A stretch of 64,000 nt of DNA from Vibrio halioticoli NBRC 102217 (lineage in GTDB: Bacteria; Pseudomonadota; Gammaproteobacteria; Enterobacterales; Vibrionaceae), in contig NZ_BAUJ01000005.1 of the NCBI RefSeq assembly GCF_000496695.1, positions 62,001-126,000 on the forward strand. Direction: 5' to 3'. Positions 1 through 64,000 of the stretch are shown here, piece by piece (position 1 is the first letter of the stretch; each line of letters begins with the position of its first letter). The notes beneath the pieces were generated by a model. That model was not told the origin of the DNA and did not search any database. It worked only from the letters and a program-made list of their open reading frames with translations. Made by a program: the position numbers and the translations under genes.

Positions 1-54
1 CAAGTAAGCCTATCCGCCAAACAACAAGACCGCGCCCAATAACTTGCGGAACTT

Positions 55-80
55 GCGGGGTCAGGTCTTGAAATTTGCAC
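55..80 (-). repeat. RAYT-linked REP-like repeat, copy 1
   Basis: Full-length copy of the family seen eleven times in the first 6.5 kb. The core TTTCAAGACCTGACCCC lies on the minus strand, with GCGGGG at the left edge and TTTGCAC at the right edge. The region before it (1-54) shows no gene I can support. Confidence 0.85.
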
Positions 81-170
81 ATGGAGTCATAAACGACTTT
101 TGTAAATTACGCCTACCCCTGCATTTAGCATTTGTTTGATATGTATAGAGGCCTGACACCCGAGCTCTTT

Positions 171-194
171 GGGGTCAGGTCTTGAATTTTGCAC
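171..194 (-). repeat. RAYT-linked REP-like repeat, copy 2
   Basis: Minus-strand copy with the GAATTTTGC variant in place of GAAATTTGC, the same variant found in the copy at 1313-1336. A shorter inverted CCTGACACCC at 152-161 could pair imperfectly with its GGGGTCAGG. The 1-357 stretch holds only these repeats and no supportable gene. Confidence 0.85.
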
Positions 195-357
195 GGTATC
201 AAAATACTTTGTTAAATGCTTAGTCTAATAGCAAGTGTAGTCATTAAAGTTATCATCCTAGTGAATCAACATTCTTGACCATAAAATTATAATTTTTGCT
301 TTTAGAATGACGACTTATACCAATCACACTAAATAAGTGTTCAGAAATAGGTAAGCC

Positions 358-382
358 TGCAAATTTCAAGACCTGACCCCGC
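358..382 (+). repeat. RAYT-linked REP-like repeat, copy 3 (encodes RAYT C-terminus)
   Basis: Full-length plus-strand copy. Read on the minus strand, it runs through the last codons of the transposase: GGG GTC AGG TCT TGA gives Gly-Val-Arg-Ser-stop. The repeat therefore supplies the stop codon of the transposase gene. Confidence 0.9.
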
Positions 383-1211
383 TTTTAGCTAAGGTGCGAC
401 TAACAGTGGAGTAATGCACGCCAAAATACTCAGCAATTTGCTTTAATGTGTACGCTCCAGAATGGTAGGCTTGGCACATTGCTTCTGCTTGATTTTTCGA
501 CCGTGCATCATATTGTTTTAGGGATTTAGCTGGGGCTCGTCTTTGATGGCTAGGTATTTCCATTACATCGCCTTGCTTTGCCGAAAGTCGATACTGATGC
601 TCTTCAACAAAAGTCTTACTGCCTAAGAAAACTTGATGCTGTAAGTGCTCCCAAATCTTTACATTATTCCCCTTAGCTACAAATTTGATATACGCTTGTA
701 TAGCGTGTTCTCTTTCCATAGAAAACTGCTGTAATAAGGTGTCAGTGAATAGCCACTTCGGTGAGGTGATATTGCCTAATATGTTATGCCAACTAGACCA
801 TCGCCACATATTCACATCTTTTACCAAGCCAGCCCGTACTGGGTTCAGAACGATATAACGGCATAACTCTGTCAAATAACTTTCTTTCTCTACCAAAATA
901 GCTTTATAGCGCCCTTGAAATAGATGCCCTACTCGTTCGTATTTGCGATTAATAGCTTGGGTGAACACCCCATTTAGCTGACGCATACCACGACTTAGAT
1001 TCCCCTCTGGGGTCTCTATCAGTAAATGGTAATGGTTAGGCATCAGACAATAGGCATGCACAACCCAATTATAAGTTTCGCAAACATCGCCTAACACATT
1101 AAGGAATAGCTGAAAATCACTGTCTTGAAAATAGATCACCTGCTTTTGATCACCCCGCGAGGTGATGTGGTACAAAGCTCCTGCAAATTCCAATCGAAGT
1201 GGTCTACTCAT
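366..1211 (-). CDS. REP-associated tyrosine transposase (RAYT, Y1 family)
   Basis: Single-strand DNA transposase-like protein of the IS200/Y1 superfamily, expected to act on REP-type hairpins through a covalent tyrosine-DNA intermediate. The N-terminal part has the family opening RPLRLEFAGALYHITSRG. The His-hydrophobic-His metal site follows in MPNHYHLLIETP, then GHLFQGRYKA and YIVLNPVRAGLV, a usual RAYT signature. The C-terminal ~60 residues (QIAEYFGVHYSTVSRTL) look like a helix-turn-helix, as in longer RAYTs. The start at 1211 (MSRPLRL) is preferred over the Met 18 codons upstream because GAGG lies 8 bases before it. Repeats flank both ends: one overlaps the stop codon and a head-to-head pair lies about 100 bp upstream of the start. 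No IS terminal inverted repeats are seen, as expected for a domesticated single-copy RAYT. About 281 aa, apparently intact. Confidence 0.9.
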   Translation of the reverse strand: MSRPLRLEFAGALYHITSRGDQKQVIYFQDSDFQLFLNVLGDVCETYNWVVHAYCLMPNHYHLLIETPEGNLSRGMRQLNGVFTQAINRKYERVGHLFQGRYKAILVEKESYLTELCRYIVLNPVRAGLVKDVNMWRWSSWHNILGNITSPKWLFTDTLLQQFSMEREHAIQAYIKFVAKGNNVKIWEHLQHQVFLGSKTFVEEHQYRLSAKQGDVMEIPSHQRRAPAKSLKQYDARSKNQAEAMCQAYHSGAYTLKQIAEYFGVHYSTVSRTLAKSGVRS

Positions 1212-1312
1212 CCGTTTTTCCTCGCTAACACCACAGTAAAAATACTCTGGTATCAAACTGCACAAACTGACAAATAAACTGCTCTATTTTACGATCTACC
1301 TCGAAGCTTTTT

Positions 1313-1336
1313 CGGGGTCAGGTCTTGAATTTTGCA
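1313..1336 (-). repeat. RAYT-linked REP-like repeat, copy 4 (left arm of head-to-head pair)
   Basis: Minus-strand copy with the AATTTT variant. It faces copy 5 across a 4-base spacer (TTTA). The two arms pair over about 24 bp with one mismatch, so the transcript or single strand could form a long hairpin between the RAYT and manA. Confidence 0.9.
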
Positions 1337-1340
1337 TTTA

Positions 1341-1365
1341 TGCAAATTTCAAGACCTGACCCCGC
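1341..1365 (+). repeat. RAYT-linked REP-like repeat, copy 5 (right arm of head-to-head pair)
   Basis: Full-length copy. Its GCGGGG end (minus-strand reading) begins three bases after the manA stop codon. The hairpin with copy 4 could act as a 3' transcript end or stabiliser for manA, and as a transposase substrate. Confidence 0.9.
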
Positions 1366-1368
1366 ACA

Positions 1369-2580
1369 TTAATTAAACGCTCTGGCTATTCGGCCTTTAG
1401 AGTTCAATAAGTAAGATCGCGTATATGCTGGGATAAATACCGATTCACCTTTGCGTAGCGTAATCATTTCACCCGACGTATGAGTGATAGAAACCTCACT
1501 ATCAATGGCAAATAAAATTTCGGCACTATTAACCTTTACAGTTTCGTTTTCAGCTTTAATAAAGCAATCAAATTTAAAATCGGGAACAGGGACGGGATAA
1601 CTTTGCTTATTACCTTCAAGTTTCGGAGTTAATAACAAGGTGTTTCTTGGCTTTTCTTCAAATAAGGTACAACGTGCAAGCTCTTGTATATCTATATTTT
1701 TAGGCGTTAAACCCGCACGAAGAACATTATCAGAATTAGCCATAATTTCTAATGCTGTCCCTTTTAAATAAGCATGTGGGGTTCTAGCGTCTAAATACAT
1801 AGCATCCCCAGGTTGTAGAGTAAGAACATTCAATATAAACGGAGCAAATAACCCAATATCTCCTGGATAGCTCTGAGATAACTCAATCACTAAAGCAGAA
1901 AGATCATCTTCTATCTCAGAGTGCTGTTGAACAGAACAATAGCTCATCAATGCTTCAATAGATTGGCGTTTAGCTTCACTTTCTAACGATAAGATACCGG
2001 TGAAAAATCCTTCTATCCCAGCTGCGGTTTTATTGACTTTAAAATCATTTAGTAATGCTTCCACGTTTGGCATCGAAACCTTTGTCACTACATCAGAAAA
2101 TAAGTCTATGATCTCATTAAATGCACGAAATCCATCCATCGCTTGATAAGGAGTTAACGCATATACCAATTCGGGCTTATGATTCGCATCTCGATAATTT
2201 CGTTTTGCACTTTTTATATCAATGCCTTGTACATTTTCTCGTTCAAAACCGGCTTCAGCTTCAGACTTACTTGGGTGCACTTGTATCGAAAGACCTTTTC
2301 CTGCTGCTAACACCTTAAAAAGATACGGAAGCTCACCAAACTTCTCTGCGGTATTGCGAGAAAGTATGGTGTGTTTGTTGGTTTCGATAAAGGAAGATAA
2401 CAAAACCTCCTTGCCATTTTGAGTTATCTTTGAGCATCCATTAGGGTGGGCTCCCATCCAAATTTCCGCTTGTGGCTCGTGAAGAGGGTTCTCAAAACCA
2501 AAAAGTTCATGGATAGAAGTCTTACTTCCCCATGGGTAATTTTGAATGATATTTGTCAGTTTAAATAAATATTGTTGCAT
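1369..2580 (-). CDS. manA: mannose-6-phosphate isomerase, class I
   Basis: Cytosolic zinc enzyme interconverting mannose-6-phosphate and fructose-6-phosphate (EC 5.3.1.8). It supplies GDP-mannose precursors or lets mannose enter glycolysis. Type I PMI landmarks are present: NYPWGS near the N-terminus, the QVHP metal motif, HKPELVYALTPYQAMDGFR with its metal-binding Glu, and LDARTPHAYLKG with the last metal His and the active-site region. Length about 403 aa is normal. The ATG at 2580 (MQQYLFKL) fits the family start better than the upstream MVWIRI extension, with a modest GGA ahead of it. It is a single gene, flanked downstream by the head-to-head repeat pair and upstream by an AT-rich spacer, so it is probably monocistronic. 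Confidence 0.93.
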   Translation of the reverse strand: MQQYLFKLTNIIQNYPWGSKTSIHELFGFENPLHEPQAEIWMGAHPNGCSKITQNGKEVLLSSFIETNKHTILSRNTAEKFGELPYLFKVLAAGKGLSIQVHPSKSEAEAGFERENVQGIDIKSAKRNYRDANHKPELVYALTPYQAMDGFRAFNEIIDLFSDVVTKVSMPNVEALLNDFKVNKTAAGIEGFFTGILSLESEAKRQSIEALMSYCSVQQHSEIEDDLSALVIELSQSYPGDIGLFAPFILNVLTLQPGDAMYLDARTPHAYLKGTALEIMANSDNVLRAGLTPKNIDIQELARCTLFEEKPRNTLLLTPKLEGNKQSYPVPVPDFKFDCFIKAENETVKVNSAEILFAIDSEVSITHTSGEMITLRKGESVFIPAYTRSYLLNSKGRIARAFN

Positions 2581-2707
2581 GATTCTAATCCAGACCATTT
2601 GATTGTTATGTAAGGTCCGGAGTTAGGTTTTATTATTTGTATTATTAAATTACATATCACTTATATAATGTATATCTACATTAATCGATGTTTTATAAAG
2701 CAAAAAA

Positions 2708-2722
2708 CAAGACCTGACCCCG
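2708..2722 (+). repeat. RAYT-linked REP-like repeat, copy 6 (truncated)
   Basis: Only CAAGACCTGACCCCG remains; the TGCAAATTT half is lost. It sits in an AT-rich, gene-free stretch (2581-3115). I see no supportable gene in that stretch, and the short reading frame at 3047-3259 overlaps a repeat and the LysR gene end. Confidence 0.7.
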
Positions 2723-3115
2723 TTTATTTAACTTCATAAGTACCATGCTTCAAATTTAAAAAAAGACGACCATGATCAAGTTTAAATATTAAAAATATCA
2801 TTGATTAATATAAATATCAGTGACTATATATATGTGAAATATTAAATTCCATATATATAGTTACTAATGTTCTATTATTTTTTTATTTGGTTATTCATAT
2901 AAAACAAATCACACAATGTAATTAACATTAATTATAAATAAGTGGTCACAACAATAAATCAGATTAAATAATCATTATTAATATAATAAGACTATCCAGA
3001 TATGCACCTGTATAGTTAACAAATTACAATAATCACCTCTGACAAAGTGGAACTAAGTAATAAAAAATATGACAGAAACTACACTAAACACCAAAGTTCA
3101 AGTGGCAAAGTAACC

Positions 3116-3140
3116 TGCAAATTTCAAGACCTGACCCCGC
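3116..3140 (+). repeat. RAYT-linked REP-like repeat, copy 7 (abuts lysR stop)
   Basis: Full-length copy. The G of the LysR gene's TAG stop is also the first G of the GCGGGG edge, so the repeat starts exactly at the end of that gene. Confidence 0.88.
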
Positions 3141-4021
3141 TAGAGCATCAGTTTAGGTTGGATAAAGTCGATAAACGCAGATATTCGTTTGGAAACAGAG
3201 GAGGATTTGTAGAATACGGCACTGATTTGCTCTCTTGCGGTATCGGTAAGTGTCTCTGATTCTAACAGTTGTACTAGTCGACCTTCTTGAAGATCCTTTT
3301 TGACCATAAACCCAGACAAACAGGCAATACCATTACCAGCCAATACCAATTGTCGAACAGTTTCGCCATTGCTAGAGGTTAAACAAGGTTCAAGTGGTTG
3401 AAATCCTTTCAGAGGCCAATCATTTAATGATTTTACTCCTGAGAATCCGATAATATCGAAGCTCGGCAGTTCGCTCACTGTTGTAGGCATGCCTCGTTTT
3501 GATAGATATTCTGGTGATGCTACGATAAATAATTGGCTTTTACCTAGCGCTCGGGCGTGAAGCGTGGAATCACTGAGTTGACCGATACGAATGGCAAGAT
3601 CAGTTTTCTTTTCTAGTAAATCAACTATCCCTTCATTTGCGGTTAATTCTAGTTTTATATCCGGATAAGCTTGCTTGAAAGGCTTGATCAAAGGGATCAA
3701 TTGATGGAAAACAAAGGGACTCGCTGCGTCTACGCGCAAACGTCCTTTTGGTAATTCACCTCGCAAAATAATCTCTTCTTCGGCTTGCTGAATTTGTGTT
3801 AGGCCCGCACGTATTGCATCAATAAATTGACGACCTTCATCTGTGAGCTCAACTCGTCGTGTAGTGCGATGCAAAATAGTGACATTAAGCTGCGTCTCTA
3901 TTTTATTTACCGCTCTTGATACTCTTGCCACCTGAATATCTAGCGCTAGTGCCGCAGCTGAGAAGCCCCCACAATCCACAACAGCTAATAAAATGTCTAA
4001 ATCATCGGAACGAGTCAGCAT
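3140..4021 (-). CDS. LysR-family transcriptional regulator
   Basis: DNA-binding regulator with the standard LysR layout: an N-terminal winged HTH at about residues 1-60 (DDLDILLAVVDCGGFSAAA, then VARVSRAVNKIE and LHRTTRRVELTDEG) and a C-terminal periplasmic-binding-like effector domain at about 90-290. 293 aa is typical. It is divergent from the MFS exporter gene at 4191 across about 170 bp, the usual arrangement for a LysR protein controlling its neighbour, so it probably regulates that exporter. The effector is unknown. Its stop codon is fused to a REP-like repeat. The closest general class is the group that includes AaeR/DmlR-like regulators, but I cannot assign a specific orthologue. Confidence 0.9.
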   Translation of the reverse strand: MLTRSDDLDILLAVVDCGGFSAAALALDIQVARVSRAVNKIETQLNVTILHRTTRRVELTDEGRQFIDAIRAGLTQIQQAEEEIILRGELPKGRLRVDAASPFVFHQLIPLIKPFKQAYPDIKLELTANEGIVDLLEKKTDLAIRIGQLSDSTLHARALGKSQLFIVASPEYLSKRGMPTTVSELPSFDIIGFSGVKSLNDWPLKGFQPLEPCLTSSNGETVRQLVLAGNGIACLSGFMVKKDLQEGRLVQLLESETLTDTAREQISAVFYKSSSVSKRISAFIDFIQPKLML

Positions 4022-4190
4022 TCGGTATCCTCAAGCATTATTCTATTACTGTTATTTATAGCAAAAGTTATTTGTTAAAGGCACTGTTTTTCACAATTAT
4101 CAATTCCGACATAATCCTCCCCATCGAAACAAGGCCGACCCAAATGAATGTCGACCCTAAACACACAATCACTAACTAATGGGAACGATT

Positions 4191-5354
4191 ATGCCTTTAG
4201 CACTATTTGCATTGACGCTTAGCGCCTTTGCCATTGGAACCACCGAATTTGTCATAGTAGGACTTATCCCTACTATGGCCGCCGATTTGCATGTGTCATT
4301 ACCATCAGCAGGACTGCTAGTCAGCCTTTATGCACTAGGTGTTGCCATTGGCGCTCCAGTACTTACCGCATTAACGGGTAAGTGGAACCGCAAGCATGTA
4401 CTGCTTTTTGTTATGTCTTTATTTGTCGTTGGTAACTTACTGGCTTGGCAAGCACCAACCTACAGCACCTTAATCCTTGCGCGTATTCTTACCGGCTTGG
4501 CTCATGGCGTATTTTTCTCTATCGGCTCTACTATTGCGACTAGCTTGGTACCTAAAGAAAAAGCGGCAAGTGCCATCGCAATTATGTTTACTGGTTTAAC
4601 CGTAGCTTTAGTAACTGGCGTGCCACTAGGTACTTATATTGGGCAAGCTTTTGGCTGGCAGGCAACCTTTTTAACTGTTGCTTTGTTAGGGGTGATTGCG
4701 CTAGTCAGTAGTGCGTTTTTAGTTCCAAACAATCTGAAACAACCTTCTATCGCCAAACTTTCTGCACAACTCACTGTGTTAACACAACCGCGTTTGTTAC
4801 TTGTTTACGCAATTACTGCTCTTGGGTATGGCGGCACATTTACAGCGTTTACTTTTTTAGCACCAATCCTAGAGCAAGTATCAGGGTTTCACTCAAAAGC
4901 TATTAGCTTAATCATGCTGGTATACGGCGTATCGGTGGCGATTGGTAACATCTGGGGTGGCAAGATGTCAGATAAGATGGGACCCATTAAAGCTCTGACT
5001 GTTATTTTCTCAGGCTTGGCTATTGTATTGATTGCATTTAGTTTTACTGCGATTAACCCAATTACTGCGGTAATCACCATCTTAATTTGGGGCGCCTTTG
5101 CCTTTGGTAACGTCCCTGGTTTACAAGTCTATGCCGTGAAGTTAGCAGAAAAATATACTCCAGATGCGGTTGATGTCGCTTCAGGTCTTAATATTGCAGC
5201 CTTTAATGTTGGTATCGCACTAGGTGCATGGGGCGGAGGTTTGATTGTTGATCAATCTGGATTAATGAACACTCCTTGGATTGGCGCTTTAGTTGTACTT
5301 GTTGCGTTAGCGCTTACTCGATTTAGCGGTAGACTTGACCAACAAGCGGCTTAG
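4191..5354 (+). CDS. MFS efflux transporter, AraJ/YdhP type
   Basis: Inner-membrane proton-driven exporter with about 12 hydrophobic segments. The opening FAIGTTEFVIVGLIP and the cytoplasmic loop pattern resemble E. coli YdhP and AraJ, a branch of drug/sugar efflux MFS proteins. The substrate cannot be told from sequence. I prefer the ATG at 4191 (MPLALFAL) because GGGAACG lies just before it; the ATG at 4179 has no ribosome site. The length of about 387 aa is normal. It is divergent from a LysR gene that probably controls it. Downstream lies a degenerate head-to-head repeat pair (5374-5428). Confidence 0.88.
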   Translation: MPLALFALTLSAFAIGTTEFVIVGLIPTMAADLHVSLPSAGLLVSLYALGVAIGAPVLTALTGKWNRKHVLLFVMSLFVVGNLLAWQAPTYSTLILARILTGLAHGVFFSIGSTIATSLVPKEKAASAIAIMFTGLTVALVTGVPLGTYIGQAFGWQATFLTVALLGVIALVSSAFLVPNNLKQPSIAKLSAQLTVLTQPRLLLVYAITALGYGGTFTAFTFLAPILEQVSGFHSKAISLIMLVYGVSVAIGNIWGGKMSDKMGPIKALTVIFSGLAIVLIAFSFTAINPITAVITILIWGAFAFGNVPGLQVYAVKLAEKYTPDAVDVASGLNIAAFNVGIALGAWGGGLIVDQSGLMNTPWIGALVVLVALALTRFSGRLDQQAA

Positions 5355-5373
5355 AACCAAGCGATAAAAAATA

Positions 5374-5392
5374 TCAGGTCTTAAATTTGCAC
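5374..5392 (-). repeat. RAYT-linked REP-like repeat, copy 8 (degenerate)
   Basis: TCAGGTCTTAAATTTGCAC lacks one G after CTT and has lost the GGGG edge. It faces copy 9 across 10 bases, giving a second, decayed head-to-head pair 20 bp after the MFS gene stop. Confidence 0.8.
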
Positions 5393-5402
5393 TGTGGTTT
5401 AA

Positions 5403-5428
5403 GTGCAAATTTCAAGACCTGACCCCGC
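5403..5428 (+). repeat. RAYT-linked REP-like repeat, copy 9
   Basis: Full-length copy with the extra leading G (GTGCAAATT...). Together with copy 8 it can fold into a stem of about 18 bp with one bulge. Confidence 0.88.
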
Positions 5429-5589
5429 ATCAAACGCTTAATAACTAAAAAACCAATATCAGACCATTTATTTCGACAGCCTGTTTTCTATGTATGGATT
5501 AATGGGAATAATGCTTACACTGCACTCACACACAGTAATATCGAATATGATACGTTGCATGAAATTGTTACTCTCTATTTGGATTGAAT

Positions 5590-6261
5590 GTGAAAAAATA
5601 TAATTTAGTTGCTTTATGTGGCATTGCGCTACTTTCATCTTCAGCTTTTGCAAGCTCTGATCCTTCTGGCTTTTACGTGTTAGGTGCTGTAGGTACTACG
5701 GGTATTGATGACGGGGGTTATACTGATGATTTTAATGACAACGTAAATATTAGTCAGCCATCTTTTGATTCTGAGCTAGAAACCAAAGGGTCTACTAAAA
5801 CCTATAGCATGGGTTACCAAATTAACCGTATTGTGGGCGTTGAAGCGACTTACATGGACTACGGCCGTATTAATCTTAACCAAAAATCAGCGGGTGTAAG
5901 TACTGGTTCGAGCCAAGTTTTTGCTCCTGAGTCTTTCTCAGTATCGGCTAACTTAGGTTACTCATTCCACAATGGCTTACGTCCATTTGCAAAAATTGGT
6001 ATTTCTTATATTGATTTTGGCGTTGAAGATGCTGGCAACTCGTCATTCAAAGACATTAATGGACATGGCGGTATCCATATTGGTGCCGGTGTTGAATATG
6101 CTTTAGATCTTGGCGAAAACCATGGCAACGTATTATTTAGAACAGGTGTTGAAGGCGATATTGCCAATGTTGAGCTAGAGGGCTCTCAAGGTGCATTTAT
6201 CGAAGACAACTACAACTGGTCTATCGCAACCCTATACGCAGGTGTTGGTTACCGCTTCTAA
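5590..6261 (+). CDS. outer-membrane beta-barrel protein (OmpA-barrel/porin-like)
   Basis: Probable small outer-membrane barrel. A signal peptide (KKYNLVALCGIALLSSSAFA) is followed by alternating-hydrophobicity strands such as FYVLGAVGTTGI, YSMGYQINRIVGVEATYMDYG, FSVSANLGYSFHNGLRPFAKIGISYIDFG and LYAGVGYRF. The C-terminal Phe is the usual BAM signal. 223 aa fits an eight-stranded barrel. No ATG start is in frame: GTG at 5590 puts the Lys-Lys signal start right at the N-terminus and has GGA 7 bases upstream; TTG at 5584 is the alternative. Function is unknown; it could be a structural OMP. It stands alone, with a hairpin and a tandem repeat pair downstream. Confidence 0.8.
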   Translation: MKKYNLVALCGIALLSSSAFASSDPSGFYVLGAVGTTGIDDGGYTDDFNDNVNISQPSFDSELETKGSTKTYSMGYQINRIVGVEATYMDYGRINLNQKSAGVSTGSSQVFAPESFSVSANLGYSFHNGLRPFAKIGISYIDFGVEDAGNSSFKDINGHGGIHIGAGVEYALDLGENHGNVLFRTGVEGDIANVELEGSQGAFIEDNYNWSIATLYAGVGYRF

Positions 6262-6279
6262 TAAATAATCTTCTATCGA

Positions 6280-6304
6280 AAGGTGGATGTTAATCATTCA
6301 CCTT
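6280..6304 (+). terminator. possible terminator of the OMP gene
   Basis: AAGGTGGATG and CATTCACCTT form a 10-bp stem (one G-U pair) with a 5-base loop, about 20 bp after the stop. The T-tract is poor (ACTTCTCCCTT), so termination efficiency is uncertain. Confidence 0.45.
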
Positions 6305-6394
6305 ACTTCTCCCTTCTTCCCGCCCAATTCAAATATTTTCTATCAGCGATCTGTGTGAACTGTTTTCTAATAAACCCTGTGATTGATAGTGCCA

Positions 6395-6417
6395 TGCAAA
6401 TTTCAAGACCTGACCCC
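6395..6417 (+). repeat. RAYT-linked REP-like repeat, copy 10
   Basis: Copy lacking only the final GC. It is the first of a direct pair spaced 43 bp start to start with copy 11. The preceding bases (AGTGCCA versus CGTGCCG) are similar too, which suggests a local tandem duplication. Confidence 0.88.
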
Positions 6418-6437
6418 CTCTCTGATTCATCGTGCCG

Positions 6438-6462
6438 TGCAAATTTCAAGACCTGACCCCGC
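6438..6462 (+). repeat. RAYT-linked REP-like repeat, copy 11
   Basis: Full-length copy in the same orientation as copy 10, between the converging OMP and PL7 lyase genes. I see no further copies to the right of this point in the window. Confidence 0.9.
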
Positions 6463-6475
6463 AATTGAGGTTAAG

Positions 6476-6499
6476 AAGGCTGACAATAGTGCCAGCCTT
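6476..6499 (-). terminator. possible terminator of the PL7 lyase gene
   Basis: AAGGCTG and CAGCCTT arms with a 10-base loop lie about 20 bp downstream of the lyase stop (minus strand). The U-tract is weak. Confidence 0.4.
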
Positions 6500-6517
6500 T
6501 GATTTTAAAGAGTTGGA

Positions 6518-8374
6518 TTATTCGTGGCTTGCCCAGAAGTCGTAGACGACTACTTCACCATAGTCTTTAGGGTTGTCGGTGTAGTCCCCTTCAGATTTTG
6601 CATTGGATTGGGTGTAGTTACCGATTTTGAAATAGGCATCTTTGTAGCTACGGTTCATCACGTAGTCGTTTGCGCCGTCTTTCACTAAGTATTTATCGGC
6701 GTTGCCATTTTCGTAGGCTTGTTGCAAGTTGCCATCTTCGCTGTAGTAGACGTAGTGTTTACCATCAACCACTTTAAAGATAACTTCTTGTTCAGTACCT
6801 AGTTTGTAATTGTTTTCAATGGTGACGTCATGATGCAATTTACCGCCGTTGAAAGATAAGAATAGGTGCTGACCTTCAAGACGCATGACCATGGCATCAT
6901 CGATACCAGCGGTTTTGTCACCATGAATTTGGGTTGCGACTAGCTCATTTTTCACTATCGGTAAGTGGGTAATAGCTTGTTTTGAATAGACAACATGAGT
7001 ACCTTCCGTAGTCCAGAAAATATCTGAGCTACCATCTACTGTACGTTCTCTTAGTTCAGAACGGATGTTGTGTGTATTCGGTGTTGTACCGTTGTTGTGA
7101 CGGATTGGCGCCTTAAACACGATACCATTACCTTGATCATTGACGTGGAAATACTCATTGGTCACATGGTATAGCTGTTTCTGTTCAGCGCCTGTTGGGA
7201 AGGTGATTTTCCATTGTTTGTAATTACCCATAAGATCAGATGGGTACTGAGCATTACCTGCCGCTACGCTATGGCTCGCGTGTTGTGCTGGTTGCGATTG
7301 ATGTGTTTGCTGGACGTGATTGTGGCTTGCTTGCTTAATGGTGTTGGCTGGCGTCAGCAATGACGCGGCAATCGAATTATCCACATGCTGCTGTGGCGCT
7401 GATACCGCATGAGTCTCTACGCCATAGATTTTGGTCTCAACAATTGAGTTCCATTCTGAGCTATCAGAGTTACCTTCACCAGTAATACGTACGTAGCGGG
7501 CGTTGCTATCATCAACATCCACATTCTCATAACCTGAGTTATCACCGGATGACATGCCACCTTCAAGCACTGGAGTCCAATGGTGATTGTCTGTAGAAGT
7601 ATCAATATGGAAATAAGAGCTACGTGAGTCGCCTTTAAACCATTTAATCGCCACTTTTTGTACTTGTTCTTGCTGACCTAGATCATAAGTAATGCTCTTG
7701 CCTACCCCCTCAGATGACCAGCGAGAATCTCCAGAAGTATCACCGTCAATGGTATTTTTCGGAGAGTGACCATCATTGCTACCGTCATCCATCGCCGATT
7801 GGATCAGCAATAACTGCTGTTGCTGAGAGTGAGTATTGTGATGCGCATGTTGAGAAGAAGGGGTTGTTTTTTGTTGACTAGGCTGCTGAGTAGAGTGTTG
7901 AGGCGCAGTTGAAGTGCTTACTTCTGTAATACTAAAATCATCAAAGCGGCCTTCATCATTATGATACGCACCGAAGACAGTTATATTATTTGCTGAACCA
8001 GAATTAAACGGCACAGTCACTTTTTTATAATCGTGGTGACTACTGCTAGTGCCTGCATAATGGTGTCCGTTGACAATAACACCCACTTCACCATCGCCTT
8101 GAATGTACGCAGTCAGCTCATAATTTTGATTTCGCTGCACAGTGACTTTTTGCTGAAACATACCGTGAGAGCCCGTAATTTTAGCTGATTTTTTACCACT
8201 GTGCGCATCTCCAGAAATTGCCGATGGATCCGTATCACTCCAGTGAGAGAAGCCACTTTCAAAGCTTGCGTTGTTAATATTAACTGAAGCAGCATTTGCG
8301 GTAGACATTACAGATAGGGACAGTGCGGCAGCAACCGCAACGGTAATATATCTTACTTTTGTTTTATAACTCAT
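6518..8374 (-). CDS. secreted modular alginate lyase, family PL7
   Basis: Extracellular or outer-surface enzyme that cleaves alginate by beta-elimination. A signal peptide (about residues 1-28, ending STANA) is followed by a CBM16-like beta-sandwich (~29-150: NASFESGFSHW, FDDFSITEV). A Gln/His-rich linker precedes an F5/8-type (CBM32-like) module (~190-320: SRWSSEGVGKSITYDLG, ARYVRITGEG). After a second linker comes the PL7 catalytic domain (~385-618). PL7 signatures are all visible: RSELRER, the QIHG catalytic motif and YFKIGNYTQS. The ATG at 8374 has AAGGA upstream and starts a good signal peptide; the 17-codon extension does not. A CRP-like site lies about 190 bp upstream. The QIHG form is often seen in PL7 enzymes acting on polyG or mixed alginate. 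About 618 aa. Confidence 0.92.
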   Translation of the reverse strand: MSYKTKVRYITVAVAAALSLSVMSTANAASVNINNASFESGFSHWSDTDPSAISGDAHSGKKSAKITGSHGMFQQKVTVQRNQNYELTAYIQGDGEVGVIVNGHHYAGTSSSHHDYKKVTVPFNSGSANNITVFGAYHNDEGRFDDFSITEVSTSTAPQHSTQQPSQQKTTPSSQHAHHNTHSQQQQLLLIQSAMDDGSNDGHSPKNTIDGDTSGDSRWSSEGVGKSITYDLGQQEQVQKVAIKWFKGDSRSSYFHIDTSTDNHHWTPVLEGGMSSGDNSGYENVDVDDSNARYVRITGEGNSDSSEWNSIVETKIYGVETHAVSAPQQHVDNSIAASLLTPANTIKQASHNHVQQTHQSQPAQHASHSVAAGNAQYPSDLMGNYKQWKITFPTGAEQKQLYHVTNEYFHVNDQGNGIVFKAPIRHNNGTTPNTHNIRSELRERTVDGSSDIFWTTEGTHVVYSKQAITHLPIVKNELVATQIHGDKTAGIDDAMVMRLEGQHLFLSFNGGKLHHDVTIENNYKLGTEQEVIFKVVDGKHYVYYSEDGNLQQAYENGNADKYLVKDGANDYVMNRSYKDAYFKIGNYTQSNAKSEGDYTDNPKDYGEVVVYDFWASHE

Positions 8375-8561
8375 GATTATTATCCTTAATACATTATAAA
8401 GACACGATAACCATATGATAAACATCTTGTTTTATTGCTCTGCACGGTGCTAATCATATTTTAATACAAATGTTATCGACCCCCGCTTTATACTCCTACA
8501 CAGAGTGCAAAAACTTTTAACCAAGTCATGTTCAACAATAAAAACGTAACAAAATGTAAAT

Positions 8562-8583
8562 AAATGCAATAGAGATCACACAG
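8562..8583. promoter_or_regulatory. possible CRP site upstream of the PL7 lyase
   Basis: AAATG at the left and AGATCACA at the right match 15 of 22 positions of the CRP consensus; the right half-site is much better than the left. It lies 190 bp before the lyase start in a gene-free stretch (8375-8851). cAMP control of an alginolytic gene is plausible but inferred. Confidence 0.35.
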
Positions 8584-8760
8584 AAAAAACGCTATTTAGT
8601 TCAATAAGATACAGAATGAATCAAACAATAAGCTATAAATTATTGTCTATTTTTAGCTTACTGCGGGCTAAAAGTAGGTTTATTTTCACCAAGCAGGCTA
8701 TACAAAAGAACAGTGTAAATTTGAGCGGTATTATTGCCGTAACTTGAGGTCGATCTAACG

Positions 8761-8800
8761 AAAAAACCTCATACAGTATCGAATACTCTATGAGGTTTTT
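8761..8800. terminator. bidirectional intrinsic terminator
   Basis: AAAAACCTCATA and TATGAGGTTTTT form a stem with A- and T-runs on both sides. It lies 50 bp past the stop of the minus-strand OMP gene. The minus-strand reading frame at 8633-8851 spans this hairpin and is not treated as a gene. Confidence 0.75.
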
Positions 8801-8851
8801 ATTGGTACTTGTTGATATCAATGAACCGAAAACTAATAACCTATCTGGCAA

Positions 8852-9454
8852 TTAGAAGGTGGTACCTATATCACTAAATACAGCTTTCGTTGTTGAGGAA
8901 TAAGCGATACCAAGGTTCCAACCACTTGATGTGGTAGCGTTAATACCAGCGGCAACCCCAAACAATGAATGAGTTTCACCCTCTAGGAAATAATCACCCA
9001 TCGAATAATCAGAATGATAAGAGAGATATTTTTTAGTATATGCATACTCAGGCCCTACCCATACACTAATGGGTTGAGAGGTATCTAAGGTATAAGTTGG
9101 CGCTACGGAAAAAGTAATTGCACTGTTTACATCATTCTCAGGTGTGCGTGTGTGCCAACCATAAGGCTTACTCATCACATCACTGTAGTTTTTTGTATCT
9201 TCAACACCTCCGCTAAAACCTAGCTGTCCACGCCATCCAATGCTGTTTCGGGTATTGCGCTGTGCATAAACATTTAATGCAAAGCCATCCGAATAAGATG
9301 AGTGCCCAAGACCAACACCCAACTGAATCATTTTTTCATGATCTGTCATACTGTGGCCTATGGTTCTAACACTACTTGATGTTTGTGCATAAACAGAAAA
9401 TGAAGCACATAGCGCGACGGCAGTTACAACTTTTATCGTATTATTTTTATTCAC
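8852..9454 (-). CDS. putative outer-membrane beta-barrel protein, unknown function
   Basis: A 200-aa exported protein not recognised as a named family. A signal peptide (NTIKVVTAVALCASFSVYA) precedes barrel-like strands: MIQLGVGLGHSSYSDGFALN, GWRGQLGFSGGV, AITFSVAPTYTLD, ISVWVGPEYAYTKKYLS, LFGVAAGINATTSSGWNLG. It ends in Phe, a usual BAM signal. The start is GTG at 9454 with AGGGAAG just upstream; the overlapping ATG is out of frame. It is probably an eight-stranded outer-membrane protein. It stands alone between the lyase and the imelysin operon, followed by a strong terminator. The 9455-9688 gap holds no supportable gene. Confidence 0.7.
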   Translation of the reverse strand: MNKNNTIKVVTAVALCASFSVYAQTSSSVRTIGHSMTDHEKMIQLGVGLGHSSYSDGFALNVYAQRNTRNSIGWRGQLGFSGGVEDTKNYSDVMSKPYGWHTRTPENDVNSAITFSVAPTYTLDTSQPISVWVGPEYAYTKKYLSYHSDYSMGDYFLEGETHSLFGVAAGINATTSSGWNLGIAYSSTTKAVFSDIGTTF

Positions 9455-9688
9455 ATTCTTCCCTAATTCAATTCTCTTTATTCGCCCGTGCGCTTTAATT
9501 TCATCACACCAACGAACTGAATCACTATTCCAACAAACAGAATAAAAGTGTGAGTTTTCTATTTTAGGGCGTTTTGGAACATCAAAGAAGACGATAACTT
9601 ATTAGGTGTTCCTTTTTAATGTCTCTATTTTATGGTATGTAAACAGTGGTACAACTAGAAAAGTATAGAAAGCACAATACTTAGCAAA

Positions 9689-10816
9689 TTATATTCGACT
9701 CCAATGATTATCCCAAAACAATGGTGTAACCGACTGATTCCGTTGTCTTTCCCCATCATTTGCTCGCTCTAAAATGACAGAGCCTGAGCCTGAGCTTATC
9801 GCAAATGAATTGTGGTTGGCGGTCACCCCAGAGGCGTCAGGTAAACTGGACAATTCTAATAATTGACCGCTTTGTTGTGACCAAATGCCGTAACAATTAC
9901 CTATGGGCGATGTTGCAATAACCCATTGCTCGGTGGTACTAATGCTGCCTATATAATTATGAAACCTTGCCCACTGCTCCGGCTCAGCCTGTAACGGTGT
10001 CAGTTTAACCGCACTTTTTTGTGCATTACCTTTGCGCAAAGAGTGCCCATAAATAAGAGCCGGATGTTCGCTAAGATCACCTTTATTTTGCAGGGCGCAA
10101 TACAGTGCATTTTTACCCTTACTTAGGTGGCGAATACTTAATTGCTGATCAGCCAAATACACCTGATCCATTAGTTCGCCCTGCGATGATAAATAACACA
10201 AAGATGGCTGCATATTAGCGAGATTTATCGGCTCTCGCCCATCGGTTTGAATGCCGCCTACAGCCATAGCCAATACATCATGATCTAGTCGTATAATTTC
10301 GTGTGGCCCAATACCAAAGCCATTAAATTCGGCCACTTTCTGATATGCGTGCTCCGTATCATACACACCAATGATCCCCCGACTGCTGCCCACTTCTCCT
10401 TCAGTGGTGTATAACCAGCGAGAGTCACTAGAATAAACGCCATGCCCATAAAAATAACGATTTCTAGAGGCTAATTTTAACTGAATGCTCTTGCCAGTTA
10501 GGTAGTTGTATACCTGAAAATACTGTCCTGGGCGCCTTGCAAACACCGTCACGTGTTGGCGCACTGTGCTAACCGCACTACCATGCCCACGCTCAGCAAG
10601 GGGGAATTGATGAATCGGTTGCCCATACTGATCGGCGATCACCGCCATAAAATGATTACGATGGTTAGTCGCGCAACCAATAAAAGTAGGCTTAGATGCT
10701 GTTGCGTTACCTGCTGTTGAACTGCCTGCTGATGAGCAGCCAGAAGCAAAATAGGGCGTCACTCCTGCGCAGAGTAATCCTTTGAGCAAAGTGCGGCGTG
10801 AGTCATTAATCGCCAT
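9689..10816 (-). CDS. DUF1513 (COG3490) exported protein of the imelysin operon
   Basis: Last gene of the iron-type operon. The N-terminus has a twin-arginine motif (SRRTLLKG) followed by a lipobox-like ASGC near residue 27, so it may be a Tat-exported lipoprotein. The rest looks like a beta-propeller: repeated units with RGHGSAV, GHGVYSSDSRWLYTTE, GVYDTE, GIGPHEIIRL and NHNSFAISSGSGSV. DUF1513 proteins regularly accompany imelysins and di-haem oxidoreductases; their biochemical role is not known to me. It overlaps the preceding imelysin-like gene by 11 bp, a sign of translational coupling. 375 aa, intact. Confidence 0.85.
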   Translation of the reverse strand: MAINDSRRTLLKGLLCAGVTPYFASGCSSAGSSTAGNATASKPTFIGCATNHRNHFMAVIADQYGQPIHQFPLAERGHGSAVSTVRQHVTVFARRPGQYFQVYNYLTGKSIQLKLASRNRYFYGHGVYSSDSRWLYTTEGEVGSSRGIIGVYDTEHAYQKVAEFNGFGIGPHEIIRLDHDVLAMAVGGIQTDGREPINLANMQPSLCYLSSQGELMDQVYLADQQLSIRHLSKGKNALYCALQNKGDLSEHPALIYGHSLRKGNAQKSAVKLTPLQAEPEQWARFHNYIGSISTTEQWVIATSPIGNCYGIWSQQSGQLLELSSLPDASGVTANHNSFAISSGSGSVILERANDGERQRNQSVTPLFWDNHWSRI

Positions 10817-11855
10817 CGGTTGCGTTAAATCCTATAACAATGCCGAGCTCTACCGCAGCGTTTTCATCCAATAGATATTTTAAGTGTTCCAATTTATGGT
10901 ATTGATTGAGAACGACCCGATAGCCCTGTTTAGTTTGCAATAAATCAAACACGCTTTGCTGTTGCGGCCAACTCGCAAGCACATTAGAAAACTGCTGACC
11001 AATACTGTCGGCAACCTGCGTACTGCCGTTGTCGCGAAGTATCTTATCTAAGCCATGTCCATCAGCCAAATACAGCTTTTGCAGTGCTTGAAAATTGTAT
11101 TTAAGCTGAGTCATCGACTGTTTCGCCCGCCAAGATTCCGCAAAATAGGGCTTAGGCTGACCAATTTTAGCCAAAGGTCGGCTCAGTTTTTTCATCGAAT
11201 AATCAAGTTGATTGGACAATAGTGATACATATTCAGAGCGCCATTGCTGCGCGCTTAGTTCAAGCCAAGGATTGCTTTGCCAAGCCTCATTTATCGCCAA
11301 TGCATGACTTTGCAAAGTTTGCCCAATGGCGATGGCGGTTTGACACGTAGTCGAGTTTGTCGCCAAATCAGAGGCCTCATCATAGAGTAACCATTCAATG
11401 GCGCCTACCCCTTGTACTGTCACGCTTTGTTTTGCAATCCCTTTGCTATCCCACGTTTGGGAATCTCCGAGCAGTTCAGACATTTTTCGGCCAAGGGTAT
11501 TTTTCTTATCCGGCCAAAACTGAATATTCCAGTTTAAATCCAACGCTTGTTGCGGACCGCGCTCTTGCCCTTGCAGTGCCATCCAAGAATGCATGACGGT
11601 TGACCAAGCCTGTTTCACTTCAGCCTTTGAATCTTGCTCCGCTATACAGTAATCAGTCAGAGCCTGCGATAACCGTTGCGTATTGCGATGAAACTTAGCG
11701 GCTGATGCTTTTTCTATCTCATACACAGCATTTTTTGAATCCCAGTTCGTATCTGCCAATTTTTCTACTGGGCTTTGTACTGAGTTGGGCATCATTTGAC
11801 ACCCCCACAGCAGTGGCGTCATATAAAGCAGGTGTTTGTATGAAAATAATGTCAT
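10806..11855 (-). CDS. imelysin-family periplasmic lipoprotein (COG3489 type)
   Basis: Second imelysin-fold protein of the operon. A short signal peptide ends in the lipobox LLWGC, pointing to a lipid anchor. The body is helical (AYEIEKASAAKFHRNTQRLSQAL...). The place where imelysins carry GxHxxE reads GVGAIEWLLYDE here, so the motif His is replaced by Gly while the Glu is kept. It may therefore bind metal differently from the first imelysin or not at all. It lies 33 bp after the di-haem gene and overlaps the DUF1513 gene. About 349 aa. Role in periplasmic iron handling is inferred from context. Confidence 0.85.
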   Translation of the reverse strand: MTLFSYKHLLYMTPLLWGCQMMPNSVQSPVEKLADTNWDSKNAVYEIEKASAAKFHRNTQRLSQALTDYCIAEQDSKAEVKQAWSTVMHSWMALQGQERGPQQALDLNWNIQFWPDKKNTLGRKMSELLGDSQTWDSKGIAKQSVTVQGVGAIEWLLYDEASDLATNSTTCQTAIAIGQTLQSHALAINEAWQSNPWLELSAQQWRSEYVSLLSNQLDYSMKKLSRPLAKIGQPKPYFAESWRAKQSMTQLKYNFQALQKLYLADGHGLDKILRDNGSTQVADSIGQQFSNVLASWPQQQSVFDLLQTKQGYRVVLNQYHKLEHLKYLLDENAAVELGIVIGFNATDGD

Positions 11856-11888
11856 TGAAGTGTTCCTTACTGCATTACCACTTATCCG

Positions 11889-13307
11889 TTACAGCGAATT
11901 TAAAAACGCCAATAACGCATCTCTTTGCGGCTTATCTAAATTCAATACATATTGCTGAGCCGACTTTGCTTCGCCGCCATGCCACAGCACCGCCTCTAGT
12001 AGATTTCGTGCTCGGCCATCATGTAAGAAATAAGTGTGTCCATTAACCTCTTGGGTATAACCAATTCCCCACAAAGGTGGCGTACGCCACTCTTGACCAT
12101 TGGCTGTAAATTCGCCTCGGTTATCCGCTAATCCTTCGCCCATATCGTGCAACAATAAATCGGTGTACGGGCTAATACGCTGCTTTGATAACGCAGGAAG
12201 TTCTGGGACATCGGCGGTAATCACGCTCGGTTTATGGCAAGAGTCACAGCCTGCTTTAGCAAACAACGCCTCACCTTCTTGAACTTGCAAGCTGTCTAAA
12301 TTTCGACGCGATGGCACGGCAAGATGCTGAGAATAGAACTCCACAAAATCGAGAATTTTATCGCTGACTTCAAACTCACCGCTATTACCATTGCCATTAG
12401 GCAGTTCATTACAAATAGATTGCTTTGCGGTGCAGTTTTCGCTGGGAAAAAGTCGACTAGTAATGCCCAGATCGCCATTAAAAGCGGCGGCATTTTGCTG
12501 CATTAAACTGGGCTGTCCCGCCTTCCAACCAAAGCGACCTAATACAGTTTGTTGCTGTTCTACACTCCATACCTGATTGGCTTTACCTGAAATACCATCA
12601 CCATCCTCATCATTAATATCTTGCCAAGCAAGAATGGTCGATTCAGGAATCGCTTCGAGCAAACCTAACCCTATCATTGGCGGCGCAACGCGCGCTGACA
12701 ACATAGTGTCCTTTGCCATAGGGCCATAATTTAGGTTGGAAATCGAGACTGTTGGCTTACGCAAATTCACTACTGTGCCATCGGCAAAGCTCACTGCTTG
12801 AGTTTGATAATGTATGTTAATTTTACCTTCAGCAGGATGACCGGTTACCGCAAAGTCTTGCAGCTGACCGCCATAAGTTGGCTCTGGAATTGAACCTTGA
12901 GTCAGCAATAGCTGTTTTTGCTTATCGGTTACCGCAGGAATACTCAGCCTGATGAGCATAGAAACCGCATGTAAATCGTTTTCTTCTGGCGGGTGTCCTC
13001 GGCCATCTTTAACATGACAATTTTGACAGCCGTTCGTATTAAAAAGCGGCCCTAAACCATCACGGGCTTCGGTTGTGGCGGGAGCCGGAATCCAAGGATT
13101 ACGAAAAAAACTGTTGCCGACACTAAAATCAAGACGCTTAGAGATAGGCAAATTAGCGGCAGGTAAAGAAAAAGCATTCGCTCCTTCTTTTTTGACGGTA
13201 GTAGCGCCACCGGATCGTACATCATAGGCCGCAGCGCCAAAGGTAAAGATAAATAAGCTAGCGAAACAACTAATAACAACCAAAATACGACGAAAGCTTT
13301 TAAACAT
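11889..13307 (-). CDS. di-haem oxidoreductase (DUF1111/COG3488, MauG/CcpA-like)
   Basis: Periplasmic c-type cytochrome-like oxidoreductase, usually annotated as thiol oxidoreductase. A signal peptide covers about residues 1-27. Two haem attachment sites are visible: CQNCH near residue 97 (FNTNGCQNCHVKDGRGH) and CDSCH in the C-terminal half (AGCDSCHKPS). Conserved stretches PPMIGLGLLEAIPE, GRFGWKAGQPSL and TPPLWGIGY, plus FLHDGRARNLLEAVLWHGGEA, match the family. 472 aa is typical. It is the second gene of the operon, about 87 bp after the first imelysin with a strong hairpin in between, which would reduce its expression relative to that gene. The redox substrate is unknown; a link to iron acquisition is inferred from its neighbours. 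Confidence 0.92.
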   Translation of the reverse strand: MFKSFRRILVVISCFASLFIFTFGAAAYDVRSGGATTVKKEGANAFSLPAANLPISKRLDFSVGNSFFRNPWIPAPATTEARDGLGPLFNTNGCQNCHVKDGRGHPPEENDLHAVSMLIRLSIPAVTDKQKQLLLTQGSIPEPTYGGQLQDFAVTGHPAEGKINIHYQTQAVSFADGTVVNLRKPTVSISNLNYGPMAKDTMLSARVAPPMIGLGLLEAIPESTILAWQDINDEDGDGISGKANQVWSVEQQQTVLGRFGWKAGQPSLMQQNAAAFNGDLGITSRLFPSENCTAKQSICNELPNGNGNSGEFEVSDKILDFVEFYSQHLAVPSRRNLDSLQVQEGEALFAKAGCDSCHKPSVITADVPELPALSKQRISPYTDLLLHDMGEGLADNRGEFTANGQEWRTPPLWGIGYTQEVNGHTYFLHDGRARNLLEAVLWHGGEAKSAQQYVLNLDKPQRDALLAFLNSL

Positions 13308-13352
13308 GATATTCCATTATCGATTTTTACAAACACAAACGTGAAAAACGGC

Positions 13353-13380
13353 AAAAGGAGGCGAGCATTCGCCTCCTTTT
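13353..13380 (-). terminator. intercistronic terminator/attenuator in the imelysin operon
   Basis: AAAAGGAGGCGA and TCGCCTCCTTTT form a perfect 12-bp stem with a 4-base loop, 14 bp after the first imelysin stop and 46 bp before the di-haem gene start. It probably lets only part of transcription continue. Confidence 0.8.
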
Positions 13381-13393
13381 ATTTTCCTTTTAC

Positions 13394-14650
13394 TTAAAAC
13401 TGATGATCAGCTGTATCTGGATTCAAACTCGTAATGCCAATGATAGTGGCGCTTTTTTCAATAGCTTTGGTTTGCTCAACCAGAGATTGAATCGTGTCTT
13501 GCACAAGCTGTTGACCCGCTTTGTTGTTAGATGCAATCAGTTGATCAAAGTGCTGACCTTTATTTTCGGCAGAATCCACCAGCTTACCCACTTGGGCAAT
13601 GGAGGTATCAAACTGTTGCTGGATCTGCTGCGCTGCTTTGGCATCTTTTTGTTTCACCAAATCGGCAATACTTGGTCCTGCAATTTTTTTACCGTCGCTA
13701 CGAGTGTAAGTGCCCGTATATACGTTATAGATCCCTTGCTCGTTGTAGTAATGAGAGTTGTGCGTGTTATCAGAAAAACAGTCGTGTTCATCTTCTGTTG
13801 AACCTGCTTCTAATGCCACTTTCATTCTTTCTCCCGCTAACTCACCTAAAGAAAGCGACCCCATGCCAAACAGCATTCGGCGTAAACCGTTTTCAGATGG
13901 CTCACTAAGCAAGGTTTGGCGATAATTGTCTTTGCTATCCGCAGACCACTGCTTTTCCATCCATTGTAAATCTTCAACCAATAGTTGCGCCGTTGCTTGC
14001 AAGTACTGCCCGCGACGGTCACAGTTATTGTTTGTACAGCCCTCACCCACCACATAATCGGTATAACTACGTTCACCCGCACCACTGTTAGTGCCGTTTA
14101 AATCTTGGCCCCACAATAAAAACTCAATGGCGTGATAGCCCGAAGCCACGTTTGCCTCCGATCCGCCAAGCTCGTTAAGACTGGCGATTAATTGTGGAGT
14201 GATGGTTGCCGTATCCACCTTTGTATTACCAATAATCAGCTCACTGTTCGCCACGATATTTGCCGTTGCGCCATCGTTGCCCATTTCAAATTGGTAGCCA
14301 GCAGCAACGTAATCAATTAAGCCTTCATCTAGCGGCCATGCATTAAGTTGCCCTTCCCAATCATCCACTACCGGATTACCAAAACGGAATACTTCTGATT
14401 GTTGGTATGGCACTCGCGCATTTAGCCAGGCTTGTTTTACTTGCTTAAAACTGGCCTCTGATGGCTTAGCAATAAATTGCTCAATGCTATTATTTAGAAT
14501 TTTCGCCGTTGCCAATGAATCAAAATAAACCGAGTGCGCTACATCCGCATAATGAGTAACAACTTGTTGCTCTGTCACTTCTTTTGCTGACAATGGACTG
14601 CTCAATAAAGCCATTGCGGCCACAGCTGAAAAAATAGGTTTCTGTTGCAT
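13394..14650 (-). CDS. imelysin-family iron-regulated periplasmic protein (IrpA-like)
   Basis: First gene of the operon. A signal peptide (ending PLSAKE near residue 22) is followed by an all-helical M75/imelysin domain. The GxHxxE motif is intact (GYHAIEFLLWGQD, His173 and Glu176), next to NAWPLDEGLIDYV and SDNTHNSHYYNEQGIYNVYTG, all typical of COG3487 proteins. 418 aa is normal. Imelysins of this group are iron-regulated and thought to bind iron or assist its uptake; peptidase activity is doubtful. A Fur-like box lies about 45 bp upstream and a strong hairpin directly follows the stop. Confidence 0.92.
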   Translation of the reverse strand: MQQKPIFSAVAAMALLSSPLSAKEVTEQQVVTHYADVAHSVYFDSLATAKILNNSIEQFIAKPSEASFKQVKQAWLNARVPYQQSEVFRFGNPVVDDWEGQLNAWPLDEGLIDYVAAGYQFEMGNDGATANIVANSELIIGNTKVDTATITPQLIASLNELGGSEANVASGYHAIEFLLWGQDLNGTNSGAGERSYTDYVVGEGCTNNNCDRRGQYLQATAQLLVEDLQWMEKQWSADSKDNYRQTLLSEPSENGLRRMLFGMGSLSLGELAGERMKVALEAGSTEDEHDCFSDNTHNSHYYNEQGIYNVYTGTYTRSDGKKIAGPSIADLVKQKDAKAAQQIQQQFDTSIAQVGKLVDSAENKGQHFDQLIASNNKAGQQLVQDTIQSLVEQTKAIEKSATIIGITSLNPDTADHQF

Positions 14651-14691
14651 AATGTTGTAAATCCCTTACCTGATGTTAATGCGGTTGCGTT

Positions 14692-14706
14692 TGATAATCA
14701 TTTCTA
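14692..14706 (-). promoter_or_regulatory. Fur box upstream of the imelysin operon
   Basis: TGATAATCATTTCTA matches 11 of the 14 fixed positions of the 7-1-7 Fur consensus (TGATAATnATTATCA), with a perfect left half. It is 42-56 bp before the start codon. The rest of 14651-14978 holds no supportable gene. Confidence 0.65.
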
Positions 14707-14894
14707 TTCACATAATGTACGTGATTTTCACCTTTTGTTACAAACATTTTTTTACATAATTTCTACATATAGTAATAACCACAAGGTATGAATGGACTTT
14801 TATTTATGCTTGTTTGCTCTATATATGCCAACCGCAACCAATAGGAAAATAAAACAATATGCGGGGAAAAATATCGAAGTTTTAAACGCAGGAA

Positions 14895-14924
14895 ACCCAC
14901 ATTTTTAGTAGCAAAAATGCGGGT
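14895..14924 (-). terminator. possible terminator of the deoR-ugpQ unit
   Basis: ACCCACATTTTT and AAAAATGCGGGT pair with one mismatch around a 6-base loop, about 55 bp downstream of the regulator's stop. The U-tract is poor. Confidence 0.35.
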
Positions 14925-14978
14925 AAATATGGCTTTATATCAGGGGGTTATCAGTAGTATCAATCGATTTTTGATGAC

Positions 14979-15773
14979 TCAATTCGAGTTAGGTGCTTTT
15001 TCTCCAAATACTCGATCAAATTGAGTTAAGTTCGCCACTTTAGCGTTGGCTTTTCGATGCCATTTACTGGAATTTGCCACCAGCCATTTCTGTTCAGAAC
15101 CGATGAGAATCGCTTGACTGATCTGTGCTTCTCCCAGCTCATGCTCCATTGCGTACTCATCAAATATAACCTCATCACTACTGGGTGCACATAAGGCTTG
15201 ATGGTTTTTTTGTTGCTCTATTTCACAAATGGCGGCGCAACTAATAATGCCGATATCAGCACTGAATTTATCGAAAAATTGCCCTACGCCATCACCAATA
15301 ATATCGCCATCGCTAGTACGTAATTTGCCACCGGTTAACCATATTTCGATGTGATCGTACTGTGACAAAATATGCGCAGCTTGAAAGTTATTAGTGACGA
15401 CTCGCAGTTGATTTAGGTTGACCAATTGCTCGGCAATCAGAGCAATAGTCGTACCAATGCCCAAAAACAAAGTACTTCCGTCGGGGATTTGTTTAACGAC
15501 CTCAGCGGCAATTGCTCGTTTCTCATCTTGATTAGTGGTACTTCGCGATAGAAAACTGCGATTCACTAAAGTACTGGGTAAGCTGACACCGCCATGATGA
15601 CGCTGCGCTAAACGTAAACTGCACAGTTTATTGATATCACGACGTATCGTTTGAGTCGTTACGCCAAAATGTTCCGATAGTGCATCTATGCTGCAATATT
15701 CTTGAGCTGAGATCAGGTCGATCACTTGTTGTTGGCGCAGACTAATATTGGGCATGCTATTGCGTTCAAACAT
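14979..15773 (-). CDS. DeoR-family regulator, GlpR-like
   Basis: Transcriptional repressor type. The N-terminal DeoR winged HTH is clear (RQQQVIDLISAQEYCSIDALSEHFGVTTQTIRRDINKL, then RHHGGVSLP), followed by the DeoRC sugar-phosphate sensor fold with TLFLGIGTTIALIAEQL, VVTNNFQAAHIL and LTGGKLRTSDGDIIG. 264 aa is normal. It overlaps ugpQ by 8 bp and the two are divergent from ugpBAEC, so it most likely senses glycerol-3-phosphate or a related phosphate and represses both units. The ATG at 15773 sits inside the ugpQ end; an internal ATG at 15755 (MPNISLRQQ) is an alternative start. Not glpR by context, because glpD/glpFK are absent. Confidence 0.9.
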   Translation of the reverse strand: MFERNSMPNISLRQQQVIDLISAQEYCSIDALSEHFGVTTQTIRRDINKLCSLRLAQRHHGGVSLPSTLVNRSFLSRSTTNQDEKRAIAAEVVKQIPDGSTLFLGIGTTIALIAEQLVNLNQLRVVTNNFQAAHILSQYDHIEIWLTGGKLRTSDGDIIGDGVGQFFDKFSADIGIISCAAICEIEQQKNHQALCAPSSDEVIFDEYAMEHELGEAQISQAILIGSEQKWLVANSSKWHRKANAKVANLTQFDRVFGEKAPNSN

Positions 15774-16539
15774 TTTCTAAAGCGGCGTACGCTTGCGGAA
15801 TATCTGTGATCATCATATCCACGCCCCAATGCCAATAATCATCCACCAGCTCGGGTAAATTAGGCGTGTAACAATACAACTGATAATCAAACTGCTTGAT
15901 CTGCTGCGCTATCGTTGAGTTTAAAAAACGGTAATCACAATGCACGCTGTAGGCTTTGATCTCGCGTAAAATATCAAACGCCTCACGCGGGATTTTTTGC
16001 CATAGCTGGCCTCGGCGCACTTGTGGTAATAGATCTTGCATCTCAATTAATGCTTGGGTGTGAAAACTAGAAAATAAGATCTGATCTGCGGCAATACCCG
16101 AGGCAATGATGACTTGCGCCACTTTAGCGCACAACAGTGCAATATCGTCTTGCGGATACACTTTAAGCTCAATGTTCAGCTTTGTTTGGGTGCGCTGCAC
16201 AAAGTCTAATGTTTCCAACAAGGTCGGAATAGGCTCCCCCCTATATTTATCATTAAACCACAGACCCGCATCCAATTTTTTCAATTGTGATAACGTCATT
16301 TCTGCCACTTTGCCACAACCGTTAGTGCATCGGTTAACGGTATCATCATGGATGACCATAGGTACGCCATCACTGGATAACTGCACATCAATTTCAATCC
16401 ACTGACACCCTGCATCTACCGCAAGTATAAACGCTGCTAGCGTATTCTCTGGCGCTTGGTTTGAAACACCACGATGCGCCATAGTTTTTAAAATAGCGTT
16501 GGTTTTTAAAACACCATTGGCCTGCAAAATACTAGACAT
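15766..16539 (-). CDS. ugpQ: glycerophosphodiester phosphodiesterase
   Basis: Cytosolic enzyme hydrolysing glycerophosphodiesters to sn-glycerol-3-phosphate and an alcohol. The GDPD hallmark is present: HRGVSNQAPENTLAAF (catalytic His-Arg), then EIDVQLSSDGVPMVIHDD with the metal-binding Glu/Asp and second His, and LNIELK. There is no signal peptide, so it acts on imported diesters, like UgpQ rather than periplasmic GlpQ. 257 aa matches UgpQ. It is transcribed away from the ugp transport operon, and the gene for its probable regulator overlaps its end. GAG precedes the ATG at 16539. Confidence 0.92.
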   Translation of the reverse strand: MSSILQANGVLKTNAILKTMAHRGVSNQAPENTLAAFILAVDAGCQWIEIDVQLSSDGVPMVIHDDTVNRCTNGCGKVAEMTLSQLKKLDAGLWFNDKYRGEPIPTLLETLDFVQRTQTKLNIELKVYPQDDIALLCAKVAQVIIASGIAADQILFSSFHTQALIEMQDLLPQVRRGQLWQKIPREAFDILREIKAYSVHCDYRFLNSTIAQQIKQFDYQLYCYTPNLPELVDDYWHWGVDMMITDIPQAYAALENV

Positions 16540-16625
16540 TCACTCTCATTCCATATCTGCCGAAATTGCCTAAAGAATGTCAGCCAAATATGACAAATTA
16601 ATGTCATTACTGATACAAGCCAGAC

Positions 16626-16640
16626 GTTCAATTAAGTTCA
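16626..16640. promoter_or_regulatory. possible operator half-sites for the DeoR regulator
   Basis: GTTCAATTAAGTTCA carries two GTTCA direct repeats spaced 10 bp (one helical turn) in the ugpQ/ugpB intergenic region, matching the GTTCA element of the inverted repeat downstream. Confidence 0.4.
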
Positions 16641-16711
16641 TTTATCTGTAATCCAAACGTCATGTTTCTCGCTTAACTTTCACTTGAACACAAAAACAAA
16701 CATATGAATAC

Positions 16712-16739
16712 AAATGAACATAGATCATCAAGTTCATTT
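16712..16739. promoter_or_regulatory. inverted repeat, probable operator of ugpB
   Basis: AAATGAAC and GTTCATTT form a perfect 8-bp inverted repeat with a 12-base spacer, 35 bp before the ugpB start codon. DeoR-family sites often contain TTCG/TTCA-type arms. The position suits repression of the transport operon. Confidence 0.5.
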
Positions 16740-16773
16740 CTTATTACCCAAACTTAAATTTAAAGGAACGAAT

Positions 16774-18081
16774 ATGTCGATTACACGCTTCACTGGCGCA
16801 GTACTAGCTACAGCGCTTCTTAGTGCTCAAGCTCACGCAAAGACAGAAGTTGAATGGTGGCACGCCATGGGTGGTGCACTTGGTGAGAAAGTTAACACGA
16901 TTGCGACTGAATTTAACGCTAGCCAGTCTGAGTATGAAATCAAACCGGTATTTAAAGGTAGCTACGCAGAAACAATGACCAGCGCGATTGCAGCATTCCG
17001 CGCCAAAGAGCAGCCAGCTATCGTTCAGGTATTCGAAGTAGGCACTGCGACAATGATGGGGGCTGAGCAAGCGATTTACCCTGTTTACCAATTGATGCAA
17101 GACACTAAAGAGCAGTTCGACTCTAGTGACTACCTACCTGCAGTAACGGGGTACTACACCACTAAAGATGGCAAAATGTTATCCATGCCGTTCAACAGCT
17201 CAACACCTGTGATGTACTACAACCAAGACATGTTTGCTAAAGCGGGCATCAAAGAAGCACCGAAAACATGGAAAGAGATGGAAGAAACATCTCTGAAACT
17301 GATGAAATCTGGCGCTAAGTGTGGTTTCACAACCACATGGCAATCATGGGTTCAAATCGAAAACTTTGGTGCGCGTAACAACGTTCCTGTTGCCACTAAG
17401 CAAAATGGATTTGATGGTTTTGACACTGAGTACACCTTCAATACTGAACCATTTGTTAAGCACATCGACCAAATGGCGAAGTGGTCTAAAGAAGGCGTAT
17501 TTAAGTACGGCGGTCGCCAATCTGACGGTATGCCATTGTTCTACACTGGCGAATGTGCGATGACCATGGGCTCTTCAGCAGGTCTAGCGGGCATTCAAGA
17601 AAACATGCAAGGTATTAACGTAGGTGTAGCGCAGCTTCCTTACGACGACACTCTAGTAAAAACGCCACAAAATACCATCATCGGTGGCGCATCTCTTTGG
17701 GTTCTTCGTGGTCACTCAAGCGAAGAGTACAAAGGCGTAGCGAAATTCTTTACTTACCTATCTAGCCCTGAAGTACAGTCAGAATGGCACAAAGGCACAG
17801 GCTACCTGCCAATCACTAAAGACGCTTACGAATTGACCAAGAAAGAAGGCTTCTACAAGTCTCACCCTGGTACAGACACCGCTGTTATCCAAATGACAGA
17901 AACGCCGCCAACGGCAAACTCGAAAGGCATTCGCTTTGGTAACTTCCTACAAACTCGCGACATCATCAACGAAGAACTAGAAGCGGTTTGGGCGGGTCGT
18001 AAATCAGCGACTACAGCACTAAACACTGCTGTGCAACGTGGTGACCAACAACTACGTCGCTTCGAACGTACGCAAAAGTAA
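16774..18081 (+). CDS. ugpB: sn-glycerol-3-phosphate ABC transporter, binding protein
   Basis: Periplasmic solute-binding component for glycerol-3-phosphate and glycerophosphodiesters. After a signal peptide (ending SAQAHA) come the stretches expected in UgpB: WWHAMGGALGEKVN, FKGSYAETMTSAIAAFRA, VQVFEVGTATMMGA, PFNSSTPVMYYNQD, NAENFGARNN-type loop, IIGGASLWVLRG, EWHKGTGYLPITK and RFGNFLQTRDIINEELE. 435 aa agrees with the family. The ATG at 16774 has AAAGGAACG upstream; the frame is open further up but without a signal start. Codon use is more biased than in the permease genes, and a strong hairpin follows, consistent with high expression of the binding protein. Confidence 0.95.
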   Translation: MSITRFTGAVLATALLSAQAHAKTEVEWWHAMGGALGEKVNTIATEFNASQSEYEIKPVFKGSYAETMTSAIAAFRAKEQPAIVQVFEVGTATMMGAEQAIYPVYQLMQDTKEQFDSSDYLPAVTGYYTTKDGKMLSMPFNSSTPVMYYNQDMFAKAGIKEAPKTWKEMEETSLKLMKSGAKCGFTTTWQSWVQIENFGARNNVPVATKQNGFDGFDTEYTFNTEPFVKHIDQMAKWSKEGVFKYGGRQSDGMPLFYTGECAMTMGSSAGLAGIQENMQGINVGVAQLPYDDTLVKTPQNTIIGGASLWVLRGHSSEEYKGVAKFFTYLSSPEVQSEWHKGTGYLPITKDAYELTKKEGFYKSHPGTDTAVIQMTETPPTANSKGIRFGNFLQTRDIINEELEAVWAGRKSATTALNTAVQRGDQQLRRFERTQK

Positions 18082-18088
18082 CCTATCT

Positions 18089-18121
18089 CGCCACCTGATC
18101 TTAATTAAAGATCAGGTGGCG
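18089..18121 (+). terminator. intercistronic hairpin after ugpB
   Basis: A perfect 14-bp stem (CGCCACCTGATCTT with AAGATCAGGTGGCG) and 5-base loop lies 8 bp after ugpB, without a T-tract. This type protects the upstream message and reduces expression of the membrane components. Confidence 0.75.
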
Positions 18122-18137
18122 TTCACTGGATTTTTAT

Positions 18138-19019
18138 ATGTCTTCACAAGTTGTTTTTAAACACAAATGGTTACCCGTTGCGCTTATTGCGCCGCAATTA
18201 ATCATCACTCTGGTGTTTTTTATCTGGCCAGCTGGTCAGGCAGTTTTCCAATCTACCCTGTTAGAAGATGCTTTTGGCATCAGTCGTGAGTTCGTGGGAT
18301 TGGAAAACTTCTTGAATTTATTTAGCGATAAGCTCTATTTAAACTCTTTTCTTACCACTATGCAGTTCAGCATCAGCGTTGCGGTACTCGCCCTTGTCAG
18401 TGCATTAGTGCTGGCCGCTTTTGCCGAACAAATCATGCGCGGCGCGACGTTTTATCGCACTTTTTTGATTTGGCCGTATGCGGTTGCCCCTGTAGTCGCA
18501 GGTTCTTTGTGGCTATTTCTGTTTGATCCCACTATTGGCGTAGTCAGCGAAATACTGAATTTATTTAATGTGAATTGGAATCCAACCCTGAACGGCACTC
18601 ACGCCATGTGGATGGTGGTGATTACCTCTACTTGGAAGCAAATCAGCTACAACTTTTTGTTTTTCTTAGCGGCCTTACAATCAGTTCCTAAGTCATTGCA
18701 TGAAGCTGCCGCTATTGATGGTAGTGGCCCAATTAAGCGTTTTCTCACCATCAGTTTCCCACTGATTTCGCCCACTAGCTTCTTCCTATTGGTAGTGAAC
18801 TTTGTGTACGCCTTCTTTGATACTTTTGCGGTTATCCATGCCATGACCCAAGGCGGTCCAAGCAACAGTACCTCAACGCTAGTGTACAAAGTGTATAACG
18901 ACGGCTTTATCGGTCTTGATCTTGGTTCATCGGCCGCCCAGTCCGTGGTGTTGATGATCTTAGTGGCGCTACTGACTGTCATTCAATTTAAATACGTAGA
19001 AAAGAAGGTGGCTTACTAA
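18138..19019 (+). CDS. ugpA: sn-glycerol-3-phosphate ABC transporter, permease 1
   Basis: Inner-membrane permease with six predicted membrane segments. The EAA loop reads [32 protein letters not shown], the coupling site for the ATPase. The motif [14 protein letters not shown] near the first periplasmic loop is typical of UgpA-type MalF-like permeases. 293 aa matches UgpA. It follows ugpB after the intercistronic hairpin and shares one base of its stop codon region with ugpE, so the two are translated together. Confidence 0.94.
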
Positions 19020-19867
19020 TGGTAGAACGACGCCCTTTATTTAAACTCGTTTGTCATTTGGTACTGATTCTCGGTATTTTGGCCATCGCGTTACCGGTGT
19101 GGATTGCTTTAGTGGCAACCACTCACCCCAATACGGCATTTGCGACCGGCACACCACTGTGGTTTGGCGATCTTGGTTTGAGCGTGTTTGTAGATTTACT
19201 GTCGGGTACCGGCGTACACAACAACAGCGCCCTGCCTATTCCGCAGATGCTACTCAACTCATTTATCATGGCGATATGCATCACTATCGGTAAGCTGACC
19301 ATTTCAATTTTGTCTGCTTATGCGGTGGTATTTTTTGAATTTCGCGGCCGTATGCTGGCATTTTGGATGATCTTTTTCACCTTAATGCTGCCAGTCGAAG
19401 TGCGCATCATGCCTACCTTTGAGGTAATCACTAACCTCAATATGTTGAACTCATTCTATGGTTTGACTATTCCTTTGATTGCCAGTGCGACCGCGACTTT
19501 CTTATTTAGGCAGTTTTTCTTAACTGTCCCTAAAGAACTGGTCGAAGCGGCGCGCATTGATGGCGCAGGCCCAATGAAGTTCTTTTTTGATATTTTATTG
19601 CCGCTATCGCGCACCAACATTGCGGCTCTTTTTGTGATCACCTTTATTTATGGGTGGAATCAATACCTTTGGCCTTTGCTCATCACCACAGACACTAGCT
19701 ATTACACCATTGTAATGGGCATCAAGCAGATGCTTGGCGTTGTCGATGGCGTGATTGAATGGAACAAGATCATGGCGACCACCATTATTGCCATGCTACC
19801 CCCTGTCATCGTGGTTATCGGGATGCAAAAAGCATTCGTCAAAGGCCTTGTGGATTCGGAGAAATAA
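19019..19867 (+). CDS. ugpE: sn-glycerol-3-phosphate ABC transporter, permease 2
   Basis: Second permease of the Ugp importer, six membrane segments. The EAA loop is VPKELVEAARIDGAGPMKFFFDILLPLSRTNIAALF, and FEFRGRMLAFWMIFFTLMLPVEVRIMPTFEVI and YGWNQYLWPLLIT are typical of UgpE. 282 aa, normal. The start codon overlaps the ugpA stop, and the gene ends 3 bp before ugpC. Confidence 0.94.
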   Translation: MVERRPLFKLVCHLVLILGILAIALPVWIALVATTHPNTAFATGTPLWFGDLGLSVFVDLLSGTGVHNNSALPIPQMLLNSFIMAICITIGKLTISILSAYAVVFFEFRGRMLAFWMIFFTLMLPVEVRIMPTFEVITNLNMLNSFYGLTIPLIASATATFLFRQFFLTVPKELVEAARIDGAGPMKFFFDILLPLSRTNIAALFVITFIYGWNQYLWPLLITTDTSYYTIVMGIKQMLGVVDGVIEWNKIMATTIIAMLPPVIVVIGMQKAFVKGLVDSEK

Positions 19868-19870
19868 TTT

Positions 19871-20977
19871 ATGTCTACCTTAACTCTTTCAAATATCGCT
19901 AAGTGCTACCCAAATGGATACCAAGCGATTCAAAAACTTAATTTAAACATCCAAGACGGCGAAATGGTGGTCTTAGTTGGCCCAAGTGGCTGTGGTAAAT
20001 CAACGCTGCTGCGTATGATTGCAGGTCTAGAAGAGATCTCCAGTGGCGAGCTAAAAATTGATGACAAAATCGTCAACGATCACGAACCAAGCGAACGTGA
20101 TATTGCGATGGTGTTCCAGAACTATGCCCTATATCCGCATATGTCGGTATTTAATAACATGGCGTATGGCCTACGTAACCGCAAAACGCCAAAAGCTGAG
20201 ATTGAAAAACTGGTCAATCAAGCCGCTGAAATGCTTGAGCTGTCTCATCTATTAGACCGTAAGCCTAAGCAACTCTCTGGTGGTCAACGTCAGCGCGTGG
20301 CAATGGGGCGCGCCATTGTGCGTAAGCCAAAAGTATTTTTATTTGATGAGCCGCTATCAAACCTTGACGCTAAGTTGCGCGTACAGATGCGCCTAGAGAT
20401 CAAACGACTGCAACGTAACCTAAATACTACCTCTGTGTACGTTACCCACGATCAGGTTGAAGCCATGACACTGGCCGATAAGCTAGTGGTGCTAAACCAA
20501 GGTAATGTAGAGCAAGTAGGTTCACCGCTTGAGATCTATCAAAAACCTGCATCACTGTTTGTGGCCACCTTTATGGGCTCTCCGGCGATGAATATCTTAA
20601 ACGCGAATATTAGTGAGCTCGGCATTCATATTGGCGAGACTATTTTACCCATCAACAGCCAAGGCCTTCCTTACGGAGTGATTAAAGTTGGTCTGCGTCC
20701 TGAGCATTTGTTGCTAGAAAAACACAACCCAAGATTTAGCGTAAAAGTGGAATTAATTGAAGCGCTTGGCGCTGATTTATTATTGTACTGCCACACTCTT
20801 GATGCGCATCCACAAAATCTGGTTGTTCGCGTTGATGGTCATGAGGCGATTCAGCCTGATGACATCATTGGCCTAGACTTTGATAATGAATCCATCCACC
20901 TATTTGATACCCAAAGCGAAGCACGTTTTGATTTTGAATGTGTCGCTTCGCAACAAAAAGAGGCTGTAAATGCTTGA
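19871..20977 (+). CDS. ugpC: sn-glycerol-3-phosphate ABC transporter, ATPase
   Basis: Cytoplasmic ATPase powering the importer. Walker A GPSGCGKST, Q-loop VFQNYALYPHMSV, signature LSGGQRQRVAMGRA, Walker B VFLFDEPLSNLDAKLR and the switch His in THDQVEAM are all present. The C-terminal TOBE/OB regulatory region (~235-350) has VGLRPEHL, as in MalK/UgpC. 368 aa is usual. It overlaps the next gene by 8 bp. Confidence 0.94.
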   Translation: MSTLTLSNIAKCYPNGYQAIQKLNLNIQDGEMVVLVGPSGCGKSTLLRMIAGLEEISSGELKIDDKIVNDHEPSERDIAMVFQNYALYPHMSVFNNMAYGLRNRKTPKAEIEKLVNQAAEMLELSHLLDRKPKQLSGGQRQRVAMGRAIVRKPKVFLFDEPLSNLDAKLRVQMRLEIKRLQRNLNTTSVYVTHDQVEAMTLADKLVVLNQGNVEQVGSPLEIYQKPASLFVATFMGSPAMNILNANISELGIHIGETILPINSQGLPYGVIKVGLRPEHLLLEKHNPRFSVKVELIEALGADLLLYCHTLDAHPQNLVVRVDGHEAIQPDDIIGLDFDNESIHLFDTQSEARFDFECVASQQKEAVNA

Positions 20978-21800
20978 CCCAATCAACACCATTGACCTTA
21001 ATCGCCTCCGCGATATTGAATGGTTGTTAACCGACGTAGACGATACTCTGACATGGGAAGGTAAACTTCCTGATGTCACCCTAAAGGCCCTGTACGACTT
21101 ACAGCAAGTTGGGGTTAAGGTTGTTGCGGTAACTGGCGCTTGCGCTGGTTGGTGTGACCAAATTGCAAAATTATGGCCTGTAAATGGCGTGATCGGCGAA
21201 AATGGCGCATTTTGGATGCAAAAAAATGCCACTGACTTTAGTGTTCACTCTGCACTGCCCATGCAGGAAATGCAGCAGCAACAAGCTAAACTAAAGCACG
21301 AACTAGAACAGCTTTTAGCACAGTATGATGATATTGGCTTTGCCTCTGATCAGCCGTTTCGCTACTGCGATATAGCGATCAATCTTAGTCAAGACCGAGA
21401 GCCTGTCAGTGATGAGATTGCGCAACAGCTAATGATGAAATGTCGTGCGCTAAGCATTGAAGGACAAGCAGTGCACGCCACATTAAGCTCTATCCATCTC
21501 AATGTATGGTTAGGAGAGCATAGCAAACGCATCACTGGTGAAGCATATCTGAGAGCATACAGCACTTTTGAAGATTTACCGCTACAGCGCATCAGTTATG
21601 TGGGCGACTCACAAAACGATGAAGCTATGTTTCAATGGCTTCCAACGACGTTTGGCGTCAACAATATTCACAAGGTGTTAGACCAGTTGACCAGCACACC
21701 AAGTCATCTGTTGACTGAAAATGGCGGATTTGGCTTTGCTGAATTGGCCAATAAAATTGTGGATGCAAAACGCCACACCCTAAAAGTGGTGGCTGGATAA
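20970..21800 (+). CDS. HAD-superfamily (IIB, Cof-like) phosphatase in the ugp operon
   Basis: Haloacid-dehalogenase phosphohydrolase. Motif I is DVDDTLT (nucleophile and acid/base Asp), motif II lies at VVAVTGA, and motif III/IV is YVGDSQNDEAMF. The inserted cap (about 80-190) marks the IIB subclass, which acts on sugar or polyol phosphates. Overlap with ugpC and the terminator right after it show it belongs to the operon, so its substrate is probably glycerol phosphate or a sugar phosphate derived from imported diesters. The substrate is inferred, not visible. 276 aa. HAD phosphatases are not part of the E. coli ugp operon. Confidence 0.82.
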   Translation: MLDPINTIDLNRLRDIEWLLTDVDDTLTWEGKLPDVTLKALYDLQQVGVKVVAVTGACAGWCDQIAKLWPVNGVIGENGAFWMQKNATDFSVHSALPMQEMQQQQAKLKHELEQLLAQYDDIGFASDQPFRYCDIAINLSQDREPVSDEIAQQLMMKCRALSIEGQAVHATLSSIHLNVWLGEHSKRITGEAYLRAYSTFEDLPLQRISYVGDSQNDEAMFQWLPTTFGVNNIHKVLDQLTSTPSHLLTENGGFGFAELANKIVDAKRHTLKVVAG

Positions 21801-21840
21801 TCTTAACTTTTGTCTTTGATAAGAATGCCCCACTCATAAT

Positions 21841-21876
21841 AAAGCCCCGCTGATTTATCGCAATCAGCGGGGCTTT
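21841..21876. terminator. bidirectional intrinsic terminator
   Basis: AAAGCCCCGCTGATT and AATCAGCGGGGCTTT form a perfect 15-bp stem with a 6-base loop, with A/T flanks on both strands. It ends the ugp operon and the converging methyltransferase gene. Confidence 0.92.
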
Positions 21877-21904
21877 TGTCTGTTACTGTGGACAAATTAA
21901 CGAG

Positions 21905-22972
21905 TTATTTCGCCTGCAATTTTAACAGTGTATGACCTAAGCCAATGTTATCGATGCGCTCATCCACTGCAAGACCGGCTTCTTCGATAATTTCTAGGAA
22001 GTCATCACTGCGGTAGAAACGGCTATTACCGTTGGCTAAACAGGTAAAGTACAGTGAAGTGGCATTTAGGCTGTATGCGGCAGCTTCGTATTTTTGTGCA
22101 TCCCAGAACAGTTCCAGAATGTAGATTGAATCACCAGGTCGAAGCTGCTTCTTCACGCGCTTCAAAATACTGAGAATTTCCATAGGTGAGAAACAATCTA
22201 AGAACTGGCTCATCCACCATGTGTCGATGTTGTCTGGCAGAGTCTGCTCTTTATTGAGCATGTTGGCAGGGTAAAAATTAATGCGATCGGCAAAGCCGTT
22301 CTTTTCGGCATTGATTTTTGCCATCTCAAGTTGTTGAGGCAAATCGACAATAGTGACGTTCACGTCTTGATCGTAGTTACAGCACTGCAACGCCCACTTA
22401 CCTGTGTTACCACCGATATCAGCAATTTTCTGTGGTTTATTGCCAAATACCGTTTCGAGTAATTTAGGGAATGAACGATCCGAGTAGAAGTGATCAAAGT
22501 TAAACCAACTTTGTTTGGCTTGCTCTGGTAAACGAGATAGGCCTTCGTAGATAGTTTCCCAATCGCCCAACTCTTTAAGTCCAGCCGGTTTGCCTTCTAC
22601 AATCGCTTCCGTTAAATGCATCATCGCGGCGTAACAAACGTCAGCAGTAAAATCCATATTCGCTTTGGTCATGCCATCGTGTAACAGGAAGAAACCAAGG
22701 TTAGCGATAATATAATTAGGCTTATTATAGGTAACGATATTGGCACTAACTGCCATATCAAGAAGAACTTTAACACCATATTCAGAGACATCAGACTGCT
22801 GACTAATTTGTTCAGCATTGAGCCCTTGCTCACCTGCGTTATCTAACACGGCCAAAATGCCTAAATCACGCAATGTTCTCGCAGTATGAAATACGATAGG
22901 AGCAAAGGATAACTTTTGCGCTTCAGTTTTCGCTTCTAGCGCGGTATATGGGTCTTGTTCTTTATTTAACAC
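21905..22972 (-). CDS. SAM-dependent methyltransferase of the aryl polyene locus
   Basis: Methyltransferase of the O-methyltransferase family 2 layout: an N-terminal dimerisation/winged-helix part (about 20-110: LRDLGILAVLDNAGEQGLNAEQIS, YGVKVLLDMAVSANIV) and a C-terminal Rossmann domain. The SAM site is IADIGGNTGKWALQ, followed by VTIVDLPQQLEMAK and the acidic WMSQFLDCFSPMEIL loop. The catalytic His of true O-methyltransferases is not evident. It stands divergent from the APE operon. V. fischeri and E. coli aryl polyenes carry a 4-hydroxy-3-methylphenyl head, so this gene is a good candidate for ring methylation; that assignment is inference. 355 aa. The spacer 22973-23283 (about 310 bp) holds the divergent promoters but I could not place them with certainty. 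Confidence 0.82.
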   Translation of the reverse strand: MLNKEQDPYTALEAKTEAQKLSFAPIVFHTARTLRDLGILAVLDNAGEQGLNAEQISQQSDVSEYGVKVLLDMAVSANIVTYNKPNYIIANLGFFLLHDGMTKANMDFTADVCYAAMMHLTEAIVEGKPAGLKELGDWETIYEGLSRLPEQAKQSWFNFDHFYSDRSFPKLLETVFGNKPQKIADIGGNTGKWALQCCNYDQDVNVTIVDLPQQLEMAKINAEKNGFADRINFYPANMLNKEQTLPDNIDTWWMSQFLDCFSPMEILSILKRVKKQLRPGDSIYILELFWDAQKYEAAAYSLNATSLYFTCLANGNSRFYRSDDFLEIIEEAGLAVDERIDNIGLGHTLLKLQAK

Positions 22973-23283
22973 AAATAAACCTTTATATGTAATTAGAGTG
23001 CCCGCTGAGCAGGTTCTGTTGCAGAGAGTTTTCTCTAGATATCGACGTTGAGCTTATATTCAACGATTACAATTATGAGCAATATTAGCATCTTTTGCTT
23101 TCAAGTTTATTGGGTTAATGTATAGCATTAAGTGAAAATACTTATTGCAAAAATAAACAGAAATAAACTTTCCGGATTTTTATTTCTTTTATTCGTACGC
23201 TTTTTTACGTCGTTTCAGCAATAATCATCTTGATATTAAATTTTATATTTCAAGACATTACATACAAGAGTCTGCACAAAGAT

Positions 23284-24015
23284 ATGCCTAAGAATAACTT
23301 AACACTACAATTCAATATTGATGCATGGAATGCCTACGCACCAGGTATATCAACACAAAGCCAGTGGCAAGAATGGGCAGATTCTGGCATTTGGCCAGAA
23401 GATAATTCGATCATATCTTCCTCAATACCACCAATGATGCGCCGCAGAATGAGTAGTTTAAGCAAGCTTGCCGTGCAAACCTGCATTGAATTACTCAATG
23501 AACATGATGTGCAGTATCTGGTGTTTGCCAGTCGTCATGGCGAGCTGCATCGCAGCGCTAAACTGATTAGCGATATTGTCTCTGGCGAAGAGGCCTCACC
23601 AATGGCGTTTTCACAGTCTGTGCACAACACGGCTGCAGGGCTTGCCACCATAGCCACTAAAAAACCCATTCCGCTGACCTCAATTGCAGCCTCAAGCAAT
23701 ACCTTTCAAAGTGCCCTTATTGAAGCTTGGTTATATTTAACTTGCCACCCAAGCCATAAGGTACTGGTGGTCGATTTTGATGAGCCTTTACCCGATGCAT
23801 ACTCCAAATATGAAAACCAAGTTTACAACGGTTATGGGCTTGGGCTAGTGGTATCATATGGCGATAGATTCACAATCACCAAGCAAATGAGCAATGACAG
23901 CGAAGAGCAACCAATGCCTCAAGCATTAACCTTTCTTCAGCATTTTCTTGGCAGTAACAATAACTGGACGATTACATCATCGAAGCAAATATGGAAGTGG
24001 TATCAAAAGCCATGA
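23284..24015 (+). CDS. apeC: ketosynthase-like chain-length-factor subunit, APE cluster
   Basis: Short ketosynthase-fold protein (Ketoacyl-synt_2 type, about 243 aa) at the head of the APE operon. It has the KS N-terminal elements RRMSSLSKLAVQTCIELL and FSQSVHNTAAGLATIA, but the active-site position reads IAASSNTFQSAL: the nucleophilic Cys is replaced and the C-terminal KS half with its two His residues is missing. In the characterised APE system the non-catalytic partner ApeC pairs with the ketosynthase ApeO, and this gene matches that role. ATG at 23284 (MPKNNLTLQF) is preferred; the frame is open to a TTG further upstream. Its TGA overlaps the ATG of the next gene. Confidence 0.82.
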   Translation: MPKNNLTLQFNIDAWNAYAPGISTQSQWQEWADSGIWPEDNSIISSSIPPMMRRRMSSLSKLAVQTCIELLNEHDVQYLVFASRHGELHRSAKLISDIVSGEEASPMAFSQSVHNTAAGLATIATKKPIPLTSIAASSNTFQSALIEAWLYLTCHPSHKVLVVDFDEPLPDAYSKYENQVYNGYGLGLVVSYGDRFTITKQMSNDSEEQPMPQALTFLQHFLGSNNNWTITSSKQIWKWYQKP

Positions 24016-24776
24016 AGACACTTGACCGCTATTGGCGTGTTTTTGCTACCGGATTCTGCTTTGTGGTCTTTGGATTGGGCGGCTTAGTGCTTAGCTTTTT
24101 AGTGATTCCTGTTATTCATCTATTTGTAAAAAATCAAACTCGCAGAGAGTATAAGGTTCAGGGCGTTATTCAGCGCTCTTTCAATGGCTTTTGTAAACTC
24201 ATGAAGTTTACTGGCGTCATTGATTACCAAATTATTGGTGCTGATATATTAGAACAGGACTCAGACTGTCTGATTATTGCAAACCACCCTAGCCTTATCG
24301 ATTATGTGCTGATTGCCTCACAACTCAAACGTTGTGATTGCTTGGTTAAGTCTTCTATTTGGGCTAACCCTTTTATGAAACACATAGTAAAAGCGGCAGG
24401 TTATATTCCAAATGAAACCGCCGACGATCTTCTGGTACGATGCACACAACGATTTGATAAAGGCAACGTGTTGCTTATCTTCCCTGAAGGGACTAGAACA
24501 ACACCGGGTGTCCCATCAAAATTACAAAGAGGAGCGGCGCAAATTGCCATTCGCACCCAAAGAGATTTGCGTGTAGTGCATATTTCCGTTTCTTCTAGCT
24601 TCCTTACCAAACAAGGGAAATGGTATAACGTACCGTTAAATAAGCCTTTTTTTCGTATTGAAGTAAAAGACAAAGTTAAAGTTCAACCTTTTATTGAACA
24701 AACAGAGTCGCCGACCATTGCGGCTCGCCGTTTGCAACGGCATTTAACTGAGATAATATTTCCTAAGAATCATTAG
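24012..24776 (+). CDS. apeD: 1-acyl-glycerol-3-phosphate acyltransferase-like protein, APE cluster
   Basis: Membrane acyltransferase of the PlsC superfamily. An N-terminal membrane segment (VFATGFCFVVFGLGGLVL) is followed by NHPSLID (HX4D catalytic motif) and FPEGTRTTPG. ATG at 24012 overlaps the apeC stop (ATGA), which favours it over the ATG at 23991. In APE clusters it is thought to attach the polyene to a lipid or glycerol backbone; the exact acceptor is not established. 254 aa. Confidence 0.85.
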   Translation: MKTLDRYWRVFATGFCFVVFGLGGLVLSFLVIPVIHLFVKNQTRREYKVQGVIQRSFNGFCKLMKFTGVIDYQIIGADILEQDSDCLIIANHPSLIDYVLIASQLKRCDCLVKSSIWANPFMKHIVKAAGYIPNETADDLLVRCTQRFDKGNVLLIFPEGTRTTPGVPSKLQRGAAQIAIRTQRDLRVVHISVSSSFLTKQGKWYNVPLNKPFFRIEVKDKVKVQPFIEQTESPTIAARRLQRHLTEIIFPKNH

Positions 24777-24793
24777 CCATAAAGTAGGTCCCT

Positions 24794-25054
24794 GTGGATA
24801 AATTACACAACGAAATTAAACAACTCATCATTGATGCTCTTAACCTTGAAGACTTAACCATTGATGATATTGAAACTGAAGCGCCGCTTTTTGGTGATGG
24901 ATTAGGTTTAGATTCAATCGATGCCCTAGAACTGGGTCTTGCGATTAAAAAGAAATACAACATTATCATTGATGCAGATGACACCAATACTCGCGAGCAC
25001 TTTGCTTCTGTTAGCAATCTCGCCACTTACATCTCTTCACAGATCAGCGAATAA
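24794..25054 (+). CDS. apeE: acyl carrier protein 1, APE cluster
   Basis: 86-aa carrier protein with the phosphopantetheine Ser in GLDSIDALELG and the usual four-helix acidic composition. It starts at GTG 24794, with AGTAGGTC upstream. It and the next gene are paired ACPs; in the studied APE system the growing polyene is carried on these proteins. Confidence 0.92.
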   Translation: MDKLHNEIKQLIIDALNLEDLTIDDIETEAPLFGDGLGLDSIDALELGLAIKKKYNIIIDADDTNTREHFASVSNLATYISSQISE

Positions 25055-25073
25055 TCCCTAGGTATAGACACTC

Positions 25074-25331
25074 ATGACAGACGTAAGTAAAGATCAAGTA
25101 TTTAATCAAGTTAAAGAAGCCCTAGTCGAGCTATTTGAACTGGATGAAGCAGATATCGTATCTGACGCTCATTTATACACAGATCTCGATTTGGATAGCA
25201 TCGACGCGGTTGATCTTGTTGTTCACCTACAAAATGTAACAGGCAAGAAAATCAAACCGGCTGAATTTAGCGCAGTACGTACGGTTGATGATGTAGTAAA
25301 CGCTGTCGCTGAGCTTCTTAAGGAAGCCTAA
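25074..25331 (+). CDS. apeF: acyl carrier protein 2, APE cluster
   Basis: 85-aa carrier protein; the attachment Ser lies in LDLDSIDAVDLVVHL. It differs clearly from the first ACP, so the two are old paralogues rather than a recent duplication. Its stop overlaps the ATG of the next gene. Confidence 0.92.
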   Translation: MTDVSKDQVFNQVKEALVELFELDEADIVSDAHLYTDLDLDSIDAVDLVVHLQNVTGKKIKPAEFSAVRTVDDVVNAVAELLKEA

Positions 25332-25900
25332 TGCGCCAATTGCTGACAATTCTGTCCGCTGTTGTGTTACTTGCCTATCCATTTGCCGTGTACTTTGGCA
25401 TCGATAGGTTTGGATTTTCCATCGTGGGGATTCTTTTGATCCTCGCTTTGGCAGTGCGTTTACTCAGTGTTCAAAAAACCAAGCTCAAAGAGTTGAAATA
25501 CGTGGCGCAAATAAGTGCGGTCACCGGTATCACTCTAGTGGGACTCGGGCTCATTTTTAAGCAGCATGGTTGGCTAACGTTTTATCCCGTAGTGGTCAAT
25601 CTATGCATGTTAGTGGTGTTTGCTTCTAGCTTGAAACAGCCACAAACCATTATTGAACGCTTAGCCAGACTGCAAGACCCCGACTTACCTCAAAGCGGGG
25701 TTGACTACACGCGAAAAGTCACCGTAATTTGGTGTTTGTTCTTTATTGCTAATGGACTATTCGCGCTTTATACCTGCTTTCATTCACTGCAACTTTGGAC
25801 GCTCTACAACGGGCTAATTAGTTATATTCTTGCCGGATCATTATTCGCCATTGAGTGGATTGTTCGCCAGTTTCTCCTAAAGGATCGTAAGATAAAATGA
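25331..25900 (+). CDS. apeG: COG4648-type membrane protein, APE cluster
   Basis: 189-aa integral membrane protein with about five hydrophobic segments (LLTILSAVVLLAYPFAVYFG, IVGILLILALAVRLL, WLTFYPVVVNLCMLVVFAS, TVIWCLFFIANGLFALY, NGLISYILAGSLFAIEWI). It is a constant but functionally obscure member of APE clusters. It is coupled to its neighbours by an ATG/stop overlap on both sides. Confidence 0.85.
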   Translation: MRQLLTILSAVVLLAYPFAVYFGIDRFGFSIVGILLILALAVRLLSVQKTKLKELKYVAQISAVTGITLVGLGLIFKQHGWLTFYPVVVNLCMLVVFASSLKQPQTIIERLARLQDPDLPQSGVDYTRKVTVIWCLFFIANGLFALYTCFHSLQLWTLYNGLISYILAGSLFAIEWIVRQFLLKDRKIK

Positions 25901-27291
25901 ACCTAGAGCAAGCTAGCTTTTCTTCTCTTACACACCTGTTTTGTACAGAGCGTGCTACTAATAATCGTGCTAGTAATAATATAGTGGCTTTCGATAGACA
26001 CACCCATATCACGTGGCGCGAGTTTCAACATGATGTGGCGCTCTATGCTGAGCGATTAGCGCAACACCGTGAACAAAACGTCGCTTTGTGCTTTGGCAAT
26101 AGCTACCTGTTTGCTGTGGGCTTTTTTGCGGCTTGTTACAGCCAAAAATCATTGGTATTACCGGGCAACTATCAAACCCAAGCGCTTAAAGAATTGAGTC
26201 AACACTTTGACTTGTTATTGCATGATAGCGATATCACCGTCAGTAATGATTTGAACGCGCTTGAAGTGACTCGAGCTTCAGAAAGTACAGCCACTAAGCC
26301 AATCGCATTTGCGCCTCTGGATCTCGATTCAATCAAGGTAACTTTGTTTACATCTGGCTCCAGTGGCACAGCAAAAGCCATCGTAAAAAAACTGACGCAA
26401 CTGGATAATGAAGTGGTTATTTTGGAGTCCCTTTGGGGCGCAGATATAGCCAACACACGCATCGAAAGCACTGTCTCTCATCTACATATTTATGGATTGC
26501 TCTTCCGCCTGTTATGGCCGCTCTGCGCTGGCCGACCTTTTGCAGCGCACAATTTAGAGTTTCCAGAACAAGTTATCCAACACGCGGATAAAGACTCGGT
26601 GCTGATCAGTAGCCCAGCCCTGCTTAAACGTCTAACGGATGACAAAAAGAGTGCGCCATATCGCCGCATAGTGTCCTCTGGCGGGCCTTTACCGCAAGCA
26701 GCCGCCAAACTGAGCCAAACGCTATTGGGCTCTCTGCCTATGGAAGTGTTTGGTAGTACCGAAACCGGTGGCATTGCATTTCGTCAGCAACACACTCCAA
26801 GTACAGCTTGGCAGTTATTTCCAACTGTAGAAGCTGAGCTCAATAGTGAAAACTGCTTACGCTTACGTGCGCCACATATTGCCGGTGACGATTGGTATCA
26901 AACCGCAGACGAATGTCAGTTCCATGATCAGCGCAGTTTTGATCTCAAAGGGCGAACCGATCGCGTCATCAAAATAGAAGAAAAACGCATCTCTTTAGTC
27001 GAACTCGAAAAGCGCTTAGATCAACTAGACTGGATTGAAGAAAGCGCCACGATTCCAATGCAAGATGACCAGCGTCTAACAATTTGCGCAGTCATCGTGC
27101 TCACCGAAGCTGGGCATAAAGAAGTGCAGCGTATTGGTAAAGGGCCGTTTTGGATTGCTCTACGTAAAGCATTGCGAGATTGGTTAGAGCCGGTGGCGAT
27201 TCCGCGTAAGTACCGCATAGTCGACGACATTCCGCTAAATAGCCAAGGCAAACGACAAGTAAACGAAATTAAGAAGCTGTTTCAAGCATGA
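25897..27291 (+). CDS. apeH: AMP-dependent aryl-acid ligase, APE cluster
   Basis: Acyl-adenylate-forming ligase that should activate the aromatic starter (p-coumarate-like acid) and load it on an ACP. The phosphate-binding loop is FTSGSSGTAKAIVKK, and the A5-like motif is EVFGSTETGGIAFRQ; the hinge region has DLKGRTDRVIKIEEKRISLVELE. 464 aa is shorter than stand-alone CoA ligases but usual for this family. It overlaps apeG by 4 bp. Downstream, apeI and the ammonia-lyase gene supply the acid and the dehydration step. Confidence 0.88.
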   Translation: MNLEQASFSSLTHLFCTERATNNRASNNIVAFDRHTHITWREFQHDVALYAERLAQHREQNVALCFGNSYLFAVGFFAACYSQKSLVLPGNYQTQALKELSQHFDLLLHDSDITVSNDLNALEVTRASESTATKPIAFAPLDLDSIKVTLFTSGSSGTAKAIVKKLTQLDNEVVILESLWGADIANTRIESTVSHLHIYGLLFRLLWPLCAGRPFAAHNLEFPEQVIQHADKDSVLISSPALLKRLTDDKKSAPYRRIVSSGGPLPQAAAKLSQTLLGSLPMEVFGSTETGGIAFRQQHTPSTAWQLFPTVEAELNSENCLRLRAPHIAGDDWYQTADECQFHDQRSFDLKGRTDRVIKIEEKRISLVELEKRLDQLDWIEESATIPMQDDQRLTICAVIVLTEAGHKEVQRIGKGPFWIALRKALRDWLEPVAIPRKYRIVDDIPLNSQGKRQVNEIKKLFQA

Positions 27292-27355
27292 AGTAATGTC
27301 AAACTGGGCAAAAGCACACAACTAACAATTACGCAAAAAAGACGCAGATAACGAA

Positions 27356-27733
27356 ATGAGTAAGATAAAGCAGATGCACAAAAGAAAACCAACCATCATT
27401 GATGTGAATTGCGCTGATACGCAAGCCACACTGCAGCTTAAAGTCGACGCTGACATCTTGGATTTTTGCGGCCATTTTTCTCATTTCCCTTTATTGCCTG
27501 GAGTCAGTCAAATTGATTGGGCGCTGTTTTATGCGGTTGAATACCTAAATACACCCGCTGTATTTAAAGGGATGGAAGTGATTAAGTTTCAAGAGCCTAT
27601 TTTGCCTGATGCACAAGTCACTTTGGATTTGAACTGGGATAGCGATAAGCAAAAACTCTCCTTCAAGTTTAGCTCGCAACAGGGCGAATTGTTGGTGATT
27701 CATTCCTCTGGAAAAATGAAACTAGGGAAATAA
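27356..27733 (+). CDS. apeI: ApeI-family hotdog dehydratase
   Basis: 125-aa hotdog-fold 3-hydroxyacyl-ACP dehydratase. The central FCGHFSHFPLLPGVSQIDWAL carries the FabZ-like His and the hotdog helix. Together with ApeP it forms the conjugated double bonds of the polyene. It lies 64 bp after apeH, one of the larger gaps inside the operon, and ends 1 bp before the next start codon. Confidence 0.88.
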   Translation: MSKIKQMHKRKPTIIDVNCADTQATLQLKVDADILDFCGHFSHFPLLPGVSQIDWALFYAVEYLNTPAVFKGMEVIKFQEPILPDAQVTLDLNWDSDKQKLSFKFSSQQGELLVIHSSGKMKLGK

Positions 27734-27734
27734 T

Positions 27735-29447
27735 GTGCAGACTTACCAGCCGTGCTTTTTAATTCCTTGCTATAACCATGGCAGTACTATTGATGCTGTA
27801 GTGGCTTCGCTAGAAGCGTTTGCTCTACCTTGTATCGTAGTTGATGACGGTAGCGATAGTGCCACTAAGCAAGCCTTGCAAGAATTAGCCAACAGCCGTG
27901 AGGTAATTTTAGAAACTTTAGCTGAAAACTCAGGTAAAGGCGGCGCGGTGATGGCCGGTATTCGCAAAGCTCATCAACTTGGTTACAGTCACGTTATCCA
28001 AATTGATGCCGATGGTCAGCATGACGTTGACGCTCTGCCTAAGCTGATTGTTAGCTCAAAAGCGCACCCTACTCATCTTATTTCGGGGCAACCTATTTAC
28101 GATGCGAGCGTGCCAAAATCTCGTTTGTACGGTCGCTATGCCACCCATATTTGGGTATGGATAGAGACACTGTCATTGTCTATTAAAGACAGCATGTGCG
28201 GCTTTAGAGCCTATCCAGTCGCAAAAACTGTGGCTGTGCTGGATAAATACCGCATTGGTCAACGCATGGATTTTGATATCGAAATCTTAGTACGCATGTA
28301 CTGGGAAGGCGTTGATATCGACTTTGTTGAAACCCGCGTAATTTACCCAGAAGGTGGCATTTCCCACTTTGACGCTTTGTGGGATAACGTCAAAATCAGC
28401 TGGATGCATACCCGTCTGTTTTTTGGCATGTTACCAAGAATCCCTAAGCTGTTAGCGCGTCACTGGCAAAAGCCTACCAACACAGATAAAACCCATTGGT
28501 CAAAACGTCAAGAGCAAGGCACTGTGCTTGGCATTAAACTGATGTTGGCGATTTACACCCTACTGGGACGAAAAGTGTTTAACCTGATCCTAAAAGTGGT
28601 GATCCGCTATTACCACTTAACAGGCAAAGACGCCAAATTGGCCTCAGAACAATTTTTACAACAGCTGCAAAGCTATGCCACAGCACAAGGCATTGCACTG
28701 CCTAAACCCATCGACAGTTATCATCACCTACTCTCTTTTGGGCACACTATGCTCGACAAACTGGCGGCGTGGAAAGGCGATTTTAATAGTGCCAACCTGA
28801 CCATACACGGCAAAGAACACTTCCCTAAAATTGCCCAAAGCCAACGTGGCGTTATCTTGATTGGCTCACATTTGGGCAATATTGAACTGTGCCGAGCATT
28901 AGCGCGTAAGTACTCACATGTAAAAATTAATGCTTTGGTGTTTACCGAACATGCAGAGCGATTTAATACCGTAATGAAAGCGGTCAACGCAAATTCAGAC
29001 CTAAACTTGATTCAAGTGAGTAGCATTGGGCCTGATACCGCGATTTTATTACAACAAAAAATTGAAGCTGGTGAATGGGTAGTGATCGTCGGCGATCGCA
29101 CCTCCACCAGTAAAGAAAGTCGCTCAGTATGGGCGGACTTTTTAGGTAAACCTGCGCCATTTCCGCAAGGTCCATTTTTGCTGGCATCGGTGCTAAAAGC
29201 ACCGGTATATCTGCTATTTGGATTACGAGATGACTCTAGTGATAAGCCGCTGTTTGACGTTTATTTTGAACCGTTTAGTGACAAGATCATTCTTCCTCGA
29301 AAAGAACGTCAACAAGCTCTGCAAAATGTCGTGCAAAGCTATGCCGACCGTTTGCAGCACTATACATTGCAAGCTCCTTTGCAGTGGTATAACTTTTTTA
29401 ATTTTTGGACATTAAGTGATCAGAAAGATGACAGAAAAAAACACTAA
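27735..29447 (+). CDS. apeJ: fused family 2 glycosyltransferase and LpxL-like acyltransferase, APE cluster
   Basis: Two-domain protein of 570 aa. The N-terminal GT2 domain (about 1-240) has CYNHGSTIDAVVASL, IVVDDGSDSATK, GKGGAVMAG and IDADGQHD. After a linker, the C-terminal part (about 300-560) is a lauroyl/myristoyl acyltransferase-type domain with LIGSHLGNIELCRAL (HX4E) and VIVGDRTS. GTG at 27735 is the likely start, with AGGGA upstream. The fusion suggests one protein that glycosylates and acylates the polyene anchor, but the acceptor is unknown. It overlaps the next gene by 20 bp. Confidence 0.85.
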   Translation: MQTYQPCFLIPCYNHGSTIDAVVASLEAFALPCIVVDDGSDSATKQALQELANSREVILETLAENSGKGGAVMAGIRKAHQLGYSHVIQIDADGQHDVDALPKLIVSSKAHPTHLISGQPIYDASVPKSRLYGRYATHIWVWIETLSLSIKDSMCGFRAYPVAKTVAVLDKYRIGQRMDFDIEILVRMYWEGVDIDFVETRVIYPEGGISHFDALWDNVKISWMHTRLFFGMLPRIPKLLARHWQKPTNTDKTHWSKRQEQGTVLGIKLMLAIYTLLGRKVFNLILKVVIRYYHLTGKDAKLASEQFLQQLQSYATAQGIALPKPIDSYHHLLSFGHTMLDKLAAWKGDFNSANLTIHGKEHFPKIAQSQRGVILIGSHLGNIELCRALARKYSHVKINALVFTEHAERFNTVMKAVNANSDLNLIQVSSIGPDTAILLQQKIEAGEWVVIVGDRTSTSKESRSVWADFLGKPAPFPQGPFLLASVLKAPVYLLFGLRDDSSDKPLFDVYFEPFSDKIILPRKERQQALQNVVQSYADRLQHYTLQAPLQWYNFFNFWTLSDQKDDRKKH

Positions 29448-30981
29448 CACCATTACCTTCGGCGCTCAGGCGCTTTCTATCGAAGACGTTGTTGCCATTG
29501 CACAAGGTGCAGATGCCAAGCTAAATAATGCGCCAGAGTTCACTAGCAAAATTGACCGTGGTGTGGCGTTTTTAGAACGTCTTTTAAAAGAAGATGGCGT
29601 GGTTTACGGTGTGACTACCGGCTATGGTGACTCATGTACTGTGGCAATTCCACCTAACTTGATTGATGAACTGCCACTGCACCTTACTCGTTTCCACGGC
29701 TGTGGTCTGGGTGACATTTTAACGCATGAACAAGCAAGAGCGGTTCTGGCAACTCGCCTTTGCTCTCTAGCGCAAGGTGTATCGGGTGTTTCGCATGAAC
29801 TACTAAACCAAATCATCACTCTGATCAACAAAGACATTACTCCGCGCATCCCTGAAGAGGGTTCTGTGGGCGCAAGTGGCGACTTAACGCCTCTTTCTTA
29901 TCTTGCTGCGGCGCTGATTGGTGAACGTGATGTGATCTATAAAGGCGAAACTCGCCCTACCGAAGAAGTATTTGCAGAGCTTGGCATAGACCCTATTCGT
30001 CTTAAGCCAAAAGAAGGGCTGGCACTGATGAACGGTACTGCGGTAATGACCGCTATCGCTTGTCTAGCCTACAAACGCGCAGAATACCTAGCTCAGCTGT
30101 GTTCTAAGATCACAGCCTTAGTTTCTGTGGGCATGAACGGTAACCAGTTCCACTTTGATGAAGCATTATTTGCGGTAAAACCTCATCCAGGTCAGCAACA
30201 AATTGCAGCATGGATTCGTGACGATCTAAAAGCAGAACGTCCACCACGCAACAGTGATCGTCTACAAGACCGTTACTCGCTACGTTGTGCACCGCACGTT
30301 ATCGGCGCGGTTCAAGATTCTCTACCTTGGATTCGTTCTTTAATTGAAAACGAACTAAACAGTGCCAACGACAACCCTATCATCGATGGTGATAACGAGC
30401 GCGTACTGCACGGTGGTCACTTCTACGGTGGTCACATTGCTATGGCAATGGACACGCTAAAAACCGGTATTGCTAACCTAGCGGATCTACTTGACCGCCA
30501 AATGGCTCAGCTAATGGATTACAAATTTAACAACGGCCTGCCATTTAACCTAACCGGCTCTGAAGGCGAAAGAAAACCTATTAACCACGGCTTTAAAGCA
30601 GTACAAATTGGTATTTCGGCTTGGACGGCTGAAGCATTGAAACACACCATGCCAGCGAGCGTATTCTCTCGCTCTACTGAGTGTCACAACCAAGATAAAG
30701 TGAGCATGGGGACTATTTCGGCGCGTGATTGCGTACGCGTACTTGAGCTTACCGAACAAGTGGCTTCGGCTTCATTGCTTGCCAGTGTACAAGCGCTAGA
30801 AATTCGCCGTCGTCACAATGAATTAGATGATGGGCACCTAAGCTCAAACCTAAAATCAATTCGTGATGCCGTATTAAGTGAGTTTGAATTTGTCGAAGAG
30901 GATCGCCCTCTTGAGCATGACTTACGCCACTTTATGGCTCGTATTCAACAGCGCCACTGGCCTCTATACTCGGAGAAATAA
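29428..30981 (+). CDS. aromatic amino acid ammonia-lyase (HAL/PAL/TAL family), APE cluster
   Basis: MIO-dependent lyase, probably making p-coumarate from tyrosine as the aryl starter of the polyene. The MIO triad lies in GSVGASGDLTPLSYL (Ala149-Ser150-Gly151). Other family marks are VYGVTTGYGDS (catalytic Tyr loop), ALMNGTAVMTA, QDRYSLRCAPHVIGA and ENELNSANDNPIID. The substrate-selectivity pair reads Phe89-His90 (TRFHGCGLG); it is not the His-Leu of classic bacterial TALs, the Phe-Leu of PALs nor the Ser-His of histidase. 517 aa from ATG 29428, which has AGAAAG before it; GTG at 29416 is an alternative. Not hutH by context. Tyrosine use is inferred from the pathway. Confidence 0.88.
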   Translation: MTEKNTNTITFGAQALSIEDVVAIAQGADAKLNNAPEFTSKIDRGVAFLERLLKEDGVVYGVTTGYGDSCTVAIPPNLIDELPLHLTRFHGCGLGDILTHEQARAVLATRLCSLAQGVSGVSHELLNQIITLINKDITPRIPEEGSVGASGDLTPLSYLAAALIGERDVIYKGETRPTEEVFAELGIDPIRLKPKEGLALMNGTAVMTAIACLAYKRAEYLAQLCSKITALVSVGMNGNQFHFDEALFAVKPHPGQQQIAAWIRDDLKAERPPRNSDRLQDRYSLRCAPHVIGAVQDSLPWIRSLIENELNSANDNPIIDGDNERVLHGGHFYGGHIAMAMDTLKTGIANLADLLDRQMAQLMDYKFNNGLPFNLTGSEGERKPINHGFKAVQIGISAWTAEALKHTMPASVFSRSTECHNQDKVSMGTISARDCVRVLELTEQVASASLLASVQALEIRRRHNELDDGHLSSNLKSIRDAVLSEFEFVEEDRPLEHDLRHFMARIQQRHWPLYSEK

Positions 30982-31433
30982 TGGCAAACGACAGTCGATT
31001 TTCACTCGAATCTGAGGTGACTTTAGTCACCTCATTTCAAGATGCCGACCCTATGGGAGTCATCTACCACGGTAACTACTTCCGTTTTTTTGAAGAAGCC
31101 CGTCGAATCTTAATGGATAAGATTGGCTATGGTTATTTAGCCATGCAAAAATCTGGGTACATGTGGCCAATTATTGATACTCGAGTACGCTACGTTAAAG
31201 CGATTCCCTTTTGTCATGAGATAAAAGTAACCGCCAAATTGACGGAGTGGGAAAATCGATTGCGCGTTGACTACGTAATCTATGATGCAGCAACCAAGCA
31301 ACGCATGTGTAAAGCGCATACGATGCAGGTTGCTGTCTCCATAGACAGCCAAGAAATGTGTTTTGTATCGCCCAAAGTATTTACCGATAAGGTGGAATAC
31401 TGGCACAGTCATGGCAGCAATAGCCCGTCATGA
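30981..31433 (+). CDS. apeK: hotdog thioesterase, 4HBT type, APE cluster
   Basis: 150-aa acyl-ACP/CoA thioesterase-like protein. The 4-hydroxybenzoyl-CoA thioesterase motif is DADPMGVIYHGNYFRFFEEARR, with the catalytic Asp. It may release finished chains or remove stalled intermediates. It shares an overlapping stop/start with both neighbours. Confidence 0.86.
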   Translation: MANDSRFSLESEVTLVTSFQDADPMGVIYHGNYFRFFEEARRILMDKIGYGYLAMQKSGYMWPIIDTRVRYVKAIPFCHEIKVTAKLTEWENRLRVDYVIYDAATKQRMCKAHTMQVAVSIDSQEMCFVSPKVFTDKVEYWHSHGSNSPS

Positions 31434-32125
31434 AACCTTGTATCAGTGACGTTGACAGAGCGAGAAACCGCAGCATGAAAAACCATAATCTAGCTAAGTG
31501 GCTAACTAAATGGTCAGTTAAGTGGCTAACAATGGCCTTAATGGTGATGTCACCATTGTCATACGCTCAAGTGACCGATCTGGCTTCTTTGCAAACGCAA
31601 TTGGCTCAGCACGACATTGTGCGTGGCGACTTTACTCAGTTGCGTAGTATTGAAATGTTTGCCCAGCCTCTGCGCTCACAAGGCACATTTACCCTAAGCA
31701 AAACCAATGGTTTATTATGGCAACAAAATACGCCATTTCCGGTCAATCTGGTATTAACCAAAGATAAGCTGCGCCAAACATTTGCCAATCAAGACCCGCA
31801 AGTGATCACTGCCAAAGAAAACCCAATGGCGTTTTATTTTAGCCATGTGTTCTTAGCGGTATTCCATGGCGATACACAAGCGTTAAAAGAGCAATTTAAC
31901 ATCGACTTTAGCGTCAAAGCAGGCACTTGGACGATTACCTTAACCCCAACACAAGCGCCACTGAACTCAGTATTTAGCTCAATTGTGTTAGTCGGCACGC
32001 AAGCGATTGATAGCCTAACGCTACAAGAAATCCGTGGCGATAAAACCGAAATCGTATTCTCCAATCAAACTCATCAACCAGAGAATCTAAATGATGCTGA
32101 ACAAGCTCAATTCAGCTTCAAATAA
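31430..32125 (+). CDS. apeL: LolA-like periplasmic carrier protein, APE cluster
   Basis: Exported protein of the outer-membrane lipoprotein carrier (LolA) fold: after a signal peptide (WLTMALMVMSPLSYA) come VRGDFTQLRSIEMFAQPLRSQGTF and GLLWQQNTPFPVNLVLTKDKL. Here it should carry the hydrophobic polyene across the periplasm. The ATG at 31430 overlaps the apeK stop, which suggests coupling, but the ATG at 31475 (MKNHNLAKW) begins a neater signal peptide. It overlaps the next gene by 35 bp. Confidence 0.85.
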   Translation: MKPCISDVDRARNRSMKNHNLAKWLTKWSVKWLTMALMVMSPLSYAQVTDLASLQTQLAQHDIVRGDFTQLRSIEMFAQPLRSQGTFTLSKTNGLLWQQNTPFPVNLVLTKDKLRQTFANQDPQVITAKENPMAFYFSHVFLAVFHGDTQALKEQFNIDFSVKAGTWTITLTPTQAPLNSVFSSIVLVGTQAIDSLTLQEIRGDKTEIVFSNQTHQPENLNDAEQAQFSFK

Positions 32126-34442
32126 TTCACACCGCAAAAGTCGCAACATTGCCTATGCATGGCTGATATTGGTGTTGCTGTTTATGGCTATGCTGGCAAA
32201 ACAGTGGCTATGGTCAGCGCACTCTCCTATTGAGACTAACATCCTAAAATTGTTGCCGGTCAATCAACAAAACCCAGTGGTAGAGCAAGCTTTTGAATCC
32301 CTATCAGGAAACTTAAGCAACAAAGTGGTTTTTGCCATTTCGCTAAATAATAAAGATAAAGATCAAGACACAGTTTTTACGGCTGCAAGCCAATTACAAC
32401 AATCCCTCACACATACTGGGTTGTTTAATGACGTGGTCGGCAAAGTTAGCGCCGATCAGCAAAAATTATGGGCTTCGTATTATTTTAAGCACCGCTTTCA
32501 GCAGTTAACGCCCCAACAAAGAGAACGACTGCAACACGCCCCTCAAGATCAGGTGCAGTTAGTCGTGCAGTCGGTTTACAACCCTTTTTCTGGTGTCACA
32601 GGCACTGAGCTTAGTAACGACCCATTTTTACTGTTTCGCGACTATCTGTCGCAGTTAACCCAAAACAGCTCGGCATTTACTATCGACAATGGTTTTCTCT
32701 CTGCGGTGCATGATGGCAAGAAATATCTATTAGTCACCGCCACATTAAAAGACTCGCCATACAGTTTGCAAGCGCAAAAAGGTGTGCCGGAAATACTGGC
32801 CATTGAACAGTCACTTTCAGAGCAATTTGACGCGCAAACGGTGCACACCGGTGTGCTTTTTTATGCGGAGTTTGGCACCCAAAGCGCCAAATCAGAAATA
32901 AGCACCATAGGCTTATTTTCATTGCTTGGCGTGATTGTGCTAGTCATTGGCGTGTTTCGCAGCGCCACACCGCTACTGCTGGCTATTTTATCCATCAGTG
33001 TGGGGTTATTGTCTGCTTTGGCACTGACCACCATGATCTTTGGTCGTATCCATCTGTTTAGTCTGGTCTTTGGCGCCAGTTTAATTGGAGTATCCATTGA
33101 CTATGCTTTTCACTACCTGACTGAGCGCCTTGCTAGCGGACAGCAATGGAACAGCCGATTAGGTTTAAAACACATATTTGTCGCCATTACTATGGGGCTT
33201 GCCACCAGCTTAATTGGCTATTTGGGCATGTTAATTGCGCCATTCCCTGGCTTGCAACAACTGGCGCTATTCTCATCGATTGGTCTGATTGCCGCCTACA
33301 TTACTGTGGTAGCTTGGTATCCCATGTTAGCGGCTAAACCCAGCGTTAACCGCACTTTACCCGGCATATGGCTATGGCAACAATGGTTGACCTTATGGTC
33401 AAAGAAAAGCGTCAAATATGGACTGCCAATTGTTTGCTTGCTTGCATCGCTAGCTCCATTAATGCATCTGCAATACAACGATGACATCCGCCAACTACAA
33501 GCGATGCCAGAGCAGCTAAAACAGCAAGAGCAATTCATTTCTGAGCTCAGTGGCAGGCAGTCGTCACAACAGATGCTAGTGGTGACCGCCTCTAGCGATG
33601 AAGCGTTGCTACAACGGCTAGAATCGCTAGAGCTGACCTTAAATGATTGGCAACACAGCGGTACTATTAAGGGCTATCAAGCTCTGTCTCAATACGTAAG
33701 CTCTGCCTCGCGTCAAAAACAAAGCTATCAGTTAATTGAAAACTTGTATCACACCCAGGCTAATACCTTAACAAAAGCGCTGTCTCTTACCGATACACCC
33801 AGCATCCCAGAGCAATTTACGCCGATTTCTCTGGCTGACTATTTAACGCAGGTGGTCTCCGAGCCAACACGTTTTTTGTATGTGGGAAAAATAGACGATA
33901 AAGTGGCCAGCGTGGTCATGTTAAATGAGCTGAATAATCCCGAACAAGTTAAAGCCTTTGTTGCTTCGCAACCCGATATTAACTACTTAAATAAGGCTGA
34001 AGAGATCTCTTCGTTGTTCGCTAAATATCGCGTAAAAGTGGTTGAGTTATTACTTGCTGCCCTTAGCGTTATCGCCCTAGTGCTCATTAAGCGTTATGGG
34101 TTTAGGCACACAGTGAAGATTTTACTGCCTTCGATTATTGCGTGTTTGGCCGGGCTTGCCGCCGCTTTAGCAACAGGTGCGTCACTAAACTTGTTTAACC
34201 TGCTGGCGCTGATTCTGATCATTGGTATCGGCATTGACTACACTTTATTTTTTGCTGAAAAATCTCGTAGCCCAAGTACATTACTTGCGATTACCTTGTC
34301 AGCATTGACCACTTTGCTTTCGTTTGGTCTGCTGTCTTTGAGTCAAACCCATGCCATTCACAGCTTTGGTATTACAGTATTGTGTGGCATTTTTGTCGCT
34401 TGGTTATTATCACCATTGGCCATTACGCAAAAGGATAAATAA
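32091..34442 (+). CDS. apeM: MMPL/RND-type exporter, APE cluster
   Basis: Large inner-membrane transporter (783 aa) with about 12 membrane segments in two halves, each with a big periplasmic loop (about 60-245 and 435-630). The first half contains GLFSLLGVIVLVIGVF and GASLIGVSIDYAFHYLTERL; the second has LALILIIGIGIDYTLFFAEKSR. The repeated GxxIDYxxxF pattern is typical of MMPL proteins. It probably extracts the polyene from the membrane and passes it to the LolA-like carrier. It overlaps the preceding gene by 35 bp and the next by one base. Confidence 0.9.
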   Translation: MMLNKLNSASNNSHRKSRNIAYAWLILVLLFMAMLAKQWLWSAHSPIETNILKLLPVNQQNPVVEQAFESLSGNLSNKVVFAISLNNKDKDQDTVFTAASQLQQSLTHTGLFNDVVGKVSADQQKLWASYYFKHRFQQLTPQQRERLQHAPQDQVQLVVQSVYNPFSGVTGTELSNDPFLLFRDYLSQLTQNSSAFTIDNGFLSAVHDGKKYLLVTATLKDSPYSLQAQKGVPEILAIEQSLSEQFDAQTVHTGVLFYAEFGTQSAKSEISTIGLFSLLGVIVLVIGVFRSATPLLLAILSISVGLLSALALTTMIFGRIHLFSLVFGASLIGVSIDYAFHYLTERLASGQQWNSRLGLKHIFVAITMGLATSLIGYLGMLIAPFPGLQQLALFSSIGLIAAYITVVAWYPMLAAKPSVNRTLPGIWLWQQWLTLWSKKSVKYGLPIVCLLASLAPLMHLQYNDDIRQLQAMPEQLKQQEQFISELSGRQSSQQMLVVTASSDEALLQRLESLELTLNDWQHSGTIKGYQALSQYVSSASRQKQSYQLIENLYHTQANTLTKALSLTDTPSIPEQFTPISLADYLTQVVSEPTRFLYVGKIDDKVASVVMLNELNNPEQVKAFVASQPDINYLNKAEEISSLFAKYRVKVVELLLAALSVIALVLIKRYGFRHTVKILLPSIIACLAGLAAALATGASLNLFNLLALILIIGIGIDYTLFFAEKSRSPSTLLAITLSALTTLLSFGLLSLSQTHAIHSFGITVLCGIFVAWLLSPLAITQKDK

Positions 34443-35059
34443 TGAGGTTTTGTAGCTATCCCAAATCACTGCTGACATTACTATTGAGTCTGATGCTAAG
34501 CGCTTGCGTAACCACTATGCCCACCGCACACACGCCTGCGGTCAACATCACCGCAGAGCAGCAAGTGTATTTGCCCACACCAGACTCTCTTGGCTATTCG
34601 CTCAGTGCCAGTCAGCTTATTGAAGCCACTTGGCACAATGGTAAAAGCGATCGCACAGAGCAACTCCCTGTTCAGTTACAAGTGACCCAGGATAAGCTCG
34701 TTTTAGCCGGGTTTTCATCTTGGGGAACAAGAATATTATCTCTTGAGTATCAAGGGGATAAGATATCAAGCGAGGTACTTACTGGGCTAGATGGTGTGTT
34801 GCCTGCACCAGAACAAGTGCTGTTTAATTTAATGATCACTTTATGGCCGACTTCGGCTTGGGAAGCGCCATTAAATGCAGTACAGTGGCAAATATTGGAT
34901 ACTGACAATAACCGCAGTATTTATAACAGTGACGGTAAAGAAATCATCCATATTCAATACAGCAATAAAGATAAACTGAGTGGGAAAATTATTTTCCATA
35001 ACCTAATTGATGATTACACTATAACGATTACTACACTGCAATCCAAAAAAACTGACTAG
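34442..35059 (+). CDS. apeN: DUF3261-type lipoprotein, APE cluster
   Basis: 205-aa lipoprotein: a signal peptide ends with the lipobox LSAC (Cys near 22). The mature part is rich in beta strands (LIEATWHNGKSDRTEQLPVQLQV, LVLAGFSSWGTRILSLEYQG), resembling LolB-like folds. In APE clusters it completes the export set with the LolA-like carrier and the MMPL pump, probably as outer-membrane acceptor. This function is inferred. The symbol is assigned by order in the ape nomenclature. Confidence 0.75.
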   Translation: MRFCSYPKSLLTLLLSLMLSACVTTMPTAHTPAVNITAEQQVYLPTPDSLGYSLSASQLIEATWHNGKSDRTEQLPVQLQVTQDKLVLAGFSSWGTRILSLEYQGDKISSEVLTGLDGVLPAPEQVLFNLMITLWPTSAWEAPLNAVQWQILDTDNNRSIYNSDGKEIIHIQYSNKDKLSGKIIFHNLIDDYTITITTLQSKKTD

Positions 35060-35073
35060 CACTGATAACCCTA

Positions 35074-36279
35074 ATGACGACACAAAAATCTCAACCTATT
35101 TTCATCCAAGACTGTGGCTTTCACTCTGCGATGGGCGCAAGCCATACCCAGATACATCAATGTCTGTCAGGTCTGCACGCCTCAAATATGCTGCAAGACG
35201 ACCATATTCTCAATACTGGCACCTCAACCGTCATTGGTCGGGTAACTGACTCTTTACCTGACATCCCTGCACATCTTGCCGATTTTGATACTCGTAATAA
35301 TCAGCTTGCCCTATCGGCGATACAGCAAATTGAAACCTCAGTGAATAACGCAATTGCGCAATATGGCCAGCAACGCATTGCCGTTATTATAGGCACCAGT
35401 ACCTCAGGGATTGCCGATGGTGAAATAGCTTACCAGCACAAATCACAAGCAGGTGATTTTCCTAGTGACTTTAATTATCGCAAACAAGAACTAGGAAACT
35501 GCAGTGACTTCATTGCCGCCTACTTTGGCATAACCGGACCTTGCTACTCTATCTCAACAGCTTGCTCCTCTAGTGGACGAGTATTTATCACCGCTCAGCG
35601 ATTACTGCGCAGTGGCATTGTTGATGCGGTATTAGTCGGCGGAGTAGATTCAATTTGTCGCTTAACATTAAATGGTTTTAATGGCCTAGAAGCGCTATCA
35701 AACACTTTGTGTAAGCCATTTGATGCCACACGCGACGGCATCAACATTGGCGAATCAGCCGCATTAATGCTGTTGACTGGACAACCTGAAACCAATAATA
35801 AGCAACCAAACATTGCGCTCTTAGGTGCTGGCGATAGCTCAGATGCGCATCATATTTCGGCGCCACACCCAGACGGATTGGGCGCAGAGCAAGCGATGCA
35901 AAAAGCCCTAGACGATGCAGGGTTAAATGCTGAAAATATTGGTTACGTCAATGCACATGGCACTGCCACCCCACTTAACGATAGTATGGAGAGTAAAGCC
36001 ATCTATCGATTGTTTGCCAATCATGTTGCGGTTAGCTCGACCAAGCCCTTAACCGGGCATACACTTGGCGCCGCCAGTGCGACAGAAGCGGCAATTGCTT
36101 GGCATATTTTAAAATACGACTTAGAACTCCCCCTACAACACTGCAAAGATAAAGCTGAAGATATCGAGGTTTCATTACTGGAAACGCCGACAAAATTGCA
36201 CGGCAAAGCTATCTTAAGTAACTCTTTTGCGTTTGGTGGAAATAACATCAGCCTAATTTTTGGTTTTATAAATGACTGA
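35074..36279 (+). CDS. apeO: beta-ketoacyl-ACP synthase, APE cluster
   Basis: Complete FabF-like ketosynthase, 401 aa. The nucleophile lies in YSISTACSSSG, and the two catalytic His residues in NAHGTATPLND and GHTLGAASATE. It should perform the main chain elongation together with the Cys-less ApeC subunit encoded at the head of the operon. It ends 8 bp inside the next gene. Confidence 0.88.
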   Translation: MTTQKSQPIFIQDCGFHSAMGASHTQIHQCLSGLHASNMLQDDHILNTGTSTVIGRVTDSLPDIPAHLADFDTRNNQLALSAIQQIETSVNNAIAQYGQQRIAVIIGTSTSGIADGEIAYQHKSQAGDFPSDFNYRKQELGNCSDFIAAYFGITGPCYSISTACSSSGRVFITAQRLLRSGIVDAVLVGGVDSICRLTLNGFNGLEALSNTLCKPFDATRDGINIGESAALMLLTGQPETNNKQPNIALLGAGDSSDAHHISAPHPDGLGAEQAMQKALDDAGLNAENIGYVNAHGTATPLNDSMESKAIYRLFANHVAVSSTKPLTGHTLGAASATEAAIAWHILKYDLELPLQHCKDKAEDIEVSLLETPTKLHGKAILSNSFAFGGNNISLIFGFIND

Positions 36280-36736
36280 CTACCCATCAATTGCACAATT
36301 AGTGCCTCATGATGAGCCGATGATCTTTATCGACCGTGCCATAGATATCCAACAAGATAGCGTGCACTGTCAGGTAGACATTGGCGAAAACAATCTGTTT
36401 TTCAACCTTGAGCAAAACAGTATCCCCGCTTACGTCGGTATTGAGTTTATGGCTCAATCATTAGCGGCATGGTCGGGGTATCACTCCCTGCAAAAAGGTG
36501 AGCAACCCGCGATTGGCTTTTTACTGGGAAGCCGACGTTACATTTCCCATTGTGACGCGTTCGGCAAAGGGCAAACACTGGATGTGTATGCTGAAAAATT
36601 GATGGAAGATAATGGCATGGCGGTCTTTACTGCCCGCATTGAATTTGAACAAAAAGTCTTGGCAAGTTGCCAACTGAATGTGTACGTACCGTCAGAAGAC
36701 AAATTAAAAGAAATGAAGACTAGGAGTCAACAATGA
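36272..36736 (+). CDS. apeP: ApeP-family hotdog dehydratase
   Basis: 154-aa hotdog protein with YPSIAQLVPHDEPMIFIDRA and YVGIEFMAQSLAAWSGYH, the ApeP pattern. It is the second 3-hydroxyacyl dehydratase of the cluster; in the characterised APE system ApeI and ApeP form a heteromer. It overlaps both neighbours by a few bases. Confidence 0.88.
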   Translation: MTDYPSIAQLVPHDEPMIFIDRAIDIQQDSVHCQVDIGENNLFFNLEQNSIPAYVGIEFMAQSLAAWSGYHSLQKGEQPAIGFLLGSRRYISHCDAFGKGQTLDVYAEKLMEDNGMAVFTARIEFEQKVLASCQLNVYVPSEDKLKEMKTRSQQ

Positions 36737-37458
36737 CCCGACATGTGTTGGTGACAGGCGCAAGCAAAGGTATAGGTAAGGCAATTGCCATTCAATTGGC
36801 AAGCGATGGATTTACCATTGCCGTCCACTACATGGGAGATCGTCAAGGTGCCCAAGATACTCTAAATGTGATTGAAGAGAACGGTGGTCATGGGCGTCTG
36901 ATCCAATTTGATATCAGCGACCGCCAGCAATGTCGCGCTGAACTTGAAGCTGATATCGAAGCGCATGGTGCATATTACGGTGTGGTCAACAATGCCGGTA
37001 TTACTCGTGACACCGCTTTTCCTGCCATGACAGAAGAAGAATGGGACGGGGTTATCCATACCAACCTAGATAGCTTTTACAATGTATTGCACCCTTGCAT
37101 CATGCCTATGGTGCAAAAGCGTAAAGGTGGCCGCATTGTGTGCCTAACGTCTGTTTCAGGTCTTATGGGTAACCGTGGCCAAACCAACTATAGCGCTGCT
37201 AAAGCGGGCATTATTGGGGCCACTAAATCACTGGCACTTGAGCTGGGTAAACGCAAAATCACCGCCAACTGTGTCGCTCCTGGTCTCATTGATACAGGTA
37301 TGGTTGAAGAGCATGTAAAAGAGCATGCACTCCCACAAATTCCGCTACGCCGCATGGGCCAACCTGAAGAAGTGGCAGGATTAGTCAGCTATTTGATGTC
37401 TGACATTGCACAATATGTCACCCGCCAAGTCATTTCTGTCAATGGAGGCTTAATATGA
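36733..37458 (+). CDS. apeQ: 3-ketoacyl-ACP reductase (FabG-like), APE cluster
   Basis: Short-chain dehydrogenase of 241 aa: NADPH site TGASKGIGKAIA, NNAGI, and the catalytic Ser-Tyr-Lys (SVSGLMGNRGQTNYSAAKAG). It reduces the 3-keto group in each elongation round. ATGA-type overlaps on both sides show tight coupling with apeP and apeR. Confidence 0.92.
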   Translation: MTRHVLVTGASKGIGKAIAIQLASDGFTIAVHYMGDRQGAQDTLNVIEENGGHGRLIQFDISDRQQCRAELEADIEAHGAYYGVVNNAGITRDTAFPAMTEEEWDGVIHTNLDSFYNVLHPCIMPMVQKRKGGRIVCLTSVSGLMGNRGQTNYSAAKAGIIGATKSLALELGKRKITANCVAPGLIDTGMVEEHVKEHALPQIPLRRMGQPEEVAGLVSYLMSDIAQYVTRQVISVNGGLI

Positions 37459-38684
37459 AGCGCAGAGTTGTTGTAACTGGTATGTCTGGCGTTACCGCAT
37501 TTGGTAACGACTGGGACACAATTGAGCCTAAACTGCGCGCGTGTGAAAACGCCACTCAATATATGCCTTCTTTTGAGCAATATGACGGTCTAAACACCAA
37601 ACTTGCCGCTCCTATCGATGATTTTGAGTTGCCAAAGCACTACAAACGCAAACAAGTCCGTGGCATGGGTCGAGTATCAAAACTGGCGACAGTAGCAACC
37701 GAAAATGCGCTTCAATCAGCAGGATTACTGGGTGCTGAGATACTGACCAACGGCCAAACGGGCATTGCCTATGGCTCGTCTACGGGTAGCACTGATGCCA
37801 TCGGCGCTTTTGGCGTGATGCTAAATGACAAAACCACCAAAGCCATCACAGCAACCACTTATGTTCAAATGATGCCGCATACTGCCGCAGTCAATGTGGG
37901 ATTATTTTTTGGCTTAAAAGGTCGCGTAATTCCCACCAGTAGCGCTTGTACTTCAGGCAGCCAAGCGATTGGTTACGCCTATGAAGCCATCAAACACGGC
38001 TATCAAACTGTGATGGTGGCCGGCGGCGCAGAAGAGCTTTGCCCGACTGAATCTGCGGTATTTGATACCTTATTTGCCACCAGCTTAAAAAATGATGCGC
38101 CGAAAAGCAGTCCTCGTCCTTACGACTCCGACCGAGATGGTCTGGTTATTGGTGAAGGTGCGGGCACTTTAGTCCTTGAAGAGTACGAGCACGCCAAAGC
38201 TCGCGGCGCAAAAATCTACGCGGAAGTCATAGGTTTTGCTAGCAACTGCGATGCCACCCATGTAACGCAACCGCAAAAAGATACCATGCAAATTTGTATG
38301 GAAATGGCACTGCAAGACGCAGAGTTGTCAGCAGATCGCATCGATTATGTTTCTGCACATGGCACAGCAACCGATCGCGGTGATATTGCCGAAAGCAACG
38401 CCACAGAAAGTGCTATTGGTAAAGTGCCTATCAGCTCTTTGAAAAGTTATTTTGGACATACTCTAGGCGCTTGTGGCGCTATCGAAGCTTGGCTAGGTAT
38501 TCAAATGATGCATACAGGGTGGTTTAACCCAACCCTAAATCTAGAAAACATCGATGAACAATGTGGTGACCTAGATTACATCACAGGTACAGGCCGAGCG
38601 TTGGATGTGGAAACTATGATGAGCAATAACTTTGCTTTTGGTGGTATTAATACTTCGCTTATTTTCAAGAAGACAGTCGAATAG
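37455..38684 (+). CDS. apeR: beta-ketoacyl-ACP synthase, APE cluster
   Basis: Second complete ketosynthase, 409 aa: Cys in IPTSSACTSGSQ, His in SAHGTATDRGD and in YFGHTLGACGA. In the APE model ApeR probably acts in the first condensation with the aryl starter. It ends the operon; a clear terminator follows 40 bp later. Confidence 0.88.
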   Translation: MKRRVVVTGMSGVTAFGNDWDTIEPKLRACENATQYMPSFEQYDGLNTKLAAPIDDFELPKHYKRKQVRGMGRVSKLATVATENALQSAGLLGAEILTNGQTGIAYGSSTGSTDAIGAFGVMLNDKTTKAITATTYVQMMPHTAAVNVGLFFGLKGRVIPTSSACTSGSQAIGYAYEAIKHGYQTVMVAGGAEELCPTESAVFDTLFATSLKNDAPKSSPRPYDSDRDGLVIGEGAGTLVLEEYEHAKARGAKIYAEVIGFASNCDATHVTQPQKDTMQICMEMALQDAELSADRIDYVSAHGTATDRGDIAESNATESAIGKVPISSLKSYFGHTLGACGAIEAWLGIQMMHTGWFNPTLNLENIDEQCGDLDYITGTGRALDVETMMSNNFAFGGINTSLIFKKTVE

Positions 38685-38723
38685 TCTTATTCAAATAGCT
38701 TCTATTCATATTATGGCTTCTAC

Positions 38724-38758
38724 AAAAAATCACCGCATAACTCTGCGGTGATTTTTTT
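38724..38758 (+). terminator. terminator of the APE operon
   Basis: TCACCGCA and TGCGGTGA arms around a 6-base loop, with A-run before and a T-run of seven after, 40 bp past apeR. It can also serve the converging gene at 38815. Confidence 0.92.
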
Positions 38759-38814
38759 ATTGAGTACAGAGTCATTCACAACTCAAGGCATTGCTCACGG
38801 TATTGCTCAACACA

Positions 38815-39432
38815 TTATTCAACACATTGATAAATTTGATTAATGCTATCTTCTGATTCCAGCAATTGCGCGACTAGAGCAGCCACTTCACCGCGCGCAA
38901 TAGAGCCGTGTACTTCGCCACTTTGCGATAAAACACCTAGCCCATTGCTCGCGCCATCTTTTAAACCGCCAGGACGTAAAATGGTGTAATCCAAAGCACT
39001 GCTTTGCAACCAAGACTCAGCCAGTGATTTTTCACGTACTGCGCCACCAAATACCGCTTTGGCTTTATCTGACAAAAACGGCCAAGTATCACCACAGCCT
39101 AAAGAGGTCACCATCAAGAAACGTTTGACTTGTTTTGCTTGCAAGGCATCAATCAAATGACGATGTCCAATATAGTCCACCGCTACCTGCGCTTGAAAAC
39201 TGCCCATACTAGAAATCACCCATGCATCGCTTGGGATCTGCTCTACTGTACTTGCCACTTGTTGCGGATCAGTAGCGTCACACACCAACGTAGCAACCTG
39301 AGCCAAAAATGGATTTTTGCTTGGATTTCGCGCAACGCCAGTAACGTCATAACCTAAAGCAACAAAATGCTCGACCATAGCCGCGCCTAACCCACTAGCG
39401 GCCCCCCAAATAACAACTTTTTGCATCTTCAT
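38815..39432 (-). CDS. NAD(P)-binding, SDR-like oxidoreductase
   Basis: 205-aa Rossmann protein of the atypical SDR/NmrA-like type: VVIWGAASGLGAAMVEHFVALGYDVTGVAR is the dinucleotide site, and YTILRPGGLKDG is the usual mid-domain signature. It lacks the classical YxxxK triad, so redox sensing or reduction of small substrates such as flavins or quinones is possible. AAGGGTG precedes the ATG. A Fur-like site sits directly upstream, suggesting iron-dependent expression. The specific substrate is unknown. Confidence 0.8.
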   Translation of the reverse strand: MKMQKVVIWGAASGLGAAMVEHFVALGYDVTGVARNPSKNPFLAQVATLVCDATDPQQVASTVEQIPSDAWVISSMGSFQAQVAVDYIGHRHLIDALQAKQVKRFLMVTSLGCGDTWPFLSDKAKAVFGGAVREKSLAESWLQSSALDYTILRPGGLKDGASNGLGVLSQSGEVHGSIARGEVAALVAQLLESEDSINQIYQCVE

Positions 39433-39443
39433 ACACCCTTAAA

Positions 39444-39458
39444 TGATAATGATTGTAT
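39444..39458 (-). promoter_or_regulatory. Fur-like box upstream of the SDR gene
   Basis: TGATAATGATTGTAT has a perfect left half of the 7-1-7 Fur consensus and 11 of 14 fixed matches overall. It lies 12-26 bp before the start codon, where binding would block transcription or initiation. Confidence 0.5.
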
Positions 39459-39506
39459 TTTACATTAAGGGAGTATGAAGACTATTGTTTTTACTCAGTT
39501 TTGTTA

Positions 39507-40664
39507 TCAAACAAAGAATAATTTGATGTAATCAATCAGCCTTTTGAACAAGCTACCTTGCTCAACATCTTGTAGCGCCACCAAAGACACACGTTTTAAC
39601 AGCTTGTCATTGGCATCCAAATAGCTCACGGTGCCAATTTCATCGCCTTTTAAGATAGGCGCTTTTAACTTGCTTGGCAGATCAACCACTGCATTGATCT
39701 TGTCACCACTACCACGGCGCACCGACATATACACATCTTCTGCTACGCCCACGCTAAGATGGTTTTCTTGCCCCATCCATATTCTGGCTGCAGTAACTTC
39801 AGAGTTGACTTCATGTGGTTGAATGGTTTCGAAGAAGCGGAAACCGTAATTAAGTAGGCTTTTGCTCGCCGATGTACGAGAACTTGCACTGGATGTTCCC
39901 ATTACTACAGAAATCAAACGCATATCACCTTGAGTGGCGGTGCTCACCAAACTGTAACCAGCCCCTTTGGTGTAGCCTGTTTTCATGCCATCCACATCAA
40001 TGCTACGGTCACGAAGTAGCGCATTACGGTTATGCTGAGTAATTCCATTGTAGGTAAACGAGGTTTCGCTATAAAGCGGGAACAGTGTCGGCACATCTCG
40101 AATCAATGCTTGCCCTAACTTCGCCATATCGTAAGGTGTGGTCACCTGATCAGGATCGTCTAAACCATGTGCATTAGAAAAGTAGGTATTATTCAGCTGT
40201 AAACGATTTGCCCAATTATTCATCAAATCGACAAATGCGCTGTGAGAGCCTGCAACGTGCTCGGCAATCGCTACCGATGCATCGTTACCCGATTGAATAA
40301 TCAAGCCGCGCAGTAAATCGCTAAACTGGACATTGGTGCCCACTTCAATAAACATTTTTGATGAATCAGGGAAGTTTTTCGCCCAAGCTTCACGGCTAAT
40401 TCTCACATTATCCGTTTGTGAGATATTGCCACGATTGAGCTCTTGACCTGCGGTATAGCTGGTCATGAGTTTCGTTAAGCTAGCTGGTTTTAAAGCGATA
40501 TGAGCGCCGTGCTCCGCAATCACTTCACCAGAGTGATAATCCAACAGCACATAGCCTTTAGCTGGCAATGAAGGTGGGTTTGGCACCGCAACTGGAGAGG
40601 CCATCGCTGAAAATGAGAAAGCGGCAAGTAGCGTAAGAGTGGATCGATTCAGTCTTTTATTCAT
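39507..40664 (-). CDS. dacA: D-alanyl-D-alanine carboxypeptidase, PBP5/6 type
   Basis: Periplasmic penicillin-binding carboxypeptidase trimming peptidoglycan pentapeptides. A signal peptide is followed by the three active-site motifs: SLTK (LKPASLTKLM), SGN (IIQSGNDASVAIAEH) and KTG (DGMKTGYTKGAGY). The C-terminal PBP5 domain ends in an amphipathic anchor (SLFKRLIDYIKLFFV). 386 aa is normal. ATG at 40664 has TTTGGAAC just before; the TTG further upstream is not used. Vibrio species often have more than one PBP5 paralogue, so the symbol is a family assignment. Confidence 0.9.
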   Translation of the reverse strand: MNKRLNRSTLTLLAAFSFSAMASPVAVPNPPSLPAKGYVLLDYHSGEVIAEHGAHIALKPASLTKLMTSYTAGQELNRGNISQTDNVRISREAWAKNFPDSSKMFIEVGTNVQFSDLLRGLIIQSGNDASVAIAEHVAGSHSAFVDLMNNWANRLQLNNTYFSNAHGLDDPDQVTTPYDMAKLGQALIRDVPTLFPLYSETSFTYNGITQHNRNALLRDRSIDVDGMKTGYTKGAGYSLVSTATQGDMRLISVVMGTSSASSRTSASKSLLNYGFRFFETIQPHEVNSEVTAARIWMGQENHLSVGVAEDVYMSVRRGSGDKINAVVDLPSKLKAPILKGDEIGTVSYLDANDKLLKRVSLVALQDVEQGSLFKRLIDYIKLFFV

Positions 40665-41025
40665 AAGTTCCAAAGTAACATTGAGTTCAAGGGATAGTTC
40701 GCATATTGAGATGTTTATATGTCATTATTTTTATCTCATATTCGATACGCCAACACAGACTTTAAAATAAAAATCTATTCACGATTGAATATGCACCTTG
40801 AATATTACCTTGTCATATGTACTTTTATGTACTCCTATTTAGCCATCGGAAACAATCACTTACACACAGTGACATTTCGCATAATCTCAAGCATAAACAA
40901 GGGTACAGAAATCAATCTTTCCTCTTCCGTCTCCTTACAGGCTACGCCATAGAAAATTTAATAAACAAAACCAAGATTCGCGTTTATAATGCCGTATCTA
41001 TTCATTAACACGATTGTTCACTCAG

Positions 41026-41346
41026 ATGATAAAAAAATACTTTATTGTTTTGTTGGTTGCACTATTAGCTGGCTGTACTCACAACCAAGCCAAAGCCCTA
41101 GCAATTAATACCTCTTCGGTAAATGTCTATCCACAAAACATGACCAATATTCAGCTGTGTGACACCTTATTTTACGGTCGCCACACCAACCAAACTCTGG
41201 CGGCAATCGGCAGTGAATTTAACCGCAGAAAATTATCCAAAACTTGGTGTGATCAAGCGGGTAATAAATGGTATTTAACCAGTACGGTTGAATGGATTGT
41301 GCACCCGCATAGCAAGGCGCACCACAGTAAAACTCATAACAGCTAG
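41026..41346 (+). CDS. small lipoprotein, unknown function
   Basis: About 106 aa. The ATG at 41026 opens a lipoprotein signal (MIKKYFIVLLVALLAGCTHN, lipobox LAGC). The mature part has QLCDTLFYGRHTNQTLAAIGSEFNRRKLSKTWCDQ, with two Cys, and a His-rich tail. I do not recognise a named family. It converges with the SorC gene; a short palindrome (ATAACAG/CTGTTAT) spans both stop codons. The spacer 40665-41025 holds no other supportable gene. Confidence 0.72.
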   Translation: MIKKYFIVLLVALLAGCTHNQAKALAINTSSVNVYPQNMTNIQLCDTLFYGRHTNQTLAAIGSEFNRRKLSKTWCDQAGNKWYLTSTVEWIVHPHSKAHHSKTHNS

Positions 41347-41351
41347 GCCTG

Positions 41352-42353
41352 TTATCGGATAGCTTGCGCTGAGCGCGTCATCTGCTCATCCAGATTTAAC
41401 AGCGTAAGTGCATTGCTGACATTCGTGGCGATGACATCTATCGCACCACTGCGTAAAGCACCCAATAGAGCTAACGGTTTGCTGTTTTCTGAGGCAATGG
41501 CGATGACCTCAGAGATCAATCTGAACTCTTCCATCCCTAAACCGATTACGCGATCGCTCATTACTGTGTGCGCCACTTTGCCGTTGATATCAAAAAAATC
41601 ATAACCGGCAAAGTCGCCCACAACGCCTTGCTCTAACCTTGCTTGGGCTACTTCATTGGCGGTGAACCAACCTAAGTCGACCATATAGCTATTTTCACTC
41701 ATGTCCCCAATGCCCACTAACGCAACATCCGATTTTCGAGCTAAATCTAAGGTTTGCTTGATGGTGGCATTTTGCATAAAGGCGAGCTTTTGCTCGCGGT
41801 TTTCTGCATAGGCAGGTGCGTATAAGGTTTCGGATGTACCGCCATATTTCTTAGCTAATTGCCGACAGATATGATCGGCATTAAACATCCCGCCTCTTGG
41901 GTGAATGCCGCCAATGCTGCAGACAAACTTACAATCTCTCGGGCTCACCACTCCCACATAATGAGCCACCGAAGAGACATTACGTCCCTGCCCGACACTG
42001 ATCACCATGCCACTTTTTAACGTTTGCGTAAGATAATTGGACACCAAGCCTGCAATCAACTGACGCTGTGCTTCTTCATCGGACTGATCAAGAGAGATCA
42101 AGGCTCTTTTTATACCAAAGCGCTGCATAAGGCGCTGCTCTATCTTGGCACTAAACACAGGGTGGTATTTCACTGTGATCTCTACAATGCCCTCATCTCG
42201 AGCTTGTTTGAGCATCCGCCCTACTTTTGCTCGTGAAATGGAAAACTTTTTAGATATTTCTTCTTGGGTGGCACCGTCTTGATAGTACGCCACCGAGATC
42301 TCGGTTAATAGATCGCTATCTTGTTTTGAAATCTCGGAATTTGGACGATTCAT
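41352..42353 (-). CDS. SorC-family sugar-responsive transcriptional regulator
   Basis: 333-aa regulator: an N-terminal HTH (YYQDGATQEEISKKFSISRAKVGRMLKQARDEGIVEI) and a C-terminal SorC/DeoR-type sugar-phosphate domain with RALISLD, GMVISVGQGRNVSSVAHYV, VALVGIGDMSENSYMVDLGW and GDFAGYDFFDINGK. It is divergent from the transaldolase gene across 425 bp, so it probably responds to a pentose/hexose phosphate and controls that gene. The ligand is inferred. Confidence 0.9.
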   Translation of the reverse strand: MNRPNSEISKQDSDLLTEISVAYYQDGATQEEISKKFSISRAKVGRMLKQARDEGIVEITVKYHPVFSAKIEQRLMQRFGIKRALISLDQSDEEAQRQLIAGLVSNYLTQTLKSGMVISVGQGRNVSSVAHYVGVVSPRDCKFVCSIGGIHPRGGMFNADHICRQLAKKYGGTSETLYAPAYAENREQKLAFMQNATIKQTLDLARKSDVALVGIGDMSENSYMVDLGWFTANEVAQARLEQGVVGDFAGYDFFDINGKVAHTVMSDRVIGLGMEEFRLISEVIAIASENSKPLALLGALRSGAIDVIATNVSNALTLLNLDEQMTRSAQAIR

Positions 42354-42535
42354 AAATACCCCCTAAGATGAATGGATAATAAGCGCAGGCAGGTCTCTAT
42401 CTGCAACAGCCTCCTATGGTACATTTACTCATAGCCATTACAAATGATCGACTCAGCAAAATTAACAAGAAAACTCAATTTGGTTCAAATAACGTACAGA
42501 ATCACGCTGCAACTCATGTTTTTACACCTAATAAA

Positions 42536-42571
42536 AGATAAAGGTGTCGTTAACTTGGTATATCTTTATCT
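42536..42571. promoter_or_regulatory. inverted repeat in the sorC/talB spacer, possible operator
   Basis: AGATAAAG and CTTTATCT form an 8-bp inverted repeat with a 20-base spacer, about midway between the divergent genes. It could bind the SorC-type regulator. Nothing else is evident in 42354-42778. Confidence 0.3.
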
Positions 42572-42778
42572 GAGGCGTTGACTTTAGATCGAGAACAGAT
42601 AAGTATAATTCCTATCAAATACTCAAGCATACGACATATGCTCTTAGAGTTAAGTTTCTTAGTTAGTTGAGCAAATGCTATCAATTGTAGCGATAATAGA
42701 CTGAGCAACTGATGAACAATAATTCAATTTTTAAGACTGCCACTGGCGTAATAGAGCCCATTTAAAGGACATTCGATT

Positions 42779-43729
42779 ATGAGCAATAAGTTAGAGCAAC
42801 TTCGTAAACTAACCACAGTTGTTGCAGATACTGGTGATATTGAAGCGATCAGCAAATACACCCCTGAAGACGCAACAACGAACCCTTCTCTTATCCTTAA
42901 AGCGGCGCAAATTGCAGAATATGCTCCTTTGATTGACGCTTCTATCGAATACGCGAAAAATCAAAGCACTGATAAAGCACAACAAGTACAAGATACTTGC
43001 GACATGCTTGCGGTTAACATTGGTAAAGAAATCCTAAAAGTGGTTCCAGGACGCATTTCAACAGAAGTGGATGCTCGTCTTTCTTACGATACAGAAGGCA
43101 GCGTGGCAAAAGCGCGTCAACTGATCAAAATGTACAACGATGCGGGTATCAGCAATGACCGTATTTTGATCAAACTGGCTTCAACCTGGCAAGGTATCCG
43201 CGCGGCGGAAATCCTAGAAAAAGAAGGCATTAACTGTAACCTAACGCTATTGTTCTCTTTTGCTCAAGCGCGTGCATGTGCCGAAGCAAATGTTTTCCTA
43301 ATCTCGCCTTTCGTTGGCCGTATTATGGATTGGTATAAAGCAAAAGAAGGCCGTGACTTTGAACCTTCTGAAGATCCTGGCGTACTGTCTGTTTCTACTA
43401 TCTACAACTACTACAAAGAACATGGCTACAAAACTGTAGTCATGGGCGCAAGCTTCCGTAATATCGGCGAGATTCTTGAACTCGCTGGCTGTGATCGTCT
43501 AACGATTAGCCCTAACTTGCTACAAGATCTAGAAGATGCGCAAGGTGATGTTGTTGAGAAACTGATCGACTCTAACGGCACGAAAGAGCGTCCTGCAGCT
43601 ATGACCCATTCAGAGTTCCTTTGGGAGCACAACCAAGATCCAATGGCAGTAGAAAAACTAGCGGAAGGCATTCGCAACTTTGCGGTAGACCAAGGCAAAC
43701 TAGAAACAATGATTGAAGCAAAACTTTAA
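42779..43729 (+). CDS. talB: transaldolase
   Basis: Pentose-phosphate pathway enzyme transferring a dihydroxyacetone unit (EC 2.2.1.2). The sequence has [31 protein letters not shown] at the start, the Schiff-base Lys in [47 protein letters not shown] and [12 protein letters not shown]. 316 aa, the size of TalB. The codon use is that of a well expressed gene. It is divergent from a SorC regulator and followed by an intrinsic terminator. No transketolase gene is next to it here. Confidence 0.96.
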
Positions 43730-43763
43730 TTCACTTTTAGTGCTCAACTAGATTCAAATCATC

Positions 43764-43788
43764 AGGGGAACCAATCGGTTCCCCTTTT
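43764..43788 (+). terminator. talB terminator
   Basis: AGGGGAACC and GGTTCCCCT make a 9-bp stem with a 4-base loop followed by TTTAT, 34 bp past talB. Confidence 0.88.
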
Positions 43789-43892
43789 ATTTTGCTCATT
43801 TCCTCATCAGCCAAAAAGCACACTTTAAACCATCTGCAACTCACCCCAAGATGCACTATGATATCGCCAGTAGTACCAATAGGAATAAGATT

Positions 43893-44711
43893 GTGAATCA
43901 TGAAAAAAACGGTAACGGCATAAGAAAAGCCACGCGCCAAGAGAGCGTAATGAATTCGGCTATGTGGCATCTTACCCAGCGTGACATGACCGAAAGCGAA
44001 TTGCTGGCAAAACTGCGCATCAAGACTGACAATCAAGAGTGGATTGATAACACAATAGAAAGTTTGCGGGGTTTTGGTTATCTAAAATCGGATGCGGTAT
44101 TTGCCGAACAGTTTGCCGAACAATCATTTAGCAATGAATACGCCTCTAAATACATTATCGAGAAACTAAAAAAGAAAGGTGTACCGGAAAATGTCATTTT
44201 AGAGGCCATCGATAAGGTTAAGCTGCAACGTAATATCGACGAGCAAACACTGGCTATCGAACGCATCAACAGCCAATATCATGACTTTACCATCAGCCGA
44301 GAAAAACTGGTGGCGACGCTACAAAAACGCGGCTTTTCCTATCAACATATTCAAGTGGCAATCAATCAACACCCACAGAGCCATCAGCTGCAAAGCAATT
44401 TAGAGATCAAAGCGGCCAAAGCCGATTTAGAAAAAGAAGTGCTTAAATATGTGCGAAAAGGCAAAGGGCTAACAGTGATTCGCCAAGAGCTTAAATTACG
44501 AAAAATAGACATTAGCGACCTAGATACATTTGTTGAGAAAGCCTGCCTTGACGGCACTATTGATTTCTATGGTTCGTGTTTAGAGCAGCTGCAAAAAAAA
44601 TCGTACGACCTGAATGATTTTAAACAAAGAAGCAAAGCCTATGCCATGTTGATGCGCAAAGGCTTTTCCAGTGAAGAGATCAAGTTTGCCTTAAGTGAAG
44701 CGCAAGAATAA
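43893..44711 (+). CDS. enlarged RecX-family protein
   Basis: RecX-like helical-repeat protein. Units of the three-helix RecX type recur along the sequence: NSAMWHLTQRDMTESELLAKL, IDNTIESLRGFGYLKSDAVFAEQ, ASKYIIEKLKKKGVPENVILEAID, then further units to the C-terminus (AYAMLMRKGFSSEEIKFAL). At about 272 aa it is much longer than the usual 150-170-aa RecX, and it is not next to recA. A GTG start at 43893 with AGGAATAAG upstream is preferred; a TATGAT -10-like hexamer at 43857-43862 sits between it and the upstream ATG at 43851, arguing against that ATG. It may modulate RecA like RecX, or have another role. Confidence 0.75.
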   Translation: MNHEKNGNGIRKATRQESVMNSAMWHLTQRDMTESELLAKLRIKTDNQEWIDNTIESLRGFGYLKSDAVFAEQFAEQSFSNEYASKYIIEKLKKKGVPENVILEAIDKVKLQRNIDEQTLAIERINSQYHDFTISREKLVATLQKRGFSYQHIQVAINQHPQSHQLQSNLEIKAAKADLEKEVLKYVRKGKGLTVIRQELKLRKIDISDLDTFVEKACLDGTIDFYGSCLEQLQKKSYDLNDFKQRSKAYAMLMRKGFSSEEIKFALSEAQE

Positions 44712-44822
44712 TCTGCTTCGATAAAACAAATAGCCAGCAATGGGTGTACAACTCGACTGATATTGTTGATTCAATCATTCACTCTATAATAGAGGTGACA
44801 TTTACTATCCTTGGTTGAATAT

Positions 44823-45758
44823 ATGCTTCTTAACGATCTACACGTTATCTTAAAAGTGGCTGAGCTACGTAGCATCACTGCGGCAGCAAATAGCTTAGAT
44901 ATGCAAATAGCCACCGCCAGTGCGGCAATCAAACGAGTAGAAAAATCTCTTGGAATAGAGTTGTTTATTCGAACCACTCGCCAACTTAGGTTATCACCTG
45001 CAGGCGAGCGTTATATGCCGCAATGTCAGCAAGCCTTAAACCTGCTAGAAAACGCCAAATTAAATGTACAAGAAGACCATGAAGTCTTAACTGGTGAGAT
45101 TCGCATAGCCCTATCCTCAGACTTAGGACGCAATGTTGTTACTCCTTGGATTGATGAACTTCTTTTAGAACATCCACAAGTGAAATTACGCAGTAATATT
45201 AGTGACAGTAATATCGATTTTTATCGAGATTCAGTGGATATAGCGCTGCGTTACGGTCACCCTACAGATGCCAGCATGTATGGTTTTAAAATCTGCACTG
45301 TGCCACGTATTTTGTGCGCGGCTTCAAGCTACCTTTCTAAGCATGGTACGCCAAACACCTTAGAGGATTTGAAACAGCATAATGGGCTTTTCTACCAACT
45401 TGGCGATATGCTGCAAAATGAATGGCAATTTACCCAAAATGAGCAGAGCATTAAAATAAAACTGGCGGGTAATCGCGCCTCTAACGATGGCGATTTAGTG
45501 CGACGTTGGTGCGTATCAGGGCACGGTTTTGCTATTAAATCTTGTCTTGATATGGCTGATGATCTTATACAAGGAAACGTCATCAATGTACTGCCTGATT
45601 ATAAGCCCACTCCCACTGAATTGTGGCTAGTATGCCCAAGTAGACAGTCAATTACTCCCACAGTCCGTTTACTTCGTGACTACTTTAGACAAAAAACACA
45701 CACCGTATTAGAGGATCTCGTCGCTAAAAATATGCTAGATAGTGCCGCTATCCTTTAA
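44823..45758 (+). CDS. LysR-family transcriptional regulator
   Basis: LysR regulator of about 311 aa: HTH at 1-60 (NDLHVILKVAELRSITAAANSLDMQIATASAAIKRVEKSLGIELF, then RTTRQLRLSPAGE) and an effector-binding C-terminal domain (RIALSSDLGRNVVTPWIDELL). ATG at 44823 follows a TTG-open extension without a good ribosome site. It reads towards the DEH reductase-like gene 300 bp downstream. Control of that gene is possible but not shown by any site I can see. Confidence 0.88.
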   Translation: MLLNDLHVILKVAELRSITAAANSLDMQIATASAAIKRVEKSLGIELFIRTTRQLRLSPAGERYMPQCQQALNLLENAKLNVQEDHEVLTGEIRIALSSDLGRNVVTPWIDELLLEHPQVKLRSNISDSNIDFYRDSVDIALRYGHPTDASMYGFKICTVPRILCAASSYLSKHGTPNTLEDLKQHNGLFYQLGDMLQNEWQFTQNEQSIKIKLAGNRASNDGDLVRRWCVSGHGFAIKSCLDMADDLIQGNVINVLPDYKPTPTELWLVCPSRQSITPTVRLLRDYFRQKTHTVLEDLVAKNMLDSAAIL

Positions 45759-46056
45759 CGCCTTTGTGATCAGATACAGCAAAAATGCTGATCCTTTAGT
45801 ATGGTTAATAGCATGGATATAGAGTGAGTTAAGTTCAGTCACAACGCACTGGATTACAGGATAAATCGCTAGGTTTTTTTAGTTTGATTACTCTATAAAT
45901 AAGCGATTTTCATTAGTCTGCCGGGCATTTTCAATCATTTTTTAAAAACTTTGAACTTAGACGGCATTTCTTACAAATCTAGGATTGATTAAATTGGGTC
46001 AGGCGTATATCCTCTCAGTCTATATAATCATACAATAGTATATTTCGGAGTTAGAC

Positions 46057-46938
46057 ATGACTAAACCTGTAATTGGTTTCATCGGCCTTGGCCTTATGGG
46101 CGGCAACATGGTTGAAAACCTACAAACACGCGGTTACCAAGTAAACGTAATGGATCTTAACCAAGACGCAGTTGATGCTGTTCTTGCTCGTGGTAACGCA
46201 ACACAATTTACTTCAGCTAAAGAACTAGCAGCAGCAAGTGACGTTGTAGAGCTTTGTCTTACAACTTCTGCAGTTGTTGAGAAAATCGTTTACGGTGAAG
46301 ACGGTCTTCTAGCAGGTATCAAAGAAGGCGCTACTCTTATCGACTTCGGTACTTCTATCCCTGCTTCTACTAAGAAAATCGGTGCTGATCTAGCTGCTAA
46401 AGGCGCTGGCATGATCGATGCTCCTCTAGGTCGTACTCCTGCACACGCTAAAGATGGTCTACTAAACATCATGGCTGCTGGCGACATCGATACTTTCAAC
46501 AAAGTTAAGCCTCTTCTAGACGAGCAAGGTGAAAACGTATTCCACCTAGGTACTCTAGGTTCAGGTCACGTAACTAAACTAGTTAACAACTTCATGGGCA
46601 TGACTACTGTTGCGACTATGTCTCAAGCATTCGCAGTAGCTAAACTTGCTGGTGTTGATGGCCAACAACTGTTTGACATCATGTCAGCGGGTCCATCTAA
46701 CTCTCCATTCATGCAGTTCTGTAAATTCTACGCTGTAGATGGCGAAGAAAAACTAGGTTTCTCTGTTGCTAACGCAAACAAAGACCTTGGTTACTTCCTA
46801 GCACTTTGTGAAGAGCTTGGTACTGAATCTCTAATCGCTCAAGGTACTTCTACTAGCCTACAAGCTGCTGTTGATGCAGGCATGGGTAACAACGACGTAC
46901 CAGTAATCTTCGACTACTTCACTAACCTTAAGAAGTAA
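46057..46938 (+). CDS. 3-hydroxyisobutyrate dehydrogenase-family reductase, probable DEH reductase
   Basis: NAD(P)-dependent beta-hydroxyacid dehydrogenase: dinucleotide site IGFIGLGLMGGNMVENL, substrate-loop DAPLGRTPAHAKDGLLNIMAAGD and catalytic Lys in GSGHVTKLVNNFMG (family GxxGxGxxxKxxxN pattern). 293 aa is typical. In alginate-using Vibrio, DehR, which reduces 4-deoxy-L-erythro-5-hexoseulose uronate to KDG, belongs to this family. With two alginate lyases in the window that is the likely role; 2-hydroxy-3-oxopropionate reductase is the main alternative. Codon choice is strongly biased (GGT, CTA/CTT, ACT, AAA), the mark of very high expression. CGGAG precedes the ATG. The spacer 45759-46056 has no supportable gene. 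Confidence 0.85.
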   Translation: MTKPVIGFIGLGLMGGNMVENLQTRGYQVNVMDLNQDAVDAVLARGNATQFTSAKELAAASDVVELCLTTSAVVEKIVYGEDGLLAGIKEGATLIDFGTSIPASTKKIGADLAAKGAGMIDAPLGRTPAHAKDGLLNIMAAGDIDTFNKVKPLLDEQGENVFHLGTLGSGHVTKLVNNFMGMTTVATMSQAFAVAKLAGVDGQQLFDIMSAGPSNSPFMQFCKFYAVDGEEKLGFSVANANKDLGYFLALCEELGTESLIAQGTSTSLQAAVDAGMGNNDVPVIFDYFTNLKK

Positions 46939-46973
46939 TTAGAAGATAAAACCTTAACGGTTTTAAATTATTT

Positions 46974-47007
46974 AGCCCATCGCTTCTTTGAAGCGGTGGG
47001 CTTTTTT
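46974..47007 (+). terminator. terminator of the DEH reductase-like gene
   Basis: AGCCCATCGCTT and AAGCGGTGGGCT form a stem with one G-U pair and a 5-base loop, then a run of six T, 35 bp after the stop. Confidence 0.92.
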
Positions 47008-47127
47008 ATTATGTACGCTTATTAATAAAGCAAAACCACTTGGTATTTAGATCTCAGCCAACTGACAGTACTCAAAATTCAGAGCCACTTCCTTGTACCT
47101 AATGCACAGCGTTTTTTATCACTCTAA

Positions 47128-47565
47128 CTAGTAACCTCGTTGCTTCCAAAACTGAGCTTGATCACGACCCACAACGTTAAAGGTTTTCTCGGCGATGGTC
47201 TTACCTTGCATTTGCAACTCCATACGCCATTCACCTAAATTACTTTCCAAACCGTCCTCTGGATGTAGAAGTTGTACTGTGTCTCCTAAATAGAAGTCCC
47301 AATCGTTACTGCGCACATAAATCTCTCCGTCAAACGGGGCTAATACTACGCCTTTCTTATTGATGATACCTGGATGATAAATGCAGTAATTCAGTAAGCT
47401 TCCTTTGGCTTTTTTGATGTTAACAATAAAACCAAACTCCACCCCTTCTTCGGCAGTCACTGTATTGGTGAACTGAGTAATTTTAGGCAGTTCTTTGGCA
47501 CTGGCATCCCAATGTGAATAGGTGCCGTATGAGGTTATTTCGACGATAGGTGTGCGTTTGGCCAA
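47128..47565 (-). CDS. DUF3859-type protein
   Basis: 145-aa cytosolic protein without signal peptide: PIVEITSYGTYSHWDASAKELPKI, VEFGFIVNIKKAKGSLLNYCIYHPGI and GEWRMELQMQGKTIAEKTFNVVG. This beta-sandwich-like pattern matches my memory of DUF3859 proteins; function unknown. The only in-frame start is TTG at 47565 (GAGAAAAG upstream); the nearby ATG is out of frame. It stands alone between two terminators. Confidence 0.7.
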   Translation of the reverse strand: MAKRTPIVEITSYGTYSHWDASAKELPKITQFTNTVTAEEGVEFGFIVNIKKAKGSLLNYCIYHPGIINKKGVVLAPFDGEIYVRSNDWDFYLGDTVQLLHPEDGLESNLGEWRMELQMQGKTIAEKTFNVVGRDQAQFWKQRGY

Positions 47566-47754
47566 GATCTTTTCTCGAATAAAAAGATCATTATACCAAG
47601 CACTGCGTTGAAGTGGTTATAAATAGCCAAGGAAAAAGGCTTAAACTTAAAGGGGAAAAGTGGCTGAAAAGTGCTAACTGGATAGTGGATCATGAAAACT
47701 GCTCCTGAAAACAGTTCATGAAATAGGATAGCGTCAATACATCAAAATAAAAAA

Positions 47755-47779
47755 AGCCCCTTCGATAGTCGAAGGGGCT
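47755..47779 (-). terminator. terminator of the PL6 lyase gene
   Basis: AGCCCCTTCGA and TCGAAGGGGCT, perfect 11-bp stem with a 3-base loop and a T-run on the minus strand, about 38 bp after the lyase stop. Confidence 0.92.
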
Positions 47780-47816
47780 AAGTTAGCGTAAATTAATTTT
47801 TACTAAACAGAGTTAC

Positions 47817-50567
47817 TTATTTTGCATTTACACGGTTGATGATGCGAACTTCATCAAAGTATGCTTTTGAGTCAGATGCTGGTGTACCTTGGTACGTTAG
47901 AGCAAACTCATCTAGACGAACTTCTAGTTCTTTGTCACTTTCTACTAGAGCTTCTAACTCTTCTTGAGTGAAGGTTTCAGTATCGATTTCCATGTAGGCA
48001 AATACGTTAACATCAGAGTTTGAACCGCTATTGAAGTCAACAGTTACTTGCTTAAAGCAATCTTTAACACTGCCTTCTGGTGCGTCATCTAAGTCTCTCA
48101 CGTGTGCTCTTGCTTCAGCAATAACTAGACCATCGCTATCTTCAACACCGTAGTGCAGGATTGAAGCAGAATCGTCGCCTTTGTTATCACAGTAGTACAG
48201 GCTGAATGTCATATCTGTACCCGCTGGAATACCAGACACTTGTTGGCTTAGGCCAGGCTTAGAATCAAAGTTGTATACTGCTTCACCAGACTTAAAGCGA
48301 ACACGAGCAGAACCGTTTGAACCACCTTCGTCAGTAAATGCTGAGTCGCCAGAACTACCTACATCACCCAGACCTTCGCTGCTACCTTCTTTTGAAATCC
48401 AAACTTCACTGCTACCACCGTCAGCACGCCATTGACCTAGGTCACCATCAACGATGCCAGCGTCTAATGTTACTTCGGCAGCAAGTGCTAGAGATAGATC
48501 CGCTGAAGTTTCAGAACCAGTTGTGAACTCATGGATAACCAGTTGGTAATCACTATCAGAAGCGTCACCGTCAAAGCTGTGCTCACCGACAGTAATGTTG
48601 TATTTACCTTTAACAAAAGCAGAGACTGCATGTGGTGTGTTCGGTAAAAGAGTCACTGTTTGTGATGCACTTTGGTCGCTACCTTCAACCACTAAGCTTG
48701 AGTCATAACTAAATGTTGCTGTGCTTGTTGTAGTTGCAGTACCAGACCAACCTTCTGTTCCATCAACAAATGCGTAGTTTTCAATTGCTACTTCGTTGAT
48801 GATAGCTGCTGGTTTCTCGAAATCGTAAGATTTAGGACCAACATCGGCATAAGTTAATGGCTCAAGTAGTGGAGAACCGTTTGTCACATCATCCGCACCC
48901 GCTAGAGTCGCTTCGTTACGAGTAAGGCCATCCATATCGATAGTAATTGCTGCGAACTCACCTTTATCGTATTCAGTTGCGTCGATGCTTGAAAGGTCCG
49001 AAGGACGGTATAGACCATCAATACCTTTTTCTAGCTCAGCACTAACTCGAATACCGGATACATTGTCAGTATCTGCAAATGACTGACCATCTACGATGTT
49101 ACCCACAACGACAGAACTGTTTGCCCAACCGCGGTCTGTTTCAACAAATACTGGACCGATAGCTTTATCAACAATGTTATTTGCGAAATAGATTTGCTCT
49201 GGTTGATCAGACTTGCCGCCACCATCAATGTTGATACTGTTTACACTGTCTACCACAGTGTTAAATGCCACATGTACATTTTCTAATTGCTGGTAACCAT
49301 TGCCACCATCACCAGAACCGTCACCGCCTAGCAGAACAATACCACCGTGGTGAGTCGTTGATTTGTAACGTGCACCTTCAATGTAGTTGTTAGCTACGAT
49401 ATGACCATCATCTACCAGTCTTAAACCGCCTGCGTAAGGGTTACCATCACCGAAAACAAAGTTGTTTGAAACGTTGTTGTGGTTACCGTGACGGTTGGTG
49501 ATTGAACCGTAGCTGTTACGGACTGTGTTTTGTGCGATGACGTTGTTTGATGCTTTGTTTGAAATAACTTCCGCTTCACCTTGAATACGCTCAAATAAGT
49601 TACCCACGATAAATGAGTTACCTGCGTAGTGGTGAGTTTCACTTAGACCAGTACGAATTGCTTCGTAGTCATTGTCACTGCTACCTGCGTACAATTTACC
49701 GTTTGTTGGTGGACGGTTAGCAAAGTAGTTCGCATAAACTGTGGTGTACTCAGCTAGGCCACCATTGCCTTCATCCATTAGTCCACTTTCACGTAGTAAG
49801 GAAACCATTGGGTTACCCGTTGTTTTACCACTGAAAATGTTGTGATCAAGCCAGTTATGTTGACCGTATAGTGCAATCCAAACACCATTGTCTGAGCTAT
49901 CGCTAGTTAGGTTTTGGTCGCCATCAACATTAAGGAATACGTTTTCTGAAATACGACAATGGTTACACATCTCAGTTGAACCAAAGCGTGTTTCTAATAG
50001 CTTGCTGCTTGAGCTTTCAGGACCATCGAAAACAAGGCCGTGTAGTTGAACGTGCTCACCGCCCATAACCACTTTAGCTTCACCAGTAATAATTACTTCA
50101 CCAGGAGTCACAGCACGAACTTTGATTGGCGCTTCTTCAGTACCAATACCACCAAACTTAAGGTTTGCTTCGGTATAAGTACCATCTTCGATACAAATGA
50201 CAGTGCCAGCAGCTAGATCAGTCACACTCATATCAATTTCTGAAACAGTTTCTGTACACTCAGCAGGATCAGAAGTCAGTAGCGTTTTAACGCCTTCAGG
50301 CATAGCTGATACAGAAGGAACATCTGATTCTACTTCTACAGGTGGCTCTTCAGGAGTTCCTTCACCAGGATTTTCTTCACCTGGGTTTTCTTCACCTGGG
50401 TTTTCATCGCCAGGATTCTCATCACCTGGGTTTTCATCTCCAGGAGGAGTCACTGGATTAGATGGAATTGAATTATCAGGGGGATTCGCAGTGTCGTTGT
50501 CTGTAGTTGAGTCGTTACAACCGACCAATGCAAGCCCTATTAACATGGCTAAAATATTCTTGTTCAT
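47817..50567 (-). CDS. lipoprotein alginate lyase, family PL6
   Basis: Surface or periplasmic lipoprotein of 916 aa. The lipobox ALVGC puts the lipidated Cys at residue 17. A linker of repeated GDENP/GEENP units (about 42-72) leads to a right-handed beta-helix domain (~85-600) of the PL6 (chondroitinase B-like) family. The catalytic Lys338 (VISNKASNN) and Arg359 (SITNRHGNH) are 21 residues apart, exactly as in chondroitinase B (Lys250/Arg271). The acidic residues before the Lys (GEAEV) fit the Ca site. Two C-terminal beta-sandwich modules (about 600-700 and 700-916) are probably carbohydrate-binding. The substrate is alginate, probably polyMG or polyM; dermatan is a less likely alternative. 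GAGAGAG precedes the ATG. It is monocistronic with its own terminator. Confidence 0.92.
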   Translation of the reverse strand: MNKNILAMLIGLALVGCNDSTTDNDTANPPDNSIPSNPVTPPGDENPGDENPGDENPGEENPGEENPGEGTPEEPPVEVESDVPSVSAMPEGVKTLLTSDPAECTETVSEIDMSVTDLAAGTVICIEDGTYTEANLKFGGIGTEEAPIKVRAVTPGEVIITGEAKVVMGGEHVQLHGLVFDGPESSSSKLLETRFGSTEMCNHCRISENVFLNVDGDQNLTSDSSDNGVWIALYGQHNWLDHNIFSGKTTGNPMVSLLRESGLMDEGNGGLAEYTTVYANYFANRPPTNGKLYAGSSDNDYEAIRTGLSETHHYAGNSFIVGNLFERIQGEAEVISNKASNNVIAQNTVRNSYGSITNRHGNHNNVSNNFVFGDGNPYAGGLRLVDDGHIVANNYIEGARYKSTTHHGGIVLLGGDGSGDGGNGYQQLENVHVAFNTVVDSVNSINIDGGGKSDQPEQIYFANNIVDKAIGPVFVETDRGWANSSVVVGNIVDGQSFADTDNVSGIRVSAELEKGIDGLYRPSDLSSIDATEYDKGEFAAITIDMDGLTRNEATLAGADDVTNGSPLLEPLTYADVGPKSYDFEKPAAIINEVAIENYAFVDGTEGWSGTATTTSTATFSYDSSLVVEGSDQSASQTVTLLPNTPHAVSAFVKGKYNITVGEHSFDGDASDSDYQLVIHEFTTGSETSADLSLALAAEVTLDAGIVDGDLGQWRADGGSSEVWISKEGSSEGLGDVGSSGDSAFTDEGGSNGSARVRFKSGEAVYNFDSKPGLSQQVSGIPAGTDMTFSLYYCDNKGDDSASILHYGVEDSDGLVIAEARAHVRDLDDAPEGSVKDCFKQVTVDFNSGSNSDVNVFAYMEIDTETFTQEELEALVESDKELEVRLDEFALTYQGTPASDSKAYFDEVRIINRVNAK
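50357..50445 (-). repeat. 15-bp tandem repeat encoding the (G-D/E-E-N-P) linker
   Basis: About six degenerate 15-bp units (CCAGGATTTTCTTCA / CCTGGGTTTTCATCG pattern) within the PL6 gene code for the acidic-proline spacer. The unit length is a multiple of three, so copy-number change would alter linker length without a frameshift. Confidence 0.85.
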
Positions 50568-51020
50568 GCGTCTCTCTCATCTTGGAGTAGTTATATTTTG
50601 TGAGTACATGTTATTAGATATTTCAGAAACGCCAAGCGATCGGGATCGCATTTGTCATACATGAATATTATATGACGCTAATTTACATGATGTAACACTA
50701 CAATTAAACCCTTAAAAAACAGCAACTTACAAAATAACAATTTACTTATATATTGATTTGATGAATAACTGAAAGCATGACGAACCTCACTATTTATTCT
50801 TCTGGGAAATAAGCATGTTTTATAATAGACGCAAGTAATTACAGTGTTTGCACGGTATTTGATTTTATTTCAAATATGAAGTAACGGGAATTATATTCAT
50901 ATTTGTGAATATTTAATTGAATATGTATCTTGATAACTTAGGAATACATCAATTTGAAGAATATCTACATAATTCGCCACCTCTAGTCTTATTTTATAGT
51001 TAATGTATTAAGGTGATTTA

Positions 51021-51322
51021 ATGTCTGAGATTTGGCGGGCCTATCAAAAGAAGAGCAAGCGATCATTCGCTAAGTGGTGAGAGAAGCTTTAGATGTTCAA
51101 GATAGCTACAGGGATGAATACTCTGACTATGCACAAGCTGAAATCATCAAAGATGGTGGTGAAATAGTTGCAGTTGCAGTTTCTGCATTTCAAAAGAAAG
51201 TCTCTAGTATTTATGACAAGTACAGAAAAGAAAATCCTTCTTTGGTTTTAACTCTGGATGGGTTACAAGGCTACGAATTTAAAAGACTGCATGCAGTGCT
51301 AACCACTGTCATTAAAAAATAA
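51021..51322 (+). pseudogene. small decayed gene, unknown family
   Basis: ATG at 51021 with AAGGTGATTT upstream reads only 19 codons before a stop. The downstream frame is clearly coding: from 51032 it reads LAGLSKEEQAIIR, then a TAA at 51071-51073, then VVREALDVQDSYRDEYSDYAQ onward to 51322. One base missing in the T-run at 51031-51033 would join MSEI to LAGLSKEEQ, and the TAA would have to be a sense codon, so two lesions separate the start from the body. The ancestral product would be about 100 aa, charged, helical and cytosolic. I do not recognise the family. A GTG at 51074 could still start a shorter 82-aa protein. The flanking spacers (50568-51020 and 51323-51974) are AT-rich and hold nothing else supportable. 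Confidence 0.65.
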
Positions 51323-51974
51323 CTCCAGCCATGAATACTGCACCTTGTAGAATCCATGGCGTAAAAAATTTTTATATTTCACTTTAATACACAAAAAACC
51401 AATCTAATTTATCGTTATTTCATATCTGTTTTACGCAGTCAAAAATCAATATTAAACCTATATATAAAATGCATAAAATCACAGATATTCGCATAAAAAC
51501 TTATTTAATAAGTAAGGCTTACTAATGCATAACCGGTGACTAAAGAAAAATATCGATAAATATCCAACGCACAAAAAAACATACTCAGACTGCAAACCTC
51601 ACTCAAGAAGAAATCAACTAAATTACTGATAGATATGATTTTTAATATTATTTATCGACAATGATCACGATTTACCAACATGTAACCGCTTAAATATATC
51701 AATTATAAATTGCAGTAATATAATACGACTCTTGGAATAACATGCATAAAATAGAATTTATATGTCGACAGGTGCGTATCACTGTTTTCAAAAATAAGTC
51801 GCTGTAACAAAAACATAATATTGAGAAATATGGAGTTCACACTAATTAGATAAGATTTTCAATCTATGCTCTTTTTGTGAATTTTAGTCTTTAAAATACG
51901 ACATTAGAAGTATCTAATATCGTTCTTTAAGTACTATAAAGATTTATCTAAACTCAATTAAAGGAAATGACATA

Positions 51975-53405
51975 ATGAGTGAAAAAACGTCTAAGTTTAA
52001 CCGTAGGGATTTCTTGAAAGGTAGCGCAGGTGTTGCTGTTGCAGGAATAGGTACTTCTCTTTTCTCAACAAATGCTTTAGCGAGACACCAGCATCACCAT
52101 CCACATCACCCACACTCAACCTTCTCTCACGGCAACTCTTCAGACAAACATTTCTGGAAGAAGGTTCAACAGCAGTTCTCTTTAGCTAAAGGCAATGTCT
52201 ACATGAACATTGGTACAACTGGTTCCATGCCAACCAGTGTGCAAAAAACCTTAACGGAGAATCATGAGCTTGTTGCAAGCTACCCTTGGGATATGCAAAA
52301 CAAATTCGGTAGCTGGCCTTACATGAGCCAAATGGCTGCAGATATTGCACCTGGTTTTGGTGCAGATGAAAACGAAATCGTTCTAAGCCGAAATACAACA
52401 GACGGTATGGTTTCAATTCTTAGCGGTCTTGATTTCAAAGAAGACGATATCATCATCACTACCCACCATGAGCATATCGGTGGTAAATCTCCACTATTTA
52501 CAGCAGCCGATCGCGTAGGCGCTAAAGTTATTGTTGTTGAAATTCCGGTTTACACCGGCGAGAAAAAACTGAAGAAAAAAGACTTCGTTGATGTATTTGC
52601 TGATGCGATCAAAGAGCATAATGCAAACGGCAATGTGCGCTTAGTAATGTTCTCTCACATTACTTACTTAACTGGTACTTTACTACCAGCAAAAGAAATT
52701 TGTGCACTAGCACGTGATAACGGTATCCCTACTTTAGTTGATGCCGCTCATACCATTGGCATGATGAATGTTAACTTGCATGACTTGGATTGTGATTTTT
52801 ACGCAGGTTCTGGCCATAAGTGGCAGTGTGGCCCTGGTGCAACGGGTATCCTTTATGTTCGTCAAGAAGCTGAGCGTTTGATTCGTTTCTGGCCTGCAGA
52901 CCGCCGTCCTTTCTACTTTGTTAACTCATCACTTGGTGAAGATGGTTATCAAACAATGAACTTTGTGACCAGAATGCAATACATCGGCAACGACAACTAC
53001 CCTGCAAAACAAGCTCTAGCTGATACTTGTAAGCTATGGGATGAAATTGGTCGTGATAAAATCGAAGAACGTATTCTAGATCTTAGTGCTTTGTGTAAAG
53101 AAGAGCTAAGCAAAGAATTGCCACACGGTACTCTTTTCTGCCCGCCAGAGCGTGAACTATCAAGTGGTTTAACTGCATTCAACCCATTCTCTGATGACTT
53201 GTCTAACGGCACTCGTCTGACTGAATTCCGTGATCTACTTCGCGAAGAATACGGATACACTATCCGTACCACTAACTTCTCATTGCGTCTAGACGATACT
53301 ACTGCTACTTATGCATTACGTATTTCTACTCACTTATTCCATGATGAAGATGATGTAACGGGTCTAGTGAAAGCGATGGCACATTTGTACAAACGAATGG
53401 CTTAA
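51975..53405 (+). CDS. Tat-exported PLP-dependent class V aminotransferase-like enzyme
   Basis: Periplasmic member of the cysteine desulphurase/isopenicillin N epimerase-like PLP family. The twin-arginine signal is explicit (KFNRRDFLKGSAG, cleavage near NALA-R). A short His-rich stretch follows (seven His in residues 38-47). PLP-binding features are Asp256-His259 (VDAAHTIG) and the Schiff-base Lys282 in SGHKWQCGPGATG. 476 aa. PLP enzymes in the periplasm are rare; PvdN of Pseudomonas pyoverdine maturation is a known Tat-exported example. No siderophore genes are here. Next come a binding protein and a GGDEF-EAL protein, so it may make or remove their ligand. A 10-bp hairpin separates it from the next gene. 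AAGGAAATG precedes the ATG. Confidence 0.88.
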   Translation: MSEKTSKFNRRDFLKGSAGVAVAGIGTSLFSTNALARHQHHHPHHPHSTFSHGNSSDKHFWKKVQQQFSLAKGNVYMNIGTTGSMPTSVQKTLTENHELVASYPWDMQNKFGSWPYMSQMAADIAPGFGADENEIVLSRNTTDGMVSILSGLDFKEDDIIITTHHEHIGGKSPLFTAADRVGAKVIVVEIPVYTGEKKLKKKDFVDVFADAIKEHNANGNVRLVMFSHITYLTGTLLPAKEICALARDNGIPTLVDAAHTIGMMNVNLHDLDCDFYAGSGHKWQCGPGATGILYVRQEAERLIRFWPADRRPFYFVNSSLGEDGYQTMNFVTRMQYIGNDNYPAKQALADTCKLWDEIGRDKIEERILDLSALCKEELSKELPHGTLFCPPERELSSGLTAFNPFSDDLSNGTRLTEFRDLLREEYGYTIRTTNFSLRLDDTTATYALRISTHLFHDEDDVTGLVKAMAHLYKRMA

Positions 53406-53421
53406 TATTTGCTTAACAGTC

Positions 53422-53449
53422 TAGGGCTTACTTGCTAATGTAAGCCCTA
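53422..53449 (+). terminator. intercistronic hairpin after the PLP enzyme gene
   Basis: TAGGGCTTAC and GTAAGCCCTA form a perfect 10-bp stem with an 8-base loop, followed by CTTTATAT. It may terminate part of the transcripts, lowering expression of the downstream sensor genes. Confidence 0.6.
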
Positions 53450-53473
53450 CTTTATATCTCAAGGACGAAGGCA

Positions 53474-54406
53474 ATGATCAAAACAAAGACCATATTCAGC
53501 ATTATAAAGAGTCTTTGCATCGCTTTATTATTTGTTATCAAGCCAAGTTATGCTTATGACTTAGCCGATGTCAAAAAAGCAGGTGTAATTCGCCACATTG
53601 GCATCCCTTACGCCAACTTTGTTAATTATATCAATACAGGTGGCCTCCATACCGCACAGGGCTTAGATGTTGAGCTTATACAAGGCTTTGCTAAATACTT
53701 AGGTGTTGAATACCAATTTGTTCCAAGCACTTGGAACAGCGCTTTTGGCGATCTCACAGGAAAAGAAGCCATTTATAAAAATAACGTCATACAGTACGGT
53801 AAAACAGTGCCGATTACAGGTGATGTAATAGCCAATGGTGCAACCATTCTTCCATGGCGAGAGCAGTTGTTGGATTTCTCTGATGACTACTTCCCTTCTG
53901 CTGTATGGTTAATTTCTCGCGTTGATTCAAAACTACAGCCCATTTCTCCGAGTAATAGTGTAGATAAAGACATTAATACCGTGAAAGCATTGCTCAAAGG
54001 TCAAAATGTGTTAGCTATGGAGCAGACATGCCTAGACCCTAACTTGTACGATCTATACAAAACTGGGGCCAATATCATTCTTCCAGAGAAGGCGCGTAAA
54101 TTAAATGAGATGGTGCCAGCAATATTAAATAATGATGCAGATAACACACTGCTCGATGTTCCGGATACTCTTATTGCGTTAGAAAAATGGCCTGGCGAAA
54201 TTAAAGTTATCGGTCCAATTTCTGAAGAACAGTTTATGGCTGCGGGATTTAGAAAAGACTCACCAAAATTACGCGAAGCTTTTAATGACTACTTAAGAGA
54301 GATTCGACGTAACGGTACTTACAATCAATTAGTTGAAAAATATTATCCTTCCGTCTTTTATTATTACAGTGACTACTTTGAGGCTCACAAAAGTAACGAT
54401 TCATGA
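53474..54406 (+). CDS. periplasmic solute-binding protein, family 3, sensor-type
   Basis: 310-aa exported binding protein: signal peptide ending PSYA, then the SBP family 3 pattern (DLADVKKAGVIRHIGIPYANF, GLDVELIQGFAKYLGVEYQFVPSTWNSAFGDL, NGATILPWREQLLDFSDDYFPSAVWLIS, LREAFNDYLREIRRNGTYNQLVEKYYP). This fold binds amino acids or similar small molecules. No permease or ATPase gene is near. Its stop overlaps the start of a GGDEF-EAL membrane protein gene, so it more likely reports ligand state to that protein than feeds a transporter. V. cholerae NspS (polyamine-binding) with MbaA (GGDEF-EAL) is the closest described arrangement, though NspS is of a different SBP class. Confidence 0.85.
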   Translation: MIKTKTIFSIIKSLCIALLFVIKPSYAYDLADVKKAGVIRHIGIPYANFVNYINTGGLHTAQGLDVELIQGFAKYLGVEYQFVPSTWNSAFGDLTGKEAIYKNNVIQYGKTVPITGDVIANGATILPWREQLLDFSDDYFPSAVWLISRVDSKLQPISPSNSVDKDINTVKALLKGQNVLAMEQTCLDPNLYDLYKTGANIILPEKARKLNEMVPAILNNDADNTLLDVPDTLIALEKWPGEIKVIGPISEEQFMAAGFRKDSPKLREAFNDYLREIRRNGTYNQLVEKYYPSVFYYYSDYFEAHKSNDS

Positions 54407-56700
54407 ACATGAAGCCTAGATTAAATCGCCGAAATGCAATTCTTATGGGAGGATTTCTTCTAGGCGCTTACTTGCTTTTAATGATTATAGTCACTAACGC
54501 AGGGCAAAATCGTCTCAAAGAGTCACAGCTAAACGAATTGAATTTGAATGTTACAATTTATTCAGAATCAATTGGTTACTTCTTTGAGACAGCAAGTAAA
54601 GAAATTCGTGAAGTATCTCAACATAAAACCACGTATACGTTTTTTGCGAACCTCGCTTCCGGTATGTCCATGCAATATGGACTAGGATCAAGCTTGCTTC
54701 AGTTACGTCGTAATTTGATTCGCCATACCACACCAAACCAGCATCTACATGAAAATGCTAAATTCGATCGCATGCTATTGGTAGGTTTCAATTCAAACAT
54801 TATTGCAGACTCCAATCCCAAAATTCCGTTTGATATAGACAGTATTCCCTTTCAAACAATGCAAACCATCGACCATAAAATCGATATTGTGGCAAAAGAT
54901 GGTCATATCACTATTCGAGCACTGCAAAACGTTTACTTAAACGGTGAACTGGTCGGAATTGTCGTCGGTGATATAAAAACAACGGCCATTATTAATCTGC
55001 TAACCACTCAAGAATACCAACTCAGTAATAGCCGACTCTCACTATCAACAGATGCAGGCTCATTACCTATTTGGGACACTTTTGATTCCTCAGCAAGTTA
55101 CCGCTCAAATACTTTGTACTTTAATAAGAAAGTGGCTAATACCCCTTTTAATATACATGCATGGTTTGCACCAATATCAGAAAGCCAGATCATAACTTCA
55201 ACTTGGTTTACCATCGCACTCTCTTTCTTGGCAGTACCTGTTATTTTTGGCCTGTATTACTCTTTGCGTATTAACAATACCAACTTAGTACTCACCACTA
55301 AAATTGAAGAAACCCATAGCCAACAAGCAGTATTAACACGACAGAACCACCGCCTTAAAACAGAGATAGACAGACGTAAAATGTTTGAAAAGGAACTGGC
55401 TTATCAAGCCAGTCACGATATTTTAACTGGCTTATCTAACCGAAAATCAGGCGATGAAAAACTGAAGCATGCCTTGTTACAAGCCAAGCGAGATGATGTG
55501 AATGTTTTAGTCATGTTCATTGACCTTGATGACTTTAAGCAAATCAACGACACGTTAGGACACTTAGCGGGCGATAAACTGCTAGTACAAACAGCCAAAC
55601 GTTTGCGCCAATCGGTACGAAAAACAGATGTTGTTGCGCGCATTGGAGGGGATGAATTTTTACTGGTTATCCCTAACTTAGACTCTGAAAAAGAAGCTCA
55701 AACTTTAGCTTCTAAGCTGTTAACTATCTTTGAACAACCTTTTCAGCTTAACGGAAGTCAATTTTTTATCTCCACCAGCATTGGTATGTCCATTTACCCT
55801 CAAGATGGTAAAACGACAGAAGAGCTAATGGCACATGCCGATATTGCGATGTATCGAGTAAAAAAAGAAGGTCGAAATGGCTTTAGCTTCTACGAAGCAA
55901 GCATGAATACCGATGTACAAAGAAGCTTGGATATTGATGCTAGGCTACGTCAAGCAATTAACGATAATAAATTAGAGATCTACTATCAGCCGATTATTGA
56001 TCTAGAAAGTAAAAAAATCACCGGCGCTGAAGCCTTAATGCGATGGTGGGATGACAAACTTGGCTTTGTACCGCCAGATGAATTTATTCCCATTGCAGAG
56101 AGAAATGGGCTTATCCATAAGTTAGGGCATATGGCGCTACATACAGCCTGTCACCAAGCTCAACAATGGCAAGCCATTCAACCGCTTTCCATTGCTGTAA
56201 ACTTTTCTGCGGCTCAATTTAGGCAACAAGACTCATTAATTGAAACTATCTTAACTGCACTGAGTAATTCAGGCTTAGATGCCAACTTACTCGATATTGA
56301 AATTACGGAAAGCTTACTCTTTAACAACAACATCGAAACTGTGCAGATATTAGAAGAAATCAAACGAATTGGCGCGCACTTTTCTATTGATGATTTTGGT
56401 ACTGGATATTCAGCGTTGAGTTATCTGCAGAAATTTCCGTTCAGTAAGTTAAAGATCGATCGTTCGTTCCTGCAGGATATGGAAACCAACCCTTCTTCGC
56501 AAGAACTGGTCAACGCCATTATTGCTATGGCAAAAGCTCTTGGACTTAAAGTGGTTGCAGAGGGTGTTGAAACTCAATGGGATCAAAACTATTTAAAAAC
56601 ACAGCATTGTGAATTTTCCCAAGGATATTACTACAGTAAAGCACTCTCTAAAGAAGACTTTGAGGCGCTCTTATTACAACATAATCCAAACGTTACCTAA
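54403..56700 (+). CDS. membrane-bound GGDEF-EAL cyclic-di-GMP enzyme
   Basis: 765-aa inner-membrane protein. TM1 lies at about 13-31 and TM2 at about 264-286, with a periplasmic sensor region between (32-263). The cytoplasmic GGDEF domain has the intact GGDEF motif (415-419), and an RxxD inhibitory site (Arg406-Asp409) exactly five residues ahead. The EAL domain has EAL at 543-545, then DDFGTGYSALSYL, KIDRSFL and VVAEGVET. Both diguanylate cyclase and phosphodiesterase activity are possible. No PAS or HAMP domain is seen. ATG at 54403 overlaps the binding-protein stop (ATGA), so the two are coupled and probably act as a receptor pair. Confidence 0.93.
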   Translation: MNMKPRLNRRNAILMGGFLLGAYLLLMIIVTNAGQNRLKESQLNELNLNVTIYSESIGYFFETASKEIREVSQHKTTYTFFANLASGMSMQYGLGSSLLQLRRNLIRHTTPNQHLHENAKFDRMLLVGFNSNIIADSNPKIPFDIDSIPFQTMQTIDHKIDIVAKDGHITIRALQNVYLNGELVGIVVGDIKTTAIINLLTTQEYQLSNSRLSLSTDAGSLPIWDTFDSSASYRSNTLYFNKKVANTPFNIHAWFAPISESQIITSTWFTIALSFLAVPVIFGLYYSLRINNTNLVLTTKIEETHSQQAVLTRQNHRLKTEIDRRKMFEKELAYQASHDILTGLSNRKSGDEKLKHALLQAKRDDVNVLVMFIDLDDFKQINDTLGHLAGDKLLVQTAKRLRQSVRKTDVVARIGGDEFLLVIPNLDSEKEAQTLASKLLTIFEQPFQLNGSQFFISTSIGMSIYPQDGKTTEELMAHADIAMYRVKKEGRNGFSFYEASMNTDVQRSLDIDARLRQAINDNKLEIYYQPIIDLESKKITGAEALMRWWDDKLGFVPPDEFIPIAERNGLIHKLGHMALHTACHQAQQWQAIQPLSIAVNFSAAQFRQQDSLIETILTALSNSGLDANLLDIEITESLLFNNNIETVQILEEIKRIGAHFSIDDFGTGYSALSYLQKFPFSKLKIDRSFLQDMETNPSSQELVNAIIAMAKALGLKVVAEGVETQWDQNYLKTQHCEFSQGYYYSKALSKEDFEALLLQHNPNVT

Positions 56701-56720
56701 GGTGTTCGTCCTTATCTGTT

Positions 56721-56747
56721 AGGCATTAGGTGTTTTACCTAATGCCT
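56721..56747 (+). terminator. possible terminator after the GGDEF-EAL gene
   Basis: AGGCATTAGGT and ACCTAATGCCT form a perfect 11-bp stem with a 5-base loop, 21 bp after the stop; there is no T-tract. Confidence 0.55.
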
Positions 56748-56867
56748 GCAGTATCTTCACTTTCAAGCTCTCGATTCTCCTCCTCTTCTAATGCCACTCT
56801 CACTCTTTGCGCTCATGCATTTATATAGTTTTGTCAGTGCGATTTATACGTAGATCTATTTTGTAAC

Positions 56868-56895
56868 TTGCGTCTCAAGCAAAGTTAAATATACT
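56868..56895 (+). promoter_or_regulatory. imu promoter (-35/-10)
   Basis: TTGCGT (56868-56873) and TATACT (56890-56895) are spaced by 16 bp. The -10 hexamer overlaps the left end of the LexA box. Confidence 0.6.
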
Positions 56896-56909
56896 GTATA
56901 TATATACAG
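56894..56909. promoter_or_regulatory. LexA (SOS) box of the imu operon
   Basis: CTGTATATATATACAG is a perfect match to the E. coli LexA consensus CTGT(AT)4ACAG. It ends 9 bp before the imuA ATG, so LexA would block both the -10 region and early transcription. Confidence 0.95.
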
Positions 56910-56918
56910 GTATTTATT

Positions 56919-57593
56919 ATGCAAAATATTATTGATTTATTACAACGTAAGCAATTGATTTGGAAGGGTTCAGAGCAAAGTATCCCTTTAATTAACCAAG
57001 CTTCTTACTTTAGTGAATGGGATAAACAGCTAGAAGGTTTTCCCAAAATGGGGCTCATGGAGATCCAATCTGAATTTGGTATTGGTGAGTTGCGTTTACT
57101 AACACCTATGTTGCAATCTACTGTTCAAGATCGCACTTTAGTATTGATTAACCCACCTGCACTACCATGTGCTCATTATTTTGAAGCCGAAGGCATCGCG
57201 CCTCACAATGTCTTAGTTATAAACAGCACAAAACACGACTTATGGGCCGCCGAGCAATGCTTAAAAAGCGGCAGTTGCGCCTGTGTGTGCTTATGGCACC
57301 CACAGCTTGAAGTTCATCAAGCAAGGCGTTTACAAATTGCGGCTGAAAAAGGCCGAGCATTAAACGTACATTTTAATCTCGACCGCCAAAATAGTTGCTC
57401 ATTACCTATTCCTCTTAGCGTACAACTCAACGCAACAGAAAACGGCATTAAAGTGAATGTCATTAAACGCCGCGGAGGATGGCAACAACAAGCCTTTACT
57501 GTCGATTTAAGCCATCGCTGGCCACAACTTTGTACTCAAAAACCTTTACACCAAGTCATTCCTTTCCCTCGACACAAGAGGCAGCACGCATGA
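56919..57593 (+). CDS. imuA: ImuA (SulA/RecA-like) protein of the SOS mutagenesis cassette
   Basis: 224-aa RecA-like protein of the ImuA/SulA group. It has LLQRKQLIWKGSEQ at the start, GLMEIQSEFGIGELRLLTPML in the place of the RecA nucleotide region, and VLVINSTKHDLWAAEQCLKSGSCACVCLW typical of ImuA. The Walker A motif is not intact, as usual for gamma-proteobacterial ImuA. First gene of the imuA-imuB-dnaE2 cassette. AGG lies in the right half of the LexA box upstream of the ATG. Its stop overlaps the imuB start. Confidence 0.88.
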   Translation: MQNIIDLLQRKQLIWKGSEQSIPLINQASYFSEWDKQLEGFPKMGLMEIQSEFGIGELRLLTPMLQSTVQDRTLVLINPPALPCAHYFEAEGIAPHNVLVINSTKHDLWAAEQCLKSGSCACVCLWHPQLEVHQARRLQIAAEKGRALNVHFNLDRQNSCSLPIPLSVQLNATENGIKVNVIKRRGGWQQQAFTVDLSHRWPQLCTQKPLHQVIPFPRHKRQHA

Positions 57594-59092
57594 ATCTTTG
57601 GTTGTATATCCATTTTCCAAAACTGCAATTAGATACGCTGTTTGCTGACTCGACTTTAGATTCCGCTACAAGCTCTAAAGTTGCGTTCGATCCTCAAGCA
57701 AAAAATGAGCTTAACAATCAACCTTTACACCATCAACTTATACACAGCCAGCCAAAGCACAGCCCCGCTATTTGTATAGTTGATCAACACAAGATCATAC
57801 AACTCAATCAAGCCGCTTCTGATAAAGGCATAAAATTAGGAATGGGGTTAGGTAGCGCCGCTTCACTGTGCGCTGAGCTGCAAGTATTTCCTTATCAACA
57901 ACAAATAGAAATGGATACATTACAGCAAATTGCACAATGGCTATATGTGTATACCTCTGACATTACGCTATTCACAGAGCAAGGCTTGCTACTGAAAGTC
58001 TCCAATATGTTAACCCTATATCGTAACCTCGATAGTTACTGGAAAACTATCTCACAACACCTTAATCAACTGCATCTGCACTATCATTATGCGACCGCAT
58101 TCTCGCCACTTGCAGCCAAATTGTTAGCCGAAACTCACTGTGATCGTATCACTGATGACCCAGATGTAATTGAGCAGTCCATTTTACAGCGCCCACTTAT
58201 TGCCACCGAACTTAGCGCAGCAAATATCGAGAAGCTCGCTCGTATTGGTGTACATAATTTAACGCAACTTACTGCTCTCAATATGACGGACATTGCACGC
58301 CGCTTTGATATCCAAGTCGTCAACTATGTGGGGCGACTACTCGGTCAATTTAAGCACCCGGTACAGTATTATCATCCGCCCGCTCACTTTAATCAGCACC
58401 TTAATTTATTATATGAAATCGAACATACGCATTGCTTAATCGCACCATTAACCCGCTTATTAGGACAAATGGAAAGCTTTTTAAAGCTCAGAGATAAAGT
58501 GGCTTACGAAATTCAGCTTAGCCTTTACCAAAGGGATCAATCACTGCAGGAAATCACCTTCTATTCCGCCATTGGTGATTATCTTTCTGATAAGTGGCTA
58601 GCACTGTCTACACTAACACTTGAATCGACTCAGATCAGTTCACCTATTTTGTCGATTCGCTTACAAGTGATACGTATGGGAGAAACACCGGCGACCAACA
58701 CTGATCTATTTGATCAGCACACGGGGGAAACATCACCTTTAGAGCTACTTTCCTTATTACAAGCCAAGCTAGGCAAAGACGCAGTACAAGGTATTGCCTC
58801 TAATCACGATCCTAGACCTGAAATTAGTAGCACTTATATCCCTGCTTTTTCAAAGCCAGAAAAACACACCACACAAACAAAGCTCAGCCGCCCTAGCTTT
58901 ATCTACTCCAAACCTAAACCTCTTCATAGCAAAGTTGAAATCATCCAAGGTCCAGAGCGTATTCATAGCGGATGGTGGGATGGCAATTCGATTAATCGAG
59001 ATTACTTTGTGGCAAGAGAACACACTGGTCGCTGGTTATGGATATACAAAAACCCAGCCAAGGAATGGTTTATTCAAGGAGTGTTTAGCTAA
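57590..59092 (+). CDS. imuB: ImuB, Y-family polymerase-like adaptor
   Basis: 500-aa Y-family DNA polymerase homologue that should act as a scaffold linking DnaE2 to the beta clamp. The start MNLWLYIHFPKLQLD shows the family N-terminus, but the first catalytic Asp (DxDxF-type) is replaced by His-Phe-Pro, and the second acidic pair is absent around GLLLKVSN. It is therefore catalytically inactive, the norm for ImuB. The HhH and little-finger regions follow (IEKLARIGVHNLTQL). ATG at 57590 is fixed by the ATGA overlap with imuA; the frame is open upstream within imuA but has no start signal. Confidence 0.92.
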   Translation: MNLWLYIHFPKLQLDTLFADSTLDSATSSKVAFDPQAKNELNNQPLHHQLIHSQPKHSPAICIVDQHKIIQLNQAASDKGIKLGMGLGSAASLCAELQVFPYQQQIEMDTLQQIAQWLYVYTSDITLFTEQGLLLKVSNMLTLYRNLDSYWKTISQHLNQLHLHYHYATAFSPLAAKLLAETHCDRITDDPDVIEQSILQRPLIATELSAANIEKLARIGVHNLTQLTALNMTDIARRFDIQVVNYVGRLLGQFKHPVQYYHPPAHFNQHLNLLYEIEHTHCLIAPLTRLLGQMESFLKLRDKVAYEIQLSLYQRDQSLQEITFYSAIGDYLSDKWLALSTLTLESTQISSPILSIRLQVIRMGETPATNTDLFDQHTGETSPLELLSLLQAKLGKDAVQGIASNHDPRPEISSTYIPAFSKPEKHTTQTKLSRPSFIYSKPKPLHSKVEIIQGPERIHSGWWDGNSINRDYFVAREHTGRWLWIYKNPAKEWFIQGVFS

Positions 59093-59140
59093 TGTCTTAT
59101 CCATACATATTGAGCCATTCAACGGTAGTGTGTATCTAAA

Positions 59141-62100
59141 ATGAACATGTCTACAGTTAAATATGCTGAGCTTTTTTGCCAGAGTAATTTTTCATTTTTA
59201 ACCGGAGCCTCGCACCCCGAAGAACTCATTACACAAGCTGACTTTCTGGGCTATTCAGCGCTGGCTATAACCGATGAGTGCTCTTTAGCTGGCGTTGTTA
59301 GAGCGCATACTACAATTAAGAATAAGCAACTTAACATCAAGCTTATCGTCGGTAGTATGTTTTGGTTAGATCAAGAGTGTCAGATCGTACTGTTGTGTCC
59401 AAACCAACAAGCCTATGCTGAGTTGGCTCGTATCATCACTAACGCGCGCAGGCGTAGTGATAAAGGTAAGTATTCACTATCACAATGGGATGTTTTATCT
59501 ATTAAGCACTGCTTTATTATCTGGGTGCCACAGATGAAAGAATATGACCACCAATGGGCAAAGTGGTTAACTAAACAACACAGCGCGCGAGTGTGGTTGG
59601 GGTTACAAAGACACCTCACCAATACAGATAAGCAATACTTACAATATAATCAAAAGCTAGCCCATCAGTACGCCATTCCTATCACTGCCTGTGGCGGGGT
59701 ATTGATGCATAACGCCACTCGTCTTCCACTGCAACACACTCTTGTCGCAATCAAACATAATTCCACGGTAACAAGCATAAGTGAGCACCTACTGACCAAT
59801 GCAGAGCGAACCCTGCGTAATAAACCTAAATTGAGCAAACTCTTCCGTAAGGAGTGGCTAGAAGAAGCCCACAATATCGCCAGTCGCTGTTGTTTTAATT
59901 TGGCCAGTTTAGGCTATCAATATCCTGCCGAAATCGTCCCTGACTCTGTAACGCCATTTGCCCATTTATGTCACTTGGTCAATCAAGGTAAACAACTGCG
60001 GTTTCCTCATGGAGTTCCTGAAAACGTTCAGATCACCATAGATAAAGAACTCAAACTCATTGATGAGCTTAATTACGCCCATTTTTTCTTAACCATTCAT
60101 GATGTGGTGATGTTTGCCAAACAAAAGAAGATTTTGTATCAAGGTAGAGGCTCTGCAGCAAACTCTGTGGTGTGTTATTGCTTAGAAATCACCTCAGTCG
60201 ATCCTAGACAAATCTCAGTACTGTTTGAGCGTTTTATTAGTAAAGAGCGCAATGAGCCGCCCGATATTGATGTAGATTTTGAACATCACCGTCGTGAAGA
60301 AGTGATTCAATATATTTATCAAAAATATGGACGTGAGCGAGCAGCTCTTGCCGCTACCGTCATTAGCTATCGGCTAAAAAGTGCCATTAGAGAAGTAGGT
60401 AAAGCATTAGCCATAGATGAAACTCAGCTCGACTTTTTCATAAAGAACATTAACCGTCGTGATGTCGGTTTAAATTGGCAAGCACAAATTTATGAGCTGG
60501 GATTAAAGCCCGATTCTTTAAAAGGACAGCTCTTTATACAATTGGTCGATGAAATCATCGGCTTTCCTCGCCATTTATCGCAACACGTGGGCGGTTTTGT
60601 TATTTCAGCTGGTCCCTTATATGAATTAGTACCAGTAGAAAACGCTGCTATGCCTGAGCGTACTATTATCCAGTGGGATAAAGATGATTTAGAGAGTTTA
60701 GGGTTACTAAAAGTTGATGTACTTGCTTTAGGAATGCTAAGTGCCATCAGACGTTGTTTTCAGTTAATTGAACGTCATCATCAACGACAACTTAGTATTG
60801 CTGATATCACACGCCTACAAGACGATCCAAATGTGTATGCCATGCTACAAAAGGCCGACACTATAGGTGTTTTTCAAATAGAATCACGAGCTCAAATGAG
60901 CATGTTACCGCGCCTTAAACCACGTTGTTATTATGACTTAGTCATTCAAATTGCCATTGTCAGACCGGGCCCGATACAAGGCGATATGATTCACCCTTAC
61001 TTAAAGCGCAGAAATGGCGAACAAGCCATTTCGTACCCTTCTAAAGAGGTCGAAAGTGTCCTCTCAAGAACCTTAGGCGTACCTATATTTCAAGAACAAG
61101 TCATTAAACTGGCGATGGTGGCGGCAGGATTTAGTGGTGGTGAAGCCGACCAACTGCGCCGCGCTATGGCTGCTTGGAAAAAAAATGGCGATTTATTTAA
61201 GTTTCGCGATAAGTTAATTTCAGGGATGCTCTGTCGTGGTTATGAGCAGAGCTTTGCCGAGCAAATATTTGCACAGATTTGTGGTTTTGGTGAGTATGGG
61301 TTTCCGGAAAGTCACTCCGCCTCTTTTGCTGTGCTTGCTTATTGCTCTGCTTGGCTCAAATGCTACTATCCTGCCGAGTTTTACACAGCCCTACTCAATA
61401 GTCAGCCAATGGGGTTTTATTCATCTAACCAGCTATTACAAGATGCCAAACGACATGGCGTTAATGTGCACCCCATCAGTATCAACCAATCTAATGACGA
61501 GCACAGCATAGTCAGAAACAATAATATAAGTAGTATTCAATTGGGTTTAAAACTGATCAAAGGACTCTCTCAAAACAGCCGAGAGCAACTGCTGGCAGCA
61601 CGTCCAACCAAAGGGTTTACTCATATCCAGCAAATCAAAAATATTGGCATCAATCGGCAACAGTTGCATGCTCTTACCTCCGCTAATGCACTGTATGCGC
61701 TTACTGGTGATCGCTATTCCACTCGTTGGCAATTAATGGATTCCGTTGAAGATCTACCACTGTTTAACCAGCCATCATTTAACCGAAGACAAGACGAGCC
61801 AATTAAACATGGCTATACCTTTCAAACCAATGATTACGAAGCATTAATCGAGGACTATTCCGCCACTGGACTATCCCTAAACCAACACCCCATTACCCTG
61901 CTCGAAAAAGAGAATAAGTTAGGTAAGTTCATTCGACAAAATCAATTGATCCACCAACCTCATCAATCAATGGTCACGGTAGTCGGTGTGGTCACTGGCA
62001 GACAATCACCTCATACCGCTGGAGGGATTACCTTTTTCACTTTAGAAGATGATACTGGCAACATAAATGTGGTGGTGTGGCAAGCAACCGCCAGAGCACA

Positions 62101-62248
62101 AAAGAAAAGCTATTTAACGGCTAAGATACTAAAAGTAAAAGGAATCATAGAAAAAGAGGGAGACGTCATACACGTTATTGCAGGTCAGTTAATTGACATC
62201 AGTGATCAGTTATCACAACTAGCCAGTCGTTCTCGTGATTTTCATTAG
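59141..62248 (+). CDS. dnaE2: error-prone DNA polymerase III alpha-like, DnaE2
   Basis: 1035-aa C-family polymerase that makes SOS mutagenic bypass possible. The N-terminal PHP domain opens with YAELFCQSNFSFLTGASHPEEL; the polymerase domain has ILYQGRGSAANS, PPDIDVDFEHHRREE (catalytic Asp pair), FPRHLSQHVGGFVIS, IVRPGPIQGDMIHPYLKRR and FGEYGFPESHSASFAVLAY. The C-terminal OB-fold region is ITFFTLEDDTGNINVVVW. The length and PHP start match DnaE2 rather than the 1160-aa replicative DnaE1. It follows imuB by 48 bp in the same SOS operon. The ATG at 59147 is an equal alternative. Confidence 0.95.
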   Translation: MNMSTVKYAELFCQSNFSFLTGASHPEELITQADFLGYSALAITDECSLAGVVRAHTTIKNKQLNIKLIVGSMFWLDQECQIVLLCPNQQAYAELARIITNARRRSDKGKYSLSQWDVLSIKHCFIIWVPQMKEYDHQWAKWLTKQHSARVWLGLQRHLTNTDKQYLQYNQKLAHQYAIPITACGGVLMHNATRLPLQHTLVAIKHNSTVTSISEHLLTNAERTLRNKPKLSKLFRKEWLEEAHNIASRCCFNLASLGYQYPAEIVPDSVTPFAHLCHLVNQGKQLRFPHGVPENVQITIDKELKLIDELNYAHFFLTIHDVVMFAKQKKILYQGRGSAANSVVCYCLEITSVDPRQISVLFERFISKERNEPPDIDVDFEHHRREEVIQYIYQKYGRERAALAATVISYRLKSAIREVGKALAIDETQLDFFIKNINRRDVGLNWQAQIYELGLKPDSLKGQLFIQLVDEIIGFPRHLSQHVGGFVISAGPLYELVPVENAAMPERTIIQWDKDDLESLGLLKVDVLALGMLSAIRRCFQLIERHHQRQLSIADITRLQDDPNVYAMLQKADTIGVFQIESRAQMSMLPRLKPRCYYDLVIQIAIVRPGPIQGDMIHPYLKRRNGEQAISYPSKEVESVLSRTLGVPIFQEQVIKLAMVAAGFSGGEADQLRRAMAAWKKNGDLFKFRDKLISGMLCRGYEQSFAEQIFAQICGFGEYGFPESHSASFAVLAYCSAWLKCYYPAEFYTALLNSQPMGFYSSNQLLQDAKRHGVNVHPISINQSNDEHSIVRNNNISSIQLGLKLIKGLSQNSREQLLAARPTKGFTHIQQIKNIGINRQQLHALTSANALYALTGDRYSTRWQLMDSVEDLPLFNQPSFNRRQDEPIKHGYTFQTNDYEALIEDYSATGLSLNQHPITLLEKENKLGKFIRQNQLIHQPHQSMVTVVGVVTGRQSPHTAGGITFFTLEDDTGNINVVVWQATARAQKKSYLTAKILKVKGIIEKEGDVIHVIAGQLIDISDQLSQLASRSRDFH

Positions 62249-62290
62249 AATAATCTTTATTTTACACAATACATTTCATCAAAAGACAGA

Positions 62291-62318
62291 AAGCCGCTTT
62301 ATCGTCACAAAGCGGCTT
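62291..62318. terminator. terminator between dnaE2 and the small secreted protein gene
   Basis: AAGCCGCTTT and AAAGCGGCTT form a 10-bp stem with an 8-base loop between convergent genes. The tail is weak on the plus strand and U-richer on the minus strand. Confidence 0.7.
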
Positions 62319-62344
62319 AAATAAGAACTCGATACAATGGGCTA

Positions 62345-62632
62345 TTAAGCCCGTTTATGATGAATTCGTGTACGCTGTTTTTTGCCATCCATGACTCCTT
62401 CCATATGACTATCCATTGATTTATTTTCATAAGCTTCGAGCATACCTTGGTCTTGCATACTCTTAGACTCAAGTTGTTGAACTCCTCTATCTGTACTTGT
62501 GCCACTGCGATTTTCTGCAATAGAAATCGCCTGACTGTCGTTAGAAAAATCGTTAAACACCTTATCTTGAGCAAAAACAAACGGTGAAAACGCCACTATA
62601 GAAATGGTTATAAAGCCAGTTTTAAGGTTCAT
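62345..62632 (-). CDS. small secreted protein, unknown function
   Basis: 95-aa protein with a signal peptide (MNLKTGFITISIVAFSPFVFA, cleavage before QDK). The mature part is polar, rich in Ser/Asp/Gln/Met, and ends in a basic tail (KKQRTRIHHKRA). ATG at 62632 has GAGGG 8 bases ahead; a start 19 codons upstream would put the signal sequence inside. No named family is recognised. It converges with dnaE2. Confidence 0.68.
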   Translation of the reverse strand: MNLKTGFITISIVAFSPFVFAQDKVFNDFSNDSQAISIAENRSGTSTDRGVQQLESKSMQDQGMLEAYENKSMDSHMEGVMDGKKQRTRIHHKRA

Positions 62633-62954
62633 ATAAACGCCCTCAGTTAACTCATTAAAGCTAGGAACGCCCTTAGATTTTAGTTGCAAGTTAACAATAA
62701 ATAAACGTAGAGTGATTATTGTTTCTACTTCTTTTTAGCAAATATTCATCTAAGGATGTACGCACGCTAGGAAAATCTTCACAAAAATCAAACAACTATC
62801 GCTAGCAACATCTCAACCGACAACCACCTTAAAAAGATGAGTGTGCCAGAGATAACTAAACAGACCTTGCCGATGCAAAAATTCTTTCATGTCATTGTTT
62901 ATACCAAGCACATTCAAAAATGGATCACTAAAACATTCAATCACGCTTACAGCA

Positions 62955-62983
62955 AAAAGCCCTACAAATAATGCAGGGCTTTT
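62955..62983 (-). terminator. fadR terminator
   Basis: AAAAGCCCT and AGGGCTTTT form a 9-bp stem with an 11-base loop and a T-run on the minus strand, about 70 bp past the fadR stop. The rest of 62633-63054 holds no supportable gene. Confidence 0.8.
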
Positions 62984-63054
62984 AGGAAATCACAACGAGT
63001 ACTTGCTAGTAATATCTGTCCTAACAAACAATATACGCGTTAGTAAATCGTTAT

Positions 63055-63894
63055 TTAACTGTCATCTTCAGTGAAATTGGTTGGCAAACTCACCTTCATT
63101 TCATTCCAGTGCTGACCACTTTCAATACCGTATTGACGCACGATAGCGGCGATACGGTCACGATTGCCGTCTTCACATACTGACAATAAGTCTTTATAAA
63201 AATTAAGTGCAAGATTTCGTGAAACAGGGCTTGAGAAATAGAAAGCACCCACTCGATCGTACAGCTTTTTTAAACCGTTAAAGATCAGACCATAAATCTG
63301 GTTTCCAGAATGGAAAGCTAAATGTTGGAACAACATGTAATCATAGAAATTAAACGTTTTCGCCACTAAGATCGCATCACGCTTTTGTTCATCTTTTTCA
63401 TTGTCTTCTTTGATGTTTTGCGCGATTTTCCCAGCATATGGGAAAGAGTCCATAAAGCTACTATACGAATCCGCTTGCATCAAAGCCTCACATGATTCGA
63501 TAACACGTCGCAAGGTCGCTTCAGATTGCTCTTTGTTCACTTTAAATGCATAACGCATAAAGATAGGGCTGATGCTAGTTCGAGCGGCAAGTAGATCTTC
63601 TACAATACTAGTGGCATTGTCAGCATCTAATGTCATTAATGTATCTAAAATATGCAAACCAGAGGTTTCCATAAATTGATTCACTTTGGTCGGCTTACCA
63701 TGTTGAATGGTTAACCAACCATCACGCGCCAGTCTTTGTAGAACTTCTCTGAGGGTGGTTCGTGTTACACCAATCAGTTCAGATAGCTCACGCTCAGCGG
63801 GTAAAATAGAACCTGGAGCAAATCGTCCGTTCCAAATGCTTTCAATAATGTACTTTTCTGCGAAGCCTGCTGGGCTTTTAGCCTTAATAACCAT
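63055..63894 (-). CDS. fadR: fatty acid metabolism regulator FadR, Vibrio type
   Basis: GntR-family regulator that represses fatty acid degradation and activates unsaturated fatty acid synthesis, released by long-chain acyl-CoA. The N-terminal winged HTH is nearly identical to E. coli FadR ([42 protein letters not shown]). At 279 aa it is longer than E. coli FadR (239 aa) by a stretch of about 40 residues near 138-177 (MQADSYSS to KRDAILV) before [16 protein letters not shown]. That insertion is the recognised Vibrio feature and adds a second ligand-binding site. In other Vibrio, nhaB is divergent from fadR, so nhaB may begin just beyond the right edge; 63895-64000 shows no gene start. Confidence 0.96.
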
Positions 63895-64000
63895 AGATTG
63901 GAAGTTCCAACTTAAAATTCACTAAATATAACTCATCATACCACCTAATCTAAAATTACAAAAACCAGTGAACCGTTCGCTATGAAATATTACTCATTCT

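Follow-up and report, generated by a model that had tools for sequence, protein, structure and literature searches.

Three adjacent open reading frames of 476, 310 and 765 amino acids, taken from the ORF list and the sequence, follow one another in the same direction on the plus strand of the window, which is the whole 64,000-nucleotide stretch of Vibrio halioticoli DNA analysed here. Together they make up the scrABC operon of Vibrio, a system already described. The first gene, the scrA orthologue (51975..53405, plus strand), encodes a PLP-dependent enzyme of the class V aminotransferase fold with a Tat signal, the proposed S-signal synthase, and matches Aminotran_5 of Pfam at 5e-30. It is followed after 68 bp by the scrB orthologue (53474..54406, plus strand), which encodes a solute-binding protein of family 3, and then by the scrC orthologue (54403..56700, plus strand), which encodes a membrane protein with Pfam matches to GGDEF (2.5e-51) and EAL (2.6e-70) and a predicted CACHE-like periplasmic sensor (approximately residues 36-263). 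The end of scrB and the start of scrC overlap by 4 bp, ATGA (54403..54406, plus strand), an arrangement shared with 13 of the 30 named relatives having both genes and with genome G111, discussed below. No match to an ABC permease or ATPase was obtained in five neighbouring ORFs searched with Pfam, three of these also with NCBIfam. The operon is adjoined by imuA as well as by imuB- and dnaE2-like genes, the latter two recognized by eye, and no RidA-like neighbour (three copies) lies beside scrABC in the relatives' loci examined or in the window. The first-pass annotation had given the gene positions, the gap and the overlap exactly to the base, and its description of a Tat-signal PLP enzyme, a family 3 binding protein and a GGDEF-EAL protein is borne out by these Pfam searches, as is the lack of an ABC permease for the neighbouring ORFs searched.

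Examination of ScrA allowed us to delimit a Tat signal region (51999..52085, plus strand), in which N-R-R-D-F-L-K is followed by a hydrophobic stretch whose end near residue 37 was set by eye. The Pfam TAT_signal model matches residues 7-24 with 25.4 bits, over a cut-off of 22.7, and TatC is found in the genome of the window. Furthermore, R10, R11 and F13 of the RRxF motif are invariant in all 31 rows of the ScrA alignment, composed of the window and 30 of the 31 named loci (L021, whose longest ORF spans residues 263-476 only, was left out), and RRxF is also present in ScrA of G111. K282 of the HKW motif, the putative PLP lysine, is equally invariant in these 31 rows. The nearest solved relatives of ScrA include PvdN and C-S lyases, the best by sequence being PvdN (5i90, 5hh9). 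Such an invariant Tat motif suggests that ScrA makes the S-signal in the periplasm, beside ScrB. No paper linking ScrA with twin-arginine export was found in the literature searched, which did not extend to the original ScrABC papers, and this is weak evidence of absence.

ScrB is a predicted periplasmic solute-binding protein according to its SBP_bac_3 match (2.4e-20, with Lig_chan-Glu_bd below the cut-off and nothing else in Pfam) and to its predicted structure (mean pLDDT of 87), whose closest folds in Foldseek are amino-acid binding proteins; its export was judged by eye from a Sec-type N-terminus. R129 and D228 are invariant in the 31 rows of the ScrB alignment, and we take them to be the Arg and Asp by which amino-acid binders anchor the carboxylate and the amino group of their ligand. 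The conservation of these anchoring residues suggests a compound class for the S-signal, namely an amino-acid-like ligand. Regarding ScrC, both catalytic motifs are intact (GGDEF at residue 415, EAL at residue 543), and the model of its sensor domain resembles, by Foldseek on the predicted structure, CACHE-type sensors such as those of KinD and DctB.

The first-pass annotation held that no described system joins these three parts. This is incorrect, as scrABC of V. parahaemolyticus does, and the system is not new because ScrABC, reportedly described in 2002 by Boles and McCarter, is already in the literature. The correspondence was established through published scrA sequences. The RIMD2210633 scrA qPCR primer is found in only one of 227 Vibrio genomes, G111, within its ScrA homologue. 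Indeed, the G111 locus carries exact matches to all eight of the published scrA sequences that we tried, namely the OpaR box and seven primers (two of them after removal of cloning tails). Counting from the published position of the box, -260, the predicted start falls on an ATG of the G111 scrA ORF. Since, in addition, the EAL glutamate of G111 ScrC is residue 554, in agreement with the published E554A mutant, G111 was taken as V. parahaemolyticus-type. The window proteins share with those of G111 58% (ScrA), 59% (ScrB) and 47% (ScrC) identity over 475, 302 and 769 alignment columns, respectively. No paper covering both scrABC and halioticoli was found in the literature searched, here again with the original ScrABC papers outside it, so that little weight attaches to this negative result.

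The three genes are conserved as a unit. Of 227 Vibrio genomes, 42 contain ScrA, and these are also the 42 that contain ScrB and ScrC; the proposal that the PLP gene belongs with the other two thus survived the co-occurrence check. In 41 of these 42 ScrA-bearing genomes the genes lie in the order A-B-C on one strand and less than 300 bp apart, which argues that the arrangement in the window is not due to chance. For this count each genome contributed a single ScrA, a second copy being set aside in G036, G075 and G207. The exception is G197, in which ScrC is matched by two separate fragments, one of them containing a stop; the longer fragment, the only one entered, is 317 bp away. Among the 31 named loci, 30 have scrB and scrC beside scrA, 27 of them on one strand and three, all from Shewanella, with scrB and scrC on the strand opposite to scrA. 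In the remaining locus, L029, neither ScrB nor the ScrC sensor was matched next to ScrA, and this locus is therefore absent from both alignments; it counts neither way, because its contig begins just ahead of ScrA and carries there, at 40-879 and 255 bp before ScrA, what appears by eye to be the end of an EAL protein.

Divergence within the operon is uneven. Against V. harveyi, V. jasicida, V. mytili, V. owensii, V. diabolicus and V. sinaloensis, ScrA is 55-57% and ScrB 57-58% identical, for only 32-34% in the ScrC sensor (L033 was left out of the sensor alignment on account of an extra PAS region), so that the ligand or the coupling could differ. An orthologous operon in which the ligand or the polarity of ScrC has changed along with this sensor, and which would work unlike the V. 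parahaemolyticus system, nevertheless appears unlikely to us in view of the identical gene order, the 4 bp overlap in G111, the one-to-one co-occurrence and the invariance of R129 and D228 in ScrB.

According to the published model for V. parahaemolyticus, as given in PMC11315295 and PMC10269520, ScrA makes an extracellular S-signal that is sensed by periplasmic ScrB to set c-di-GMP, and ScrC, in the presence of ScrB and the signal, passes from c-di-GMP synthesis to degradation; the molecule itself was still unknown in the 2024 paper (PMC11315295). The mechanism proposed in the first-pass annotation, in which the enzyme would produce or destroy the sensed ligand and so set c-di-GMP, is largely this published one: production agrees with it, destruction does not. 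Transposed by analogy to the species of the window, ScrA would fold with its PLP cofactor, be exported by Tat and make a small diffusible S-signal in the periplasm. This signal would be captured by ScrB, a family 3 binder that keeps the amino-acid-anchoring Arg and Asp, and the loaded ScrB would contact the CACHE-like domain of ScrC, which would then turn from a diguanylate cyclase into a phosphodiesterase and let c-di-GMP fall, the same switch as in V. parahaemolyticus. Signal production, ScrB binding and ScrC switching are thus borrowed from the V. parahaemolyticus literature. With a non-swarming output, this scheme as a whole is our best explanation, with a probability of about 0.93. An enzyme removing or modifying an environmental amino acid or amine sensed by ScrB, so that the cell would read its surroundings and no self-made signal, is chemically conceivable for a class V PLP enzyme near PvdN and C-S lyases and would also suit the anchoring residues kept in ScrB; we hold it to be quite improbable given that ScrA of V. 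parahaemolyticus is reported to produce an extracellular S-signal acting via ScrB.

The non-swarming output rests on the gene content of the lineage. Swarming is the best-known role of ScrABC; the lateral flagella are an output that it regulates and do not themselves define the operon. Flagellin (PF00669) was not found in 13 of the 42 scrABC genomes, that of the window included, and FliG_C (PF01706) was missing from the same 13. In the absence of flagella, the output of scrABC in the lineage of the window cannot be swarming, and it is most likely exopolysaccharide, biofilm or adhesion. Moreover, PilZ gave no match in the genome of the window, in G098 or in G128, which together with the missing flagellar output implies a downstream circuit different from that of V. 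parahaemolyticus. The loss of flagella could also mean that the operon is decaying, a remnant of a swarming programme since lost, and some relatives do carry a damaged ScrA, with four TAG codons in G128 and a single stop each in G070 and G174, the first two genomes being flagella-less. The ScrB match also has stops in G070, G159 and G174, and the ScrA frame of L021 is apparently broken. We nonetheless regard decay as very improbable indeed for the window, whose three reading frames and GGDEF and EAL motifs are intact. Its species is close to V. ezurae, and dN/dS between the window and the flagella-less G098 and V. ezurae L005 (a locus with the contig coordinates of G048) is 0.03-0.08 for scrA, scrB and scrC. 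The operon is thus under strong purifying selection in this lineage, which sets a biofilm-type role apart from swarming and makes these vibrios a clean background in which to measure that role.

With respect to published ScrABC, what is new here is the invariant Tat motif of ScrA and the maintenance of the operon in flagella-less vibrios. The motif hints at where the S-signal is made, and the ScrB residues at which compound class to seek. We tentatively propose, at somewhat below even odds, that periplasmic, Tat-exported ScrA makes an amino-acid-like S-signal which ScrB could capture before it leaves the cell, and that, in flagella-less vibrios, re-wiring has given the module an output that is entirely non-motile. 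If the signal is indeed made in the periplasm, the system would report diffusion or confinement at a surface as much as cell density.

ScrABC of V. parahaemolyticus (VPA1513-VPA1511) resembles the operon of the window in gene order, the 4 bp overlap of scrB and scrC, the Tat motif and the GGDEF and EAL motifs. The two differ in their surroundings, since the window operon lies by imuA whereas G111 scrA is about 30 kb from a flagellin gene on the same contig. They also differ in the genome, positive for flagellin and FliG_C in G111 and devoid of flagellin, FliG_C and PilZ matches in the window, as well as in the diverged ScrC sensor. The region ahead of scrA in the window shows no conspicuous OpaR box in a scan with a weak seven-site matrix, as 113 of 200 shuffles attained its best score; among the nine upstream regions scanned, G111, whose own site is in the matrix, gave 0/200, L006 5/200 and the other six 62-160/200. 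PvdN, the PLP enzyme of pyoverdine maturation in Pseudomonas, is the best solved relative of ScrA and is likewise periplasmic according to NCBIfam; membership of ScrA in this family was rejected (equivalog NF051467, 107.9 bits for a cut-off of 650), and a literature search on PvdN returned nothing on the subject. PvdN is exported by Tat. In NspS-MbaA of V. cholerae, MbaA is a membrane GGDEF-EAL protein and NspS is PotD-like, and we know of no enzyme gene belonging to this pair. The parallel drawn with it in the first-pass annotation holds as an analogy, in that its published description has a periplasmic binding protein working with a c-di-GMP receptor. It does not hold as the closest relative, which is ScrABC, given that ScrB matches SBP family 3. 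The ligands described for NspS-MbaA are polyamines. Finally, LuxP-LuxQ, the AI-2 receptor of Vibrio, combines like ScrB-ScrC a binding protein with a membrane receptor bearing a PAS/CACHE-type periplasmic domain and responds to a self-made signal, but unlike ScrB-ScrC it has a histidine kinase output and a binding protein of another family.

The three open reading frames on the forward strand of the window (scrA, 51975-53405; scrB, 53474-54406; scrC, 54403-56700) lie where the first-pass annotation had placed them, with a 68 bp gap between the first two and a 4 bp overlap between the last two. Pfam assigns an Aminotran_5 domain and a TAT signal scoring over the cut-off to the first, SBP_bac_3 to the second, and GGDEF and EAL to the third. 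None of the five adjacent ORFs tested is a permease or an ATPase (Pfam, with NCBIfam on some). Pfam identified a dehydrogenase, a DUF3859 protein and a chondroitinase B-type lyase among them and gave no match for the other two, of which one is ImuA by NCBIfam. The combination of enzyme, binding protein and GGDEF-EAL receptor had been put forward as undescribed; the same trio is the published ScrABC system. Immediately 3' of scrC, positions 56919-62248 (forward strand) hold a translesion synthesis cassette, with ImuA followed by ImuB-like and DnaE2-like ORFs recognized by eye. On the other side, the chondroitinase B domain found by Pfam belongs to a 916 aa protein (47817-50567, reverse strand) that probably cleaves alginate or another polysaccharide, the substrate being a guess.

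In V. parahaemolyticus, scrABC corresponds to VPA1513-VPA1511, and signal-bound ScrB sets off the phosphodiesterase activity of ScrC, leading to swarming (PMC10269520). ScrA is described as a PLP-dependent aminotransferase, and SscL and SscS as two additional sensors of the S-signal, the molecule made by ScrA (PMC9303241). As V. parahaemolyticus was absent among the 31 named loci fetched with a ScrA homologue, identity was tested with published sequences. Of 227 Vibrio genomes, G111 alone carries a published scrA qPCR primer (PMC8215210, Table 1), which lies within its ScrA homologue. The G111 locus matches exactly all eight published scrA sequences tried, namely seven primers (cloning tails removed from two) and the OpaR box. 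From the printed position of that box, -260 to -241, the predicted scrA start falls on an ATG of the G111 ORF, and the EAL-motif glutamate of G111 ScrC is residue 554, in agreement with the published E554A mutant. Protein identity between the window and G111 is 58% for ScrA, 59% for ScrB and 47% for ScrC. The window locus is a real, well-conserved and previously described system, and a new member of it in an unusual flagella-less setting. Counting against this reading, the window ScrC sensor is 32-34% identical to those of V. harveyi, V. jasicida, V. mytili, V. owensii, V. diabolicus and V. sinaloensis.

The expected association of the PLP gene with the binding-protein/GGDEF-EAL pair holds across genomes. 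In separate searches of the 227 Vibrio genomes, with E-value limits of 1e-100 for ScrA, 1e-40 for ScrB and 1e-20 for a profile of the ScrC sensor, 42 genomes matched every time, and the set is identical for all three. The genes stand in the order A-B-C, on one strand and <300 bp apart, in 41 of these; in the remaining genome, G197, the ScrC match is broken into two fragments, one of which contains a stop. Both partners lie beside ScrA in 30 of the 31 named loci, with the three genes on one strand in 27; in three Shewanella loci (L026, L027, L031) scrB-scrC is convergent to scrA rather than forming a single operon, an arrangement that could let the enzyme be expressed independently of the receptor. 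In a family-wide sample of 296 genomes, ScrA occurs in 45, within 2 of 13 genera, and named matches extend to Photobacterium, Moritella, Psychromonas, Shewanella and one MAG titled Desulfobulbaceae, whose scrABC-like set (L033:5821-11225) includes a longer ScrC-like protein of 1008 aa with a PAS region. Also against the ScrABC reading, no OpaR box stands out 5' of the window's scrA when nine upstream regions are scanned with a weak 7-site matrix against shuffles; only G111, whose site is itself part of the matrix, and the named locus L006 beat nearly all shuffles. Damaged copies count against it as well. In G128 (L038, C1:766880-770250) four in-frame TAG codons interrupt ScrA, whereas the ScrB and ScrC alignments are free of stops, making this a natural candidate for a strain able to sense the S-signal but unable to make it; the ScrA match has a single stop in G070 and G174, and the ScrB match has stops in G070, G159 and G174.

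Two testable suggestions emerge, on where the S-signal is made and on what kind of molecule it is. Across all 31 aligned ScrA rows (the window and 30 of the 31 named loci) there is no variation at R10, R11 and F13 of the Tat motif or at K282 in the HKW motif, and the twin arginine is also present in G111 ScrA. Given this motif and the TatC encoded in the window's genome, ScrA most likely acts in the periplasm; no statement of such a location was found in the literature searched, which did not include the original ScrABC papers. G036, G075 and G207 (L039:2664-4865, L041, L042) each encode an additional ScrA-like enzyme with 52-53% identity to ScrA of the window, and the ScrB search gave no second match in these genomes. 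The L039 enzyme has an N-terminal Tat motif by eye that the Pfam TAT model does not report. In all three, the gene is divergent from a Ribonuc_L-PSP (RidA-type) gene whose product has an apparent signal peptide. RidA proteins remove enamine/imine products of PLP enzymes, and this neighbour is a hint as to which reactions exported ScrA-like enzymes carry out.

The predicted structure of ScrB has an amino-acid binding protein fold (mean pLDDT 87). Its R129 and D228, invariant in 31/31 aligned rows, are placed by a phmmer alignment to AncCDT-1 at positions that we take to be Arg77 and Asp161 of LAO. In LAO, Arg77 acts on the ligand carboxylate. Arg77 and Asp161 both belong to the LAO binding site, where Ser72 and Asp161 bind the amino group of the ligand (PMC5740067). 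Because the invariant ScrB pair is so placed, we infer an amino-acid-like S-signal. The best structural matches of the ScrC sensor model (mean pLDDT 79.5) are two double-CACHE sensors, KinD with Z 16.8 (192-195 residues aligned, rmsd 2.6) and DctB with Z 16.0 (194 residues, rmsd 2.7). The ScrC sensor may be a docking site for ScrB, a ligand-binding domain in its own right, or both.

Flagellin was not found in 13 of the 42 scrABC genomes, that of the window included, and FliG_C is also missing from all 13; the comparison genomes G026, G174 and G111 have both, with a flagellin gene ~30 kb from scrA in G111. Among five genomes searched, PilZ gave five matches in G111, two in G013 and none in the flagella-less window genome, G098 and G128, so that c-di-GMP may work through other effectors in these three. 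When the window is compared with two flagella-less relatives, G098 and V. ezurae (L005, which shares its contig coordinates with genome G048), the dN/dS of A, B and C is 0.03-0.08, the ratios for B and C against L005 being rough with synonymous sites near saturation. In the flagella-less lineage scrABC must be serving a purpose other than swarming. The likeliest output, by analogy, would be control of biofilm or polysaccharide, because repression of capsular polysaccharide is another published role of scrABC in V. parahaemolyticus.
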